DNA of 64,000 bases from Gemmatimonadales bacterium (lineage in GTDB: Bacteria; Gemmatimonadota; Gemmatimonadetes; Gemmatimonadales; GWC2-71-9), in contig DASYCE010000011.1 of NCBI GenBank assembly GCA_036500345.1, positions 62,001 through 126,000 on the forward strand. The letters are read 5' to 3'. The position numbers and the translations under genes were made by a program. Below the pieces are notes generated by a model. The model did no database searches, had not been told where the DNA came from, and saw nothing but the letters and a program-made list of their open reading frames with translations. This document shows positions 1 through 64,000 of the stretch, in pieces (position 1 is the stretch's first letter; each line of letters opens with the position of its first letter).

Positions 1-339
1 CACACCGCCGTCCTCGCCCACCCCGAGTGCCCGCCCGACGTCCTCGAAGCAGCCGACTTCACCGGCTCGACCGCGCAGATGATCTCGTGGGTGCAGCGCA
101 CTCGGCCGGAACAGGTGGTGATGATCACCGAATGTTCGATGAGCGACAACGTCGCCGCCGCCAACCCGGGCATCGAATTTCTCGGCGGCTGCCGCATCTG
201 CCCCCACATGAAGCGCATCTCGCTTCCCAAGATCCTCCACTCGCTCCGCACCATGACCACACCGATCGAGATCGACCACGCCGTTGCCACCCGTGCGCGG
301 AACGCGGTGGAGCAGATGCTCGAGCGGTCGCCACGATGA
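1..339 (+). CDS. nadA: quinolinate synthase NadA, C-terminal fragment
   Basis: The frame is open from base 1, so this is the last 112 residues of a gene that starts outside the window. NadA condenses iminoaspartate with dihydroxyacetone phosphate to quinolinate in de novo NAD synthesis and carries a [4Fe-4S] cluster. Visible signatures are HPECPPDVL near the start, the FTGST stretch, and GGCRICPHMK (about bases 184-213), the family's C-terminal cysteine motif that supplies a cluster ligand. The TGA stop (337-339) overlaps the ATG of nadC, so the two are translationally coupled in one operon, as expected for consecutive pathway steps. Confidence 0.95.
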   Translation, partial: HTAVLAHPECPPDVLEAADFTGSTAQMISWVQRTRPEQVVMITECSMSDNVAAANPGIEFLGGCRICPHMKRISLPKILHSLRTMTTPIEIDHAVATRARNAVEQMLERSPR

Positions 340-1214
340 TCGATCCGGCCGGTCCAGGCAAGCTCGGTCTCGACAAGCTCGACCTGACCTCGATCGAGCC
401 GCTCCTCCGCCGCGCCCTCGAAGAAGACCTCGGCACCTGGGGTGACATCACCACCGACAGCGTCATCCCGCCAGAGACCCGCGCCCACGCAGTGATGCGG
501 TCGCGCGCGCGGGGAGTCCTCTCAGGTGGCGAAGCAGCGGCGGCGATCTTCCGCCTTCTCGATCCCGACACCACGATCGACGTCCATCTCGCCGACGGCT
601 CTCCGCTAGAACGCGGCTCCGGGATCCTCACCATCGATGGCGACGCCTGGGGAGTTCTCGGCGCCGAACGGACTGCGCTCAATTGCGTGAGCCACCTGTC
701 GGGGATCGCGACGGCAACGCGGCAGATGGTTGACATCGTCGCCGGGACACACGCCCGCGTTTCGTGCACCCGCAAGACGAATCTCGGCCTTCGCGTCCTC
801 GAGAAGTACGCGGTGCGCTGCGGCGGTGGCGTCAATCATCGCAGCGGACTCTACGATGCGATCCTCGTCAAGGACAATCACATCGCGATCGCCGGCGGAA
901 TCCGCATCGCCGCGACACGCGCGCTGGCAGAACGGCGCACCGACATGCAAGTCGAGATCGAGGTCGATTCGGTGCAGCAGCTGCAGGAGATCATCGACCT
1001 TCCGATCGACGCAGTACTCCTCGACAACATGCCGCCCGATCTCCTTCGCCACTGCGTCGAACTCGTCGACGGACAATTCACCACCGAGGCGTCTGGTGGC
1101 GTGACCACCGCGACGATCCGCGCGATTGCCGAAACCGGCGTCGACGTGATCTCGATCGGATGGCTGACCCACAGCGCGCCGGCGCTCGATATCGGACTCG
1201 ATATCAGCACCTGA
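336..1214 (+). CDS. nadC: nicotinate-nucleotide pyrophosphorylase (carboxylating) NadC
   Basis: This 292-residue enzyme converts quinolinate and PRPP to nicotinate mononucleotide, CO2 and pyrophosphate, the step after NadA. Family motifs are in order: ERTALN (111-116), CTRKT (144-148) for substrate binding, KDNH (179-182), EASGG (251-255) and the C-terminal ISIGWLTHSAPALD. The ISIGW is slightly unusual, since most family members have ISVGAL. The ATG at 336 is chosen because it overlaps the nadA stop as ATGA and gives the normal family length; an upstream in-frame start would lie inside nadA. Confidence 0.96.
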   Translation: MIDPAGPGKLGLDKLDLTSIEPLLRRALEEDLGTWGDITTDSVIPPETRAHAVMRSRARGVLSGGEAAAAIFRLLDPDTTIDVHLADGSPLERGSGILTIDGDAWGVLGAERTALNCVSHLSGIATATRQMVDIVAGTHARVSCTRKTNLGLRVLEKYAVRCGGGVNHRSGLYDAILVKDNHIAIAGGIRIAATRALAERRTDMQVEIEVDSVQQLQEIIDLPIDAVLLDNMPPDLLRHCVELVDGQFTTEASGGVTTATIRAIAETGVDVISIGWLTHSAPALDIGLDIST

Positions 1215-1252
1215 GCGTATCTTTCCCCGGCACCAGCGACGGGACAGCCACT

Positions 1253-1843
1253 ATTCGAATCTCCATTGCCGCAATCTGCTGTGTGATCGTGACACCGATC
1301 GGGGCGCTGCGTGCCCAGGCAACGGCCGACGCCGGAGTGCAGATCACCGCGGCAATGGCTGCGTCCAGGATTCAAACTGGCGACCACGCGGGATCGAAGG
1401 GGCTCTTCAATGGCAGAATCGGATTCCGCGTTGCCCGTTCGCTCTACATTGGCGTGAGCGCCGGCTCGTGGGTGACCGCTGTCAGGCTCGGCCGGTGCAC
1501 CCCTGGATGTGGCGAGATCTTCTCCGGGATCGCCAGCGCGGTTGCCGCGTCTTCATATGCACAGTGGTACCCGTTTCGCGACGCGCGCGCTTTCGTGCGC
1601 GGCGGAATCGGATTCGCACACGCCACGACCTATACACCCGTTCAAGCCTTCACCGACCCCATGCCACTTGCGGAGGAGAATCACATCCGCCCGTCCATTA
1701 CCAGCGGAATGGGCGTCGACCTCCCCGTGTACCATCGTCTGGCAGTTACCCTCTCGGTGGACTACACCCGAATACTTGGCGCACTACCGTCCGCGGAAGT
1801 GCGCAGTCTGGTGATGGCTGGTTTCGGATTGACGCTGCACTGA
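1253..1843 (+). CDS. secreted outer-membrane beta-barrel-like protein, probable ATT start
   Basis: About 196 residues, function unknown. The frame opens with a clean signal peptide (RISIAAICCVIVTPIGALRA, then QA) directly after an ATT codon at 1253. No ATG, GTG or TTG lies just upstream, and the GTGs at 1283 and 1289 would cut the signal peptide in half, so a rare ATT start is inferred. The mature part has alternating short strands rich in Gly and aromatic residues, with YPFRDARAFVRGGIGFA and a C-terminal VDYTRILGALPSAEVRSLVM, like small OmpW/OmpA-type barrels. It is a paralogue of the next gene (YPFRNARIFGRAGPGLA; ADYVRLVGTMNLAEARSALI) and abuts it with no gap. Confidence 0.7.
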   Translation: MRISIAAICCVIVTPIGALRAQATADAGVQITAAMAASRIQTGDHAGSKGLFNGRIGFRVARSLYIGVSAGSWVTAVRLGRCTPGCGEIFSGIASAVAASSYAQWYPFRDARAFVRGGIGFAHATTYTPVQAFTDPMPLAEENHIRPSITSGMGVDLPVYHRLAVTLSVDYTRILGALPSAEVRSLVMAGFGLTLH

Positions 1844-2482
1844 ATGCCAATCTCGTCAGTGTTCAAACAACGCCAGCGCAGTTCGGCGGCGAATCGATCG
1901 GCCGTGATGGCGATCGCTGGCATGGTCGCGGCCTTCGCCGCCCCGCTGACCGGTCAGAGAATCGCCACCGACCCCCGCGTGCAAGGGACCCTTTCAGTCA
2001 ACATCGTCTGGAATGCCGTCAATGACGGCGTGGGCGCGCGGGCTCCGGGACCGAAACTCGGCGAACAACGATTTGGCGGGCGCATCTCAGTGCGTGTGGC
2101 AGACGGCCTCTACGTCGGCATGAGCGAAGCATCCTGGCAATTCAATTTCGCCCCTCAGCGCCCCGGCAATCCCATTGACGCCGTTAGTACCGGGGTTAAC
2201 ATCTCGCCGTACCTGCAGCTCTATCCATTCCGGAATGCCAGGATCTTCGGGCGCGCGGGGCCCGGGTTGGCAGAGACGTGGGCATTCGATGGCGCGGGAT
2301 CGACGGTTCGAGCCTTCGAGGCGGATCGCCTGACGCTGTCAGGCGGGATCGGAGCCGACCTGTTGCTGCGCCCGGGCCTCGCGCTGACAATCTCTGCCGA
2401 TTACGTCCGCCTTGTCGGAACGATGAACCTCGCCGAAGCAAGATCGGCGTTGATTGCCGGGGTCGGAATCACGGTGCGCTGA
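1844..2482 (+). CDS. secreted outer-membrane beta-barrel-like protein (paralogue of upstream gene)
   Basis: 212 residues, function unknown. The ATG follows the TGA of its upstream paralogue directly (TGAATG), so translation is probably coupled. A hydrophobic segment at about 20-36 (AVMAIAGMVAAFAAPLTG) serves as signal peptide, leaving a longer than usual polar N-terminus. The mature part has the same alternating strand pattern and the shared YPFR(N/D)AR and C-terminal barrel-strand motifs as the gene before it. The pair looks like a tandem duplication that has diverged. Outer-membrane location is inferred from the pattern, not from a named family. Confidence 0.8.
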   Translation: MPISSVFKQRQRSSAANRSAVMAIAGMVAAFAAPLTGQRIATDPRVQGTLSVNIVWNAVNDGVGARAPGPKLGEQRFGGRISVRVADGLYVGMSEASWQFNFAPQRPGNPIDAVSTGVNISPYLQLYPFRNARIFGRAGPGLAETWAFDGAGSTVRAFEADRLTLSGGIGADLLLRPGLALTISADYVRLVGTMNLAEARSALIAGVGITVR

Positions 2483-2540
2483 TCAGTCCTGTGCGATCCT
2501 TGTTCAGCTTCACTACGCATTGCATCCAGGAAACCTCGAC

Positions 2541-4388
2541 ATGCCAAAGACTCATTCATTGCGATCGGCAGTGGTCATGCTGGCGCTGGCGACTGCGGCC
2601 GTCGTTCAGGGCTGCAGCTCATCGAACGACGACACTACCACGACCGGCTCGATCGCGCTCGCGCTCAGCGCGTCAAGTGCCGCTGTCGTGCAGGGCGGCT
2701 CTACCACCGTGACCGGCACGATCACCCGGACCGACTTCACCGGCGCCGTGGCTGTGACAGTCGAGGGGGTCCCTACCGGCGTGACCGGCTCTGCGGTCCC
2801 ATCCGGTGATCAGGCAACTGTCACCATCAACGTCGCCGGCACCACCACACCGGGAGTGTACACCCTCACGGTGCGCGCGCACGGGACCGGACTGTCGACT
2901 GACGTCACGAAGACATTCACGCTCACCGTCACCGCCGCGCCGGCTTCGACATTCTCCCTTGTCAGTACTCCGACCTCGTTGAGCGTGGCGCAGGGCGCCA
3001 CCAACGCGACCGGCGGCGTGAAGGCGACGCGAAACGGCGGGTTCAGCGGGACGATTACCTATTCGCTGACGAGCGCTCCGACCGGCGTGACCGCGACCTT
3101 CACTCCGACGTCGACGACCGACAGCACGCAGGTCTCGATCAGCGCGACCAGTGCGATCACGCCGGGAACCTATGCCGTCCTCATTCATGGCGTCTCAGGT
3201 GATTTCCAGGTCTGGACGCCACTCACTGTCGTCGTGACCGCGGCGACCGGCGGCGGGGGTAACGTCCGCCTCGACTACAGCGGCTGCGCAGCCTTTTCGA
3301 AACCGGTCTGGGTCGCGTTCCAGGACGGCAGCGGCGCCTGGACGCACGTGACCGGCACCGGCGACGTCTACACCTTCAACATCGCCTCCGCCAAGGGTGC
3401 CGTCGCAGTCGTCTCGCCGATTGACCTGGAATTCAGCACCGTCGTGACCTACGGCTCGCAGGCGGAACTGACCAGCACCACCGGCGGCTGCGGCACCTCT
3501 GCGACCGTCAAGTCGGTCAATGGGTCAGTGACGGGGCTCGGTACCGGAGACATCGCCCGGATCTCCCTCGGCAACAGCTCCGCGAGCGTGACGACCAACA
3601 CGACCTTCACGCTCCCGGCGGTGCTCGCCGGCACCTTTGACCTGGTGGGATATCGGCGGAACGCGATCACCCCGGGCACCGGAGATCGCGGACTTCTCCG
3701 TCGCGACCAGAACATCGCGGCCGGTGGCACCCTCGCCGTGGCGGACTTCGGTGGCGCGGAATCGTTCGCTGCAGCCACCGCCAATGTCACCGTGACCGGC
3801 GCCGGCGCGGGAGATCAGATCGCCCAGCAGCTGAGTTACTCCACCGGTTCGACGTGCACCGGCAGCTTGCTTTACTCCGTCGCCGGGAGCACCGCGACGA
3901 CGTTCGCGATCTTCGGCGTGCCGTCGGCACAACAGCGAGCCACAGACTTCCATTTGCTGACGCTGTCGGACGTCAGCGGATCGATCGGGACACGGAGCGT
4001 GTCAGTGAGTTTCCACACGATGGCAGACAGGACGATCGCATTCGGCGCGCAGCTCGCGCCGGCCGTCACCGACGTGACCGGCGGCCTGGCGTACAAGCGA
4101 TTGCAGGCCGTGCTGACACTCCCGGCCGACTACAACATTGCTACGATGGACTATTCGAACGCGTCGGGAAACTTCATCTCGGTGACTCAGACCGCCGGCT
4201 ACCTGAACGGCAACACCGCCGTCACGATATCAATGCCCGATCTTTCGGCCGCATCGGGACTCGAGACGTCGTGGTTCCCGGCAGCGAGCGGCGCGGCGAC
4301 CTACGACGTTGCCGGGCTGTTTGCGTCGACGAACTCGTGCGTCGACGGCGCAACCAGCAGGTTCACCTCGGTGACCGGCACGATGTAG
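2541..4388 (+). CDS. surface lipoprotein with Ig-like/BACON-type repeats
   Basis: 615 residues. A lipobox (VVQGC, Cys25) follows a signal peptide, so the protein should be lipid-anchored in the envelope. Two Thr/Val/Gly-rich Ig-like segments follow: about 35-130, and about 137-240 with the VTPTSLSVAQGATN-like opening typical of such folds. A longer C-terminal region of unknown fold contains scattered Cys. No catalytic motif is seen. The ATG at 2541 is preceded by an AGGAAA ribosome site at about 2527-2532. The gene follows the two barrel genes in the same direction, so the three may be an envelope cluster. Confidence 0.85.
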   Translation: MPKTHSLRSAVVMLALATAAVVQGCSSSNDDTTTTGSIALALSASSAAVVQGGSTTVTGTITRTDFTGAVAVTVEGVPTGVTGSAVPSGDQATVTINVAGTTTPGVYTLTVRAHGTGLSTDVTKTFTLTVTAAPASTFSLVSTPTSLSVAQGATNATGGVKATRNGGFSGTITYSLTSAPTGVTATFTPTSTTDSTQVSISATSAITPGTYAVLIHGVSGDFQVWTPLTVVVTAATGGGGNVRLDYSGCAAFSKPVWVAFQDGSGAWTHVTGTGDVYTFNIASAKGAVAVVSPIDLEFSTVVTYGSQAELTSTTGGCGTSATVKSVNGSVTGLGTGDIARISLGNSSASVTTNTTFTLPAVLAGTFDLVGYRRNAITPGTGDRGLLRRDQNIAAGGTLAVADFGGAESFAAATANVTVTGAGAGDQIAQQLSYSTGSTCTGSLLYSVAGSTATTFAIFGVPSAQQRATDFHLLTLSDVSGSIGTRSVSVSFHTMADRTIAFGAQLAPAVTDVTGGLAYKRLQAVLTLPADYNIATMDYSNASGNFISVTQTAGYLNGNTAVTISMPDLSAASGLETSWFPAASGAATYDVAGLFASTNSCVDGATSRFTSVTGTM

Positions 4389-4413
4389 CGCAGCGCCGAT
4401 CGCGCAACGATTC

Positions 4414-4824
4414 CTACTCTTCCTTCAGTCCCTTCCCCACCCGGAAGACATGCCCGTCCGGGTGGCGGATGTTCATCTCCCGCACGCCCCACGCCATGTC
4501 GCGCGGCGGCGACGTCACTTCGATTCCCTGTTCCACGCAGATCGCGTGGAAGGCGTCGACGTCGTCGACCCACCAGCTCATCCAGCACCCCTTGTCCTGC
4601 TGCTCATCCTCCCACGTTGCAAAGGTGGTCGTGTTGTTCCCTTTCCCTCGACCGCCCTGAGCATCTCGACAGAGAAAGATCTCCCACGGACCTGATCCCA
4701 CCGCACCAAACGAGGTCGGGTCGCCCCACCGCCACAGCTCCTTCCAACCGAGCCGGGCAAACCACGCGAACGTGGCATCGATATCCGAGACGTTCAGGAT
4801 CGGCGTCAGTCCCTTGACCAGCAT
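4414..4824 (-). CDS. VOC (glyoxalase/bleomycin-resistance) family protein
   Basis: 136 residues, one VOC fold made of two beta-alpha-beta-beta-beta units. It starts with LTPILNVSDIDATFAWFARLGW and ends with the typical RHPDGHVFRVGK strand. The family includes glyoxalase I, dioxygenases and drug-binding proteins. The substrate cannot be read here, and the usual glyoxalase metal ligands are not obvious. ATG 4824 is chosen because AGGAG sits 5-9 bases upstream on the minus strand. It is divergent from the BNR gene, with 128 bp between the starts. Confidence 0.88.
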   Translation of the reverse strand: MLVKGLTPILNVSDIDATFAWFARLGWKELWRWGDPTSFGAVGSGPWEIFLCRDAQGGRGKGNNTTTFATWEDEQQDKGCWMSWWVDDVDAFHAICVEQGIEVTSPPRDMAWGVREMNIRHPDGHVFRVGKGLKEE

Positions 4825-4952
4825 GCAGAGCTCCTGGTTTGATGCAATGGTGGACCGCGAATCTACTCTCCGGCTTGCGGCGTCATTCCTCTCCGGCGAT
4901 AGTACGGTATCCCCCAACACGAAATCCCCGAACGACTCTGTGAGGCCCCACG

Positions 4953-7900
4953 ATGTTGAGGTCGTCCGTCGTCTCCCCCCGTCCCCGCCGGCTGTCACGC
5001 CGGGCACTCCTCACCATCCTCGCCGTGCCGCTCCTCGGCGCCGCCGCCGTGTCATCGATGCGAGCGCCGGTCGAGCCGTCGCTCTTCGCCGGCCTCAAAT
5101 GGCGCAACATCGGGCCGTTCCGCGCCGGTCGCGTCAGCGCCGTGACAGGCGCGGTGGGAGCACCGGGGGTCTACTACATGGGACTGCCGATTGGCGGCGT
5201 CTGGAAAACGACGAGCGCCGGAGTCACCTGGTTCCCGGTCTTCGACTCGATCAAGGACGTATCGTCGATCGGCTCGGTCGAGGTGGCACCGTCGAATCCC
5301 GACATCGTCTACGTCGGCACCGGCGGGGCAAACGAGGGGAATGGCGTCTACAAGTCCATCGACGCAGGCAAGAGCTGGCAGCACCTCGGCATGGACCAGA
5401 CGCGCGCGATTCCATTGATGATCGTTGACCCGAAGAATCCTGACGTGGTGCTCATGGCGGCACTCGGAAGCGCCCGCACGCCCGACGGCAATCGCGGCAT
5501 CTTCCGCACCACCGACGGTGGGAAGACCTGGACCCGCACCCTCTTCGTCGACTCGACGACCGGCGGCCAGGACCTCGCGTCGGCGTATGACCATCCCGAA
5601 GTGATTCTCGCGACCACGATCCGTCGCGGCGGCGGACGTGGCGGCTTCGGCGCCGGTGGTGGCGCGGCGGCCGCAGCTGGCGGCGCTGCAACGGCGGGAG
5701 GCGGGCGCGGACGCGGCGGTCGCGGTGCTGCTGCCGGCGCTGCCGGCGCTCCAGCCGGCACGGGGACCAACCTCTACAAGTCGACCGACGAAGGGGTCAC
5801 CTGGAAGGAGATCTCCGGCAACGGATTGCCAACGCTGACCGGCCGCGTGAGCGTCGCGGTGGCGATGCACACCAACGCGCAGCGGATGTTCCTGATCGGC
5901 ACCTTCGGGCTCTATCGCTCCGACGACGGCGGCAATTCGTGGCGCCGGATGGCCGAGGGTGATGTGCGTTCCGGCGGCGCGGCGCGCACCGAGGCGAATG
6001 ACGCGCGCATCGTCAATGGCCAGGGGAACTACACGTCGGGTGTCTGGGTCAACAGCAGCAATCCCGACATCGTCTACACCATCGCGACGGCGGCGTTCAT
6101 CTCGAAGGACGGCGGCAACACCTTCACCGGGTGGAAAGGCGCGCCGGGCGGCGACGATCCGCAGGTGCTCTGGATCGATCCCACCGACGGCAGGCGGATG
6201 TTCATGGGGCTCGACCAGGGCGGCACCGTGTCGCAGGACGGCGGTGACAACTGGAGCCTCTGGTACAACCAGCCGACGGCGCAGATCTACCACATCAGCA
6301 CCGACAATTCGTGGCCGTACTGGATCTATGGCACGCAGCAGGACGCCTGTGCCGTCGCCGTGCGCCCTCGCGGCGAAATGGGCGAGATCACCCCGCTCGA
6401 CTGGCTTCCGAATCCCGGCAACGAGCGCGGACCGATCGTCCCCGATCCGCTCAATCCGAAGATCATCTACGCCACCAACCTGACCGCCGGGATCATGAAG
6501 ATCACTTACCCGAGCGGGCAGTGGATCAACGTCTCACCCAATGTCGACACCACGCTCGACCTGCGCTGGAACAACGAGAATCCGCTGGTCTGGAATGCGA
6601 CCAATCCGCACGAGCTCTTCGCCGGCTTCCAGTACGTGATGTCGACGGTCGACGGCGGGGCGCATTGGCGCAAGATCTCTCCCGATCTTGGCGTCGCGAA
6701 AGGCGAAGCGCCAGCGGGCCGCGGCGGAGCGGCGGGCGCTGGCGGTGCTGCAGCGGGACGTGCCGCGCTCGGCGGAACCCTCAATGCGATGTCATCGTCG
6801 CCGGTAGCACCCGGCGTGCTCTGGGCCGGCACCAGCAACGGCCTCGTCTGGGTGACGCGCGATCACGGCGCGACGTGGCAGGACGTCTCGATTCCCGATG
6901 TACGCGGTTCGATCTCGTCGCTCGATGCGTCACACCTCGACGCCGCGACGATGTACGTGGCACTTCGTGCAGCCGGCGAATCGGGCCCGTCGTTCTATCG
7001 CACGCACGACTTCGGCAAGACATGGACGAAGATCGTCAACGGAATGCGGACCGATCAGATCAGCGGCAGCTTCGCCCACGTGATTCGCGCCGACCCGAAG
7101 AAGGCCGGACTGCTGTACGCCGGGACCGAGAGCTCGATGTACGTCTCGTTCGACGACGGCGACAACTGGGAATCGTTGATGCTGAATCTCCCGAACACGT
7201 CGTACCGGGACATCGTCATCAAGGACAACGATCTGATTGTCGCGACCTACGGCCGCAGCATCTGGATCCTCGACGATATCTCCCCGCTCCGGCAGATCAC
7301 GCCGGCGATCGCGTCGGAAACGGCGCATCTCTTCAAGCCCGGCGACGCGATCCGGGTGCGGCGCGAGATGAACGAGGACACGCCGTTCCCGCCGGAAGTG
7401 CCGCACGCACTGAATCCACCGCCGGGTGCGATCATCTACTACTACCTCGGCCATCATCCATCCGGCGACGTCACTGTGCAGATTCTCGATGCCGCGGGGA
7501 ACGTCGTACGCCACTATTCGAGCGCACCGATGGCGTCGGATACCAATCTGCCGCCGCAGGTTCCGCCCTACTGGCTCAAGGTCCCTGAACCGCTCCCCAC
7601 CGACGTCGGCACGAACCGGATGAACTGGGATATCCGCTACGACGATCCGCCGGCGTTCAGTCACAGCATGGATCCGTACTACACGCTGAACGCAGCACCC
7701 GGTGAGACGGTGTACCACCCCGAAGGGCCGCTCGCGCTGCCCGGCGTATACACCGTCAAGCTCACGGTCGACGGGAAGAGCTACACCCAGACCGTCACCG
7801 TCAAGAACGATCCCCGCTCACCGGCAACGCTCGCCGATCTCCAGGCGCAGCACGCATTGCAGATGAAGCTGTACAACGGCGCCCGGGAATCGTGGGACGC

Positions 7901-8390
7901 GTACCTGCAGGTCGCCACGATGCGAAAGGCCGTCGCGAATCTGGTGCACGGCAATCCGTCGGGCGAAGTCGCGACCGCGGCGGCGAAGTTCGACGCGACA
8001 CTGGCACAACTCGGTGGCGCGGCAGGGATCGTGGACAACACCCGCGGCAACGCGTTCCCGAAGGGCGCCGCTCCGAACTTCGCGGCGATCAACGGCAAGG
8101 AGGGCGGCGAGAACGTCCTCTTCTCGATGAACGGTCAGTTGCGCACCAACGATTCGGGTGACAACCCGCCCACGGCGCCGATGCTGCACGGCTGGGTCAA
8201 CGTCTGCACCGACATGCGTAGCACGATTACCACGTGGAAGTCGATCAACGAGAAGGATCTCGTTGCCTTCAACGCAGTGCTGACGCGCAACAACATGCAG
8301 CCGATCGCGGCAGCGGCGACGTCAGAACTCCCGATGCCGACCTGTATCGCGGCGCCCTCGGCCGGGGGGAGAGGCGCGAAGGGGAAGTAG
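4953..8390 (+). CDS. exported sortilin/BNR-repeat (VPS10-like) propeller protein
   Basis: 1145 residues with an N-terminal signal segment (RRALLTILAVPLLGAAAVSS). Many BNR/Asp-box motifs mark one or two large beta-propellers over residues about 45-780 (DGGKTW, DEGVTW, DDGGNSW, QDGGDNW, VDGGAHW, RDHGATW, HDFGKTW, DDGDNW). A C-terminal region of about 330 residues lacks them. This architecture is common in Gemmatimonadota and Acidobacteria, often annotated as a glycosyl hydrolase or sortilin-like protein; no enzymatic role is proven here. Two Gly/Ala/Arg-rich insertions interrupt the propeller (residues about 223-272 and 585-608). The Trp-Arg-Asn opening (LKWRNIGPFRAGR) is characteristic of the group. 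Confidence 0.9.
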   Translation: MLRSSVVSPRPRRLSRRALLTILAVPLLGAAAVSSMRAPVEPSLFAGLKWRNIGPFRAGRVSAVTGAVGAPGVYYMGLPIGGVWKTTSAGVTWFPVFDSIKDVSSIGSVEVAPSNPDIVYVGTGGANEGNGVYKSIDAGKSWQHLGMDQTRAIPLMIVDPKNPDVVLMAALGSARTPDGNRGIFRTTDGGKTWTRTLFVDSTTGGQDLASAYDHPEVILATTIRRGGGRGGFGAGGGAAAAAGGAATAGGGRGRGGRGAAAGAAGAPAGTGTNLYKSTDEGVTWKEISGNGLPTLTGRVSVAVAMHTNAQRMFLIGTFGLYRSDDGGNSWRRMAEGDVRSGGAARTEANDARIVNGQGNYTSGVWVNSSNPDIVYTIATAAFISKDGGNTFTGWKGAPGGDDPQVLWIDPTDGRRMFMGLDQGGTVSQDGGDNWSLWYNQPTAQIYHISTDNSWPYWIYGTQQDACAVAVRPRGEMGEITPLDWLPNPGNERGPIVPDPLNPKIIYATNLTAGIMKITYPSGQWINVSPNVDTTLDLRWNNENPLVWNATNPHELFAGFQYVMSTVDGGAHWRKISPDLGVAKGEAPAGRGGAAGAGGAAAGRAALGGTLNAMSSSPVAPGVLWAGTSNGLVWVTRDHGATWQDVSIPDVRGSISSLDASHLDAATMYVALRAAGESGPSFYRTHDFGKTWTKIVNGMRTDQISGSFAHVIRADPKKAGLLYAGTESSMYVSFDDGDNWESLMLNLPNTSYRDIVIKDNDLIVATYGRSIWILDDISPLRQITPAIASETAHLFKPGDAIRVRREMNEDTPFPPEVPHALNPPPGAIIYYYLGHHPSGDVTVQILDAAGNVVRHYSSAPMASDTNLPPQVPPYWLKVPEPLPTDVGTNRMNWDIRYDDPPAFSHSMDPYYTLNAAPGETVYHPEGPLALPGVYTVKLTVDGKSYTQTVTVKNDPRSPATLADLQAQHALQMKLYNGARESWDAYLQVATMRKAVANLVHGNPSGEVATAAAKFDATLAQLGGAAGIVDNTRGNAFPKGAAPNFAAINGKEGGENVLFSMNGQLRTNDSGDNPPTAPMLHGWVNVCTDMRSTITTWKSINEKDLVAFNAVLTRNNMQPIAAAATSELPMPTCIAAPSAGGRGAKGK

Positions 8391-8407
8391 TCTGATCCAC
8401 GACGTGT

Positions 8408-8432
8408 CAGGCCGCCATCGATTGGCGGCCTG
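8408..8432. terminator. bidirectional hairpin between convergent genes
   Basis: A perfect 10-bp stem (CAGGCCGCCA / TGGCGGCCTG) with a 5-base loop sits between the convergent ends of the BNR gene and the ADOP permease gene. There is no strong T run on either side, so efficiency as an intrinsic terminator is uncertain, but position and symmetry suit a shared terminator. Confidence 0.65.
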
Positions 8433-8443
8433 GCGCGTCCGCT

Positions 8444-11125
8444 TTACTGCTCCCGCAATGCATCGACCGGATCGACCCGCGCCGCCCTCCACGCCGGAAC
8501 CACCGACGCCAGCAGACCGGTGAACGCCAGCAGGAGGACTGACCCACCGAGCGTGATCGGATCTGTCGCAGTCACACCGTAGAGAAATGATCCGAGGAGG
8601 CGCGTCCCGGCAAAGACCAGCGCCAATCCGCCCGCCACGCCACCAAGAATGATCCACGACGCTTCGCCCACCACCATCCCCAGGACCCGTTGTCCCCCCG
8701 CACCGAGCGCGATCCGGATGCCGATCTCACCTCGGCGCTGCGCCACGTTGTACGACATCGTGCCGTACAGTCCCATCATCGCCAGCAGCAGCGCCAGCAG
8801 GCCGAAGAATCCGGAGAGCAACGCCAGGAGGCGCGGCCGCGCGAGCGAGTCATTGATCTGCTGCGACAGCCAATTGAGCTGCAGCGCGATCTGCGGATTC
8901 GCTTCGGCGGCAACGCGACTCACCTCCCGGGTGACTTCTGTCATCGGCCGCGACGTCCGGATCTCGTAGGTATAACTGCTGGTGTTGTTGTTGCCGACGC
9001 CCATCGGGTAGTAGCCCTGCGCTCTCGGCTCCTCGGTGACCTTCGCATACTTGGTATCCTCGATCACGCCGATCACTTCCCACGGCACCGACAGAGAGTC
9101 ACCGTCCGGCGTCCTGTAGGTGCGCCCGAGCGGGGAGAGCGTCCCGAACATCTTCTTTGCCATCGTCGTGTTGATCACCACGACGTTGTGATGGCTGGCG
9201 ATGTCGGCGTCGTTGACGTCGCGCCCGGTCAGGAGCCGTGTCCCCATCGTCGCGAAGTAACCGGGGCTCACCTGATTGAACCACGCGAGCGAATCATCGA
9301 TGTGCTGTGGGCTGTACCCCGGAATGTGAACCAGGTCATTCCACCCCGCGTGTCCGACTGGCGTCGTCCACGACATCGCGGCATTCGACATCCCCGGCAG
9401 CATGCGGATCCGATCGAGAATGGCGACTGGTTCGGTGACCAGCCGCTCTCCCTTCCAGCCGGTGTTCCCGAAGTCGAGCGACGCCAGGACGATTCCGTCG
9501 CGAGTAAAGCCGACATCGGCGGTCATCAGCCGCTGGAAGGAGCCGACGAGAAGGCCGGCGCACGCCACCAGCAGCAGTGAAATCGCGACCTGCCCGCCGA
9601 CGAGCACATGTCCCAGTCGCCGCCGCCGGTCGCTCCGCACCGCTCCGCCGCTCTTCATCGCCGATTGCGGATCGGTCTGGGACGCGCGCCACGCGGGAAG
9701 CAGTCCGAATCCCACCCCCGCAACGACGGTGATCACCACCGCGAACGCCAGCACGCGCTGATTGGTGGAAAGGTCGATCACGACCGGGCGATCGCTGGTC
9801 GACAGCATCGTCACCAGCAGGCGCGTCGCCCAGTGAGAGAAGACCACGCCGAGCACAGCACCGGCCGCCGCCAGCGTCAGGCTCTCGGTGAGGAGCTGGC
9901 GGATCAGCCGCCGATGGCTTGCACCAATGGCGAGGCGGATCGCCACCTCGCGCTGACGACTCGCGGCCCGCGCCGACAGTAGCGCGCCGATGTTGGCGCA
10001 TGCGATCAGCAGGACGGCGCCGACCACCGCCATCAGGATCTCCAGCGCCGTTTCGAAATTGTCGCGCAGCCCCGAAGCACCGCCCGCAGCGGAGCGCGCC
10101 GAGAGCGTCCCTTTCAGATAGTCCTGCTGGCCGCCCTTGTCCCAATCGCCGGGGACCGTCGCCTGAAAGACGGCGGGGGCGATCGCATGGAGCGTCGCGT
10201 CAGTCCGCGCGAGCGACTCACCTGCCCGCGTGCGTACCATGACCTTGAGATACCAGCGCGATCGCCGGGTCAGCACCTTCGGATCACCGGTGAGGATCGG
10301 CTCGGCGCAGAGCGGCGCATACAGATCGGTGCGCTGGCCGACCTCGAGGCCGGTGAATCGCGGATCGGCGACACCGATCACCACCGCCGGATGACCTTCG
10401 ATCGGAATCGCCTTGCCGACTGCCGCCGCCGCGCTGCCAAACCGCGCCCGGGCAAAGGCGTCGCCGAGGACCGTGACGAGCGGACACCCGGGAAGATCGT
10501 CGGCCGCGGAGATCAATCGTCCCGCAACGGGCTGCACGCCGAGGCCGCGGAAGAAGTCACCCGACACGGTGCTTGCGGCGGTCGGTTGCTCGATTCCCTG
10601 CGTGGAGAGGTTGAACGATGCAGACGAGTACGCGAAGACCGCACCGAACAGCGAGTCGCGCGCGCGGATCTGCTCCCAGAGCGGGTTGGTGAAGGTGTAG
10701 TCGGGTTTGAGTCCCTTCCCCTGATCGATCAGGGAGAGCTCCCACGGACGCGTCACCGGCAACGACCGAAGTGCCACGGCATCGATCAGCGAGAAGATCG
10801 CGGTGTTTGCGCCGATGCCGAGGGCGAGCGAGCAGACGGCGACCAGCGTGAACGCCGGTGCGCTGCGGAGCGTGCGCAGGGCGTACCGGATATCGGCAAA
10901 GACCGACTCCAGCCAGACCGCCGTGTCGGCGTCGTGCGCCGCTTCCTTCTGCTTCCCCCGGTTGCCGAACCGCCGTCGCGCCTCGGCGATGGCATCCTCG
11001 CGGGGCATTCCGCGCGCGACGAGTTCATCGGTGAGTTCGGCGAGATGGGTGTCGAGTTCGACATCGAGCGACCGTGACAGCCGGTCGCCGCGGACGGCAT
11101 TGGCGAGTCTGGAGAAGAGGCTCAT
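8444..11125 (-). CDS. ADOP-family MacB/FtsX-type ABC permease
   Basis: 893 residues. Order: an N-terminal ADOP signature helix region (about 1-75, with LTDELVARGMPREDAIAEARRRFG split over its end), first transmembrane helix and MacB-type periplasmic domain (about 85-340), three FtsX helices (about 365-490), then a second periplasmic domain and a second FtsX core (about 790-893, ending in RAARVDPVDALREQ). Such duplicated orphan permeases occur mainly in Acidobacteria and Gemmatimonadota, usually without an adjacent ATPase, as here. Export of peptides or macrolide-like compounds is inferred from MacB. Family members often sit beside a PadR regulator, but none is in the window. AGGAAT precedes the ATG. 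Confidence 0.93.
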   Translation of the reverse strand: MSLFSRLANAVRGDRLSRSLDVELDTHLAELTDELVARGMPREDAIAEARRRFGNRGKQKEAAHDADTAVWLESVFADIRYALRTLRSAPAFTLVAVCSLALGIGANTAIFSLIDAVALRSLPVTRPWELSLIDQGKGLKPDYTFTNPLWEQIRARDSLFGAVFAYSSASFNLSTQGIEQPTAASTVSGDFFRGLGVQPVAGRLISAADDLPGCPLVTVLGDAFARARFGSAAAAVGKAIPIEGHPAVVIGVADPRFTGLEVGQRTDLYAPLCAEPILTGDPKVLTRRSRWYLKVMVRTRAGESLARTDATLHAIAPAVFQATVPGDWDKGGQQDYLKGTLSARSAAGGASGLRDNFETALEILMAVVGAVLLIACANIGALLSARAASRQREVAIRLAIGASHRRLIRQLLTESLTLAAAGAVLGVVFSHWATRLLVTMLSTSDRPVVIDLSTNQRVLAFAVVITVVAGVGFGLLPAWRASQTDPQSAMKSGGAVRSDRRRRLGHVLVGGQVAISLLLVACAGLLVGSFQRLMTADVGFTRDGIVLASLDFGNTGWKGERLVTEPVAILDRIRMLPGMSNAAMSWTTPVGHAGWNDLVHIPGYSPQHIDDSLAWFNQVSPGYFATMGTRLLTGRDVNDADIASHHNVVVINTTMAKKMFGTLSPLGRTYRTPDGDSLSVPWEVIGVIEDTKYAKVTEEPRAQGYYPMGVGNNNTSSYTYEIRTSRPMTEVTREVSRVAAEANPQIALQLNWLSQQINDSLARPRLLALLSGFFGLLALLLAMMGLYGTMSYNVAQRRGEIGIRIALGAGGQRVLGMVVGEASWIILGGVAGGLALVFAGTRLLGSFLYGVTATDPITLGGSVLLLAFTGLLASVVPAWRAARVDPVDALREQ

Positions 11126-11161
11126 CGATTCCTCGGGGTGTCCGTCATACCTGTCTAGCTA

Positions 11162-11180
11162 TGTATACAAGACACAGTGT
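11162..11180. promoter_or_regulatory. adjacent palindromes in divergent ADOP/M28 promoter region
   Basis: TGTATACA (11162-11169) is a perfect palindrome, and ACACAGTGT (11172-11180) is a second one two bases away. They lie in the 155-bp divergent intergenic region between the permease and the M28 peptidase gene. PadR-type repressors often bind ATGT/ACAT-type dyads near ADOP genes, so an operator is plausible, but no regulator gene is nearby. Confidence 0.35.
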
Positions 11181-11280
11181 ACCGCCAAACGGTTGGTGAG
11201 GGAAGGGCGCGCCCCAGCGCGATCCGCGCTATGATTCTCCGTACACCCGCACCCCGAACCACACCCCGGAGTTCTTGCCG

Positions 11281-12984
11281 ATGCGCATTCTCGTCCGCGC
11301 CGCACGGTCGTCGCTGGTCGCGATCTCCACCGCCGTCCTGATGGTACCGCTCGCCTCGCCGCTCGCCGCCCAGGAAAAGGTCGACGTTCCCACCATCGAA
11401 CGGATCAAGACGGAGGCGATGCAGCACTCGCAGGTCATGGACCTCATGAGTTACCTCACCGATGTCTACGGCCCACGCCTCACCTGGTCGCCGCGCGCCC
11501 ATCAGGCCGGCGACTGGACCGTCGAACAGCTCAAGAAGTGGGGCGTCGCCGACGCGCACCTGGAGCCATGGGACACGCCGAACGGGATCGGCTGGCAGAA
11601 CGAGCGCTTCTCCCTGCAGGCGATCTCTCCCAACCCGTTCATCATCGCCGGAGCACCGCGGGCGTGGTCGGCCAGCACCAGGGGGCGCATCAGCGGCCCC
11701 GCGATCCGCATCGATGTCGGCTGCCTCGCCGAGCTGCAGCAGAAGTACGACGGCAAGCTGAAGAACGCCTTCGTGATGTTTACCGCACCGACGGAAGGGC
11801 CGGTGACGGAGTTCACGCCATATGCGACTCGCCGCTCCGATTCATCGCTGGCGGCGATGGCCGCGGTTGATCCCAGCGCTCCGGCGCCAGGCCGTGGCGG
11901 AGCGGGACGAGGCGGCGCGAACGGTGCGGCGCAGCCTCCGCTCTCGCCTGTTTGCGAGCAGGCGGCAGCGCAGGCTCCTGCGGGTCGCGGTGGTCGCGGT
12001 GGCGGCCGCGGATTCAACGTCAACGGCGACACCACGACGCAGCGCTGGCTGGAGAAGCAGGGGGTCGCCGCCATCCTGATGAACAGCCGCGGGACCGGCG
12101 GTGATATCGCGACCGACAATGGCGCGTCGCGCGCGAAGGGTGCGCCGGAAGTGCCGTTCGTGCACGTCGCTACCGAGGGGTACGGCCGCGTTGCGCGGAT
12201 GCTCGAACGCCATGTGCCGGTCGTCCTCGAACTCGAAATGATCAACCACTTCTATCCCGCCGATTCCACCTCGTTCAACATCGTCGGCGACATCCCCGGC
12301 ACCGATCCGCAGCTCAAGGATCAGGTCGTGATGATCGGCGGCCACTTCGATTCATGGCATTCGGGGACCGGAGCCACCGACAACGGCGCAGGCTCCGGCG
12401 TGATGCTCGAGGCGATCCGGGTCCTCAGGGCGCTCAACCTCCAGCCGCGGCGGACGATCCGCATCGCGCTCTGGACCGGTGAAGAAGAAGGGCTCTACGG
12501 CTCGTGCGCCTACACCAGGAAGCATTTCGGCTACATCGACTCGACGTCGTTCCATCCGACGCCTGAGTGGTCGAAGCTTGCGGCGTATTTCAATCTCGAC
12601 AACGGCAGCGGCAAGATCCGCGGCGTCTACGATCAGGGGAACACCGCCGTCGGGCCGATCTTCGAGGCCTGGATGGGGCCGTTCAAGACGATCGGGATGA
12701 CTACCACGACGATCAGCAATACCGGATCGACCGACCACATCGCCTTCGACAATCTCGGACTTCCCGGCTTCCAGTTCATCCAGGATGGGCTCGACTACGG
12801 CAGCCGGACCCATCACACCAACCAGGATGTGTACGAGCGCCTGCAGCCCGACGACATGATGTTCAACTCGGCGGTGCTGGCGGCGTTCGCGTGGCAGGCG
12901 GCACAGCGCGACGAGCCGTTGCCGCGCAAGCCGGCGCCGTTCTCGCCGGGCGGGCCGCGGACTCGCGGACAGTTCTGCATGTAG
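11281..12984 (+). CDS. secreted M28-family zinc aminopeptidase with PA-like domain
   Basis: 567 residues with a signal peptide ending near PLAAQ. The catalytic domain shows the two-zinc M28 set in order: GGHFDSW (His355), TDNGAG (Asp367), GEEEG (Glu401-402, catalytic base and ligand), NLDNG and THHTN. A PA-like domain lies ahead of it (about 130-330) and is split by a Gly/Arg-rich insert with GRGG repeats (about 200-250). It probably trims peptides outside the cytoplasm. The start is ATG 11281 with GGAG about 10 bases upstream; a TTG at 11275 is less likely. A hairpin follows the stop. Confidence 0.94.
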   Translation: MRILVRAARSSLVAISTAVLMVPLASPLAAQEKVDVPTIERIKTEAMQHSQVMDLMSYLTDVYGPRLTWSPRAHQAGDWTVEQLKKWGVADAHLEPWDTPNGIGWQNERFSLQAISPNPFIIAGAPRAWSASTRGRISGPAIRIDVGCLAELQQKYDGKLKNAFVMFTAPTEGPVTEFTPYATRRSDSSLAAMAAVDPSAPAPGRGGAGRGGANGAAQPPLSPVCEQAAAQAPAGRGGRGGGRGFNVNGDTTTQRWLEKQGVAAILMNSRGTGGDIATDNGASRAKGAPEVPFVHVATEGYGRVARMLERHVPVVLELEMINHFYPADSTSFNIVGDIPGTDPQLKDQVVMIGGHFDSWHSGTGATDNGAGSGVMLEAIRVLRALNLQPRRTIRIALWTGEEEGLYGSCAYTRKHFGYIDSTSFHPTPEWSKLAAYFNLDNGSGKIRGVYDQGNTAVGPIFEAWMGPFKTIGMTTTTISNTGSTDHIAFDNLGLPGFQFIQDGLDYGSRTHHTNQDVYERLQPDDMMFNSAVLAAFAWQAAQRDEPLPRKPAPFSPGGPRTRGQFCM

Positions 12985-12988
12985 TCGA

Positions 12989-13033
12989 CACGGCTGCGCC
13001 TCGCGCTGCAACGGCGCGAGGCGCGCAGCCGTG
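12989..13033 (+). terminator. strong GC hairpin after the M28 gene
   Basis: The arm CACGGCTGCGC plus CTCGCGC pairs with GCGCGAG and GCGCAGCCGTG around a short loop, with a two-base bulge. It begins 5 bases after the stop codon. There is no T tract, so it may stabilise the 3' end rather than terminate on its own. Confidence 0.55.
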
Positions 13034-13055
13034 ATCTTCGGCAACCGATAGCCCA

Positions 13056-13760
13056 ATGTCCCGATTGATCATCAAGGGGTTGATCGGCGGTGCGGTTCAG
13101 GTCGCCATCTATGCCGCAGCACTCCTGATCCCCGCGGGAATCGTTCACGGCGGCACCTGGTACTGGCCGCGCGCGCTCCTCTTCTTCCTGCTCTATGCGA
13201 TCGCACTCGAAGCGTCGGTCGTCGTCATGGCGATCGCGGCGCCGAACAGCCTCGCGGCGCGACTCACCCCGCCGGCAACGGAAGCGCAGCCGATGGCGGA
13301 CCGCGTCGCCACTCTCCTGCTCGTGCTCGCGACGCTCGGCTGGTTTGCATTCGTCGCCGTTGACGTCTTCGACCTGAAGTTGCTGCCGCCCCCGTCATGG
13401 GGTGTCTCCCTGGCCGGCGCCGTGGTCTCGTTTGCCGGATTCATCGTGGCCGTCACGGCGATCCATCAGAACGCCTTTGCGATCCCGATCGTCGAGGATC
13501 AATCGGCGCGGGCGCAGGTGGTGATCACCTCAGGATTGTATGCGTACGTGCGGCACCCGATGTACCTCGGCATCTTGATCTTTCATGCGGGGTTGGCGCT
13601 CTGGCTGGGGAGCTATGCGGCACTGCTCGCCGTCGGCGTGATGGTCCTGATGCTCCGGATCCGCATCGGTATCGAAGAGACAACGCTGCGACAGACACTT
13701 CCGGAGTACCCGCAATACATTACGAGAGTGCCCGCGCGCCTCGTCCCGGGGATCTGGTAG
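13056..13760 (+). CDS. isoprenylcysteine carboxyl methyltransferase-like membrane protein
   Basis: 234 residues with about five to six membrane helices. The C-terminal YVRHPMYLGILIFHAGLALWLGSY followed by RIRIGIEETTLRQTLPEYPQYITRVPARLVPGIW is split here into its key parts: the VRHPMY and E-E-x-L...Y motifs of the ICMT/PEMT group. These bind S-adenosylmethionine at the membrane face. Bacterial members methylate small hydrophobic thiols, phospholipids or unknown substrates; the substrate here is unknown. It is a single gene between two hairpin-bearing units, convergent with aroH. Confidence 0.85.
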   Translation: MSRLIIKGLIGGAVQVAIYAAALLIPAGIVHGGTWYWPRALLFFLLYAIALEASVVVMAIAAPNSLAARLTPPATEAQPMADRVATLLLVLATLGWFAFVAVDVFDLKLLPPPSWGVSLAGAVVSFAGFIVAVTAIHQNAFAIPIVEDQSARAQVVITSGLYAYVRHPMYLGILIFHAGLALWLGSYAALLAVGVMVLMLRIRIGIEETTLRQTLPEYPQYITRVPARLVPGIW

Positions 13761-13879
13761 GAGGGAGTCACTCCGGCCCGACAGCCTCGGCGGCACTGGT
13801 CATCTACGCGTACAACTTCCTCCCATTTCATCGCGGTGTCTGATCCGCGAAGAATGAAGCGGGAAGTTCGAGAAGCGGG

Positions 13880-14281
13880 TCACTCTCGCCCCACCAGATC
13901 CGGCCGCAGCGCCGCGGCACCGCGCAGATACACCGGCCGCACCGGCCCGCTCCAGCATCGCTCCGCATGCACCAGGATCCTGAGGCATCGCGGCAGCGCC
14001 CCTGGCACCGCGATCTCCGTGGCACAGAGGAGCGGCACTCCTTCCCACCCCGCGAATCGTGCCGTCGTCGCCGGAAACGCGGCGTTGAGATCGGGCGTCA
14101 TGGTGAACACGGCACTGATCATCTGCTCCGGTCCGATCCCGTTCGCCGCCTGAAGTTCGTGAATCAATTCGGCGACGGCCGCGGCAATCGCCGTCTCGCA
14201 ATTCTCCTCGACCGTGATCGCACCGCGGATCGCCCGGACCGACGGCACCCGCAGCCATCGGCGTAACCATCGATCGATCAT
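13880..14281 (-). CDS. aroH: chorismate mutase, AroH class
   Basis: 133 residues, the trimeric pseudo-alpha/beta-barrel type of chorismate mutase (chorismate to prephenate). Residues matching the Bacillus subtilis active site are present: Arg19 in RAIRGA, the TPDLNAAFPA stretch, Glu89 in ATEI, Arg101 in CLRIL, Tyr118 in PVYL, and the C-terminal AALRPDL. Its ATG (14281) overlaps the stop of the prephenate dehydratase gene as ATGA, so the two are co-translated. Mutase plus dehydratase gives phenylpyruvate, the precursor of Phe. The N-terminus is about 12 residues longer than in B. subtilis, with an Arg/Trp-rich start. Confidence 0.95.
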   Translation of the reverse strand: MIDRWLRRWLRVPSVRAIRGAITVEENCETAIAAAVAELIHELQAANGIGPEQMISAVFTMTPDLNAAFPATTARFAGWEGVPLLCATEIAVPGALPRCLRILVHAERCWSGPVRPVYLRGAAALRPDLVGRE

Positions 14282-14829
14282 CTCGCGGCGCCCGGTGCGA
14301 TGACCACGAACGCGGTCCGATTGTCTCGCGCATCGGCGATATCGCGATAGAGGACCTCGAGACCGTGATGCTCCGCGGCGCGTTCGCTCGCCACCGCCGC
14401 TCGCGTGTAGTTTCGATCGAGACTGATCCGGCGCGCCGATTCGGCGGTGTCGTCGGCCACTTTCGGCGTGAGCCGATGCGTCGCGAGAAAGCCGACGCAT
14501 TGCTTGAGCGCTTCCGGATGGCTCTCGACACTCCGGATTGTGCGGACGGCGGTCCCCGGGAGCGCCAGCAGGCAGAGGCAGATCGGGAATTCGAATCGGT
14601 CGACCTCCTCGAGATCGGTTGCCGAATGGAGCGCTGCCCGGCTCGTCTCGATCTCGCCGATGGTGGAGTTCCAGACGGGCACCAGTCCCAGGTCGGCTTT
14701 CCCGCTTCGCACCGCGCGAACGACTCCGTCGAAATCGGCGAATCCTGTCGCCCTGGCGCCGGCAATCCTCGACTCCGCGGCGAGTTGACTGAACGCACCG
14801 ACACTTCCCTGATATGCGACCTTCGGCAC
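14278..14829 (-). CDS. pheA: prephenate dehydratase, catalytic domain only (no ACT)
   Basis: 183 residues. It converts prephenate to phenylpyruvate. Family motifs: VAYQGSVGAFSQ at the start, VPVWNSTIGEI (about 50-60; usually VPIENS), SHPEAL (103-108) and DNRTAF (169-174). The essential Thr of the TRF motif is kept (Thr172), but the Arg is Ala. There is no C-terminal ACT domain, so feedback inhibition by Phe as in the classic enzymes is not expected. The start is GTG 14829 with a GGGGAAGGGG ribosome site about 6 bases upstream; the ATG inside that stretch is out of frame and runs into a stop. A leader peptide and terminator lie just upstream. Confidence 0.92.
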   Translation of the reverse strand: MPKVAYQGSVGAFSQLAAESRIAGARATGFADFDGVVRAVRSGKADLGLVPVWNSTIGEIETSRAALHSATDLEEVDRFEFPICLCLLALPGTAVRTIRSVESHPEALKQCVGFLATHRLTPKVADDTAESARRISLDRNYTRAAVASERAAEHHGLEVLYRDIADARDNRTAFVVIAPGAAR

Positions 14830-14855
14830 CTGCTACCCCTTCCCCATGTCCAGGA

Positions 14856-14892
14856 CAAAACAAAACGGCCCTCTCGTCAGTGAGAGGGCCGT
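14856..14892 (-). terminator. intrinsic terminator in the pheA leader (probable attenuator)
   Basis: On the minus strand the arm ACGGCCCTCTC (14892-14882) pairs perfectly with GAGAGGGCCGT (14875-14865) around a 6-base loop and runs into TTTTGTTTTG. It lies 31 bases after the leader-peptide stop and 26 bases before the GTG of the dehydratase gene, so it would stop transcription before the operon. A competing 7-bp pairing of GGGAGGG (14945-14939) with CCCTCTC (14888-14882, one G-U pair) could act as antiterminator. The hairpin is seen directly; the regulatory role is inferred. Confidence 0.85.
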
Positions 14893-14923
14893 CGGCTGGT
14901 GCGGACTGCTGTGAGTGTCCGTG

Positions 14924-14998
14924 CTAGCGCCGAGCTCCCCCTCCCATGACGGGATAGAGGCGATAGCTAAATGCGAAATAGCGCACGGCAGTCATCAT
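14924..14998 (-). CDS. 24-codon Phe/Tyr-rich leader peptide of the pheA-aroH operon
   Basis: The short ORF opens with two ATG codons (14998 and 14995) and ends with TAG at 14926-14924. Residues 7-15 read YFAFSYRLY: three Tyr and two Phe in nine codons, followed by PVMGGGARR. An intrinsic terminator and the Phe-pathway genes follow. This is the arrangement of amino-acid attenuation leaders such as E. coli pheL: stalling at the aromatic codons would leave 14945-14939 free to block the terminator. The predicted transcript start falls on or next to the first ATG, so the leader may be translated from a leaderless mRNA. No ribosome site is present. Confidence 0.7.
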   Translation of the reverse strand: MMTAVRYFAFSYRLYPVMGGGARR

Positions 14999-15003
14999 GA
15001 CAT

Positions 15004-15033
15004 ACGATAGCAGGAGACGGGAAACCGCGTCAA
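15004..15033 (-). promoter_or_regulatory. sigma-70-type promoter of the pheA leader
   Basis: On the minus strand TTGACG (15033-15028) and TATCGT (15009-15004) are separated by 18 bases. They match the -35 and -10 consensus in five and four of six positions. A start about seven bases downstream would be near 14997, at the first ATG of the leader peptide. Confidence 0.6.
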
Positions 15034-15072
15034 GGTGATCGGGGTTCGAACGGATGCCGCGCGAAGACGATG

Positions 15073-15471
15073 TCAGAGATTCCCCTCGCAGAGAAAACCC
15101 TCCTGATCCGGTCCGCAGACCGGCGCGCGGGTCGGACGCCGGATTGGACAGATCTGCGAATGCACCAGCTGGAATCGGCCATCCCAGAATTCGACGAACG
15201 CTTCGAACCACCGCGCGGCACCGAGATAGTCGCCGTCGAGATAGATCGTGCCGCTCGGCGCGATCGGCTCTCGCGAATTGCGCTCGATGATCGGCACGCT
15301 GAGCGACAGCCGCTGACCCCAGTGCAGCTGATGTTCGCGATCGCGGAAGATTCGCACCACGCGCCCTTCGATCCGCCCGGCGCGGGCGTCATCGCGCGAA
15401 CCGGTGCGGCAGAGTTGCAGATGCATCTGCGCCTGCGCCCGGGCTCGCTGGTACACCTCTGGCGCCATCAT
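15073..15471 (-). CDS. hypothetical protein, 132 residues
   Basis: I do not recognise the family. There is no signal peptide or membrane segment. The middle (RVVRIFRDREHQLHWGQRL, then SLSVPIIERN) looks like a beta-rich domain, followed by GTIYLDGDYLGAARWFEAFVE, a mixed strand/helix stretch. The C-terminus has three Cys. Two adjacent ATGs (15471, 15468) compete as start, with no good ribosome site, but the start overlaps a tiny ORF downstream of the VOC gene, so coupling is possible. It may share the VOC gene's transcript. Confidence 0.5.
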   Translation of the reverse strand: MMAPEVYQRARAQAQMHLQLCRTGSRDDARAGRIEGRVVRIFRDREHQLHWGQRLSLSVPIIERNSREPIAPSGTIYLDGDYLGAARWFEAFVEFWDGRFQLVHSQICPIRRPTRAPVCGPDQEGFLCEGNL

Positions 15472-15534
15472 CCGCGAATCATCCGCGTCATCGAGGGGTC
15501 TCCTGGATCATCACCCGCGAATCGCCCGCGTCAT
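15466..15534. repeat. 26-bp direct repeat with chained ATGA start/stop overlaps
   Basis: 15466-15491 and 15509-15534 match at 23 of 26 positions. On the minus strand each copy begins with an ATGACGCGG start and encodes a seven-codon peptide (MTRAIRG and MTRMIRG) ending in TGA that overlaps the next ATG. The first start overlaps the VOC gene's stop, and a third mini-ORF (MIQETPR) joins the two copies. They may act only as a chain of re-initiation sites. Confidence 0.55.
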
Positions 15535-15914
15535 GAAGCCGCCGGTTCCCAGAGCTCGACCTTGTTCCCTTCCGGGTCGATGACCCATCCGAACTTGCCG
15601 TATTCCGAATCCTCGACCTTGTCGAGGACGTTGTATCCCTTCTCGCGCAGCGCCTTCACCAGCCCGTGCAGGTCGTCGACCCGGTAGTTGATCATGAACG
15701 GTGCCGAGCTCGGCGCAAACTGATCGCTCTGCTGGGAGGCGATGTTCCAGGCGGTCGTCCCCGCGACCGGCTTCCCCGCGTCGTCGACCCAGTCGAACGC
15801 TGCCCCGCCCCACGGCTGGACGTCGATGCCGAGGTTGTCGCGATACCACGCCTGCAGCGCCTTCGGATCGTTCGCCTTGAAGAACACGCCGCCAATGCCG
15901 GTGACTCGTGCCAT
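15531..15914 (-). CDS. VOC (glyoxalase-like) family protein
   Basis: 127 residues, one VOC unit pair: VTGIGGVFFKANDPKALQAWY at the start, MINYRVDDLHGLVKALREKGY in the middle and WVIDPEGNKVELWEP at the end. The last strand has the Glu (KVELWE) that is a metal ligand in many VOC enzymes. The substrate is unknown. It is unlike the other VOC protein in the window (4414-4824) outside the core pattern. The ATG at 15914 follows a weak GAGGAATC-like site (complement of 15917-15924). Confidence 0.9.
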   Translation of the reverse strand: MARVTGIGGVFFKANDPKALQAWYRDNLGIDVQPWGGAAFDWVDDAGKPVAGTTAWNIASQQSDQFAPSSAPFMINYRVDDLHGLVKALREKGYNVLDKVEDSEYGKFGWVIDPEGNKVELWEPAAS

Positions 15915-15965
15915 CGTCAGATTCCTCGCATGGGTTGAATTCGAAAGAAGATCCCGCCATCCCGA

Positions 15966-16517
15966 TCAGCTGCTCGTGGCACCGTCCGGCTGCAACACCT
16001 CTTCGCGCCGCTTGCGGCTCAGCGCGAACGCCGACACCAGCGTCAGCACCAGCCCCACCGGAAGCGGCTCCATCGTGGTGTAGGCAACGTTGACCACGGG
16101 ATTGCGGTACGATGTGCTGAACGACGCCATCTGCTGTGAGATCGCCGCCACTTCGGCGTCGCTCTTTCCGCTGCTCTTCGCCTTGGCGACCGCCTTCGCG
16201 GCGTACGTCTCGGCGAAGTTCGGCATGAACCTGTAGTAGATCACTTCCCAGGTGCCAACATAGCCGGCGACACCGATCAGCATGATCAGGAACCCGACCT
16301 TGAACGCCCGCCCGAATCGCACCGACCCGCCGGCCACGTTGTCGCGATAGGAGCGGATCCCGAAGTAGATCATCAGGAAGGCGATCACCATCGTGGTGTA
16401 GCCGACCGCCAGCCCCTGGTCGAACTCGACGTCCTTCCAAACCAGCATGGTGACTGCCAGCGTGGCCGAGAGGATGCCGGCCGCGATCAGGCCGAAGGTC
16501 AGGACGATCTTGCGCAT
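15966..16517 (-). CDS. DUF4199 membrane protein
   Basis: 183 residues with four membrane helices: two near the N-terminus (about 5-26 and 38-55), one at about 70-90, and one near the C-terminus (GLVLTLVSAFAL). The region between helices 3 and 4 carries a Lys/Ala-rich helix (AAKAVAKAKSSGKSDAEVAA). The FGIRSYRDNVAGGSVRFGRAFKVG stretch across helices 2-3 is the DUF4199 hallmark; function is unknown. In other genomes DUF4199 genes are often next to a LuxR-type regulator, as here (16638-17090, same strand). Confidence 0.87.
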   Translation of the reverse strand: MRKIVLTFGLIAAGILSATLAVTMLVWKDVEFDQGLAVGYTTMVIAFLMIYFGIRSYRDNVAGGSVRFGRAFKVGFLIMLIGVAGYVGTWEVIYYRFMPNFAETYAAKAVAKAKSSGKSDAEVAAISQQMASFSTSYRNPVVNVAYTTMEPLPVGLVLTLVSAFALSRKRREEVLQPDGATSS

Positions 16518-16637
16518 GAGGGCTCCGGAAGTGGTCAGGAGCGGAGAGGATACGAAACGAACGGCGGGTTGGCTATGACCAGAAAGGATGATTTGGTCGA
16601 TCTTCGGGGATTTTCATCCGATCGGGTGACGGAATCG

Positions 16638-17090
16638 TCACGGAATGAGGCGGAGCGCCTTCCCCTGCTGGACCGCCTGGGTGCGGCGCCGGGCGCCGAG
16701 CTTCTCGAAGACCCGGCCCGAATGGGTCTTCACCGTGTTCTCCGAGACAAAGAGCTTTTCGGCGATCTCCCGGTTGCTGAGGCCGGAGGCGATCAGTTCG
16801 AGTGTTTCGAGCTCTCGGGGGGTGATCCCCAGCGCCGTGATCCGGGCGTCGTCGCGAGTGAACTCCGCCGGCGCGGGGACCAGCACCTCGACCTCGCGGA
16901 CCACGACCCGCTCCTTCTTCCCAGTGATCCGGAGACCGAGCCAGACGCCAACTGAAGCGAAGATGATCGCGACGAGCCCGCCGTAGATCTCGACCGAATG
17001 TTCGATGACAATCCAGCGAAACTCGACCGCCTGGAGGATGGCGATGACGATGGCACCGGCAACGCCGTAGAGGAGGACATCCTTTCGCAT
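16638..17090 (-). CDS. membrane-tethered LuxR-type transcription regulator
   Basis: 150 residues. Two membrane helices (about 8-27 and 35-53) are followed by a short basic linker and a complete LuxR/GerE helix-turn-helix (about 88-146: TPRELETLELIASGLSNREI then AEKLFVSENTVKTHSGRVFEKLGARRRTQAV in outline). There is no receiver domain, so signal input is probably through the membrane part or the adjacent DUF4199 protein. The ATG overlaps the stop of the upstream secreted-protein gene by one base (TGATG). Confidence 0.88.
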   Translation of the reverse strand: MRKDVLLYGVAGAIVIAILQAVEFRWIVIEHSVEIYGGLVAIIFASVGVWLGLRITGKKERVVVREVEVLVPAPAEFTRDDARITALGITPRELETLELIASGLSNREIAEKLFVSENTVKTHSGRVFEKLGARRRTQAVQQGKALRLIP

Positions 17091-18109
17091 CAGCGCTGGT
17101 TGCCCACCTTCGGTATCCGTTGCGTCGCCCCGGCCGGCGCTCCCATCCCCGCCGGCAGCAGGATCGCCGTTGCCGTGCCGCCCGCGTCGACCTCGAACTC
17201 CAGTGACGACCCCGATCGCACCTGCCGCATGAAGAACCTCGTGGTGGACGCAGGGAGCAGCACGAACGGCTGCTGGGTGCCGACCCGCAGGGTGAGATGA
17301 TCGCCGTCACGTGTCACGACGAGGCTCGCCCCATTGAACGTATAGCTCCCGGCCAACTTGTCGAGTACCGCCGGCGCGACCGCCACCACCTGCGCGGCAC
17401 GGGCCGCCGCTTCGGCCTGGGAATCGGCGACGAGGAGGTGTGCGACAAAGCGCTTGACGTCGATCGAATCGACCCGGCGTCCGTCGACGCTGTCGGCGGA
17501 GTGCCAGCTGAGGACATGACCGGCGCGGTCGACCTTGATTCGGGTGGTTCCCACCACCGCAGAATCCGAACCGATGAATCGCGCGGGGAGGAGTTCGATC
17601 GCGCTCGCGCGGCCGGCGCTCAGGCCGGTGAACGGGATGGTTGTCGTTCCGATCCGGGCTGCGCGCATGCGGACCAGGGCGAGCTCCTGGCCGAGCATCG
17701 AGGCGCCGAAGGTGGGAAATGCGCCGCCCGGCATCGCCATGCGCCGCGTCAGAGGCCGGGCGCGGCCGGTGGTCAAGGTGAGCGAGTCGGTCCCGAATGT
17801 GAGCGAGTATTTGGCTTCGCCGAGTGGGAGGGTTCCGCTGCCGTTCGACAATCCGACCGCCATGTCGTACTGCATCGGGAGGCCGTCGGCGCCGAGGGTC
17901 AACGAGAAGTCGTGCACCTGGACCTGGCCGAGGTTGTTGATCCAGACACCGGAGACATGGTTCGCGACGCGCGAGAATTGCTCGAGCGAAACGGTGTCCT
18001 TCCCCTCCACGACGATGAATGTGGTGACGTGTCCGGACTGTGCCGGGAGTGATGAGGCGGCAATCGTCAGGGCAACGATAGGGGCACAGGTCAATGAAAG
18101 GCGGCGCAT
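17090..18109 (-). CDS. secreted protein of unknown function
   Basis: 339 residues. A signal peptide (MRRLSLTCAPIVALTIAASS, cleavage after LPAQ) is followed by a region opening with VTTFIVVEGKDTVSLEQFSR, seen in several Gemmatimonadota secreted proteins. The last 90 residues (LDKLAGSYTFNGASLVVTRDGDHL, cut here) resemble the small beta domain at the end of beta-lactamase-like proteins (DUF3471 type), without any catalytic part. I chose ATG 18109 because it begins the signal peptide; an upstream in-frame start adds 11 charged residues. It heads the transcript that includes the LuxR gene. Confidence 0.75.
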   Translation of the reverse strand: MRRLSLTCAPIVALTIAASSLPAQSGHVTTFIVVEGKDTVSLEQFSRVANHVSGVWINNLGQVQVHDFSLTLGADGLPMQYDMAVGLSNGSGTLPLGEAKYSLTFGTDSLTLTTGRARPLTRRMAMPGGAFPTFGASMLGQELALVRMRAARIGTTTIPFTGLSAGRASAIELLPARFIGSDSAVVGTTRIKVDRAGHVLSWHSADSVDGRRVDSIDVKRFVAHLLVADSQAEAAARAAQVVAVAPAVLDKLAGSYTFNGASLVVTRDGDHLTLRVGTQQPFVLLPASTTRFFMRQVRSGSSLEFEVDAGGTATAILLPAGMGAPAGATQRIPKVGNQR

Positions 18110-18138
18110 GATCGGTCCGTTTCTGGAATGGGCCGGGA

Positions 18139-18480
18139 TCATATCGTCTTCACTCGGACGGGATGTGCGAGCGATGTGCGGGTCTTGTTCGAAGGCGTTG
18201 GCTCGCCGCCGGGGCGTCGGAACTCGCTACCGTGCCCCCGCTTCCCCCCACGGGGCAAATCGAACGAGATGTCGGACGGGGACATGAGCAGCCACTCGAT
18301 CCCATGATCTACCAGGTAATTTCCCAGCGCGAGATAGAGGCGTCCGACGACGACCTGATGGCGGTCCCTTGGCGTCGGACTCACCAGCAGCTCACCGTGG
18401 ACAGTCTCGTAGCGCTTGCCGTCGTCGGGCAATGCGCGCACGTCGTCGGCCGTGAACCGCTTGATGGGCGCCATGGACAT
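18139..18480 (-). pseudogene. Uma2-family endonuclease, C-terminally truncated
   Basis: 113 residues. The N-terminal 75 match the Uma2/DUF820 restriction-endonuclease-like fold: FTADDVRALPDDGKRYETV, HGELLVSPTPRDRHQVVVG, then LYLALGNYLVDHGIEW and SPSDISFD. The family then needs a QPD active-site strand and about 80 more residues. Here the sequence continues as an Arg/Gly-rich tail with no match and stops, close to a G/C homopolymer (complement of 18236-18254). The other two frames do not restore the family sequence. Probably a decayed gene; the loss of the catalytic Asp implies no nuclease activity. Confidence 0.65.
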
Positions 18481-18617
18481 AGTATCTGCTCGGCGCGGGT
18501 GAATGGGCAAGTGAATGACACGCCCAACGGTACCGGTCGACGCCGCCGGACTCGCTTGCGCCAGATCATCAAACCAACTCGCCCGGGCTGTCCCGGGCTG
18601 CATTCGACGACCGAGAC

Positions 18618-19016
18618 CGTTGTGCCGATGACTGATCCGAAAATGCCGGCAGCGAAGACCGATCGACCGGCTCCGCATCGAGGGTGCCGCACTCCAAGTA
18701 CCCCGCGCCGGCAAACGAAACCATCGCGGCAGACGACGAGACCACTACGACGTAAAACAACACCGGATCGCCGACCGGCCAATACGCTTCGCACGCCAGC
18801 CAGTATTCGCGACATCACGACGAATCCAACCGCACCCACGCCCAATACTCTTCTGCTGACGACGAGTGGTTCCGCGTCGCCGACGGATACTCCTCGCCGC
18901 ACGACCACTCCTCCGAGTCGGGGGGCCGATACCCTTTGACCGGGACCCGGTACTCCGCGTGCGGGAACAGATACTCCGCTTCCACGAACAATTACTCCGC
19001 GTCCGGGAACGAATCC
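18618..19016. repeat. degenerate 21-bp tandem array (about 19 units)
   Basis: Read on the minus strand in one frame, the stretch breaks into 19 consecutive heptads with a Val/Gly, hydrophobic, Val/Gly/Ala, x, x, Arg, Gly/Ser pattern (for example GFVPGRG, VIVRGSG, VSVPARG, VLAGRRS, GVVLRRS). The opposite strand shows the same period (RYSACGN, RYSASTN, NYSASGN at 18954-19016). Best-conserved bases are ACTCCGCG-type cores every 21 bp. Several frames are open on both strands, so coding status is unclear; no start with a ribosome site was found. It fills the gap between the Uma2 remnant and the sigma-54 promoter region. Confidence 0.7.
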
Positions 19017-19100
19017 ACCGGTTCCATCCCCGAAAACCTGCCTGAGAAGGCCGATTTCGGTCCCTCCGAGAACGATCGACAGGCGGCCACAACCGGCATG

Positions 19101-19192
19101 TTGTCGTTTTTTCGTACAACTTTCGCCCCTCGGCACCCCCAAAAACCCCCAAATTGTCCGAAATCCGGACAACTTGTCCTGAAATCGTACAA
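19101..19192. promoter_or_regulatory. three 19-bp dyads, probable enhancer sites for a sigma-54 activator
   Basis: TTGTCCGAAATCCGGACAA (19154-19172) is a near-perfect dyad. TTGTCCTGAAATCGTACAA (19174-19192) repeats it 20 bp (two helical turns) downstream. TTGTCGTTTTTTCGTACAA (19101-19119) is a third, weaker copy. Centres lie about 84, 104 and 157 bp before the predicted start of the sigma-54-type promoter at 19241, the usual range for NtrC-type enhancer-binding proteins. The activator is not encoded in the window. Confidence 0.65.
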
Positions 19193-19240
19193 TCAGTCGC
19201 GACACCCCACTGAAAGGCCCGTCAAATCAAGGTTTTTCTG

Positions 19241-19256
19241 TGGCACGCCGCCTGCT
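19241..19256 (+). promoter_or_regulatory. sigma-54-type promoter (-24/-12)
   Basis: TGGCACGCCGCCTGCT matches TGGCACG-N4-TTGC with one mismatch in the -12 half. GG (19242-19243) and GC (19254-19255) are correctly spaced. A start near 19267 would give a 107-base leader to the ATG at 19374. Upstream dyads support it. Confidence 0.7.
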
Positions 19257-19373
19257 TCTCCCCCGATCCATCGACGCGGTGAGTTCACACAGCCCGCTCG
19301 AGTTTCCTCTGTCAGTACATCTGATCACGGGCCAGAAGGCCCAACTCGCGCTCCCCTGCGCAGGAGGTGGACG

Positions 19374-20123
19374 ATGGACGGCAAGACTCGCAGGAAACTG
19401 ACGATGGCTGCGACGGTGATCGACTTCATCAAGCAGCAGCCACCCTCGACCGACGCCGGCTTCACCGCGCTGGTCACCGATCTCGAAGGGCTGATCACCC
19501 GTGCCGACGAAGTCGCCCGGCAACAGCAGGACGGATTGACGGCGCAGGCCGCCGCAACCCGCCGGCGCAACGAGCTCCGCCGCCGGACGCTTCGCGACCA
19601 GACGCGCTACCTGGTTCGCGTGGCGGAGCGCACCACGGCGGCAAACGCCGAGTTCGCCGGGCATTTCGTGATGCCGCCCGACCACGGATCGATCAGCGCA
19701 TTCCTCACCGCGGCGAAGGCGGCGCTCACCAAGGCGCAGACACAGAAGGATCTCCTGCTCTCGTCCGGGCTCAATGCCACGGCGCTCGATGACCTTCAGA
19801 CGTCGATCGATTCTTTCGATGACGAGACGGTGCGCCAGAACGACGCCCGCCACGATCACATCAGCGCCCGAATCGAGCTTGCAGAGATTGCCGCACAGTG
19901 CGTCGCGGTGGCGAAGGCGATGGACGGCTTCTACCGGCTGGAGTTCGCCGACGCTCCCGAGAAGCTCGCCACGTGGCGCTCGGCGAGCGCGGTCGTCGGC
20001 CATTCACCGCGGCATCCGGCGGCGGCGCCTGCGCCAGCGCCCGATCCGGCGCCGGCACCGGCACCGGCACCACAGCTGGCGACACTCCCGGCGCTTTCGA
20101 CTCGGTCGGACCCCAAGGCCTGA
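19374..20123 (+). CDS. helical protein of unknown function with Pro/Ala tail
   Basis: 249 residues, family not recognised. The first 200 residues are almost all alpha-helical, with long charged and Ala-rich stretches (LEGLITRADEVARQQQDG, RRRNELRRRTLRDQTRYLVR, and IELAEIAAQCVAVAKAMDGF) that suggest a helical bundle or coiled coil. A PAPAPAPDPAPAPAPAP tail follows. There is no signal peptide or membrane helix. The ATG at 19374 has a strong GGAGG site 7 bases upstream. It is the first gene after the sigma-54-type promoter and is followed by a muramidase gene with its own such promoter. Confidence 0.8.
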   Translation: MDGKTRRKLTMAATVIDFIKQQPPSTDAGFTALVTDLEGLITRADEVARQQQDGLTAQAAATRRRNELRRRTLRDQTRYLVRVAERTTAANAEFAGHFVMPPDHGSISAFLTAAKAALTKAQTQKDLLLSSGLNATALDDLQTSIDSFDDETVRQNDARHDHISARIELAEIAAQCVAVAKAMDGFYRLEFADAPEKLATWRSASAVVGHSPRHPAAAPAPAPDPAPAPAPAPQLATLPALSTRSDPKA

Positions 20124-20163
20124 CGCCCCCTCAGGCCGGTTCCCCGCGTTCCGGCTTCCGTAC

Positions 20164-20179
20164 TGGCAACACTCTTGCA
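20164..20179 (+). promoter_or_regulatory. second sigma-54-type promoter, upstream of the muramidase gene
   Basis: TGGCAACACTCTTGCA has TGGCA and TTGCA halves with GG (20165-20166) and GC (20177-20178) exactly spaced, a very good -24/-12 match. A start near 20190 leaves about 54 bases to the ATG at 20244. No TTGTCC-type dyad was found close to it; it could share the upstream sites. Confidence 0.7.
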
Positions 20180-20243
20180 AACGGATCCAGTGCGGTTGCC
20201 GGGCGCGTGGGAACGCTCCACCCTTCAGGAGGAGGATCTCTCG

Positions 20244-21020
20244 ATGACGACGTTCAATGCGCAGGGCGATCCGCTCAGCACCGACGCCTTCGAACACGCG
20301 CTGGCCATCATGGATATCGACGCGGCAACACTGTGGGCCGTGCTGCACGTCGAGACTCGCGGCTTTGGCTTCCTGCCAAGCCGCCGGCCGGTGATCACCT
20401 TCGAGCGCCAGGTCTTTCATCGCCTCACCGACGGCCGTTTCGACGCCGACCATCCCGAGCTCAGCAACCCCACGCCGGGCGGCTACATCGGCGGTGCGGC
20501 GGAGTACGCGCGCCTCAACAGCGCATCGACGCTTGATGCCAGCGCCGCGCTGCAGAGCTGTTCGTGGGGCATCGCGCAGTTGATGGGGTTCAACTACCAG
20601 TACATCGGCTACACCAGCATCGACCAGATGGTCGAACAGCTGGTCTGGAACGAAGACGAACAGCTCTGGTCCGCCTCGGCGTTCATGGAAGAGGAAGGTC
20701 TCGCCTATTCGCTCCAGGAACACGATTGGGACGATTTCGCCGAGCGATACAACGGCTCCGGCAGGGGGTCCGAGGGATACGCCGCGAAGCTGGCAGCGGC
20801 TCATCAACGCTTTCAGTCACAGACGCCTGACCTCGATGTCCGCTTCGTGCAGGTGGCGCTCTTCTATCTCGGCCTCCATCACGGCCCGATCGACGGGATC
20901 ATGGAGCCGCGCACGCGATCGGCGCTGATGACCTTTCAACGGCGCTGCCGACTTCCGGTCACCGGGACGGTGTACCGGGGTGTCGCCGAGGCGCTCGACG
21001 CGGCGGCATTCGCGGCGTAA
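20244..21020 (+). CDS. N-acetylmuramidase (DUF3380 type) with peptidoglycan-binding domain
   Basis: 258 residues. The N-terminal 185 residues match the phage-endolysin-type N-acetylmuramidase: AVLHVETRGFGFL (Glu37, likely catalytic), VITFERQVFHRLT, SCSWGIAQLMGFNY and FAERYNGSG. A C-terminal peptidoglycan-binding repeat follows (about 195-255: VQVALFYLGLHHGPIDGI, then RTRSALMTFQRRCRLPVTGT). It cleaves the glycan backbone of peptidoglycan. There is no signal peptide, so release needs lysis, a holin or a contractile/secretion device, none of which is in the window. AGGAGGAGG sits upstream of ATG 20244, and it has its own sigma-54-type promoter. Confidence 0.93.
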   Translation: MTTFNAQGDPLSTDAFEHALAIMDIDAATLWAVLHVETRGFGFLPSRRPVITFERQVFHRLTDGRFDADHPELSNPTPGGYIGGAAEYARLNSASTLDASAALQSCSWGIAQLMGFNYQYIGYTSIDQMVEQLVWNEDEQLWSASAFMEEEGLAYSLQEHDWDDFAERYNGSGRGSEGYAAKLAAAHQRFQSQTPDLDVRFVQVALFYLGLHHGPIDGIMEPRTRSALMTFQRRCRLPVTGTVYRGVAEALDAAAFAA

Positions 21021-21114
21021 CGCCTCAAGCGGAACCGTTGGCGGCGTATCTTTCGAGCAGGCAGCTTCGCTGCAGGCCGCGCTGGCGCGCCATCCTTCCA
21101 CAGTCGAGGCTCTG

Positions 21115-22215
21115 ATGCGGATCCAGCGCACGTTGTGGTTTCCGGTCTTCGCGGTCACCGCGATCGTCGCCGTCGCGATACCGCGTAGTGCGCGTTCGCA
21201 GGCGCCCGCGCATTGGGCACTCAGCGCAATACCGGTGACATCGATCGGCGTGGTGGAAGGAAGTACCGACGACGAGCTCGCCAACGTCAGCGGTGCCCGG
21301 CGCCTCGCCGACGGGCGAGTGATCGTCGCCAACGGCAAGCCGCTGGAGTTGCGGGTCTACAGCGCTGCGGGAAAGCTGGTCCAGCGCATCGGACGCAGCG
21401 GCGACGGCCCGGGTGAATTCCGCGGACGGCTCGATTTCCTCCCGGCCGGTGGTGACTCGATCCTCATCTACGATCAGGCGAGCCTTCGGACCATCCTCTA
21501 TTCACCCGGCGGCAAACTGCTGCACGAGTGGCCTGCGAAACAGGGCGGAAGCGATCGCGGAATGATCGTCTACCGCCGCGCCCTCGCTCCGGCGATTCCA
21601 CCGCAGATGAATCACTGCTTCCGCCAGTTTGCCTCGACACTGCCGCTTCTCGATCCGCCGGCGCTGCGCACCGTCGTCGCCGATGACAATGGACATTTCT
21701 GGGTGCGCATCGACAAAGACAATGCGTTGACCGCGTACTCGACGAACGGACGAATCCTCGGTGTCGTCCGCCTTCCGCCGAGGTTCGAGGTGTACCGGAT
21801 CGATCATGGTTATTTCACCGGTCTCACCCTCACCGACGATGATGTCGAGGAGGTCCAGGTCTTCCGGCTCGCGACGGTGCCGGCCTCGCCGGTCGGCGCG
21901 TGCGGCACTGTCGCCGACTCGTTCGTGCGGGTGAAGGGCGTGCAGGTGGCGCCGATGATCACTGCCCTTCGCAACGCGATGACTGCCGGCGAGATGGCCT
22001 ACAGCAATTACGGGTCGTATGTCTCGACGATCGATTCGATGCCGACCCTCAAGGCGCAGCTGCCAAAAGGGATGACCTTTCGCATGCTCCGCTCGGGCCG
22101 GAAGGGGTGGGCGGCGATCCTGTTCGATCAGCATTCGACGCTGACCTGCCTCTTCGGATTATCCGACGAAACGCCGCCGGGATGGGCCGATGGAACGATC
22201 GGCTGCAGCGACTGA
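21115..22215 (+). CDS. exported beta-propeller protein with pilin-like C-terminal domain
   Basis: 366 residues with a signal peptide (LWFPVFAVTAIVAVAIPRS). Residues about 35-280 form a six-bladed-propeller-like region (LADGRVIVANGKPLELRVYS, IGRSGDGPGEFRG as in the BF3863/NHL-like group). From about 283 the sequence switches to what looks like a type IV pilin globular domain without its N-terminal helix: ALRNAMTAGEMAYSNYGSYV, PKGMTFRMLRSGRKGWAAI, and a Cys pair (TCLFG ... GCSD). Pilins of this lineage have the same LRN-x-AYxxxGxYxT and GW-A pattern. GAGG lies just upstream of ATG 21115. Role unknown, perhaps a surface adhesin. Confidence 0.75.
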   Translation: MRIQRTLWFPVFAVTAIVAVAIPRSARSQAPAHWALSAIPVTSIGVVEGSTDDELANVSGARRLADGRVIVANGKPLELRVYSAAGKLVQRIGRSGDGPGEFRGRLDFLPAGGDSILIYDQASLRTILYSPGGKLLHEWPAKQGGSDRGMIVYRRALAPAIPPQMNHCFRQFASTLPLLDPPALRTVVADDNGHFWVRIDKDNALTAYSTNGRILGVVRLPPRFEVYRIDHGYFTGLTLTDDDVEEVQVFRLATVPASPVGACGTVADSFVRVKGVQVAPMITALRNAMTAGEMAYSNYGSYVSTIDSMPTLKAQLPKGMTFRMLRSGRKGWAAILFDQHSTLTCLFGLSDETPPGWADGTIGCSD

Positions 22216-22236
22216 AGGAGATTGCGAAGAAGGAGT

Positions 22237-23571
22237 TCAGCTTCCCCGGGGCGCGGTTCGATCTGAGGCGAAGCGAACTCTGACGACGGTTCCCTCCCCT
22301 ACCGCCGACGCGACGTCGATCTCGGCGCCGTGCGCGTCAGCGATCCATCGCGCGATCGCGAGGCCGAGTCCTGCGCCGCCGACCGATGGTTCTCCGCCGG
22401 CGTCGCGCGATCGTCCGCGGTCGACCCGGAAGAATCGTTCGAAGATCCGCGGCAGATCTTCCGCCGCGATCCCGATCCCGGTGTCCGTCACGATGACCGA
22501 CGGCCGTCCGTCGATATGCCCCACGCGAAGCCGCACCGTCCCGCCGCGCCCGGTGTACTTGAAGGCGTTGTCGAGGAGGATGAGGACGAGTTGTCGCAGC
22601 AGGTCTGGGTCACCGACGATCTCGACCTCGTCGAACTGATCGAGTTCGAAGGCGATCCCCGCCGCTTCGGCGAGGGGCCGCGCGGCATCGGCGGCATCGG
22701 CGGTCAGGTCGTCGAGAAAGAGCGGCTGCCGCTGCACCGGCCGTTCGCCGGCATCGGCGCGCGCCAGCACCAGCAGGTCATCGAGAATGGTGCCGAGACG
22801 GCGGCTTTCCGACGCAATGCCGTCGAGGGCCGCGATATAGCGTTCCGCGTCGCGAGGCTGTTGCACGGCGACTTCCGCACCGGTGCGGATCACTGTCACC
22901 GGGGTGCGCAGCTCGTGAGCGGCGTCCGACATGAACGCGCGCATCCGGCTGATCGATCGCTCGATCGGCGCAGTCGATTCCCGCACCAGGAACGATCCGC
23001 CGATCGCGATCAGCAGCAGTGCCACGAGCGCGGCACCGCCGAACGCCACGATCAGGTCGACATCCTCGTCGTGGAGTTCGGCCGCCTCCGATGTCGCGAC
23101 GGCGACTGCGACGGTGGAATCGTCGAGGCGGAAGCGCTGCTCCCAGACGCGAAGATTCGGTTCGACTCGTCCACGTTCGTCGGTCCCGGCGGTGTGGAGA
23201 TAGGCACCGGTGCTGTCGGCGCGCGCGGCGAGAACCTGCACCCACGGTGGCACTGTCCTGGGCGTGATCGGGTCACCAGAGGCGGTGAAAAGGAAGACGT
23301 TCCGATCGGTGAAGCGAAGCGTCGCCGCACGCTCCACGAGCGATGCGCCGGCATCGGCGGTGGAATCGACTGAGCGGGCGGCACGCTCGACGGCCGCGAC
23401 GCGCTGCCGCAGGGTGCGGCGCAATCGGTGATCCATCTCGACCTTGATGGCGAGAAAGAGCCCGGTGCCGAGGATGAGCAGGGTGGCGGCGAGTGTTCCG
23501 ACGTACCAGATCGTCAGCCGACGCCGGAGGAACGCCACGCCGCGGCTCGGCGCGCCGGTCCTAGGTTCCAA
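22237..23571 (-). CDS. sensor histidine kinase (OmpR-partner type)
   Basis: 444 residues. Two membrane helices (about 22-42 and 171-194) flank a periplasmic sensor of about 130 residues. Then come the H-box SDAAHELRTP (His219), an N-box with LLDNAFKYT, and G-boxes DTGIGI and GGAGLGLAI. It should autophosphorylate and pass phosphate to the response regulator encoded just upstream. A TTG start at 23571 overlaps the regulator gene by 11 bases; a GTG at 23538 is the alternative. No HAMP domain is obvious. The signal is unknown. Confidence 0.92.
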   Translation of the reverse strand: MEPRTGAPSRGVAFLRRRLTIWYVGTLAATLLILGTGLFLAIKVEMDHRLRRTLRQRVAAVERAARSVDSTADAGASLVERAATLRFTDRNVFLFTASGDPITPRTVPPWVQVLAARADSTGAYLHTAGTDERGRVEPNLRVWEQRFRLDDSTVAVAVATSEAAELHDEDVDLIVAFGGAALVALLLIAIGGSFLVRESTAPIERSISRMRAFMSDAAHELRTPVTVIRTGAEVAVQQPRDAERYIAALDGIASESRRLGTILDDLLVLARADAGERPVQRQPLFLDDLTADAADAARPLAEAAGIAFELDQFDEVEIVGDPDLLRQLVLILLDNAFKYTGRGGTVRLRVGHIDGRPSVIVTDTGIGIAAEDLPRIFERFFRVDRGRSRDAGGEPSVGGAGLGLAIARWIADAHGAEIDVASAVGEGTVVRVRFASDRTAPRGS

Positions 23572-24229
23572 GACGATAACCGGCGCCGCGGATCGTCTGG
23601 ATCAATGCGACGCTGTGGCCGGCGTCGACCTTCCGGCGCACGCGCGAGATCAGGACGTCGACCATGTTGGAGAAGGGATCGTGGTTGTCGTCCCAGATGT
23701 GCGCCGCGATCTCGGCACGCGTGACCACCTTGCCGACGTGGAGCGCGAGGTACTCGATCAGGGCGAATTCGCGTGCGGTGATGCGGAAGGTCACGCCCGC
23801 GCGGGTGCCGGTGCGGGCGTCGAGGTCGAGGACCAGATCGGCGACGGTCACGACCCGCGGCACCAGCTCCGGGCGGCGGCGGGCGAGGGCGCGGATCCGT
23901 GCCACGAATTCGGGAAAGGCGAACGGCTTGGTGAGATAGTCGTCGGCGCCGGCGGTGAGGCCGGTCACACGATCGTCGACGGCGTCGCGGGCGGTGAGCA
24001 TCAGGATCGGCGTCGAGATGTCCCGCTTGCGCAGCTGGCGGCAGAGATCGAAACCGCTTCCGCCGGGGAGCATGACGTCGAGGACGAGGACGTCGTAGGT
24101 GCCGACGGTGGCGCGAAGGCGACCAGTCGAGAACGAATCGGCCTGCACCACCTCGATCTGCTGATCGGCGAGGCCGCCGGCGATCAGCGCAGCGAGGTGG
24201 GCATCGTCCTCGACAAGCAGGATCCGCAT
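23561..24229 (-). CDS. OmpR-family response regulator
   Basis: 222 residues. The receiver domain has the acidic pair (Glu7-Asp8-Asp9), the phospho-acceptor Asp51 in LVLDVMLPGG, Thr79 and Lys101 (TKPF). The C-terminal winged helix (about 128-220) ends in the family's LIQTIRGAGYRL. It is the first gene of a two-gene operon with the histidine kinase, with 11 bases of overlap. The gene target is not visible. Confidence 0.95.
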   Translation of the reverse strand: MRILLVEDDAHLAALIAGGLADQQIEVVQADSFSTGRLRATVGTYDVLVLDVMLPGGSGFDLCRQLRKRDISTPILMLTARDAVDDRVTGLTAGADDYLTKPFAFPEFVARIRALARRRPELVPRVVTVADLVLDLDARTGTRAGVTFRITAREFALIEYLALHVGKVVTRAEIAAHIWDDNHDPFSNMVDVLISRVRRKVDAGHSVALIQTIRGAGYRLGT

Positions 24230-24319
24230 GGATGGAGAGTCTAGCGGCCGGATCCTTACGGCTCAATGACCACGAACGACGGGTGGCGCTGGCAGGCGGC
24301 GTGAGGCGCCATTCCATCG

Positions 24320-26362
24320 CTACTTGCACCCCGGCATCCTGAACGCCGAGATCCGCGACGCCTGCGTGGTCGTCCCCGCACGCACGTAGGCGCCGACGTG
24401 CCAGATGGTGCAGTCGTCGTCGGGATCGACGGCGGTCTGGGTGTAGTCCTCGAACCGAGACGCGGTCTGCGATCCGGCGCCTTCGATCACGGTCGCTTCG
24501 GCGAAGGTCATCTGTCCCTTCGGATCGTTCGGCTGCCGTCCGGTGAAGCGGATCGCGGCGTGGTGCGGCAATCCGCCGAACGAATAGCCGAGCCCGATGT
24601 TGCCGAACCTGTCCATCGCGGCACTCGGCAGCCAGCGGTAGAGCGAATCCGCTGCGGTCCCTGGCGCATACGTCCCCTGCTGATAGAGACTCAGCGAGCG
24701 GTCCTTGTTCACCCGGAACTCATACCAGCGGACGCCGCCACCGTTGAGTGACGTGTTGACCGAATGTGCCGCGAGGACATGTTCGACATTGCCGATGCGC
24801 CGATAGGTGACGCGTGCCATCAGCTTGTCGCCCTGCGAATCGAGGCGGGTGTTGTTCTCGGGCTGCGGCACGCACTGCTTGAGCTGGCCGTCGCAGAGGA
24901 AGTGGTACGGTGCCACCGGAATCAGCACGGGGCCGATCAGCTTCGTCTGCGACGGATCCTTCCAGTCGACGTGGAATTGCCAGGAGTAGATCACCGAATC
25001 CTCGAGAACTCCGCGCAACTGGCTCCCGCCGGCAGCAAGGACGGGGACCGGTGCACCCGGTGGCGGCAGCGTCTTGCCGTCCATATCCGCCATGTTGAGG
25101 AACGGAATCCCGTTGACGATGATGCACTGCTCGGTGGCGTTCTCTCCCTTGAGCATCCTGGCGCGATCGGCGACGCAGGCGTGCTTCTGGATGAAGTTGT
25201 CGCTGGTGCTGGTCGGGATGTAGTAGCCATCGGGCCAGATCGCCGGACGGGGATAATCCGGGAAGTACGGGCGGATGAACTCGTAGCGGTAGTACGAACC
25301 AAGGGGATCGGACGACGTGCTCACGGCGTAGCACATGCCGTAGGTGCCGACGGTGGTGTCGTTCGGTGGCGGCGCGCCATTCGGCGGCAACTGCGGCCGG
25401 GGAGGCGGCACGCGTGCGCGACCACCGGAATCGCCACCCCTGCCACGCCCACCGCGCCCGGTGGTATCACCGGCGCGACCTCGACCACCACCACGCGCGG
25501 CGGCAGCGGCTGCCGCGGCCGCGAGTGTTGCGGAGTCCGGCGCTTCGAGCTTGACCGCTGCACCAGGCTGGCCCTTCTGTCCCGGCCAGTTCTCGTGCGG
25601 GACGCCGATCTCCGGGTACGGCTCCTGATTGGCGATCTTCTCGTAGCGGGAGAAGAGCGGCACGACGAAGAGCCAGCGATCGGCGAGCTGGTCGTAGCGC
25701 ACCACGGCGTCACCGCTGCCGCGCGTGTCGCACTGACCGCCGAATCCCTTCCAGATCTGCCGGACGTTGACCGGACCGTAGATCACCTTGCCGGTGGTAT
25801 CGAACCTCGCCTTCCCGGTCTTCGGATCGGGGCGCCCCTTCTTGGTCCAGATGGCGATGCCGCCGCCGTTGACGATCGCGACGACGTGGTTCGGCCCGAC
25901 GGCGAGCGAGTAGTCGAGACCGCCGCGACCCGGACCTTCCGGGCCGGCAAATCCGGAGCCTTCCCCTTCGAAGTTCGCCACCATCCGCGCCGCCGGCTTG
26001 GTCCCGGCCCGGGTCTGCTCGACCTTCGCGGCCCCTGCAGGAGAGACAATCGTGATCGGCTCGACCGGCTGCTGCTGGCGCTGCTGGAAGGCGAGTTCCG
26101 TTTCGGAGCGGGGCGCCAGCGCGTCGGCGTGCTGATCGGGATCGAGATCGGCCGCCTGCCCCACGCGATCGCGTGGGTCGACCGTCATCGACGCGAGCGC
26201 AACCGATGTGTCGTGCGCCAGTGACGCGTGCGTCGCAGTGGCGCTCAGTTCGACCGGAGGCGTCGGGAGTGGCGCTTTCGTCCTGAGCGCGGCGTAGGCG
26301 CTTCCCGACAGCACGAGGGTTGCGAGTACGGCAACGGCAATGTCGCGAGACCGGATCGCCAT
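24320..26362 (-). CDS. large secreted protein of unknown function
   Basis: 680 residues with an N-terminal signal segment (DIAVAVLATLVLSGSAYA). The core (about 130-250: NFEGEGSGFAGPEGPGRG, then DYSLAVGPNHVVAIVNGG and GIAIWTKKG) recurs in secreted proteins of Acidobacteria and related soil bacteria, where it precedes propeller-like repeats; no function is established. Residues about 280-335 are a Gly/Arg/Pro-rich insert (RGGGRGRAG, GRGGRGRGG). Several Cys suggest disulfides. No enzyme motif is seen. It is divergent from the sigma-factor gene, with 65 bp between the starts. Confidence 0.8.
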   Translation of the reverse strand: MAIRSRDIAVAVLATLVLSGSAYAALRTKAPLPTPPVELSATATHASLAHDTSVALASMTVDPRDRVGQAADLDPDQHADALAPRSETELAFQQRQQQPVEPITIVSPAGAAKVEQTRAGTKPAARMVANFEGEGSGFAGPEGPGRGGLDYSLAVGPNHVVAIVNGGGIAIWTKKGRPDPKTGKARFDTTGKVIYGPVNVRQIWKGFGGQCDTRGSGDAVVRYDQLADRWLFVVPLFSRYEKIANQEPYPEIGVPHENWPGQKGQPGAAVKLEAPDSATLAAAAAAAAARGGGRGRAGDTTGRGGRGRGGDSGGRARVPPPRPQLPPNGAPPPNDTTVGTYGMCYAVSTSSDPLGSYYRYEFIRPYFPDYPRPAIWPDGYYIPTSTSDNFIQKHACVADRARMLKGENATEQCIIVNGIPFLNMADMDGKTLPPPGAPVPVLAAGGSQLRGVLEDSVIYSWQFHVDWKDPSQTKLIGPVLIPVAPYHFLCDGQLKQCVPQPENNTRLDSQGDKLMARVTYRRIGNVEHVLAAHSVNTSLNGGGVRWYEFRVNKDRSLSLYQQGTYAPGTAADSLYRWLPSAAMDRFGNIGLGYSFGGLPHHAAIRFTGRQPNDPKGQMTFAEATVIEGAGSQTASRFEDYTQTAVDPDDDCTIWHVGAYVRAGTTTQASRISAFRMPGCK

Positions 26363-26411
26363 GAGGTCCTTCTGGGGAGTGCGGAGGTCGAATTGGCGTC
26401 AAGGGGTATTG

Positions 26412-26417
26412 TATAGT
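26412..26417 (+). promoter_or_regulatory. -10 element (TATAGT) close to the sigma-factor start codon
   Basis: TATAGT lies 10 bases before the ATG at 26428 in an AT-rich patch. A transcript would start about four bases before the ATG, so a nearly leaderless mRNA is expected. No convincing -35 hexamer at normal spacing was found. Confidence 0.4.
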
Positions 26418-26427
26418 AGCCTCATCC

Positions 26428-27192
26428 ATGGCCGAGCCGAGCCTCGATCTGCTGCGCGAGGGTGACATCGAGGGGGCGTGGCGTCGCTTCATCGATGACT
26501 ATCGCCGGCTGCTGTTCAGTGTCATTCGCCGGTTTGCCCGTGACCCCGACGAGGCGATGGACCTGTTCGCCCATCTGTGCGAGCAGCTTCGCGCCGACGA
26601 GATGTCGCGGCTGCGCCACTTTCGTGATGACGCTGGCGGTTCGGCATCGTTCTCGACGTGGCTGGTCGTCGTCGGCCGCCGCCTCATCATCGACTGGTAT
26701 CGCAAACGCGACGGACGCATTCGCCGTGCGCCGCCGCGCGATCTCTCCCCACTCGGTGTTGCGATCTACACCCAGGTGTTCATTGCGTCGAGGTCGCATC
26801 GCGACGCCTACGAGTGGGCGCGCGCCCACCTCGATCCATCGCTCACCTACTCCACGTTCCTCCGCGAGTTGCGGGTGGTTCACCAGGCGGCCTTCCGGGA
26901 ACCGGCGGGGAGCGTAACTCGCGCGGTGCTCGACTCCGCCGAAATCGATCCGACGCCAAATGCCGAGGAGCTCGTCCTCGCGGATGAAGCGGCGGAAGCG
27001 CTCGGCGACGCCATGGCGACGCTCGATCCGGCGGTCAGGGCTGCGGTGCAGCTGCTGATCGTGGAGGAGATGACGGCGGGCGACGTCGCCCGGGTCGTCG
27101 GGTGGCCCAATGCGAAGGCAGTCTACAATCGCGTGTATCGTGCCCTTGCGGCTATTCGAGCGCGCCTCACCGCGGAGGACGCGAAGAACTGA
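26428..27192 (+). CDS. ECF-like sigma-70 family RNA polymerase sigma factor
   Basis: 254 residues. Region 2 spans about 18-100 (RFIDDYRRLLFSVIRRFARD, then SFSTWLVVVGRRLIIDWYRKRDG, the -10 recognition and melting helix in outline). Region 4 spans about 188-246 (LGDAMATLDPAVRAAVQLLIVEEM, then AGDVARVVGWPNAKAVYNRVYRAL). The linker of about 85 residues is long for an ECF factor, and part of it (DPSLTYSTFLRELRVVHQAA) looks helical. It should direct polymerase to a small regulon. The next gene encodes a zinc-finger membrane anti-sigma factor, and the downstream lipoprotein and CHAT genes are on the same strand, with short gaps. Confidence 0.9.
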   Translation: MAEPSLDLLREGDIEGAWRRFIDDYRRLLFSVIRRFARDPDEAMDLFAHLCEQLRADEMSRLRHFRDDAGGSASFSTWLVVVGRRLIIDWYRKRDGRIRRAPPRDLSPLGVAIYTQVFIASRSHRDAYEWARAHLDPSLTYSTFLRELRVVHQAAFREPAGSVTRAVLDSAEIDPTPNAEELVLADEAAEALGDAMATLDPAVRAAVQLLIVEEMTAGDVARVVGWPNAKAVYNRVYRALAAIRARLTAEDAKN

Positions 27193-27275
27193 TCGCCCGC
27201 TCCCCGGCGGAGCTCTGAGCAATTCCGCCCCCGCCGTCCGTGTCACGTCAGCATATCCGGTCAACCCGTTACGGA

Positions 27276-28079
27276 ATGCCGACCACGATGATCGCCGATC
27301 GATGCCCCGCCGAATCCGACCTCCTCATACTGGCGCTTCGCGCCAGGTATCCCGGTCGCGACCTGACCTCCGTCGAGCGACACGTCGCAGCGTGCGGCAG
27401 GTGCCAGGCGGTCGTCCTTGAACTGCGCCGATCGGTTGAATCGATCGCAGTGTCGCGCGGGTCCGAACTGGAAAGCAGTGCTGGCTGCCTGGATGTCGCT
27501 GCCGTCGCCGCGCTCGCGGATGGCTCCTTGCCTTCGGCTCAACGGACCGCGGCTATCGCGCATCTCGCCGTCTGCGCCCAGTGTCGGGCTGAACTCGCCG
27601 AGATCTCATCGGCGCTGCGCGACCCCGCGATCGACGCCGCGATCCGCCCGATTCGCACGAGACCGGCTTCGACTCGTGCTCGGTTCGCGGGGCTGGGTCT
27701 CCTTGCGACTGCGGCCGCCGCGATCCTCATCGTCGCCGTGCGCAGGCCGCAGCAGGCGATCGCCCCGCAGCTTCGCGACGACGCGCTGCCGGCGATCGCA
27801 CCGGTTGCGGTCGCGCCCGAAGGCGTTGTCGCGGCATCGTCGGCGTTCCGCTGGTCGAGGGTCAGGGGCGCCGACCTCTACCACGTCACGATCTTCACCA
27901 GCGACGGAACGATCGTCTGGGAGGGGGAGACCGGTGACACCACGATCGCAGCGCCGGCGACGGCGGGGCTGCGACGGGATGTCGACTACTTCTGGAAGGT
28001 CGACGCCAGAACCGAATTCGATCGCTGGACCGCGTCGCGCATGATGGAATTCCACCTGATCCCGGGCGGTGCACGGTGA
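27276..28079 (+). CDS. membrane anti-sigma factor with two zinc-finger motifs
   Basis: 267 residues from ATG 27276. Two H-x3-C-x2-C motifs (HVAACGRC and HLAVCAQC) are spaced by about 67 residues, so the zinc-binding anti-sigma fold appears twice. A single membrane helix (about 128-148, FAGLGLLATAAAAILIVAV) separates them from an extracytoplasmic domain (about 170-267) with a fibronectin/Ig-like pattern (FRWSRVRGADLYHVTIFTSD). It would hold the upstream sigma factor at the membrane until a signal arrives. Other starts are possible (GTG 27240, ATG 27288). The stop overlaps the GTG of the next gene. Confidence 0.85.
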   Translation: MPTTMIADRCPAESDLLILALRARYPGRDLTSVERHVAACGRCQAVVLELRRSVESIAVSRGSELESSAGCLDVAAVAALADGSLPSAQRTAAIAHLAVCAQCRAELAEISSALRDPAIDAAIRPIRTRPASTRARFAGLGLLATAAAAILIVAVRRPQQAIAPQLRDDALPAIAPVAVAPEGVVAASSAFRWSRVRGADLYHVTIFTSDGTIVWEGETGDTTIAAPATAGLRRDVDYFWKVDARTEFDRWTASRMMEFHLIPGGAR

Positions 28080-29704
28080 GCGATTCCCGACTGGGGATGC
28101 GCCGGCAGTTGCGCTGCCCGAGGTGGACACGCGCTGCGGTGGTGTTGCTGGTGTCAATGGCCTGCAGCGATACCGTGGATACTCAATCGCCCACGATGCA
28201 TTCCGACCCGGTCCTGGCGGCGGCGCTGAACGTCACGATGACCGCCGCCTCAGGCGATCAGCTCGCCTACGTGGCGCTCACTCCCGAGACAATCGATGCC
28301 GGCTCGACTGCGACGATCACCGATCGGGCATCCGGCGTCGAGCGAAGCGTATCGGTGGTCAATGGCGGATTCGATCCGGTTGCGATGCCCGCGACCACGG
28401 GCGACACGCTCGTCGTCCGCGTGGCGACGACTGCGGGGGAAGCCATCGTCGCTGCAGTTGTCGCGCGCCCGCATCCGCCGCATGTGGTGCGCGTCGATCC
28501 ACCGAAGGATCAGGTCGACGTTCCAGTGAACACCCATCTCACCATTGTCTTCAGCAAGCCGGTGAACGCCGTCACGCTCACATCCGCAACGGTGCAGCTG
28601 CGTGAGGGTGCCACGGCGGTTCCCGGAGCGATCGCGGTTGATCCAGCCACACCATGGCTGGTGACGTTCACGCCGGACCAGCCGCTCGTCGCGGGAGCGA
28701 CGTACACACTCGCCGTGACCGGCGCGATCGCCGATCCCACCGGCCTGACGCTCGATACGCCGACGACGATTTCGTTCACGATCGCCGACGCGGTTCCGGT
28801 CGGCTCAATTGTCGTCACTCCCGATTCGATCGAATTCACGGGAAAGACGCAGCTCGTAGCCACGGTAAGGGACGCCGCCGGGAATCTGCTCACCGGTCGG
28901 TCGATCACCTGGTTATCGAGCGACACCAACGTCGCGTCGGTCGACTCGACCGGATTGGTCACCGCGGTGCCGCAGGTCATGGGAAGTGTCTCGATCACCG
29001 CAACGGTGGGTGGGCACACTGCCAGCGCCGCGCTGAAGATCGATTGCGCCGATCTCGCCCTCGAATGCGTGACGGGTGTGTTTGCCAGTGGCGTGCGCAC
29101 GATCAGCGGTACCATCAGTCAGATGATGCCGGATGGCAGGACGCAGCCAGCGGCTAACGCGACCTACTTCTTGTGGTTCTTTGTCCGGAATATCCCGCGC
29201 GGCACTTCTTCATCCTACGTTCGCGGACCGCGGCAGACGGACGCGAATGGCCACTTCACCGCGGACAGCGTTCAGGACGGCCGGGCTGTCGCCACGAGTG
29301 TAGTGGGATTCGATCAGCCGTGCGCGGTCGTCGCGAACACCATCGGGCGGAACGCCGTGATGAACATCACGGTCGTCGATCCGGCACATCCGCTACCACA
29401 ATTCGCCACCGGACAACCCGTCGTCTCGGGGACCGTCAGCCGGACGCTTGTGGACGGCACCATCGTGCCGGTGATCGGTGCCGCGATCATGGCCACCAGT
29501 GGCACCGATTTCAACGGCGACAACACCACCGTCGCCCTGACGCATTCCGATTCCAGCGGCCGCTTCGCGTTGTGCAGCCTGCCGTTCACGGATCCTTACT
29601 ACGGACCGACGATCCAGCTCTGGACCGCAAAGTCGGCGTCCGGACCGTTCACTCCAGCGGTACAGGTGACGGGACCCGGCGCCGTGGACATCATCGTCCC
29701 GTGA
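28076..29704 (+). CDS. Ig-domain lipoprotein (first of a pair)
   Basis: 542 residues. The GTG at 28076 overlaps the anti-sigma stop (GTGA). A signal peptide with lipobox VSMAC (Cys30) is followed by a Big_5-type domain (about 140-235, PPKDQVDVPVNTHLTIVFSKPV split across it), a BIG2-type domain (about 240-325, WLSSDTNVASVDSTGLVTAV) and two carboxypeptidase-regulatory-like segments (about 345-540: SGTISQMMPDG, SGTVSRTLVDG). It ends in GPGAVDIIVP. There is no enzymatic motif. It is a paralogue of the next gene, which has the same length and domain order, and may be the surface sensor or effector of the sigma/anti-sigma pair. Confidence 0.88.
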   Translation: MSDSRLGMRRQLRCPRWTRAAVVLLVSMACSDTVDTQSPTMHSDPVLAAALNVTMTAASGDQLAYVALTPETIDAGSTATITDRASGVERSVSVVNGGFDPVAMPATTGDTLVVRVATTAGEAIVAAVVARPHPPHVVRVDPPKDQVDVPVNTHLTIVFSKPVNAVTLTSATVQLREGATAVPGAIAVDPATPWLVTFTPDQPLVAGATYTLAVTGAIADPTGLTLDTPTTISFTIADAVPVGSIVVTPDSIEFTGKTQLVATVRDAAGNLLTGRSITWLSSDTNVASVDSTGLVTAVPQVMGSVSITATVGGHTASAALKIDCADLALECVTGVFASGVRTISGTISQMMPDGRTQPAANATYFLWFFVRNIPRGTSSSYVRGPRQTDANGHFTADSVQDGRAVATSVVGFDQPCAVVANTIGRNAVMNITVVDPAHPLPQFATGQPVVSGTVSRTLVDGTIVPVIGAAIMATSGTDFNGDNTTVALTHSDSSGRFALCSLPFTDPYYGPTIQLWTAKSASGPFTPAVQVTGPGAVDIIVP

Positions 29705-29742
29705 CACGAACGCAACCGCCATCCCACTCCTGCGAGGGCCCG

Positions 29743-31371
29743 ATGATCCGGCATCAACGATTTCGCCGCGTGCGGAGCCCGGCATTGGCGGTCTCGCTCC
29801 TTCTCGCCGGGGCGTGCAGCAGTTCCAACGACGTGACATCAACCGCGACCGTACCAACGACTGCGGCTCCGACGGGAACTGTCCCCTCCACAGGTTTCGG
29901 TCCGGTGTTGGCGGCCGGGCTCGTCGTCACGTCGCAGGAACAGTCAGGGAACTGGTATGCGTATGTCGCACTCAATCCCGGGACAGTCGCCTCCGGCACG
30001 ATGGCAACGATCACCGACAAGGCATCGGGCGCCGGACAGACGGAACCGCTGATCGACGGCGGGTTCGATCCCGTTGCCGTCCGCGCCTACGTGGGCGACA
30101 CACTGGTGGTGAGTGTCGCGACCTCGGCCGGTTTGATCACCGTCGCCTCCGTCGTGGCGGCGATCCGTCCGCCGCACGTGGTGCGGATCACCCCCCCCAA
30201 GGACCAGCTCGACGTCCCGATCAACACGAATCTGACCATCGTGTTCAGCGGGCCGCTCGACCCCACCACGGTCACCACGTCGACGGTGCAGTTGCGGCTC
30301 GGCGGGGCCATGGTGTCGGGGAATGTTCAGGTGAATCCGTTGATGCCGTGGCTGGTCACCTTCAAGCCGAGTCAGCCGCTTGCGACCGATCAGCCGTACA
30401 CACTGAGCGTCTCGGGAGCGATCGCCGACCGGAACGGTCTCCTGCTCGACGGACCGGTGACGAGTACGTTCGTCACCGCGGATCCGATGCCGGTCGCATC
30501 GATCGTGGTGACGTCGCCGCTGACATCGTTCACCGGGCAGCTCCAGCTCACGGCGACCGCCAGGGATGCCGCCGGAAATGTGCTCGCCGGCCAGCGATTT
30601 ACCTGGACATCCAGCGACACCAGCATCGCGTCGGTCGACCCGACCGGCCTCCTGACCGCTTCGACGTTGATCGCCGGCGTGGTCCAGATCACGGCGACAG
30701 CCGGCGGATTGACCGGTACCACGAGCGTGCAAGCGAACTGTGGCGCGACGTGCCTGAACGTGAATTCCAGCGTCGGCACGCGGACGGTCTCAGGCGTCTT
30801 TACCGAATTGATGGCCGACGGCACGATGCAGCGGGTGCCGAACATGCAATACTACGCGTGGGTTCAGGTCCCGCATGAGTACGGGTATTCCACCGGGCCG
30901 CGATCGGCCGATGCAACCGGCGCCTACCGGATGGACAGCATACCGGACGGCGTCGTGGCCGTCATGGCGCAGCGGGGCGCTCTCGTGCAGTCCTGCATGG
31001 CGACTGGGAGTACGGAAGGTCACGACGCCGTCATCAACGTCACCGTGGTCGATGCGGCGAACCCCAAGCCAGAGCGGATGACGACGGCACCGGCAGTTAC
31101 CGGCACTGTCTATCGGCTCGTCAATGGAATCAAGACGCCAGTTGCCGGCGCACTCCTTCTGTTCGGCACGTGGGTACCTGACCTGATAACTGCCCAAACC
31201 TACAGTGACTCGAACGGTCACTACGCCTTCTGCAATCTCCAGTTCAACGCAGTGTCTTCGGAGGTTCCGATAGCCGGGATCTCCGCAGCCGCGCCGGGCA
31301 ATGAAACAACAGATCAGTGGGGCTCCGTGAGTGTCTCCGGACCTGGGACAGTGGACATCATCGTGCCATGA
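29743..31371 (+). CDS. Ig-domain lipoprotein (second of a pair)
   Basis: 542 residues, the same length as its upstream neighbour and clearly paralogous (ITPPKDQLDVPINTNLTIVF; WTSSDTSIASVDPTGLLTAS; GPGTVDIIVP). A lipobox AGACS gives Cys25. It has one Big_5-type and one BIG2-type domain, then two beta segments with a Cys pattern (NCGATC). ATG 29743 is chosen because it opens the signal peptide; 38 bases separate it from the previous stop. Identity is highest in the Ig domains and lower in the C-terminal half, so the copies may bind different ligands. Confidence 0.88.
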   Translation: MIRHQRFRRVRSPALAVSLLLAGACSSSNDVTSTATVPTTAAPTGTVPSTGFGPVLAAGLVVTSQEQSGNWYAYVALNPGTVASGTMATITDKASGAGQTEPLIDGGFDPVAVRAYVGDTLVVSVATSAGLITVASVVAAIRPPHVVRITPPKDQLDVPINTNLTIVFSGPLDPTTVTTSTVQLRLGGAMVSGNVQVNPLMPWLVTFKPSQPLATDQPYTLSVSGAIADRNGLLLDGPVTSTFVTADPMPVASIVVTSPLTSFTGQLQLTATARDAAGNVLAGQRFTWTSSDTSIASVDPTGLLTASTLIAGVVQITATAGGLTGTTSVQANCGATCLNVNSSVGTRTVSGVFTELMADGTMQRVPNMQYYAWVQVPHEYGYSTGPRSADATGAYRMDSIPDGVVAVMAQRGALVQSCMATGSTEGHDAVINVTVVDAANPKPERMTTAPAVTGTVYRLVNGIKTPVAGALLLFGTWVPDLITAQTYSDSNGHYAFCNLQFNAVSSEVPIAGISAAAPGNETTDQWGSVSVSGPGTVDIIVP

Positions 31372-31401
31372 GCCACTCGATCACGGCAACCGCTCTCCCG
31401 C

Positions 31402-34400
31402 GTGGCGGATAAGTCGTTGCGATCGCAGATCTGCTTCGTGGCGCTGTTCGTCGGAGCGATCACCGGCGCGGCAGCGCAGGCGCCGGCGTCTCCCGACGCG
31501 CTGCGTCAGCACCTGGCGCTGAACGATTCGATCACTGCGGCGCTGGTCCGCGACTATCCGGACACGGCACGGACACTGGTCACGCGGCTCTACGCCGAGA
31601 TCGCCGATCATCCCGGGGCGAGCGCGTCAACCGGACTCGGCGTGCTACACGAATTGGCTGCGGCCTGGGCGCACGTGTGGAGTGATTCGTTCTTCGTGCG
31701 CCAGGCGAACCACTTCGAACGGTGGACACCTCCAGAGCGTCGGACCAAGGTTGCCGTTGACTCGCTACGACTGGCTGGAGCCGCACTCATCGCACGCTCC
31801 GGGGCCGATGCCGCCGCTGCCCTCTGGCGACGCTCGCTGCTCGTCGCCCGGTCGATTCACGATTCCGCCGGCGAGGCGGCCGCATTCGGAAATATCGGCA
31901 TCGCGTTCTGGCAAAATGGCAACCTCGACAGCGCGTCGTGGTATACCGCGAAGAGCCGCGCGATGGCATCGGCGATCGGCGACCGCCGGACCGTTGCCAA
32001 TGCACTGGTCACGGCGGCGAGCATCGAGAAAAGCTCCGGCAATGCTGCAGCGGCCCGGTCGCTCTATCAGTCTGCGCTCCTCGCGCATCAGCGGATCGGC
32101 GACGATCGGGGTGTTGCGGCAGATGAAAACGACCTCGGTGTCCTGGCGCGCGCCGGTGGCGACACCGTGGAGGCGCGGCGGCAGTTCGCGGCGGCGCTGC
32201 GGCGGAATCAGGCTGCGGGACGCCGCTCGAAGGCGGCCGACAACCTGGTGAATCTCGCGAATCTTGCGCTTGCCTCGAGCAACGACGCCGAAGCGGCGTC
32301 GGGGTACGCGGCAGCACTGGAGATCCGGAATCAGCTCGGTGAACGCGCTGGTGCTGCATCGATCCTGGTCGACATCGGCCTCCTTGCGATGCGGCGAAGT
32401 GACTTCGACTCGGCCCGCGCCGCCTTCATCGCGGCTGTGGCGATTCTCGATTCGACCGGGCCAGTACACGACGCGGTGGACGCCCGCGTCAACCTCGCCA
32501 ACGCGGCAGGCGCGGCCGGGGCGCTCCAATCAGCCGTCGAGGTGCTGTCCGCCGCGGACTCGATCGCGCGCCGAGCCGCGGGCCCGGCGATGGTCGCACG
32601 AGTCGCCGTCGCTCGGGGCGATCTCGCGGTCACCTTCAATGCCTATGCGGAGGCCGAACGCGACTATCAAGCCGCGGCAAGGGAATTCCAGCTGGCGCAC
32701 GACACCGTTGCGACCGCGGATGCCGAGGAGGGATATGCTGAGCTGCTCCTTCGCCGCGGCCAACACCGGCGTGCATTCGACACATTGCTGGCAGTTCGCC
32801 GGGCACGAGTCGCTACCGGGGACACGCGCGCTATCGCTTCAGCCGATCTTCTTCTTGGGTACACCGCGGCCGGCGCGGGGGACGCGGCAGCTTCCAGTCG
32901 CTACCTCGACGCCGCTGACCGGACCTTTCGCATGCTCGGCGACGTTGCCGGGAGCGCGTCCGTCGCGTCAACACGTGGCGACCTCGCGCTCACCGGCGGA
33001 CGCTTTGCCGACGCGGAGCAATGGTTCAGTCGCGGCCTCAAGGCGCTGGGAGCGAAGCATGCACCGGATCTGGCATATGCACTCCACGACGGAGAGGGTC
33101 AGGCGCTCGCCGCGCAGGGGAAACTCGCCGCTGCAGCCGAGGCGAGCCGCCGGGCGATCACCGCGATCGAAGGCGAAGCGGCAGGTCTCTCCGCCGCCGA
33201 CAGGCGCACCGGCTTTCGCGCGGACAAGTGGGACACCTATCTCCACCTGGCGCTGTTGGAACACAAGCAAGGCGATGACGTGGGCGCGTTTGATGTGAGC
33301 GAACGCGTGCGCGGTCGTGAGATGCTCGAACGACTCGACGGGCTGGCCGCAGCTCACTCGCCGGGAGTCGACCGTGTCATCGCGAGCGCGAGTGGTGTCG
33401 CCGCCAGGTTGGCGCCGGATCAGGCGCTGATCGAGTACCTCGTGTCGGACTCGACCACGCTCGCCTTTGTCATCCGGCGCGACGGGATGCGGACCATTGA
33501 TCTCGGCATCGGGCGCCGCACGGTTGCCGCCGCGGTCGCGTTCGCGCGCGAGATGATCAATCATCCCGCGGCTCATTCCACGAACAGACCGTGGATTCCG
33601 CCGCTCAGGCGTCTCGACCGGCTCCTCATCGAGCCGATCGAATCGCGGCACGCGCTCGACGGCGTGAGTCATCTGCTGATCGTCCCGTTCGCGGAACTGC
33701 ACTACCTCCCGTTCGCCGCGCTGGTGACCTCGGATTCCGGGGCGAGGTACCTCGTCGAGCGCTACGACATCGCGTATCTACCGTCGGCTTCGGTCTGGCT
33801 CAACGTTCTCGACCGGAGCGGCGCCCCCGATGCAAAGGGGGTGAAGGTCCTGGCGCTTGCACCGCGCCCCGCGGCGTTGCCAGGCTCCATCGAGGAAGTC
33901 CGCGCCATCCGGTCGATTGTTGGTGCGTCAACGAAGGTGCTGACCGGAGACGCCGCAACCGGCGCGGCCTTCAGGGTCGAGGCGCCGCGGTTCTCCGTGA
34001 TTCACCTCGCGACATTCGGCGTGCTGAATCAGCGCAACCCGCTCAATTCGTACGTCGAACTCGCCGGCGCAGGCGGCCGATCGCAACGCCTGGCGGTCCA
34101 CGATCTCGTTGGCGTGACGCTACATGCCCGCCTCGTGGTGTTGAGCGCCTGCGAGACGGCGCTGGCGTCCGGCACAGAGACGAACGTGCCCGCCGGAGAT
34201 GACTGGACGGGGATGGTGCGGGCGATGCTCGTCGCCGGCGCTGACAATGTCCTCGCGACGCTGTGGCCGGTGCAGGACCGTGCGACACCGGCGCTGATGG
34301 CAGGGTTCTACCGTGAACTCGTGGCGGGGCGCCCGCTGCCGCTCGCCGTGGCGCTGGCACAGCGCGCCGCGATCCACGACCGTCGCCGCGCCGATCCCGC

Positions 34401-34440
34401 CAGCTGGGCCGGGTTCGTACTCGTCGGCACGGGACGATAG
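31402..34440 (+). CDS. exported TPR-CHAT protein with substituted catalytic His
   Basis: 1012 residues. The N-terminal CFVALFVGAITGAAAQ looks like a signal peptide, so the protein is probably outside the cytoplasm. TPR-like helices run from about 60 to 620 (AAAFGNIGIAFWQNGNLDSA, KAADNLVNLANLALASSNDA and others). A CHAT (caspase-like) domain fills about 670-1010: LLIVPFAELHYLPFAAL, IHLATFGVLN and VVLSACETALASG. Cys917 is present, but the HG of the usual ATHG is Phe872-Gly, so the catalytic His appears lost; His868 remains. It may be a pseudo-protease scaffold. Start is GTG 31402, 30 bases after the lipoprotein gene. Confidence 0.88.
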   Translation: MADKSLRSQICFVALFVGAITGAAAQAPASPDALRQHLALNDSITAALVRDYPDTARTLVTRLYAEIADHPGASASTGLGVLHELAAAWAHVWSDSFFVRQANHFERWTPPERRTKVAVDSLRLAGAALIARSGADAAAALWRRSLLVARSIHDSAGEAAAFGNIGIAFWQNGNLDSASWYTAKSRAMASAIGDRRTVANALVTAASIEKSSGNAAAARSLYQSALLAHQRIGDDRGVAADENDLGVLARAGGDTVEARRQFAAALRRNQAAGRRSKAADNLVNLANLALASSNDAEAASGYAAALEIRNQLGERAGAASILVDIGLLAMRRSDFDSARAAFIAAVAILDSTGPVHDAVDARVNLANAAGAAGALQSAVEVLSAADSIARRAAGPAMVARVAVARGDLAVTFNAYAEAERDYQAAAREFQLAHDTVATADAEEGYAELLLRRGQHRRAFDTLLAVRRARVATGDTRAIASADLLLGYTAAGAGDAAASSRYLDAADRTFRMLGDVAGSASVASTRGDLALTGGRFADAEQWFSRGLKALGAKHAPDLAYALHDGEGQALAAQGKLAAAAEASRRAITAIEGEAAGLSAADRRTGFRADKWDTYLHLALLEHKQGDDVGAFDVSERVRGREMLERLDGLAAAHSPGVDRVIASASGVAARLAPDQALIEYLVSDSTTLAFVIRRDGMRTIDLGIGRRTVAAAVAFAREMINHPAAHSTNRPWIPPLRRLDRLLIEPIESRHALDGVSHLLIVPFAELHYLPFAALVTSDSGARYLVERYDIAYLPSASVWLNVLDRSGAPDAKGVKVLALAPRPAALPGSIEEVRAIRSIVGASTKVLTGDAATGAAFRVEAPRFSVIHLATFGVLNQRNPLNSYVELAGAGGRSQRLAVHDLVGVTLHARLVVLSACETALASGTETNVPAGDDWTGMVRAMLVAGADNVLATLWPVQDRATPALMAGFYRELVAGRPLPLAVALAQRAAIHDRRRADPASWAGFVLVGTGR

Positions 34441-34464
34441 CGAACCGAGCCGGCGGTTGGGCGT

Positions 34465-35151
34465 CTAGTTCGTGCCCGACATCGCCGGTGTGCCGTCGGA
34501 CCACTGGCGCACCGGAATGAGGAGGGTGCGAACGCGCGGATGCGGCAGATCGTCGGAACCATCGATGACCGGCGCGGAGAATCCGCCGGCGCCCCAGATC
34601 GATGCCGGGACATTGCCGTCGAAGTAGAACATCAGGTGCGGCATCCAGTGCGTCGCCGGCGTACCGATCATCTGCTGGTGCGAGGTCATGTACGCCATCG
34701 CTCCGGGCGCCGGGACCGGGAATTCGCGTGTCACGTAGGCGCGATCGGTGAGGGTGGCGATCTCGCTGGTGGTGCGCCCGGCCAGGACCCACTCGACGCG
34801 CTTGCGGATGCCGGGGAGGACGCTCTGGGTGGCGGCGGCGTTGAGACAGTGCGGCGCGCGGCCTCGCGGATCCCAGAAGCCGGGATCGTTGAGCCCCGCA
34901 GAGAACGAGCGAAGGACAAAGCAGGTGAAGCCATTGCTGCCGCGCACTGCCTCCTCGAGCCCCTTCCGCGTCATCACGAGGATCGTCGCCGAGTCGGAGA
35001 TGTTTTTCGGCGCCGCCGTGCGCGCCAGGGCGATCTCCGTGCTGCGATTGGCGATGAGGTACGGCGTGAAATCGCGACCCTGCGCTGCGGCGCTCATGGC
35101 GAGCGTCGAGACGGCGACAAACGTGGACGCGACTGCGGTGCGGATCGACAT
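34465..35151 (-). CDS. secreted protein of unknown function
   Basis: 228 residues with a signal peptide (VASTFVAVSTLAMSAAAQG). The mature region has no match I recognise. It contains LARTAAPKNISDSATILVM, FTCFVLRSF with a Cys, and HWMPHLMFYFDGNVPASIWG. This pattern recurs in hypothetical proteins of soil bacteria. It is the second gene of a minus-strand pair with the M1 peptidase gene, 18 bases apart. Confidence 0.78.
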   Translation of the reverse strand: MSIRTAVASTFVAVSTLAMSAAAQGRDFTPYLIANRSTEIALARTAAPKNISDSATILVMTRKGLEEAVRGSNGFTCFVLRSFSAGLNDPGFWDPRGRAPHCLNAAATQSVLPGIRKRVEWVLAGRTTSEIATLTDRAYVTREFPVPAPGAMAYMTSHQQMIGTPATHWMPHLMFYFDGNVPASIWGAGGFSAPVIDGSDDLPHPRVRTLLIPVRQWSDGTPAMSGTN

Positions 35152-35169
35152 GGCGCGCTCCGGGAAAGG

Positions 35170-37056
35170 TTACTGCTTCACGAACGTCGCCTGCATCATG
35201 CTCACCCACCCGTTGGGATCGAGGGTGACTTCCGCCGGTGCCGCGGCAAGCGGGAAGGTGAATTCGTTGTGCTGTTTGTCGACGATGACCTTGAGCGGGC
35301 CGGGAGCACCCTGGGCGGCACCGCCAGCTGCGCGGCCACCACCGGCGCCTCGAGCACCACCCGCTCCCCGCCCCGCGCCGCGCGCACCGGCAGCACTGGC
35401 CGCGTCAGCAGCTGGCGGAGGAGCCGGCGGCATCGTCACACCGATCTCGATCGGCATCCGGAAGAGTCCCTGCGTCTGGGTCTGATCGAGAGTGACGCGG
35501 AGCGTTTTCGCGGTGGAGTCATAGTGCCACGACCCGGTCATCTGCAGGATTCCGCCACGATTGAGCCATTCGGGGAAATACCAGCCGAGGTCCTTGCCGT
35601 CGTCGGGGCACGCGGGATTGGCGGCGCAGGCGTCCTGCATGGCGTGCCGGAAATCGTCGGTGCTGGCGTTCCTGTTCTGGAAGCGCGAGTAGTAGAGACG
35701 GATGCCGTCCCAGAACGGCTCGGTGCCAAGAACGCCGCGCAGCATGTGCAGCACCTGCGCCCCGCCCTGATAGACCTGCGCGTTGTTGGCGATGACCTGC
35801 GAGATGTTCGACAGGTTCTTGTGAACGATCGTCGATTGCGGATTCGCCAGCGCATAGCGCATGGCACCTGCCGCGCTCCGCTTGACGCCATCGAGGTAGG
35901 CGTCGTGGCCATCCTGGTATTCCTGGTAGAGCAGCGCGAAGTAGGTCGCGAAGCCCTCGCTCAACCAGACATCGTCCCAGTCGCTCTCGCTGGCGGAGTT
36001 GCCGAAGTACTGATGGGCCATCTCGTGGGCGAGGAGTTGCCGGCCGGGGATGCCGTTGTACCCGTAAAAGATGTCGGAGGCGAGTTCCATTCCGCCGCCG
36101 ACCGTGTTGGCTTCGACCTGCGCCAGTTTTTCGTACGAGAACGGGCCGATGTGATCGATGTAGAACTCGAGGATCGGCTGGGTGTAGCCGCCGAACCCCT
36201 TGAAGGTGTTGTCGTGCTCCTGGGGGAAGGCCCACGACGACATCGCAATGCCGTGATACTCGCCGAAGTAGTCGACGGCGTATGGTGCTGCGGCGAGCGA
36301 GAACTCCCAGGTCGGAATCGGGACCTTCTCGTCCCAGGTGGTGCGGCGCATGCCGTTCGGCAGGTCGATCTGCTGGGTGAGAAGGCCGTTGGAAATCACC
36401 TGGTACTTCGCCGGCGCGGTGACGATCGTCGTCTTCGGCGCCTTCATCGAGATATGGTCGATCGTGGCGAGCCAGTTGTGCGCCAGGTTGGGCCAGTCGT
36501 TGCTGACGAACGACCGGTCGCCGTACTTGTTGTTGGCGATGCGGAATCCGGTGGCGGGCGTGCCGTGGTACGCGAGCGAGAGCGACAGGTGCTCTCCCGC
36601 GCGCGATGACGACGGGAAGGTGATGTGCAGCAGATCGCCGCGCTGCGTGTACGTCAATGTCCGATCACCCTCGGTGACCGCCGTGACCGTCATTCCGGTC
36701 GTCGCAGCGCCACCTCCACCATTCGCCTGCCCCGACAATCCCCCCGGCCCGGCGCGGCCGACACACGGATCGCCCGGCTCCGCGGCGGGGGCACCCTTGG
36801 GGCGCGGGCCGCAGAGATCAAGGTTCAACCCGGCGATGCCATCACGTGACAGGTCGAGATCGACGATTTCCTTCATGCTGATTTCGTCGCTGCTGTCGCT
36901 CAGCGTGACATCGAAGGTGTAGCGGGTGATCCTGATTCCCGGTTGGCGCGGGTAACTGTCCTGCGCCGGCGCTGTCTGCGCCATGCTGATGAGTGCACCG
37001 AGCACGGCAGCTGCGGTCGATGCATACCGGACAATCCGATTCGGATCGGTTGGCAC
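35170..37056 (-). CDS. secreted M1-family zinc aminopeptidase
   Basis: 628 residues. A signal segment (about 10-32) is followed by an N-terminal beta domain and the gluzincin core: the exopeptidase motif is GGMEL (321-325, usually GAMEN), the zinc site is HEMAHQYF (344-351), and the third ligand is Glu367 in SEGFATYF. The C-terminal part contains a Pro/Ala/Gly/Arg-rich insert (about 540-590, GARGAGRGAGGARGAGG) followed by a beta sandwich. It should remove N-terminal residues from peptides outside the cytoplasm. Start is GTG 37056 with AGGGGA nearby. It may share a transcript with the small secreted protein gene downstream. Confidence 0.93.
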   Translation of the reverse strand: MPTDPNRIVRYASTAAAVLGALISMAQTAPAQDSYPRQPGIRITRYTFDVTLSDSSDEISMKEIVDLDLSRDGIAGLNLDLCGPRPKGAPAAEPGDPCVGRAGPGGLSGQANGGGGAATTGMTVTAVTEGDRTLTYTQRGDLLHITFPSSSRAGEHLSLSLAYHGTPATGFRIANNKYGDRSFVSNDWPNLAHNWLATIDHISMKAPKTTIVTAPAKYQVISNGLLTQQIDLPNGMRRTTWDEKVPIPTWEFSLAAAPYAVDYFGEYHGIAMSSWAFPQEHDNTFKGFGGYTQPILEFYIDHIGPFSYEKLAQVEANTVGGGMELASDIFYGYNGIPGRQLLAHEMAHQYFGNSASESDWDDVWLSEGFATYFALLYQEYQDGHDAYLDGVKRSAAGAMRYALANPQSTIVHKNLSNISQVIANNAQVYQGGAQVLHMLRGVLGTEPFWDGIRLYYSRFQNRNASTDDFRHAMQDACAANPACPDDGKDLGWYFPEWLNRGGILQMTGSWHYDSTAKTLRVTLDQTQTQGLFRMPIEIGVTMPPAPPPAADAASAAGARGAGRGAGGARGAGGGRAAGGAAQGAPGPLKVIVDKQHNEFTFPLAAAPAEVTLDPNGWVSMMQATFVKQ

Positions 37057-37172
37057 GGGATCCCCTGGTTTGGCTGGATGGTAGGTGTTCGAATATGCTG
37101 GCGCAGACGGTGGCTGACAACGCGCCGGGCGCTCGGCATCGGCAGGCCGCGTTGGGCGGACTCTATGGCGCG

Positions 37173-37312
37173 CCGCTCCGAATCGGCAGGGCGCCTGGGC
37201 CGGCCTTAACCGCTCGCCGCGCCGTCCGGCCGACGCGCCTGCGCGCGGTCGGCTCGGCGGCGCAAGAGGCTCGCGAGTTCAAGGCCGGCCGGCGACGCCC
37301 CGATTCGAAGCG
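37173..37312 (+). repeat. 140-bp interspersed repeat, copy A
   Basis: It matches 40502-40642 over its whole length at roughly 94% by eye, with one single-base indel. It begins CCGCTCCGAATCGGCAGGGC and contains GGCCTTAACCGCTC near the left and GAGTTCAAGGCC near the right, which are inverted relative to each other. The interior CCGACGCG/CGCGCGGTCGG can also pair, so single-stranded DNA or RNA could fold into a long hairpin. Copies A and B flank the hybrid kinase gene. The rest of 37057-37447 holds no gene I can support. Confidence 0.8.
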
Positions 37313-37447
37313 ACTCCGCGAAGAGGTGTGGGATCTCTGTGAAGAAGCGCACTGCTCGATCGTCCGCCTCATGACTATTCCAAGGATGATCGATGAAAGA
37401 ACTCGAGCCGCTGGAGCGCGACAGCGAAACGCAGTGACGTGTGAAGA

Positions 37448-40369
37448 TCAGCCCGACGAGCTGATCGGCCCGTCGAGCGCCGATCGGATACCCTCCAGCA
37501 GTTCGTCCATCGTCCACGGCTTGGAGATGAACGGGATCCCCGAAGGCATTCCGGCACTGGATCCAGCCTCCGAGCGAGCGTAGCCGCTCGCCACCAGGAA
37601 TCGGATCGCACCGATCTCGCTGGACGCCCGGCGATACAATTCACCGCCGCCCATCCGCGGCATCACCAGGTCGGTGAAGACGAGATCGATCGCCGACGAT
37701 CGTTCGTGCAGCAGTCGCAGGGCAGCTTCTCCGTCCTCGGCAACAATGACGGTATACCCCCGCGATTCCAGGATCCGTTTCGCCACCCGCCGCAGCATCT
37801 CCTCGTCATCGACGATGAGTACCGTCTCGTGGCCGCGGTAGTCCGGCTTGCTGTCCGTGGCAGCAACGGACGCTACGTTCGCGGCACCGGCGGCGCCGGG
37901 AAAGACGAGACGCACCGTGGTTCCGTGGCCCAGTTCGCTTTCGACATCGACAAAGCCGCCGTGCTGCGTCATCAGGTCCTGCACCATCGCCATGCCAAGC
38001 CCGGTCCCGACACCGGGGGGCTTGGTCGTAAAGAATGGATCGAAGACGTGCAGGCGCGTTTCCGGCGTCATGCCGGTGCCGGTGTCCTGTGCGGAAACGC
38101 TGACGAAGCGACCGAGATCGGATGCCCTTCCTCCGGCGCGCCGCCGCCCGTCCGATCTCGCCACGATGAACCGGAGGTCGCCGCCACCGGGCATCGCATC
38201 GCGGGCGTTGGTCGCGAGATTGAGGAGGATCTGCTCCACGGCGCTGGGATCGACGAGCGCCATCCGATCGCCGCCCTCGAAGACCACGTCAACGGTGATG
38301 CTGACCGGCAGAATCCGCCGCAGCACGCCGGCGACCCGCTCGGCGATCTGGCCGAGATCGGCGGGACGCACCGCGAGTTGCGCCACCCGCGAGATCCCCA
38401 TCAGCTGCTGGATCATCGCCTTGCCGCGCTCGGCGGCGCTCTGCAGGTCTCGCAGCTCATCGCGGTGCGCCTCCGCCGCCATGGCATCGAGCAGCCCGGC
38501 GTTGGCCATGATCACGGAGAGGATGTTGTTGAAGTCGTGCGCGATGCCGCTGGCGAGCATCCCCACTGCTTCCATCTTCTGCGCCTGGCGCAGCTGTTCC
38601 TCGAGCACCTGGCGATCGGTCACGTCGCGCGCGTGGATCACCAATCCGCTCACGCCCGGGACGTTGACCATGTTCCACGTGGCCACTTCGACGACGCGCC
38701 ACGTACCGTTCTTGTGCCGCATTCGGCATCGCAGCGGGGCGTGCGCGGCTCCGGGCTCCACCGCGCGCCCGAGCGCCTGCTCCATCGAATCAAGATCCTC
38801 GGGGTGGATCAGGTCGCGGACGTTCCCTCCCCTCCAGTCGTCCGGGGCAAAGCCGAGGAGTGCCTTCGCCGACGGACTCTGGTAGCGGATGCTGCCGCTG
38901 CCGTCGACGATGGTGATCAGGTCCGACGAACTTTCGATCAGCGAACGAAATTGCGCTTCGCTCTCCACCAGGCGCGCCTCGGCGGAGGCGCGCTCGCGGG
39001 CGTTGGCAAGCGCCTCCATTGCGAACGACAGATCCGACGCAAGCGCCACGAGCAGGTCGATATGCTCGTCGTTGAACCACTGCGGGTCGCGTGCGTAGAT
39101 GGCGAGGGTATGCGTCACGCGATTGCCGGTCGTGATCGGGAAGCCGGCAGCGACGCGATATCCCTGTGCCAGCGCCCGGTCGCGCCATGGGCCGTCCCGC
39201 GAGTCGGCCGCGATGTTCCGGCTCACGAAGGGGATGCCGGTTCTCGCGGCATCCCCAGAGGGACCCTGCCCGTCGCGGTCGTCGTCGATGCCGAAGTGGT
39301 AGCTGCGGACCACGTCGATTCCCGATCCGGCGCGCTGCGACATCGGGTCGATCCGTCGCTCCTCCCAGTTGACCGATCCGGCCCACGCCATCGCGAAGCC
39401 GCCGTCGTCGACGATGATCCGGCAGGCGCCGTCGAGAAGTTCGAATTCATCGTGTGCGCGCAGAATCAACTCGTTGACCCGCGTCACGACGACGTACAAC
39501 CGGTTCAGTCCGGTCGCCTCCTCTTCGGCGCGGTCGACGCGGCCGCCGATCACGCGCGACGCAGCGTACACCGCGGCACCCATGACCGCGACCGAGAGCA
39601 CGGTGTTGAGCAGCGAACCGAATGCCGGCGAGATCCCGGCGAAGAGCCGAACGGTGAGCACGTCGGTGCCGATCACGATCAGCACCGTCAGCGGAAGGAA
39701 CCAGCGCGAGAGTTGCGCGCGCACCGACGGGCCGGCAAGGATGCGAGTCGGCCAGCTTGCCGGTCCCGCCGCGGCGATCGCGGCAATACCGAGCGCGAGT
39801 GTGGCGAGCGCCGACCAGAGCGAGACGGGGCGCAGGGTGCCACGAAGGAGGAGCGGCACCTCGTACAGCTGACTCAGCGCGACGACACCGCCGATGCACG
39901 CCGGCACCACGGCGAATGCCCCCGCCGACCGGCGCCAGCGATCGCTGCCGAGCGCGATGATCGCCGCCGCGAGAAAGGCGAGCGTCGGGATGCCAAGGGG
40001 ATTGGTGGACCGCCCCGCCATCGGCGGAAGGAGCGCGAACGGCCAGAGTTTTTCGATGTCGAACGACGAACCGGTCATCGTCGCACCGAGCGTTGCGACG
40101 ACCGCGACGACAACAAGGATTCCGACGACCAGCGACGCGCGCCGGGTGAACCGCGATTCCGGTGCGCGAACTTCGAAGAGGAGCACGATCGCGATGAGGA
40201 GGACGAGGAGTCCGACCCATCCGGCCGCGGGAGGCGCATTGGGCGGGTAGAGCGGGAGGATCGAGATGCCCGGGATGCGATCGACGACGGCGAGCACGGC
40301 GATGATCGCGGCGATCGATGCGCCGGCGGTCGCCACGGTCGTGAAACGTTCATCCGTCGCGTCGGCCAT
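37448..40369 (-). CDS. hybrid sensor histidine kinase (membrane, GAF, PAS, kinase, receiver)
   Basis: 973 residues. About eight to nine membrane helices fill the first 280 residues, followed by a GAF-like domain (about 295-460), a PAS domain with PAC (about 475-590, FRSLIESSSDLITIVDGSG), the kinase core (H-box GIAHDFNNIL, N-box NLATNARDAM, G-boxes DTGTGM and GTGLGMAM) and a C-terminal receiver (LIVDDEEMLRR, Asp in FTDLVMPRMGG). This multi-step phosphorelay kinase has no partner gene nearby. ATG 40369 follows GGGAGG; TATACT (40391-40386) is a possible -10. It is bracketed by the 140-bp repeats. Confidence 0.94.
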   Translation of the reverse strand: MADATDERFTTVATAGASIAAIIAVLAVVDRIPGISILPLYPPNAPPAAGWVGLLVLLIAIVLLFEVRAPESRFTRRASLVVGILVVVAVVATLGATMTGSSFDIEKLWPFALLPPMAGRSTNPLGIPTLAFLAAAIIALGSDRWRRSAGAFAVVPACIGGVVALSQLYEVPLLLRGTLRPVSLWSALATLALGIAAIAAAGPASWPTRILAGPSVRAQLSRWFLPLTVLIVIGTDVLTVRLFAGISPAFGSLLNTVLSVAVMGAAVYAASRVIGGRVDRAEEEATGLNRLYVVVTRVNELILRAHDEFELLDGACRIIVDDGGFAMAWAGSVNWEERRIDPMSQRAGSGIDVVRSYHFGIDDDRDGQGPSGDAARTGIPFVSRNIAADSRDGPWRDRALAQGYRVAAGFPITTGNRVTHTLAIYARDPQWFNDEHIDLLVALASDLSFAMEALANARERASAEARLVESEAQFRSLIESSSDLITIVDGSGSIRYQSPSAKALLGFAPDDWRGGNVRDLIHPEDLDSMEQALGRAVEPGAAHAPLRCRMRHKNGTWRVVEVATWNMVNVPGVSGLVIHARDVTDRQVLEEQLRQAQKMEAVGMLASGIAHDFNNILSVIMANAGLLDAMAAEAHRDELRDLQSAAERGKAMIQQLMGISRVAQLAVRPADLGQIAERVAGVLRRILPVSITVDVVFEGGDRMALVDPSAVEQILLNLATNARDAMPGGGDLRFIVARSDGRRRAGGRASDLGRFVSVSAQDTGTGMTPETRLHVFDPFFTTKPPGVGTGLGMAMVQDLMTQHGGFVDVESELGHGTTVRLVFPGAAGAANVASVAATDSKPDYRGHETVLIVDDEEMLRRVAKRILESRGYTVIVAEDGEAALRLLHERSSAIDLVFTDLVMPRMGGGELYRRASSEIGAIRFLVASGYARSEAGSSAGMPSGIPFISKPWTMDELLEGIRSALDGPISSSG

Positions 40370-40434
40370 CGTCCCTCCCAACGCTAGTATACGGACCAGA
40401 GCGGCAGTCAGGAAGACACGGTTCGCGCCGCGAC

Positions 40435-40520
40435 GAATCGGCAGGGCGCCGATTGCGTCCGAGACCGCGCCGAATCGGCAGGGCGCCGATTGCGTCCGAG
40501 ACCGCTCCGAATCGGCGGGG
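40435..40520 (+). repeat. 37-bp tandem repeat, 2.3 units
   Basis: The unit starts GAATCGGCAGGGCGCCGATT and repeats at 40435, 40472 and, in part, at 40509, where it runs into the 140-bp repeat copy B. The start of the unit is the same sequence as the left end of the 140-bp repeat, so it looks like repeated duplication of that end. Confidence 0.75.
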
Positions 40521-40642
40521 CGTCTGGGCCGGCCTTAACCGCTCGCCGCGCCGTCCGGCCGACGCGCCTGCGCGCGGTCGCCTCGGCGGCGCAGGAGGCT
40601 CGCGAGTTCAAAGCCGGCCGGCGACGCCCCCGATCCGAAGCG
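40502..40642 (+). repeat. 140-bp interspersed repeat, copy B
   Basis: Same orientation as copy A (37173-37312) and close to identical; it has a C run one base longer near its right end. The inverted halves GGCCTTAACC and GAGTTCAAAGCC are kept. No gene or transposase lies inside it. The remaining gap up to 40771 contains a C7 run (40716-40722) but no gene I can support. Confidence 0.8.
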
Positions 40643-40771
40643 GTCAGCGAAGATCCAGTTGTGGATCCCGATTGGTCCTGCGCGTCACAGCAACGGGCAC
40701 CCAGTCATTGCTGCCCCCCCGATCTCGAAACGCAACCATCGTCATCACGCGATGGCAGGAAGGACATCACA

Positions 40772-41275
40772 GTGCAATCACGAATCAAGAGCCCGGTGCA
40801 AACAATCCCCGGCTCGCTCGAAGCGCTCCGAAAGCTGAACGATGGGGCGATGCAGACCGGCGTTCCGGCAACAACACTCCTGCTCGTGGCGATCCGCGCG
40901 AGCCAGATCAATAGCTGCAGCGTCTGCACCGACATGCACACTCGCGAGCTCAGGCAGCTGGGCGAGAACGAGACGCGACTCAACATGATCGCGGCGTGGC
41001 GCGAAGCGCCGTATTTCACCGACGCCGAGCGGGCGGTCCTGGCGCTCACCGAAGCGGCGACGCGGATCGCCGATCGACCCGACGCCGTCACCGACGCAAT
41101 CTGGGACGAAGTGGCGAAACATTTCGACGAACGCCAGCTCGGCGCCATCGTGCTGGCAATCGCTTCGATCAATGCGTGGAACCGGCTCAACGCGGTGACG
41201 CGGCAGATCACCGGTGAGTGGGTACAGCAGTGGATCGCGCCACCGGGTGGCGCGGCAGCGGCGAAAGCGGCGTGA
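40772..41275 (+). CDS. AhpD-like carboxymuconolactone decarboxylase family protein
   Basis: 167 residues, an all-helical CMD-fold protein. The AhpD-type redox motif is present: NSCSVCTDMHTREL, with C-x2-C and a His three residues later. Members reduce peroxiredoxins or act as peroxidases with alkyl hydroperoxides. The tail has NAWNRLNAVTRQITGEW. The GTG at 40772 is chosen because AGGAAGGA lies just upstream; longer in-frame starts run back into the repeat. It stands alone between the repeat and a lipoprotein gene. Confidence 0.9.
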   Translation: MQSRIKSPVQTIPGSLEALRKLNDGAMQTGVPATTLLLVAIRASQINSCSVCTDMHTRELRQLGENETRLNMIAAWREAPYFTDAERAVLALTEAATRIADRPDAVTDAIWDEVAKHFDERQLGAIVLAIASINAWNRLNAVTRQITGEWVQQWIAPPGGAAAAKAA

Positions 41276-41352
41276 ACCACCGCTGAATCCGCCATGAGAA
41301 ATGCCGGACGCGGATTGACAGAAGAGATCGCGAGATCAATTGTTTCGGTTGA

Positions 41353-42270
41353 ATGGCCCAACCGCTCCAGCGTTTCATTTCGAGGCTCACGCCGGTTGCC
41401 CTCGCCGCATGCGCCAGCACGTCGGAGCAACCGGCAGCGCCGTCGGTCCGCCAATTCATCACACCGGCGGTGGCAGCGCAGCTCGATGCGGCCGGGCATT
41501 TCGTCATCGGCGCGCCGAATGGTGCCGACGGGATCGCCGCGACGCACGCCGACTCGCTCGCGGCGATCGCGGCGGCGCAGTTCGGGCCCGACAATGCAGA
41601 GACGCTCGACGCCGAGCATGGGGGAGTGATCGCCTTCGACTCCGTCGCGGACTGTGGGCGGACGTACTATGCCCAAACACCATTCGCGCCCGACGAAGTC
41701 GCGCTCGATCCCGCTGTGCGTCGCGCCTTCACCTCATGGTGGGGAGTGTCGCTCTGTCAGGATGGTCAACCGGCGTTGAGTGTTGCGGTCTCGGTCGCGG
41801 CGAACGACGTCGGCATCATCAACGACTCGATCACATTTCCTGCGAACGGCGCAGGAGATGAGTTCAGCAGTATCGGCATTCCGGTGACGTGGGCGGGTCC
41901 AGTGCCTCGGTCGCCCGAAGACGCCGTGATCGCGATCGGCGAGACAACCCGCGTGCTGATCGATTCGGTGCCGCAGCTGGAATCGCCGTCTCCCGATCGC
42001 GGGCCTCCGCAGGCCGCGCTCTGGCGTGTCGTCCTGGTAAACCCTGTCACGGTCCAGGGGACAACGACCGGATTGTATCTCACCACCAGGGTGCTGTACT
42101 ACGGGCTGACGGCGTCGCTCAGTGGTGACGTCGACAGCGTATCAATCGCGATTCCGACGGGCAACCAGCCCACGGATTACACCGCAACACTCACCACGGG
42201 CGGAACCGTCACCATCCCGATTCTCCCGGGCCACCCGGTCTACTTCGAAGCGGCGACAATCATCCGGTGA
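41353..42270 (+). CDS. lipoprotein of unknown function
   Basis: 305 residues. A signal peptide with lipobox ALAAC (Cys20) is seen, then a region I do not recognise, with two Cys (VADCGRTYYAQ and SLCQDGQ) that may form a disulfide. The C-terminal half is strand-rich (LSGDVDSVSIAIPTGNQPTD). There is no clear ribosome site before ATG 41353. It converges with the next gene across a hairpin. Its location in the envelope is supported; function is not. Confidence 0.72.
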   Translation: MAQPLQRFISRLTPVALAACASTSEQPAAPSVRQFITPAVAAQLDAAGHFVIGAPNGADGIAATHADSLAAIAAAQFGPDNAETLDAEHGGVIAFDSVADCGRTYYAQTPFAPDEVALDPAVRRAFTSWWGVSLCQDGQPALSVAVSVAANDVGIINDSITFPANGAGDEFSSIGIPVTWAGPVPRSPEDAVIAIGETTRVLIDSVPQLESPSPDRGPPQAALWRVVLVNPVTVQGTTTGLYLTTRVLYYGLTASLSGDVDSVSIAIPTGNQPTDYTATLTTGGTVTIPILPGHPVYFEAATIIR

Positions 42271-42276
42271 TCGCGG

Positions 42277-42299
42277 GTCGACGCCGCCCGGCGTCAACC
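42277..42299. terminator. hairpin between convergent lipoprotein genes
   Basis: GACGCC and GGCGTC pair around a GCCC loop, and the stem extends by GGT/ACC past one mismatch. It lies between the convergent stops at 42270 and 42316. No T run; probably a shared, weak terminator. Confidence 0.5.
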
Positions 42300-42315
42300 A
42301 GTTCTCCTGTCGGTG

Positions 42316-43026
42316 CTACGGATTCACGACCACGAACTTCACCCCGCCACCCGGCTTGTCGACTACGAGCACGGTGCGCAACGCCCCCTCCGGAACGCTG
42401 AACGCGTCGCTGGCGCCCAGGGTATCGGGCATGCCAGGGTTGGGGCCCGCGTTGGTCGCGACGGTGTCGGAGACCAGCACATTCCAGTTGCCGGGGGTAC
42501 TCTGCAGATAGGGTGAGATGGTGCCGTAGAGGAAGGGAAATTCGACGCGAATCGGCGTGCCGAAGTCGGGCTGCGTGCGCCAGATGTCGATCCGGCCGGC
42601 GTTCTGCGCGAGGTTGGCGACACGGACCTTCGTTGCACCAGCCGGGACGATCGAATTGGTATCCGCCATGATCGCGGGCGTCAGCCTTCCACCGGAATCG
42701 ACGGCGACAGCGAGGACGAGCTTGTTCGGAGCGAACTCCGCCATCTGGGCGTTGCCGGCTCCCCCGCCAACCGGCCGGAACTCGACGAGGTGCTCGCCGC
42801 TGTCGACGGCGAAGACCGAGGAGATGACACCCGTCGCGAACGACGATGATGACACCGGCGCGCCGTCGACAAAGACTTGCACCGCCGCGACTGCCTGCGA
42901 GCCGTTGACCACCCGCAATTGTCCGCCGGTTCCGCCGGTCACGACTTCAGTGCCACCTGACGAACATGCGGCAACAAGCAGCAGCATCGATATCGATATC
43001 GTGCCACGTTGGTTACGCGAAATCAT
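42316..43026 (-). CDS. DUF4397-domain lipoprotein
   Basis: 236 residues. A lipobox LVAACS (Cys21) follows the signal peptide. The mature part has two DUF4397-like beta units: LRVVNGSQAVAAVQVFVDG near the start, and VRVANLAQNAGRIDIWRTQ at about 125. The family is surface-exposed, of unknown function. ATG 43026 follows a clear GGAGG site. A 27-base piece of the 140-bp repeat lies upstream at 43120-43146. Confidence 0.87.
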   Translation of the reverse strand: MISRNQRGTISISMLLLVAACSSGGTEVVTGGTGGQLRVVNGSQAVAAVQVFVDGAPVSSSSFATGVISSVFAVDSGEHLVEFRPVGGGAGNAQMAEFAPNKLVLAVAVDSGGRLTPAIMADTNSIVPAGATKVRVANLAQNAGRIDIWRTQPDFGTPIRVEFPFLYGTISPYLQSTPGNWNVLVSDTVATNAGPNPGMPDTLGASDAFSVPEGALRTVLVVDKPGGGVKFVVVNP

Positions 43027-43119
43027 CGATCCTCCGAGTGCGGGTCCGTGTCCCGGTTGAATCTCGGTAACCGCCGCGACGGTGTCCACCATCCGGCCGA
43101 CGTGGGGCCGTTCCGAATT

Positions 43120-43146
43120 GCCGGCCCAGACGCCCTGCCGATTCGG
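43120..43146 (-). repeat. partial copy of the 140-bp repeat (left end only)
   Basis: On the minus strand it reads CCGAATCGGCAGGGCGTCTG followed by GGCCGGC, identical to the left end of copies A and B apart from choices that differ between those copies themselves. The match then stops. It lies in the 132-bp gap between two minus-strand genes. Confidence 0.65.
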
Positions 43147-43158
43147 ACCGGCCCGGGA

Positions 43159-43662
43159 TCAGATCTTTCCGAGCGCAGCCTTCGCGAGGGCGAGTTCCAC
43201 GCCCTTCTTCGCGTCGACCGACATGGCCGCGTCGTAGACGGTGGCCTTGAAGGCGTTGGCCCCCTTCTTCACCATCAGCATGACCTGGGTTCCCTGGATG
43301 AGGAAGTAGCTGTCGTCGCCGACTCCCGCGGAGCTCATCGAGTTTCCCTTTGCCGCAGCCGCGACCTGCGTTGCCATCCCCTTGGCGCCGTCGAAAAACG
43401 TGGCGGGCTGCGTGTTGAGGGTGACGACGGTCCCCTGGGCGGTCCAGGTGCAGGTCTTCACGAAGGTCGGCGTGACGTGCGTCCCCTGGCCAACGGTCTT
43501 GCCGGCGGCGGCTGAGACCTGTGCGACGGTGACAAGGGTGCAGGCGTCGAGCTGGGCCGGCGCCTGGGCCTGGGTTCGCGGCTGGGTCTGACCTGCGAGT
43601 GGCATCGCCGCGGCCACGAGGAGTACCACGGCGGAGCGCGGAACGGAGCGGGGCGGGATCAT
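43159..43662 (-). CDS. small secreted protein (DUF3558/DUF5642-like pattern)
   Basis: 167 residues with a signal peptide (SAVVLLVAAAMPLAGQ). The mature part opens with LDACTLVTVAQVSAAAGKTV and has a second Cys in KTCTWTAQG. This C...CxW layout is seen in small secreted or lipid-linked proteins annotated DUF3558-type. No activity is known. AAGGAG precedes ATG 43662. A short minus-strand gap separates it from the deacylase gene upstream. Confidence 0.75.
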   Translation of the reverse strand: MIPPRSVPRSAVVLLVAAAMPLAGQTQPRTQAQAPAQLDACTLVTVAQVSAAAGKTVGQGTHVTPTFVKTCTWTAQGTVVTLNTQPATFFDGAKGMATQVAAAAKGNSMSSAGVGDDSYFLIQGTQVMLMVKKGANAFKATVYDAAMSVDAKKGVELALAKAALGKI

Positions 43663-43774
43663 CGGACAACTCCTTCGCGGGATCGTCAGGAGGCGGCGGA
43701 AAAGAATGTAGCTCTGCAGACAGATCCGGGATGCCGCTGCGGATTCGCGACAATGATCCGACCGGACGCGACCG

Positions 43775-44899
43775 CTAGTCCCCGCCGCGACCTCCGCCCC
43801 GTCCCCCTCGCGCCACCGGCGCCTTCCATGGTTCGACTCGTGGGAGAACCGGCAGCACTTCGGCGAGGACGACGCCGCGCCGCATCGACGGCACACCGTG
43901 CACATACACCACGAGGCCGGCGATAGGCGACTCGACATCGCCGGTCTTCTTGCCGAGAAAGTCGGTCGTGTAGCCGAGAATTCCTCCCCTGGCGATGACG
44001 GAATTCGGGCGCGCCACGGCGAACCAGACGCCGTCGCCCTTGGCCGCGATCCGTGGACCGGAGCCATCGAGGTAGATCACCCGACCCCTGGCTCGAGTGG
44101 CGGGACGCGCCAGCATGCCAAGGGCGGCGAGCATGTTGAGTGAACCGTTGATGTCGGTGGTGATGTCGGCCGGCGTCACCATTCCGCTCCGTCCGGTGCC
44201 GACGAGGAGGACTGTCTGATCACGAATGACGCCCTGCCCCGCAAGGGTTCCACCGGCACGCGGCGATGACGGATCGCGATCGGTGATCAGGATATGATTC
44301 ACCCCGAAGGCACGCGCGAGCTTGACCGCTTGTGAATCGGTCGCGCGACCGGTTCGCACCGCATCAACGAACGGCGCACCGACATCTTCGTCAAGATCAC
44401 CGCCATGGAAATCGACGAGCACATTGGCCTGCGCCACGACCTGCTGGGTCAGCGCCCACATGGCGCGTTGGCTCTGGGTTCCGGTGCTGTCGCCGGGATA
44501 GCCGCCGACCATCGTCTTCCTGTCGACCGGATTGATCACCGGCGTCATCGAGGTGAATGACGGCACATTCACGACCGGAACGATGATCACCGTCCCGGCG
44601 AGCTTCGCCGGATCGATGCGCGGAATCAGCCGTTGCATCGCGATTGACGTGGCGTACTCGGTGGCGTGGGTCCCGGCGATCAATGCGACAACCGGACCGG
44701 GCCGGGCCCCGTGCACGACGGCAACCTGGATCGTGAGCGCAGAGTCGACACCGGCGGGGATGTCGAGGACCCCGGTCGCGGTCGTACCGGGAGCAGCGTG
44801 GGCGGTGCCGACGATGAATGTCGATCGGTCGGCGTGCTGGGCGCTCGCAGCCGACGCGAGGAGGAGTACGGCACCGGCGGGCAGAAGGGAGATTCGCAT
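43775..44899 (-). CDS. exported aspartoacylase/succinylglutamate-desuccinylase-like M14 enzyme
   Basis: 374 residues with a signal peptide (LPAGAVLLLASAASAQ). The zinc-site pattern is GTHATEY (His and Glu ligands; the family usually has GxHGxE) and a third His in VDFHGGD. Substrates of such enzymes are N-acylated amino acids or short amides; the exact one is unknown. The C-terminus is ARGGRGGGRGGD, a short Gly/Arg tail like the inserts in other secreted proteins here. ATG 44899 begins the signal peptide. Confidence 0.85.
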   Translation of the reverse strand: MRISLLPAGAVLLLASAASAQHADRSTFIVGTAHAAPGTTATGVLDIPAGVDSALTIQVAVVHGARPGPVVALIAGTHATEYATSIAMQRLIPRIDPAKLAGTVIIVPVVNVPSFTSMTPVINPVDRKTMVGGYPGDSTGTQSQRAMWALTQQVVAQANVLVDFHGGDLDEDVGAPFVDAVRTGRATDSQAVKLARAFGVNHILITDRDPSSPRAGGTLAGQGVIRDQTVLLVGTGRSGMVTPADITTDINGSLNMLAALGMLARPATRARGRVIYLDGSGPRIAAKGDGVWFAVARPNSVIARGGILGYTTDFLGKKTGDVESPIAGLVVYVHGVPSMRRGVVLAEVLPVLPRVEPWKAPVARGGRGGGRGGD

Positions 44900-45030
44900 G
44901 GGCGAGAATGCTAGCTGCGGGCCCGCGCGATCTCCATCGGCACCCGATCGGGGCAATGCGCGCCGCCCCGGCAAGCGACTTCAGGGTGCATATTTGGCGA
45001 TGCTGTCGCCGATCATCCGGGAGATGCACG

Positions 45031-45741
45031 ATGCCTGAAATCGCTCTCATCACTGGCGCCGCCGGCGCGCTTGGCTCGCAGCTGGCGCGCACTCTCGCCG
45101 CTCGCGGCGACAAGCTCGTCCTCGTCGATGTGGAAGCGGCGCGACCGCGCCTCGAATCAGTCGCGAAAGAAACTGGCAATGCCGCAATCATCGCCGGTGA
45201 CATCGCACTCGATGCCACCTGGAAGGACGGGCTTCCGCGAGTGATTCGCGAGCTCGGCGGCGCGCCGACGATCGCGGCGCTGATCGCGGGAACGTGGCGC
45301 GGCGGGAAGCCGCTGCACGAAGCGACCGACGACGAGACATGGCGGACGGTGATCGACACCAATCTCGAAACAGCGCATCGCTCCTTGCGCGCCATTCTCC
45401 CCGCAATGGTCTCGGCGAAGCGCGGCAGCGTGGTGATGATCGGCGCGCGGGCGGCGGTGCAACCGTGGACCGCCGCCAACTCTGCCGCCTATGCCACAGC
45501 GAAGGCGGGGGTCGTGGCACTGGCGAAGGCGGTCGCCGCCGAGACACTGGAGCATGGCGTCCGAATCAATGCGGTGTTGCCGAGCACGATGGACACGGCG
45601 GCGAACCGGAAATCGATGCCGAACGCCGATCCGTCGAAATGGGTGTCACTCGAGTCAGCTGCAGGAGTGATCGCGTTCCTGCTGAGCGACGAGGCGCGCG
45701 ACATCAGCGGAGCCGCAGTGCCGGTGTACGGACGGTCGTGA
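45031..45741 (+). CDS. short-chain dehydrogenase/reductase family protein
   Basis: 236 residues, Rossmann fold. The cofactor motif TGAAGALG (about 8-15) and the catalytic YATAK (Tyr-x3-Lys) are present. The usual Ser about 13-15 residues before the Tyr is not found; VVMIGARAAVQPWTAANSAAY has Ala/Gly there. Oxidoreductase activity is therefore uncertain, though Tyr and Lys are kept. GGGAG precedes ATG 45031. Substrate unknown. The following gene starts 4 bases after the stop. Confidence 0.85.
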   Translation: MPEIALITGAAGALGSQLARTLAARGDKLVLVDVEAARPRLESVAKETGNAAIIAGDIALDATWKDGLPRVIRELGGAPTIAALIAGTWRGGKPLHEATDDETWRTVIDTNLETAHRSLRAILPAMVSAKRGSVVMIGARAAVQPWTAANSAAYATAKAGVVALAKAVAAETLEHGVRINAVLPSTMDTAANRKSMPNADPSKWVSLESAAGVIAFLLSDEARDISGAAVPVYGRS

Positions 45742-45745
45742 CGCC

Positions 45746-46255
45746 GTGAACATCGCCGCCTTGTTGCTCGCCACACTCGCTCTTGCGGGCGCAGTCGCAG
45801 GCCTCCTGGTGATGATACGGCTGATGAAACCGCTTTTCGTCTTGCCGAATCTCCTCGACGATTCCGATATGTCGCCCGAACGCCGCGATGCGGTTGGCCG
45901 GGCCGAGAGAGCGGTGCGTCGGGGGATGCGTTTGGTGCAATGGCCGGTGATCGCGATCACGCTCCTCACCGTCGTCATTTCGGCGCATGCAGGTTCGCGT
46001 TGGGCTTCAATCGTGGTTCTTGCTCCCGGACTGTCCATCGCCCTTGTGTGGCAGACTGTCGGGATGCGCCGGTGGTGGAAATGGGCGATCCAGCAGGACG
46101 CCGACATGTTGCTGGTGGAAGAACTGGCCGAAGAAGCGCGGATGATCAGTCCGCGTACTTCCTGGTTTGGGCGTCGGGCGCGCCGGACGTGGATGCGACT
46201 CCCCGAGCCCCAGGACAAGCCGCCCCAGATCGACGCCGATCCCACGTATTATTAG
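45746..46255 (+). CDS. small membrane protein, unknown
   Basis: 169 residues. One membrane helix at about 5-24 and two more at about 66-100. The region between is charged (DMSPERRDAVGRAERAVRRG). There is a charged C-terminal half with MRRWWKWAIQQDAD and a polar tail. No family is recognised. The start is GTG 45746, 4 bases after the SDR gene's stop, so the two are probably cotranscribed. Confidence 0.68.
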   Translation: MNIAALLLATLALAGAVAGLLVMIRLMKPLFVLPNLLDDSDMSPERRDAVGRAERAVRRGMRLVQWPVIAITLLTVVISAHAGSRWASIVVLAPGLSIALVWQTVGMRRWWKWAIQQDADMLLVEELAEEARMISPRTSWFGRRARRTWMRLPEPQDKPPQIDADPTYY

Positions 46256-46291
46256 GCCCATCCTGATTTCAACCCGACCTCGGCAGGGCCT

Positions 46292-49200
46292 TTGACCGAT
46301 CTCCGTTCGCGGGTGCAGGAGTCGCTCGCCCCGGCGTACACCCTCGAGCACGAGCTCGGCGGCGGCGGGATGTCCCGCGTCTTCGTCGCCACAGAGCAGC
46401 GGCTCGGCCGCAAGGTCGTCGTCAAGCTCCTCTCTCCCGAACTTGCAGCGACGCTCTCAACCTCGCGCTTCGAACGTGAGATCCAGGTCGCTGCGTCACT
46501 GCAGCAGGCGAATATCGTCCCGGTCCTCGCTGCCGGCGATGTCGACGGCCTGCCGTATTACACCATGCCGTACATCGAGGGCGAATCGCTCCGCGCCCGG
46601 CTGAGCCGGGGACCGCTCCCGACCAGCGAAACCGTGAGCATCCTCCGCGACGTGGCGCGTGCGCTGGCTTACGCGCATGCTCGCGGCGTGGTGCACCGCG
46701 ACATCAAGCCCGACAATGTCCTCCTCTCCGGGCACACCGCAGTCGTCACCGACTTCGGGATTGCCAAGGCAATCGCGGCGGCCGCCGAGGGACCGACCGG
46801 CGCCACGCTCACTCAGCTGGGGACGGCGGTGGGTACGCCGGCGTACATGGCTCCGGAGCAGGCCGCCGGCGATCCCGCGACCGATCACCGCGCCGACATC
46901 TACGCCTTCGGCTGCCTGGCGTACGAGCTGATCGCCGGGCGGCAGCCGTTCGCGGGGCTCCCGCAGCACAAGCTCCTCTTTGCGCACATGAGCGAGATGC
47001 CGCAGGCAGTTGGTGAGTTGCGTGCCGATTGTCCACCGGCACTCGCCGCGCTGGTGATGCAGTGCCTCGCCAAGGACCCCCTGTCGCGCCCCGGGAGTGC
47101 AGACGAATTGCTCCGGCGTCTCGATGCGGTCGCGTCGCCGGCGTCCGCAGCGGCGCTTCCCTCGATCCTGATCGGCGGGAGGCCGACGCTCTTCAAGGTG
47201 ATCGTGGCGTATGCCGTCGCGTTCATCGTTGTTGCCGTTGTCGCGCGGGCGGCGATCATCGCGATCGGTCTCCCCGACTGGGTCTTCCCCGGCGCGCTGA
47301 TCGTCATGGCGCTCGGCCTGCCGATCGTGCTCGTCACGGCGTACACGCAGTACGTCGCGCATCGCGCCGCGAGTGCGACACCGACCTACACGCCGGGTGG
47401 CACGCAGTCGCTGGGCGGGGCCCATGGTACGATGGCGACGCTGGCGATCAAGGCGAGCCCGCATCTGTCGTGGCAGCGGACTGTTCGCGGCGGGATCATC
47501 GCGGTGACCGCGTTCACGCTGATCGTTGCCGGCTTCATGACGCTGCGCGCGATGGGGATCGGGCCGGCGGGGACATTGATGGCGTCAGGGAAGCTCGCGT
47601 CAAACGCCCGAATCGTCGTCGCGTCGTTCGATGCCCCAGGTGCCGACTCCTCGCTCGGCTCGACGATCGGCGAGGCGGTCAAGACGAATCTCGCCGAGAG
47701 CAAGGCGGTACGTGTCGTGCCGACATCGGCAGTGGTCGCCACGCTGGAGCAGATGCAGCGCCCCGATACCGCCAAAGTTGATTTCACGACCGCACGTGAG
47801 ATTGCGCAGCGGAGCGGTGCCAAGGCGGTGGTCGCCGGAAGTGTGGTCTCAGCAGGAGCCGGCTACGTGATTACCGTGCGGCTGGTCAGCGCCGAGACCG
47901 GAAATGATCTCGCGTCGTTCAGCGAATCGGCAAAGGACGCGGGCGACCTGATCCCGGCGATCGATCGTGTCACGCGGAAGCTGCGCGGCAAGATGGGCGA
48001 ATCGCTCAAGTCGGTGCACGACGCGCCGCCGCTCGAGCAGGTGACAACGGCATCGATCGGCGCTCTCAAGAGTTACGCCGAGGGGCTCCGGCAGAACGAC
48101 CAGGTCGGCGACTACGTCACCGCCATCCAGAGTTTCAATGACGCCATTCGCCAGGACAGCAACTTCGCGATGGCGTGGGTCCAGGTGGCGTATTCGCATT
48201 ACACGATCGGCGGTGCGGCGCACACTGCCGCGGGCAACGCCGCGATGACGAGGGGCTTCCAGCTGCGCAATCGGCTCCCCGACCGGGAACGTTACAACGT
48301 CGAGGGAGCCTACTACCTCACGGTGCTGAATGATCATTCCAAGGCGATTCCGGCATTCCGGCGCGCGGTCGCTCTTGATTCAACCGACCTGGACCCGGCC
48401 AACTCGCTGGCCGTTGCCTATTCGGACGTCAACGATCACGACAACGCGGTTGCGATGTACGGGCTCGCGCTGCGTGACGATTCGATGAACGGGACGCTGC
48501 TCAATAACCTGGCGCAGGAATATCTGATCCAGGGTGACCATGCTCACGTCGATTCAGTGTTGAAGCTGTTCGCGTCGCGCCACATCGCCTTCCCCACCGG
48601 TCCGATCCGGTACAGCGATCTCTGGAACCGGCATCAGTACGATTCCGCAGAAGCACTGGCCCACGTTGGCGTCGACAGCGCCGGCACTCCCCTCGGCAAG
48701 GCCAACGCGGAGGGTGGGGTCCAGGTGCTGGCACGACTCAAGGGAAGATTGCAGGAAGCGGAGCGGTTGACGCTCCAGACGACGGCGATGCGGGCCAGGT
48801 TTGCCGCCGACACCGCCAGTCCGTATGACATCGCGGCGTTTCATGCGGTCGACGATGGGCTGCTGCGGGGCGACGTCAAGCGGGGCGTCGCGGACCTCGA
48901 CGCCGCACTCCAGGCAAATCCGCTCGGATCGATTCCGGCCGCGAAGGACAACAGTACGGCGCTGGCCTGGGACTATGCCATGCTCGGCGAACCGGCCAAG
49001 GCCCGGGACGTGTTGAACAAGTTCGTGGCGAGGGCCGATTCGCAGACGGCCCGGGAGAATGCGAACGGCGTGCTGAGGACGCGGGCGCTGATTGCCATGG
49101 ACGAGGGACGGACCGACAGTGCGATTGCGTACATCCGCAAGACGACGATCGCGGCGGATGGCATGCCGACCTCCGATTGCCTCTGCGTTCCCTACCTGCT

Positions 49201-49483
49201 CGGGATTGCGTACGATCGAGGCCACAACGCCGATTCGGCGAGGAAGTATCTCGGCCAGTATGTCGACCGTCGCGGCGCCGGCGGATACAACCTTGACCCG
49301 CAATTCCTGGCGCTTTCACTGCAGCGGCTCGGCGAGCTCTACGAGCAGGCGGGCGACACGAAGCGCGCGATCGATTACTACACCCGGTTCATCGATCTCT
49401 GGAAGAACTCGGACCCGGATCTGCAACCGCGGGTGAACGAGGTGAAAGCGAAGGTCGCGGCGCTGACTCGCGGGAAGGGGTGA
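46292..49483 (+). CDS. membrane Ser/Thr protein kinase with TPR sensor
   Basis: 1063 residues. The N-terminal PknB-type kinase (about 15-285) has GGGGMSRV, Lys45, Glu62, HRDIKPDN (Asp137) and DFG (Asp154). Two to three membrane helices follow (about 300-360 and 400-420), then a TolB-like segment (about 430-560: VVASFDAPGADSSLGSTIGE) and TPR repeats to the end. Such kinases are abundant in this lineage and are thought to link envelope or metabolic signals to phosphorylation. The start is TTG 46292, 36 bases after the previous stop; no strong ribosome site. Target unknown. Confidence 0.93.
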   Translation: MTDLRSRVQESLAPAYTLEHELGGGGMSRVFVATEQRLGRKVVVKLLSPELAATLSTSRFEREIQVAASLQQANIVPVLAAGDVDGLPYYTMPYIEGESLRARLSRGPLPTSETVSILRDVARALAYAHARGVVHRDIKPDNVLLSGHTAVVTDFGIAKAIAAAAEGPTGATLTQLGTAVGTPAYMAPEQAAGDPATDHRADIYAFGCLAYELIAGRQPFAGLPQHKLLFAHMSEMPQAVGELRADCPPALAALVMQCLAKDPLSRPGSADELLRRLDAVASPASAAALPSILIGGRPTLFKVIVAYAVAFIVVAVVARAAIIAIGLPDWVFPGALIVMALGLPIVLVTAYTQYVAHRAASATPTYTPGGTQSLGGAHGTMATLAIKASPHLSWQRTVRGGIIAVTAFTLIVAGFMTLRAMGIGPAGTLMASGKLASNARIVVASFDAPGADSSLGSTIGEAVKTNLAESKAVRVVPTSAVVATLEQMQRPDTAKVDFTTAREIAQRSGAKAVVAGSVVSAGAGYVITVRLVSAETGNDLASFSESAKDAGDLIPAIDRVTRKLRGKMGESLKSVHDAPPLEQVTTASIGALKSYAEGLRQNDQVGDYVTAIQSFNDAIRQDSNFAMAWVQVAYSHYTIGGAAHTAAGNAAMTRGFQLRNRLPDRERYNVEGAYYLTVLNDHSKAIPAFRRAVALDSTDLDPANSLAVAYSDVNDHDNAVAMYGLALRDDSMNGTLLNNLAQEYLIQGDHAHVDSVLKLFASRHIAFPTGPIRYSDLWNRHQYDSAEALAHVGVDSAGTPLGKANAEGGVQVLARLKGRLQEAERLTLQTTAMRARFAADTASPYDIAAFHAVDDGLLRGDVKRGVADLDAALQANPLGSIPAAKDNSTALAWDYAMLGEPAKARDVLNKFVARADSQTARENANGVLRTRALIAMDEGRTDSAIAYIRKTTIAADGMPTSDCLCVPYLLGIAYDRGHNADSARKYLGQYVDRRGAGGYNLDPQFLALSLQRLGELYEQAGDTKRAIDYYTRFIDLWKNSDPDLQPRVNEVKAKVAALTRGKG

Positions 49484-49501
49484 TCGCGTCGGCCACGACG
49501 A

Positions 49502-51679
49502 TCAGTGCGCCCGCCGGAGCCCGGCTATTGCCTCTGCGTTGGATGGATCGATCGCCAACGCCCGCTCGAACCAGTTGATCGCCGCCGCGTTCTGGTGCCG
49601 CGCCAGCGCAAGATCTCCCTCCGCCGCGAGCACGTCTGCATCGTTCCCGTTGAGCGCAATCGCGCGCCCCAGATAGGCGCTTGCGGAGTCGAGTGAATGC
49701 GCGTCGAGCATCGCCCGCGCGGCGAAGAACAACACTCGTTCGTCGTGATCGCCCAGCGCCACCCCCTTCTCCGCTTCCTGCATTGCATCGGCCACCCGTC
49801 CGGCATCGGCGTACGCGAGTGACAGCAATGCATGCGCCGAACCGGCACCGGGCTGTCGGCGGGTGAGTTCCTCGAGCACCGGAACCGCCCGAAGTGCCTG
49901 ATGTTCCTGCAACAACAGTCCGCCGATCAATCCGAGCAGATCGTCGCGCGACGGATCGACCGCGGCGGCTTGTTGAAACGCGATGATGGCATCGTCGGTC
50001 CGCCGGACCATGAGGTCGAGCTGGCCCAGCGCGAGAAGCGTCTCCACCCGCGGCTCCATCGACGCCGCGCGGCGCAGGGAGATCAAGGCCGCGGTGGTGT
50101 CGCCCGATGCGAGGAATGCCCCACTGAGCGCCACAAGGAGCGTGTCGTTGCCGAAGCCACGCGGATAGTGCCCGAGGATGCTGTCCGCGTCACCGTACCT
50201 GCGATGGACGAAGTCGTTAGCGGCGACGCGCAGGGTTGCGTCGGCATACGTCGAATCGAGCGCAAGGGCATGCCGGTAGTCGGCGTCGGCTTCATCGGCG
50301 CGCGCGACGTTACGCTCGGCGATCGCGACGCCGAGGTTGTACCAGGCACGGGCATTGTTGCGAAAGACGACGGTGGCACCGCGCCACAGTTCCTCCGGCT
50401 GGCGCCAGGTCTCGCTGCGACGGAAGGTGCATGCGGCGAGCGCCACCACAGCGATAGCCCCACAGGCAGGCGCGATCGCCGGCAGAGTCACCGTGGACTG
50501 CTTCCGGTCACGGATCCAGTCCGTGAGGGCCACCGCCCCGATCACGAGCAATACGATGACCGCCGCGAGCGGGAGATACATGCGCCGCTCGGCACCGATC
50601 TCCGTGGCGATCGGCACGATGCTCGATGAGGGAGCGAGGATCGCTAAGAACCAGACGCCGAGGAATGCGAGCGGCTTCAGTCGATCGGCGCGAAACCATG
50701 TGACGATGGTGGCGACGAGGAGGATCGCGATGACCACGAGCCCCGGGACGGCGGTCCCGCCGGTGATCGGCCGGGATCCGTAATCGATGGTCAGTCGAGC
50801 CGGCCAGATCGCCAGCCCCAGATAACGGGTGATGATCCACCCCTGAGACGTCAGATACGCGAGCCATGAGATCGGCGCGCGAAGTCCCGCCCAGGCGCCT
50901 CGTGGTTGCCCAAGTTGAAGCGCAATGAGGATTCCCCACGTCGCTGCGAGACAGGCGTAGAACCGGCGCCGGTTGCGGAGCAATGGGGCGGTCAGGTCAT
51001 GCCAGGCGTCGAGGCGGAATGCGCGGTCGTAGAGGACGACGACGAGTGGTGCGGCGATCATCACCTCTTTCGATCCCATTCCGAGCGCGCAGGCGATGAC
51101 GCCGACGACATACCAGCGGTGGTCGTGGGCCTCCCAGGCTCGAATCGATGCGTAGACCGTCGCGATGAAACAGAACCCCATCAGGAGTTCGGTCCGCTGC
51201 GTGATATAGTCGACGGCATCGGTCTGCAGCGGATGGATGATCCACGCCGCCGTGATCGCCAGCGCGAGCCCATCAGCGCGAGCGCGCCAGCGTTCTGCCA
51301 GGCGGGCGCTCTGCAACGTGCGGCGGATGATGCCGAAGAGGAGCAGCGCCGTCGCAAGATGAAGGAGCAGATTCGTGACATGGAAGACGACAGTGGCGTT
51401 GCTTCCGCCAACTCCGACGACGGCGCCGATCGCCTGATCGATGGCGAGCGACAGGTTGGCGACCGGCCGGCCGCTTGTCGCGGTGTGAGGCGACGGTGAC
51501 AGCGGACCGCTGAGCGGCCAGAGATGCTGAATGCTCGAGTTGCGCTGGACGGCATTCTGGTCGTCGAAGACAAAGGGCGCGGTGAGCGCGGGAGCGAACG
51601 CGATCGACGCGAGGACGAGGACGGCGCCGAGTTGAAGCGTGAAACGCCGAATAGGGGGCAGTGGCGAAGATCGCTGCAT
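49502..51679 (-). CDS. polytopic membrane TPR protein (TMTC/O-mannosyltransferase-like)
   Basis: 725 residues. About ten membrane helices in the first 430 residues; the stretch FVFDDQNAVQRNSSIQHLWP resembles the DD-containing first loop of GT-C type mannosyltransferases (TMTC/PMT). It is followed by RRMYLPLAAVIVL, then TPR repeats from about 440 to the end (AWYNLGVAIAERNVARADEAD and others). Possible protein O-glycosyltransferase; the catalytic Asp is inferred from the loop, not proven. It converges with the kinase gene, 18 bases apart. Confidence 0.82.
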   Translation of the reverse strand: MQRSSPLPPIRRFTLQLGAVLVLASIAFAPALTAPFVFDDQNAVQRNSSIQHLWPLSGPLSPSPHTATSGRPVANLSLAIDQAIGAVVGVGGSNATVVFHVTNLLLHLATALLLFGIIRRTLQSARLAERWRARADGLALAITAAWIIHPLQTDAVDYITQRTELLMGFCFIATVYASIRAWEAHDHRWYVVGVIACALGMGSKEVMIAAPLVVVLYDRAFRLDAWHDLTAPLLRNRRRFYACLAATWGILIALQLGQPRGAWAGLRAPISWLAYLTSQGWIITRYLGLAIWPARLTIDYGSRPITGGTAVPGLVVIAILLVATIVTWFRADRLKPLAFLGVWFLAILAPSSSIVPIATEIGAERRMYLPLAAVIVLLVIGAVALTDWIRDRKQSTVTLPAIAPACGAIAVVALAACTFRRSETWRQPEELWRGATVVFRNNARAWYNLGVAIAERNVARADEADADYRHALALDSTYADATLRVAANDFVHRRYGDADSILGHYPRGFGNDTLLVALSGAFLASGDTTAALISLRRAASMEPRVETLLALGQLDLMVRRTDDAIIAFQQAAAVDPSRDDLLGLIGGLLLQEHQALRAVPVLEELTRRQPGAGSAHALLSLAYADAGRVADAMQEAEKGVALGDHDERVLFFAARAMLDAHSLDSASAYLGRAIALNGNDADVLAAEGDLALARHQNAAAINWFERALAIDPSNAEAIAGLRRAH

Positions 51680-51815
51680 CGTCCGTCTGGCAAGGGGCGG
51701 CTCGCGGAGCCGGCGGACTCCGCGATGCGACAGAGATCGAGTACCGTGCCGGCACGGTAAATATGCTCGGGAGGTGGCGCCGGTGCGATTGGCCGCACCT
51801 GGAGACCGGGCGCCG

Positions 51816-53642
51816 CTACGGGAGCAGCTGCAGGGTGAGGTGCGACGGCGCGGCCCGGGTGTGCCAGATCCGCTGTTCGGCGGACTGGAAGTCGCTCGGT
51901 CGCGCGTCGAAGATGTTGTCGATGAACTGCTGCGGATTGCGATCGTACAACGGGAACCAGCTGCTTTGCACCTCGACCATCATCCGGTGGCCCGTGACGA
52001 ACCGGTAGTACTGCTGGTGCAGGTCGACGTCGAACGGGATGATGCGATTGGACGGGATCGCCACTGCGTGATCGAACCCCTTCCAGTAGCGCCCCCGCAC
52101 GATGTCGGCGTTGACCATGAGTCGGTAGCCGCGTGCGTTGCCGCTGTCGGGAAAGAGATCGATCAGCTTGACGACCCAATCGGCGTCGGTGCCGCTCGTC
52201 GATGCAAAGAGGTGTGCGGTCACGTTCCCTGCGATGACGACGTCGTGCTCGAGTGGTGCCGATGTCCAGGTGGCGAGATCACGGCGCGCGCCGAGAAACT
52301 GCTGGTCCTGCATCAGCCACTTCTGCCAGCCGCTGCCATCCCGATCGTGTGGCAGGTACGGGACCGGTGAGGCGGGGTCGGAACGATACGAGAGATACCC
52401 GCTGTCATCGGACCGCGTCGCGGCCGCGGAATCGAAGCGCAGCACGCCGTTGGCGGACAGATAGATGTTCCGGTCCTTTGCCTCGGCCGGCGGCCATTGC
52501 TCAAGCGCGCGCCAGCGATTCGCTCCCGATTCGAACAAGGTCGCGGCGGCGAAATGCCCGTCACCGATGCCATGCAGATACCAGGCAAACCACGGGCGTT
52601 GTACGGCCGCCCTGAACCACGTCGCGGTGTTGCTGTCGAGTGCCATCGGTCCGACCGAGTCGGCCCGCGGGCCGAGCCACGCATTGTGCCACCATGGTCC
52701 GAGGACGATGTGCACCAGGCCGCTGGCGTCGTGCTTCGACATGCCCTGATACAGCGCCTGTGGTCCGAAGATGTCCTCCGGGTCCCACCAGCCACCGACG
52801 ATCAGGGTTGGCACCGACGCGATCGTGTCGATCCGCTGGAGCGCCCGCGATTGCCAGTATTCGTCGTCGGTCGGATGCGCCGCCAGTGCCTGCCAGAACG
52901 GGAGTGCTCCGACCCCGGACGCCTTGGCGATCGCGGTGAGGGTCTGCTGATGGAGATAGAAATCGTACTGATCGTTGTCTGGTACAGACGGATTCCGATT
53001 CCCGTCGACATACGCGGCGAACGCCACACCCTGCGTCTCGCGAAACGCTCCCTGGTGGTAGAAGTCGTCACCGAGCCAGGTGTCGCCCGTCGGTGCCTGC
53101 GGCGAAATCGCCTTGAGGGCAGGGTGCGGATGGATCCCGGCCATCGCCGCGAGCCAGCCACGGTAGGAGCTGCCAAGGACGCCGACCTTGCCGTTGTTGT
53201 CGGGGAGATGATGGATCAGCCAGTCGATCGTGTCGTACGCATCAGTCGATTCATCGACCCCGCCGGAATCGGCGAGCGGGCGATTGACGACGAACGTTCC
53301 GCCGGACCGATAGCGGCCGCGAATGTCCTGCACGACGAAGATGTATCCGTCGGCGGCGAGTTCGCGGTACATCGGCGGGAGGTCGGAGTTCGGCAGTTCC
53401 TGCTGCGCGCCGAACGGGGTGCGCTCCAGCAGGATCGGGAGCGGTCCGCTTGCGTGGCGCGGAGTGAGCGTCACGGCGAACAACCGGGTCCCGTCGCGCA
53501 TCGGGATGACGAGTTCAGCACGATCGAACTGCAGCGCCGACGAGCGGCCTGGTCGCGAACAATTCCCGGTCGCGAGAACCAGGGATGCAGCGAGCGCGGC
53601 GTGGCGGGCTCGCGCCAATCGGAGAGGTCGGAGTCGGGGCAC
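51816..53642 (-). CDS. CocE/NonD-family alpha/beta hydrolase (lipoprotein)
   Basis: 608 residues. A signal peptide with lipobox-like LATGNC (Cys28). The S15/CocE hydrolase domain has IPMRDGTRLFAVTLTP, the nucleophile GSSYRG (Ser159), a helical cap, and a C-terminal jelly-roll (about 440-608). The His and Asp partners are probably in the C-terminal part of the hydrolase domain. Members act on esters or N-terminal dipeptides; substrate unknown. The GTG at 53642 has no ribosome site; TACTAT lies right before it, so a short or leaderless mRNA is possible. Confidence 0.9.
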   Translation of the reverse strand: MPRLRPLRLARARHAALAASLVLATGNCSRPGRSSALQFDRAELVIPMRDGTRLFAVTLTPRHASGPLPILLERTPFGAQQELPNSDLPPMYRELAADGYIFVVQDIRGRYRSGGTFVVNRPLADSGGVDESTDAYDTIDWLIHHLPDNNGKVGVLGSSYRGWLAAMAGIHPHPALKAISPQAPTGDTWLGDDFYHQGAFRETQGVAFAAYVDGNRNPSVPDNDQYDFYLHQQTLTAIAKASGVGALPFWQALAAHPTDDEYWQSRALQRIDTIASVPTLIVGGWWDPEDIFGPQALYQGMSKHDASGLVHIVLGPWWHNAWLGPRADSVGPMALDSNTATWFRAAVQRPWFAWYLHGIGDGHFAAATLFESGANRWRALEQWPPAEAKDRNIYLSANGVLRFDSAAATRSDDSGYLSYRSDPASPVPYLPHDRDGSGWQKWLMQDQQFLGARRDLATWTSAPLEHDVVIAGNVTAHLFASTSGTDADWVVKLIDLFPDSGNARGYRLMVNADIVRGRYWKGFDHAVAIPSNRIIPFDVDLHQQYYRFVTGHRMMVEVQSSWFPLYDRNPQQFIDNIFDARPSDFQSAEQRIWHTRAAPSHLTLQLLP

Positions 53643-53694
53643 TATAGTAATGAATGGTATACCGGTGCGGGAGCGGCGGCGATGGTCGCCCGGT

Positions 53695-54135
53695 CTAGTT
53701 CAGGAGCGGCGCTGTCCCCGGGGCGTCGCAGAGCTTGGCGCGCAGGGCGGCAAATGCTTCACCGTTGGTCGGGTCGAGCACAAAGACATTGATCCGGTTC
53801 TGGTAAATGAACGGCGTCATCGTGCTGGCGCCCTTGATCCCCGGCTTGCCGCCGATTCGCCCGCAGACGACGGGCGCCGGCCAGCTGTTGCCCGTTTCGG
53901 CGGGTTGCACCACGATCAGCGAATCGAAGGTTGCCGTCGCGGGATTCTTGAGGAGCTGGGCCACTGTCGCCTTGGCATCAGTGGCGAGCGCCTGCGCGCC
54001 CGCCTTGTGCGCGGCAAGGAGGGAATCGGCGGCGCGGTGGGCCACGGCGGCGGAATCAACAGTCGACGGCGGAGGAGAACTGCCGCGACCACAGGCGGCA
54101 ACGAGGAGACCGATCGCAAATGCGTGGCGGGGCAT
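53695..54135 (-). CDS. small lipoprotein, unknown function
   Basis: 146 residues. Signal peptide MPRHAFAIGLLVAAC with Cys15. The mature region has an Ala-rich helix (AVAHRAADSLLAAHKAGAQA) and a C-terminal part with two Cys (PVVCGRIGGKPG and AKLCDAPG) that may form a disulfide. AGGAG precedes ATG 54135. It lies between the hydrolase and the DNA-ligase gene on the same strand. Confidence 0.75.
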   Translation of the reverse strand: MPRHAFAIGLLVAACGRGSSPPPSTVDSAAVAHRAADSLLAAHKAGAQALATDAKATVAQLLKNPATATFDSLIVVQPAETGNSWPAPVVCGRIGGKPGIKGASTMTPFIYQNRINVFVLDPTNGEAFAALRAKLCDAPGTAPLLN

Positions 54136-54181
54136 GAGTGCTCCTGTGCGTTGGTCAGGCAGCGCGAAATCTACTGCGCCA

Positions 54182-55207
54182 TCACCCCGCGAAGAGATCG
54201 TGCGCGGACGCGGTGGCGTGGGCCAGCTGATCGAAGGTGCACTGCTTCGGCGCCTTGTCCGGGCGCCAGCGCACCAGCGACGTCCCGTGCCGGAAGCGTC
54301 CACCGCTCCAGTGGTCGTAGGTGACCTCCACGACGAGCTTCGGCGCCAGTGGTTCCCATTTCATGCTGCGCTTGCCGCTCCAGCGGCTCGGGCCACCGGG
54401 CGCCTTGCCGGTAAAGCCCGGCGGCTTGATCAACGTCTTGAGTTTGCGCGTCAGTGCCGGACGGTCGTCGCGCCTGAACGACGAGAGGAAACCGACATGG
54501 TCGAGCTTTCCCTTCTTGTCGTACAGACCAAGGAGCAGCGATCCGACCAGCGCACTGTTCGACGCATAGCGAAACCCGCCGACGACGCAATCCGCCGTCC
54601 GAATCTGCTTGACCTTCCGCATCCCGGTCCGTTCGCCCGATTGATACGGGAGGTCGAGACGCTTGGCGATGACGCCGTCGATCCCCTGCCCCGCCATGGC
54701 AAACCAGTGCTTCGCCACCTTGGGATCGGCCGTCGCCGGCGACAAGGTGATCTGATCGTCGGCGGGAAAGCGCAGCGACAGCTTCTCGAGTTCGCGGCGG
54801 CGCGCCGACAGCGGCTCCCGGACCATCGATTTCGATCCGCGCGCGAGCAGGTCGAATACCACGTAGGTCGCGGGATACTCCGTGCTGAGCTTGCGAATGC
54901 GGGACGCTGCGGGATGGATGCGCTGCAGAAGCAGGTCAAAGTCGAGGACGCCGCCGTGGTCGATCAGCAGCTCGCCGTCGAGGATGAGCTGACGCAGCGA
55001 CAACCTGGCCACCATATCGACGATCTCGGGGAAGTAGCGCGTGAGCAGCTTGCCGCTCTTCGACATCAGCGTGACCGTTCCACCATCACGAAAGGCGAGG
55101 CAGCGGAATCCGTCCCATTTCGGTTCGTACTGCCATTCCTTCCCCACAGGGAGTTCGTCGACCGGAGCAGCTTCCATCGGCGGGTAGTCGGTCTCGAGTG
55201 CCAGCAT
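54182..55207 (-). CDS. ATP-dependent DNA ligase (LigC/LigD ligase-domain type)
   Basis: 341 residues: an adenylation domain and an OB fold without extra domains. Motif I is EPKWDGFR (Lys30 forms the lysyl-AMP), followed by LDGELLI, DGVIAKR (motif IV) and MRKVKQIRTADCVVGGF (motif V). It seals nicks in DNA and resembles mycobacterial LigC and the ligase part of LigD. The gene is 3 bases after the polymerase gene, so the two probably act together in break repair. No Ku gene is in the window. The start is ATG 55207. Confidence 0.92.
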   Translation of the reverse strand: MLALETDYPPMEAAPVDELPVGKEWQYEPKWDGFRCLAFRDGGTVTLMSKSGKLLTRYFPEIVDMVARLSLRQLILDGELLIDHGGVLDFDLLLQRIHPAASRIRKLSTEYPATYVVFDLLARGSKSMVREPLSARRRELEKLSLRFPADDQITLSPATADPKVAKHWFAMAGQGIDGVIAKRLDLPYQSGERTGMRKVKQIRTADCVVGGFRYASNSALVGSLLLGLYDKKGKLDHVGFLSSFRRDDRPALTRKLKTLIKPPGFTGKAPGGPSRWSGKRSMKWEPLAPKLVVEVTYDHWSGGRFRHGTSLVRWRPDKAPKQCTFDQLAHATASAHDLFAG

Positions 55208-55210
55208 CGG

Positions 55211-56749
55211 TCACCTGGCGCCGCGCGCCGGCGGTCCGAACGCGGCAAGATCGAACCGACCGCGCGACGACAGGAGCGGTTTCCAGAGATCGCCCACCCT
55301 GCGGACCCGGTCGGGAACGGTGTGGATGGTGAAGTCCTCGATCCGGACGCCGGCCTCCACGTCGTGCCATTTCAGTGGTGTCGACACCGGCGCGCCGCGC
55401 CTGGGGCGGACCGAATAAATCGACGCGAGGGTCCGTCCCCAGGCGTTCTGATTGTAGTCCACCAGCACGTGCCCGCGCGGGCGATCGGCGACGCGGTAAA
55501 TCGCGGTGAGAAGTTTCGGATGCAGCACGGCGAGTTCCTGCGCGATCCGTTTCGCGACCGCCCAGACCTCCTTCTGCGTCGGTCCGCGCACGATCGGCAG
55601 ATAGACATGGTATCCGCGCGATCCTGTCGTCTTGACAAGTGGCCGCATTCCGAGTGCCGCGAGGGCGTCGCGGAGGATGAGGGCGGCGTCGGTCACCCTC
55701 GCGAACGACGCGCCGGGGACCGGATCGAGATCGAAATGGATGAAGTCGGGACGATCGACATCGTCACAGCGCGCGTACCACGGATTGAGGTCGATGCAGC
55801 CGAGGTTGACGACCCACGCCAATGCGGCGCGATCCTGGATGATCGGAAAGTCGATCACGTTTCCCGACGCATGGGAGATCGTACAGGTCTCGATCCATTC
55901 CGGCCGCGGCGACGGCGCACGCTTCATGAAAAAGCACTTCCCCGTGATTCCGTTCGGGTACCGCTTCATCACCATGGCGCGGTCGCGCAGGTGCGGCAGC
56001 AGGACCGGGGCGATGCGCAGGTAGTACTCGATCAGTTCGCCCTTGGTGATCCGGTCGGTCGGCCAGTAAAGCTTGTCGAGGTTGGTGAGCTCGACCTCGT
56101 GACCGTCGATCGCCATCAACTCCGCGACAGCAGGCGCGCTGACGGCGTGAGCAGATCGGCGAGCCCGCTTCGCCGGTGGCCGGATCTTCCTTCGCGACGA
56201 GGTGATCACAGGAGCGTAGTCGAGTTCAGCTCCGACTCTTGCACAGCGAAGCAACAGACCGCCGCGGCTCATGTCGCCGCGCCCGGCGAATGTCGTCGGG
56301 AAGAGGAGCCGCTCGGCGAAGATGGTTTGCAGCACACCGACGTACTTGTCGGTCGCGACGGAGCCAAGCAGGATGGCGTGACGGATTTCTGATGCGCCGG
56401 CAATGAGTGCGGCGTCCCTCGCCAGCGGCACCCGATACGGTTCGTGAGTGTGATCGATGGAGGAGGCGCTCATCGCATGCAGATCGTCCAGGGTAATCTC
56501 CTGCGACGGATCGACGAGGCCGCGATCGCTGGTGATCACCCGGATCAGGTCGTCCGGTGCGCCAAAGCGCCTGGCGTAGGTGAGCTTTCCCCGGAAGTAG
56601 AGTCCGCTCAGAAAGGAGAAGACCTCACCGAGGGGGACGGCACCGGCGCGCAGGCGCGTCGCCAGATCGAAGGTCGCGCGTGGATTGAAGAGGAGGGCTG
56701 CCCGGCGACCGGCGGTACTCGCCGGCGAGAGGAGAAAGAGTCGCGGCAC
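55211..56749 (-). CDS. LigD-type primase-polymerase with extra N-terminal domain
   Basis: 512 residues. Residues about 215-500 form the NHEJ polymerase domain (VELTNLDKLYWP, TKGELIEYYLRIAPVLLPHL, then MKRYPNGITGKCFFMKRAP; metal-binding HFDLDP with Asp340 and Asp342; RGYHVYLPI). Residues 1-180 are a separate domain: MPRLFLLSPASTAGRRAALL, FSFLSGLYFRGKLTYA, LLGSVATDKYVGVL and GRGDMSRGGLLLR. I recall it as a stand-alone protein of unknown function in other soil bacteria, but cannot name it. A basic linker (about 185-205) joins them. The start is GTG 56749. It probably fills in and extends ends for the adjacent ligase. Confidence 0.9.
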   Translation of the reverse strand: MPRLFLLSPASTAGRRAALLFNPRATFDLATRLRAGAVPLGEVFSFLSGLYFRGKLTYARRFGAPDDLIRVITSDRGLVDPSQEITLDDLHAMSASSIDHTHEPYRVPLARDAALIAGASEIRHAILLGSVATDKYVGVLQTIFAERLLFPTTFAGRGDMSRGGLLLRCARVGAELDYAPVITSSRRKIRPPAKRARRSAHAVSAPAVAELMAIDGHEVELTNLDKLYWPTDRITKGELIEYYLRIAPVLLPHLRDRAMVMKRYPNGITGKCFFMKRAPSPRPEWIETCTISHASGNVIDFPIIQDRAALAWVVNLGCIDLNPWYARCDDVDRPDFIHFDLDPVPGASFARVTDAALILRDALAALGMRPLVKTTGSRGYHVYLPIVRGPTQKEVWAVAKRIAQELAVLHPKLLTAIYRVADRPRGHVLVDYNQNAWGRTLASIYSVRPRRGAPVSTPLKWHDVEAGVRIEDFTIHTVPDRVRRVGDLWKPLLSSRGRFDLAAFGPPARGAR

Positions 56750-56864
56750 GCAGGTGAGACGGCGCCTGTCGGTGCTTCACGCACAGTCGCGAGCCGGGAC
56801 TGCGGCCCCGCGCAATGTTTCCGGATGCGGCGCAGTTCGTTGCGCTCCCGGCCGACTGTGATAG

Positions 56865-57878
<1,014 letters not shown>

Positions 57879-58173
57879 GTCCGGGCGGCCCGGATCGCTG
57901 ACTGTGCGATCCGGCTCCCAACCGTGTGCGATGCGTGGTGCCGATCGTCGCCGCGTTTGAGGTTGCCGATGCCATGGAGCGCCGGTATTCTCTACCCCCC
58001 CCGGGTGACTGATTGGACTCGCGAACCTGACTCCCAAGCGGTCGAAGGCTTCAGCCAAGAAATCAACGAAAGCGCGCGCCAAGACTGCCCGCGCTGTTTC
58101 CCCCGACGCGTCGGACGACCTGTCGACTGCGGATCCGACCGGCTCGGGGGATCCGCGCCTTCCGTTTCCCGTC

Positions 58174-62187
<4,014 letters not shown>

Positions 62188-62232
62188 CGGGCGGCACCGC
62201 TGTGCGTCGGCGCGCCGCGTTCCCCGACAATG

Positions 62233-63132
62233 CTACTTCAGGAATGTCCCGTCGGCGAGTTCGCGAAACGCCTGCCCGAGCTCCTCGCGGGTGTTCATCA
62301 CGATCGGGCCGCGCCACGCTACCGGTTCGCGCAACGGCTCCCCGGATACCAGCAGGAAGCGGATCCCTTCTTCGCCCGCCTGCACGGTGACTTCGTCGCC
62401 GCGGTCGAAGAGGACCAGCGAGCGGTTGCCAACGGTCTCATGAATCACCTGATCCGGAATACCCGCCACTTCCGTCGCCACCGGCATCGGATCGGAGGCG
62501 TTGGAAAAGCGGCCGCTCCCGGCGAAGACATAGGCGAAGGCGTTGCGCGTCGTCTCGACCGGCAGACTCTTCCGCTTCCCCGGAGGCACCGAGATATCGA
62601 CGTATGACGGGTCGGCGGCGATTCCCTCGACCGGCCCGCGAATTCCCCAGAAGTTGCCGGTGATCACCCGAGCCACCGTGCCGTCGTCGTCGGTGCGAAC
62701 CGGGACGTCGCCGGCCTTGATCTCCTGGTAGCGCGGCGCCGTCATCTTCTTCGATGCCGGAAGGTTGGCCCAGAGCTGGAAGCCGTGCATCCGGCCCTCG
62801 GCATCGCCCTGCGGCATCTCCTGATGGATGATCCCGCTTCCGGCAGTCATCCACTGCACGTCACCTGCGCCGATGGTTCCGGCGTTGCCGATGCTGTCGG
62901 CGTGGTCGACCGTTCCGGCGAGGACGTAGGTAATCGTCTCGATCCCGCGATGTGGGTGCCACGGAAAGCCGGCGAGATAGTCGGCCGGCCGGTCGTTGCG
63001 GAAATCATCAAGCAGCAGGAACGGATCGACCTCGGCTGTGTCTCCAAAGCCGAACGCTCGGCGGAGATGCACCCCGGCGCCTTCGAGCGTCGGCATGGCG
63101 TGGACAATTCGTTTGACGGGTCGGATGGACAT
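62233..63132 (-). CDS. pirin family protein
   Basis: 299 residues, a two-cupin pirin. The N-terminal cupin has the metal ligands FPWHPHRGIETITYV (two His) and GSGIIHQEMP (His and Glu). Then comes the conserved HGFQLWANLPASKKM. The C-terminal cupin (about 160-290) contains VDISVPPG and the NAFAYVFAG strand. Bacterial pirins can act as quercetinase-like dioxygenases or redox-linked cofactors; activity here is unknown. The ATG at 63132 gives the family's usual RPVKRI start; a longer start adds 52 residues with no match. Converges with the CheB-CheR gene. Confidence 0.93.
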   Translation of the reverse strand: MSIRPVKRIVHAMPTLEGAGVHLRRAFGFGDTAEVDPFLLLDDFRNDRPADYLAGFPWHPHRGIETITYVLAGTVDHADSIGNAGTIGAGDVQWMTAGSGIIHQEMPQGDAEGRMHGFQLWANLPASKKMTAPRYQEIKAGDVPVRTDDDGTVARVITGNFWGIRGPVEGIAADPSYVDISVPPGKRKSLPVETTRNAFAYVFAGSGRFSNASDPMPVATEVAGIPDQVIHETVGNRSLVLFDRGDEVTVQAGEEGIRFLLVSGEPLREPVAWRGPIVMNTREELGQAFRELADGTFLK

Positions 63133-63552
63133 CGGGTCTTCGGTCCTGTCGATCTGGCGCAGGGAGATTCCTGGCGCGGTCTTCAAGAGTAAACAATAGG
63201 AGGTTCCCGGGGACTGCACTGCTGATGACTGACCGGTAGTAGCCGCGATTGGCGTGTCAGCGAAGGCCGAATCCCCTTGCTGTCTCATCGCATCGGAAGC
63301 TCTGGACCCGCCCGTCGATAGCTTCGGGCCAACATTGCAGTCGCATCGGCTTCATGGAGATGACCCACGCCGCGACGAGGGGGCGATGGAGCCGAGGCGG
63401 TAGCGCTCGGTGATCCAGTCGGTCCTGAATCGCTCTTCGACATCGCTTGTCCGCGCAATGAACGATCGTCGCACGTGACAAGCTTGGGAGTGTCACGTCG
63501 CCGATTCACCGAGTTGAAAGGCACGGCGATTCGGCGCGCTCACTGAGGACAA
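63133..63552. other. 420-bp gap without a supported gene
   Basis: Short open frames on both strands have neither ribosome sites nor recognisable sequence. It contains the promoter region of the pirin gene and presumably the end signals of the DsbA-like gene, but no clear hairpin with a T run, repeat or tRNA was seen. Confidence 0.5.
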
Positions 63553-64000
63553 TCACTTGATTAGCTCGATCCCATGGGTCCCCACGCGCGCAGCGGACCT
63601 CGTCACGACGCCGGGCGTTCCTATGAGTTGAATCAAAGCTCCGCTGATGGAGTCAGCCGCGAGAATAGAAGCTGCAGCGCCGGAAGAAATGCACTTGGTC
63701 AGCATTTGCCGGTCATGAATTGGAACAGCGTCGACAAGGTCGTCACTGTCCATTGATTGCCACGACGTCCGCTCGACAAGATACCGGTCGACTGCCTCGA
63801 ACTCCCCTTGAAGGTCAGCACATATAGCGATAAGTGCCGCTTGGTGTGCGAGAGGGTGAATCGAGAGCGGAAACTGACGCAATCGCACCGGAGGTAGCTT
63901 TTGCTTGGTGCTCAGGTTCTTGAGGTCGCTCCGGAGCGTGCGGCAGAAGGGGCATTGGTAATCAAAGAAGACCACGATGGTGTCTCGCTTGTCCAAGCTA
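63553..64000 (-). CDS. DsbA/thioredoxin-fold protein, 5' end outside window
   Basis: The last 149 residues of a protein whose frame runs off the window edge. A thioredoxin-type active site FDYQCPFCRTL (CPFC) and the cis-Pro loop IGTPGVV place it in the DsbA/thioredoxin_4 group, which makes or shuffles disulfides, usually outside the cytoplasm. Between them is a helical insert (LAHQAALIAICADLQGEFEA). A signal peptide, if any, would be beyond base 64000. A TTG at 63996 could be a start, but the family normally has more sequence before CPFC. Its A+T content is higher than that of its neighbours. Confidence 0.8.
   Translation of the reverse strand, partial: SLDKRDTIVVFFDYQCPFCRTLRSDLKNLSTKQKLPPVRLRQFPLSIHPLAHQAALIAICADLQGEFEAVDRYLVERTSWQSMDSDDLVDAVPIHDRQMLTKCISSGAAASILAADSISGALIQLIGTPGVVTRSAARVGTHGIELIK

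Follow-up and report, generated by a model that had tools for sequence, protein, structure and literature searches.

A 24-codon open reading frame (ORF) with phenylalanine and tyrosine codons, an intrinsic terminator just behind it and a pairing that competes with this terminator lie upstream of the genes for prephenate dehydratase (PDT) and an AroH-type chorismate mutase in the 64 kb stretch of DNA analysed here (the window), and together they constitute, in all probability, a ribosome-mediated transcription attenuator of pheA-aroH. Such a switch would most likely let the bacterium make the enzymes of the phenylalanine pathway only when Phe or Tyr runs short. Very likely, it is an attenuator of the classical kind that is widespread in its phylum, probably the Gemmatimonadota, a phylum from which no earlier report of one has been found in the open-licence literature. 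Judged from sequence, the leader, the terminator, the competing pairing and the promoter geometry are conserved; from these we infer translation of the leader, ribosome stalling, termination and read-through.

Architecture of the leader region

The leader ORF, MMTAVRYFAFSYRLYPVMGGGARR, extends on the minus strand from the ATG at 14998 to the TAG at 14924 (14924–14998), and 5 of its 24 codons encode Phe or Tyr (two Phe and three Tyr); counterparts of it are present among the 47 leaders described below. The perfect 11-bp hairpin of the initial annotation takes shape as an intrinsic terminator of 12 bp at 14893–14864 (minus strand), built of 11 Watson–Crick pairs and one G-U around a loop of 6 and followed by the U-rich tract TTGTTTTG. 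It was recovered by a terminator scan as well as by covariation and, at the stricter setting, is the sole intrinsic terminator on both strands of the window. Region 3 (14881–14893, minus strand), as delimited by pairing and covariation, serves both as the 5′ arm of the terminator and as the 3′ strand of the putative antiterminator, whose 5′ strand is region 2, TGGGAGGG (14939–14946, minus strand). The 7-bp pairing of 14945–14939 with 14888–14882 that had been predicted to overlap the terminator arm does so, and extends to 8 bp through 14946:14881. By itself, this 8-bp pairing in the window does not exceed chance expectation (500 shuffles, p = 0.15); its support comes from the relatives, in which it is clear, with compensatory changes among six same-genus sequences. 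Region 2 would in turn be sequestered by a predicted protector hairpin (1:2), CCTCTATCCC-GTCAT-GGGAGGGGG (14937–14960, minus strand; read from the sequence and the fold), into which the last Tyr codon extends. The five same-genus relatives fold a comparable hairpin (GGCC..CTC/GAG..GGCC), which was not traced in the leaders of the DAHP synthase (DAHPS) fusion type.

Behind the terminator, a Shine–Dalgarno-like sequence, GGGGAAGGGG (14845–14836, minus strand), precedes pheA (14278–14829, minus strand), which starts with GTG and encodes a PDT domain only (PF00800, E 1.6e-42), with no ACT domain matched in the domain search. The gene for the AroH-type chorismate mutase (13880–14281, minus strand; PF07736, E 1.9e-40) overlaps pheA by 4 nt (ATGA), and both enzymes named in the initial annotation are borne out by their Pfam matches. 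Within the named collection, a Gemmatimonas sp. MAG is the closest relative by PDT (38% identity), which points to Gemmatimonadota as the probable phylum of the window. In a relative from another family (L010:1498-2424), PDT and AroH-type chorismate mutase are fused into one protein of 308 aa, where the window has two overlapping genes.

The promoter proposed for the leader was found by consensus scan at its expected place on the minus strand, with a −35 element TTGACG (15028–15033) and a −10 element TATCGT (15004–15009) separated by a spacer of 18 nt and matching the consensus at 9 of 12 positions. Because the −10 element lies only 5 nt ahead of the leader ATG, transcription would start at or near this codon, and we infer that the mRNA is leaderless, its 5′ end lying on the ATG or no more than one or two bases away. 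The relatives present the same picture: most have a TTGAC element upstream of the leader, and a promoter scoring at least 8/12 is present in 30 of 35 leaders, ending a median of 6 nt before the ATG, a score that only 0.9% of shuffled sequences reach. That a leaderless start would be unusual for the organism of the window was considered and rejected: its genome matches the pattern TTGAC-17/19-TAnnnT-4/8-ATG 14 times, as against once for the reversed control, and 11 of the 12 other sites lead into ORFs of at least 65 codons. Many of the genes with this leaderless pattern (L086–L099) resemble, by eye, small HTH regulators of the ArsR/PadR-like kind.

The placement of this promoter also bears on a simpler reading, in which the hairpin is merely the terminator of the upstream gene (15471–15073), the short ORF is there by chance and pheA is transcribed from a promoter of its own further downstream. 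Terminators are common between genes, and the leader frame does stay open further upstream, as an ORF of 95 aa to 15211. The promoter, however, is located between the upstream gene and the leader ORF, the consensus scan found no promoter-like site between the terminator and pheA, and ORF, codons, pairing and terminator recur jointly in dozens of genomes but never in 2500 shuffles, which leaves this reading with very little credit.

In the attenuation model, the ribosome would translate the 24-codon leader behind RNA polymerase, on a transcript whose start coincides, to within one or two bases, with the ATG. When charged tRNA-Phe, and probably tRNA-Tyr too, is plentiful, the ribosome would reach the stop codon and cover the end of region 2, allowing the terminator to form and transcription to end before pheA. 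With Phe or Tyr in short supply, it would stall at the F/Y codons between codons 7 and 15 and open the protector hairpin, whereupon the freed region 2 (14946–14939) would pair with the terminator 5′ arm (14888–14881) and the polymerase would read through into pheA-aroH. Competing RNA folds, a check suggested at the outset, agree with this scheme in the window: in the transcript before synthesis of the 3′ arm, the predicted pairing of region 3 with the leader is 0.61–0.78 with the ribosome stalled at any of the five F/Y codons, as against 0.17 with the ribosome at the stop codon. In most relatives, by contrast, a crude equilibrium fold with a ribosome footprint does not separate the stalled from the stop-codon ribosome, and in the ribosome-free transcript of the window, region 3 also pairs with the leader (0.70). 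Kinetics or the protector hairpin must therefore account in part for the off-state.

Conservation within the genus and across the phylum

Of ten genomes of the genus, six have both PDT and AroH and the other four (G001, G002, G007 and G009) have neither; two of these four are 98–99% complete, and the four may possibly be Phe auxotrophs or use an unrecognised route. Each of the six PDT-carrying genomes has an aromatic leader and a terminator, together with a segment complementary to the arm of the latter, and in the alignment across relatives that had been recommended, the aromatic codons are kept and both helices covary. With the helix segments aligned by register with neutral anchors, a register that favours the structure, the terminator helix is 95.5% paired in the six sequences, with double changes at 4 pairs and a covariation score reached by 2 of 500 shuffles. 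For the antiterminator helix, pairing amounts to 89.4%, double changes affect 3 pairs and the score is matched by 9 of 500 shuffles. Slid versions of the helices score much worse in the same six sequences. MAFFT alignments of whole leaders, or of unanchored short helix pieces, contained too many gaps for use. Two genomes have A-U-A at one position across regions 2, 3 and 4 where the other four have G-C-G, a joint change that is what mutually exclusive helices would demand. Moreover, genus-type ORFs pair better with their own terminator arms (26.8) than with the arms of other types (18.0).

Beyond the genus, 26 of 125 regions upstream of PDT pass an automatic test that calls for a short ORF, at least four aromatic residues in ten and a terminator just behind, compared with none of 2500 dinucleotide shuffles. 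When regions upstream of DAHPS-PDT operons are included, the collection amounts to 47 aromatic-rich leaders with terminators ahead of PDT genes or operons, phylum-wide; where PDT lies behind a DAHP synthase gene, it is the latter that the leader precedes. Many PDT upstream regions of the phylum have no leader detectable by the scans used. In nearly all collected leaders, the segment just 3′ of the aromatic codons pairs with the terminator 5′ arm, and, counted from the first base of the final aromatic codon, region 2 mostly starts 7–15 nt downstream, so that most of it would be left free by a ribosome stalled on the aromatic run. The leader types differ from one another in the sequences of region 2 and the terminator, each fitting its own partner: GAGGGGGCCG with CGGCCCCCTC in the genus type, CCGGCGCGGC with GCCCCGCCGG in the PDT-ACT-DAHPS fusion type, ACGGGCCGT with GGCGGCCCGT in the PDT-ACT type, and GGGGGCCC with GGGCCTCC in the PDT-AroH fusion type.

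The conserved features weigh against the idea that a protein- or ligand-binding leader uses the terminator and that the ORF is incidental. T-box, riboswitch and TRAP-like leaders do control aromatic genes in other phyla, but what is conserved here is the aromatic codons and a fixed distance from codon to pairing, and a match in Rfam is absent even at loose thresholds, no family reaching the gathering score and the best loose matches being unrelated; such a leader is thus highly improbable. The weight of the evidence rests instead with attenuation of the pheL/trpL kind, as first proposed, given the conserved leader and the covarying terminator and antiterminator.

Elsewhere in the genome of the window, no other attenuators were seen before two trpE-like genes, one ilvB-like gene and two DAHP synthases, and HisG (PF01634) was not found in this assembly (G000, 96% complete). 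A separate observation comes from another genome (G157), in which a leaderless-looking short ORF, MHSHTHPLRTRFSGVVPAPAGEVWP, with three His codons near its start and a terminator behind it, lies upstream of PDT-ACT (L201/L167); this His-codon ORF thus precedes a Phe gene.

Amino acids sensed and the ACT domain

The attenuator of the window probably senses Phe and perhaps Tyr. Both Phe and Tyr derive from prephenate, the product of AroH, and a Tyr signal therefore makes sense for operons that contain AroH. Tyr codons occur in all 15 leaders of AroH-containing operons, at 1–5 each (mean 2.5), whereas their mean is 0.8 in the 32 leaders of other operons; the contrast is significant by Mann–Whitney test (p = 7e-5; p = 0.005 for genus means, with genera not fully independent), the operon groups being assigned from BLAST matches in short loci, one or two of which end at contig ends. 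The excess favours gating by Phe plus Tyr, which the initial annotation had inferred, and this part of it is plausible, a ribosome stalled at any of the five codons also leaving the antiterminator free in the crude fold.

It is nevertheless quite possible, if somewhat short of an even chance, that Phe alone is sensed by a plain pheL-like attenuator, with the Tyr codons as passengers that are interchangeable with Phe or dictated by RNA pairing. Phe codons outnumber Tyr codons in 5 of the 6 genus leaders, and the last aromatic codon lies within a strand of the protector hairpin in five relatives, where pairing may dictate its bases. In addition, the Phe-Tyr-Phe leader aroR of Corynebacterium glutamicum is reported to respond to Phe and not to Tyr (PMC11802643). 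This account has to contend with the distribution of Tyr codons between AroH and other operons, and with the window leader itself, in which Tyr codons outnumber Phe codons by three to two. A broader proposal, which we put forward only tentatively, is that an ancestral leaderless aromatic attenuator governs the PDT operon throughout the phylum, with its codon mix tuned to the products of the operon. If true, leaders would respond mainly to Phe with PDT-ACT only, to Phe and Tyr with the shared enzyme AroH, and often to Trp too with DAHP synthase, such that a single attenuator design would sense one, two or three amino acids through codon replacement. Leaders for one, two and three amino acids would then form a natural series in which to test the logic of multi-codon sensing.

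The initial annotation had further held that attenuation makes up for the missing ACT domain, the allosteric Phe-binding domain, of the PDT in the window. ACT is indeed absent from all six genus PDTs, and all six have a leader. As a rule, however, the proposal fails, because PDT-ACT and PDT-ACT-DAHPS proteins are also found behind attenuators, and because the PDTs of G250, G209, G156, G051, G217 and G203, judged to be ACT-less by BLAST with one reference, have no leader found within about 4 kb; compensation for ACT is accordingly an unlikely purpose of the attenuator. The PDT-ACT-DAHPS fusions behind an aromatic attenuator, of about 570 aa (L023:1498-3216, L100, L076, L085, L077, L082 and others; assigned by Pfam for L023 and by BLAST for the rest), bring the initial step and late steps of aromatic biosynthesis together within one chain.

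Relation to known attenuators

In 2005, Phe attenuators were reported as not seen in Actinobacteria (PMC1262725), and as of 2010 Proteobacteria and Actinobacteria were given as the only groups with known leader-peptide attenuators, to which Firmicutes were then added (PMC2965389). In the open-licence literature, no earlier report of leader-peptide attenuators in Gemmatimonadota was found. The occurrence of attenuation across several families of this phylum, on apparently leaderless mRNA, would widen the known reach of the mechanism.

The closest known counterpart in design is pheL-pheA of Escherichia coli and other gamma-proteobacteria, with which the window shares a Phe-rich leader peptide, competing antiterminator and terminator, and prephenate dehydratase downstream. 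It differs in its presumably leaderless mRNA, in having Tyr besides Phe codons, and in a PDT that is fused neither to chorismate mutase nor to ACT and is followed by a separate AroH-type mutase. The leader of the window would thus work like pheL, while homology to pheL is unsupported, in that it matches no described leader family in Rfam. aroR-aroF of C. glutamicum (Neshat 2014, cited in PMC11802643) resembles it in having Phe and Tyr codons in the leader, and DAHP synthase is under a leader of this kind in many relatives of the window; aroR-aroF belongs to a different phylum, the genes in the window differ, and aroR is reported as responsive to Phe but not to Tyr. Finally, a leaderless mRNA, considered at first to be unusual for attenuators, is suggested by the placement of the promoter, but its rarity was overstated: a leaderless trpL attenuator, whose RNA or peptide acts in trans, has been published in Sinorhizobium meliloti (PMC7298713), as have leaderless trpL, leuL and ilvL attenuators in Streptomyces lividans (PMC8079986). 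In these systems, as would be the case in the window, the attenuator transcript begins at the leader AUG, and they serve other amino acids and other genes than those of the window.
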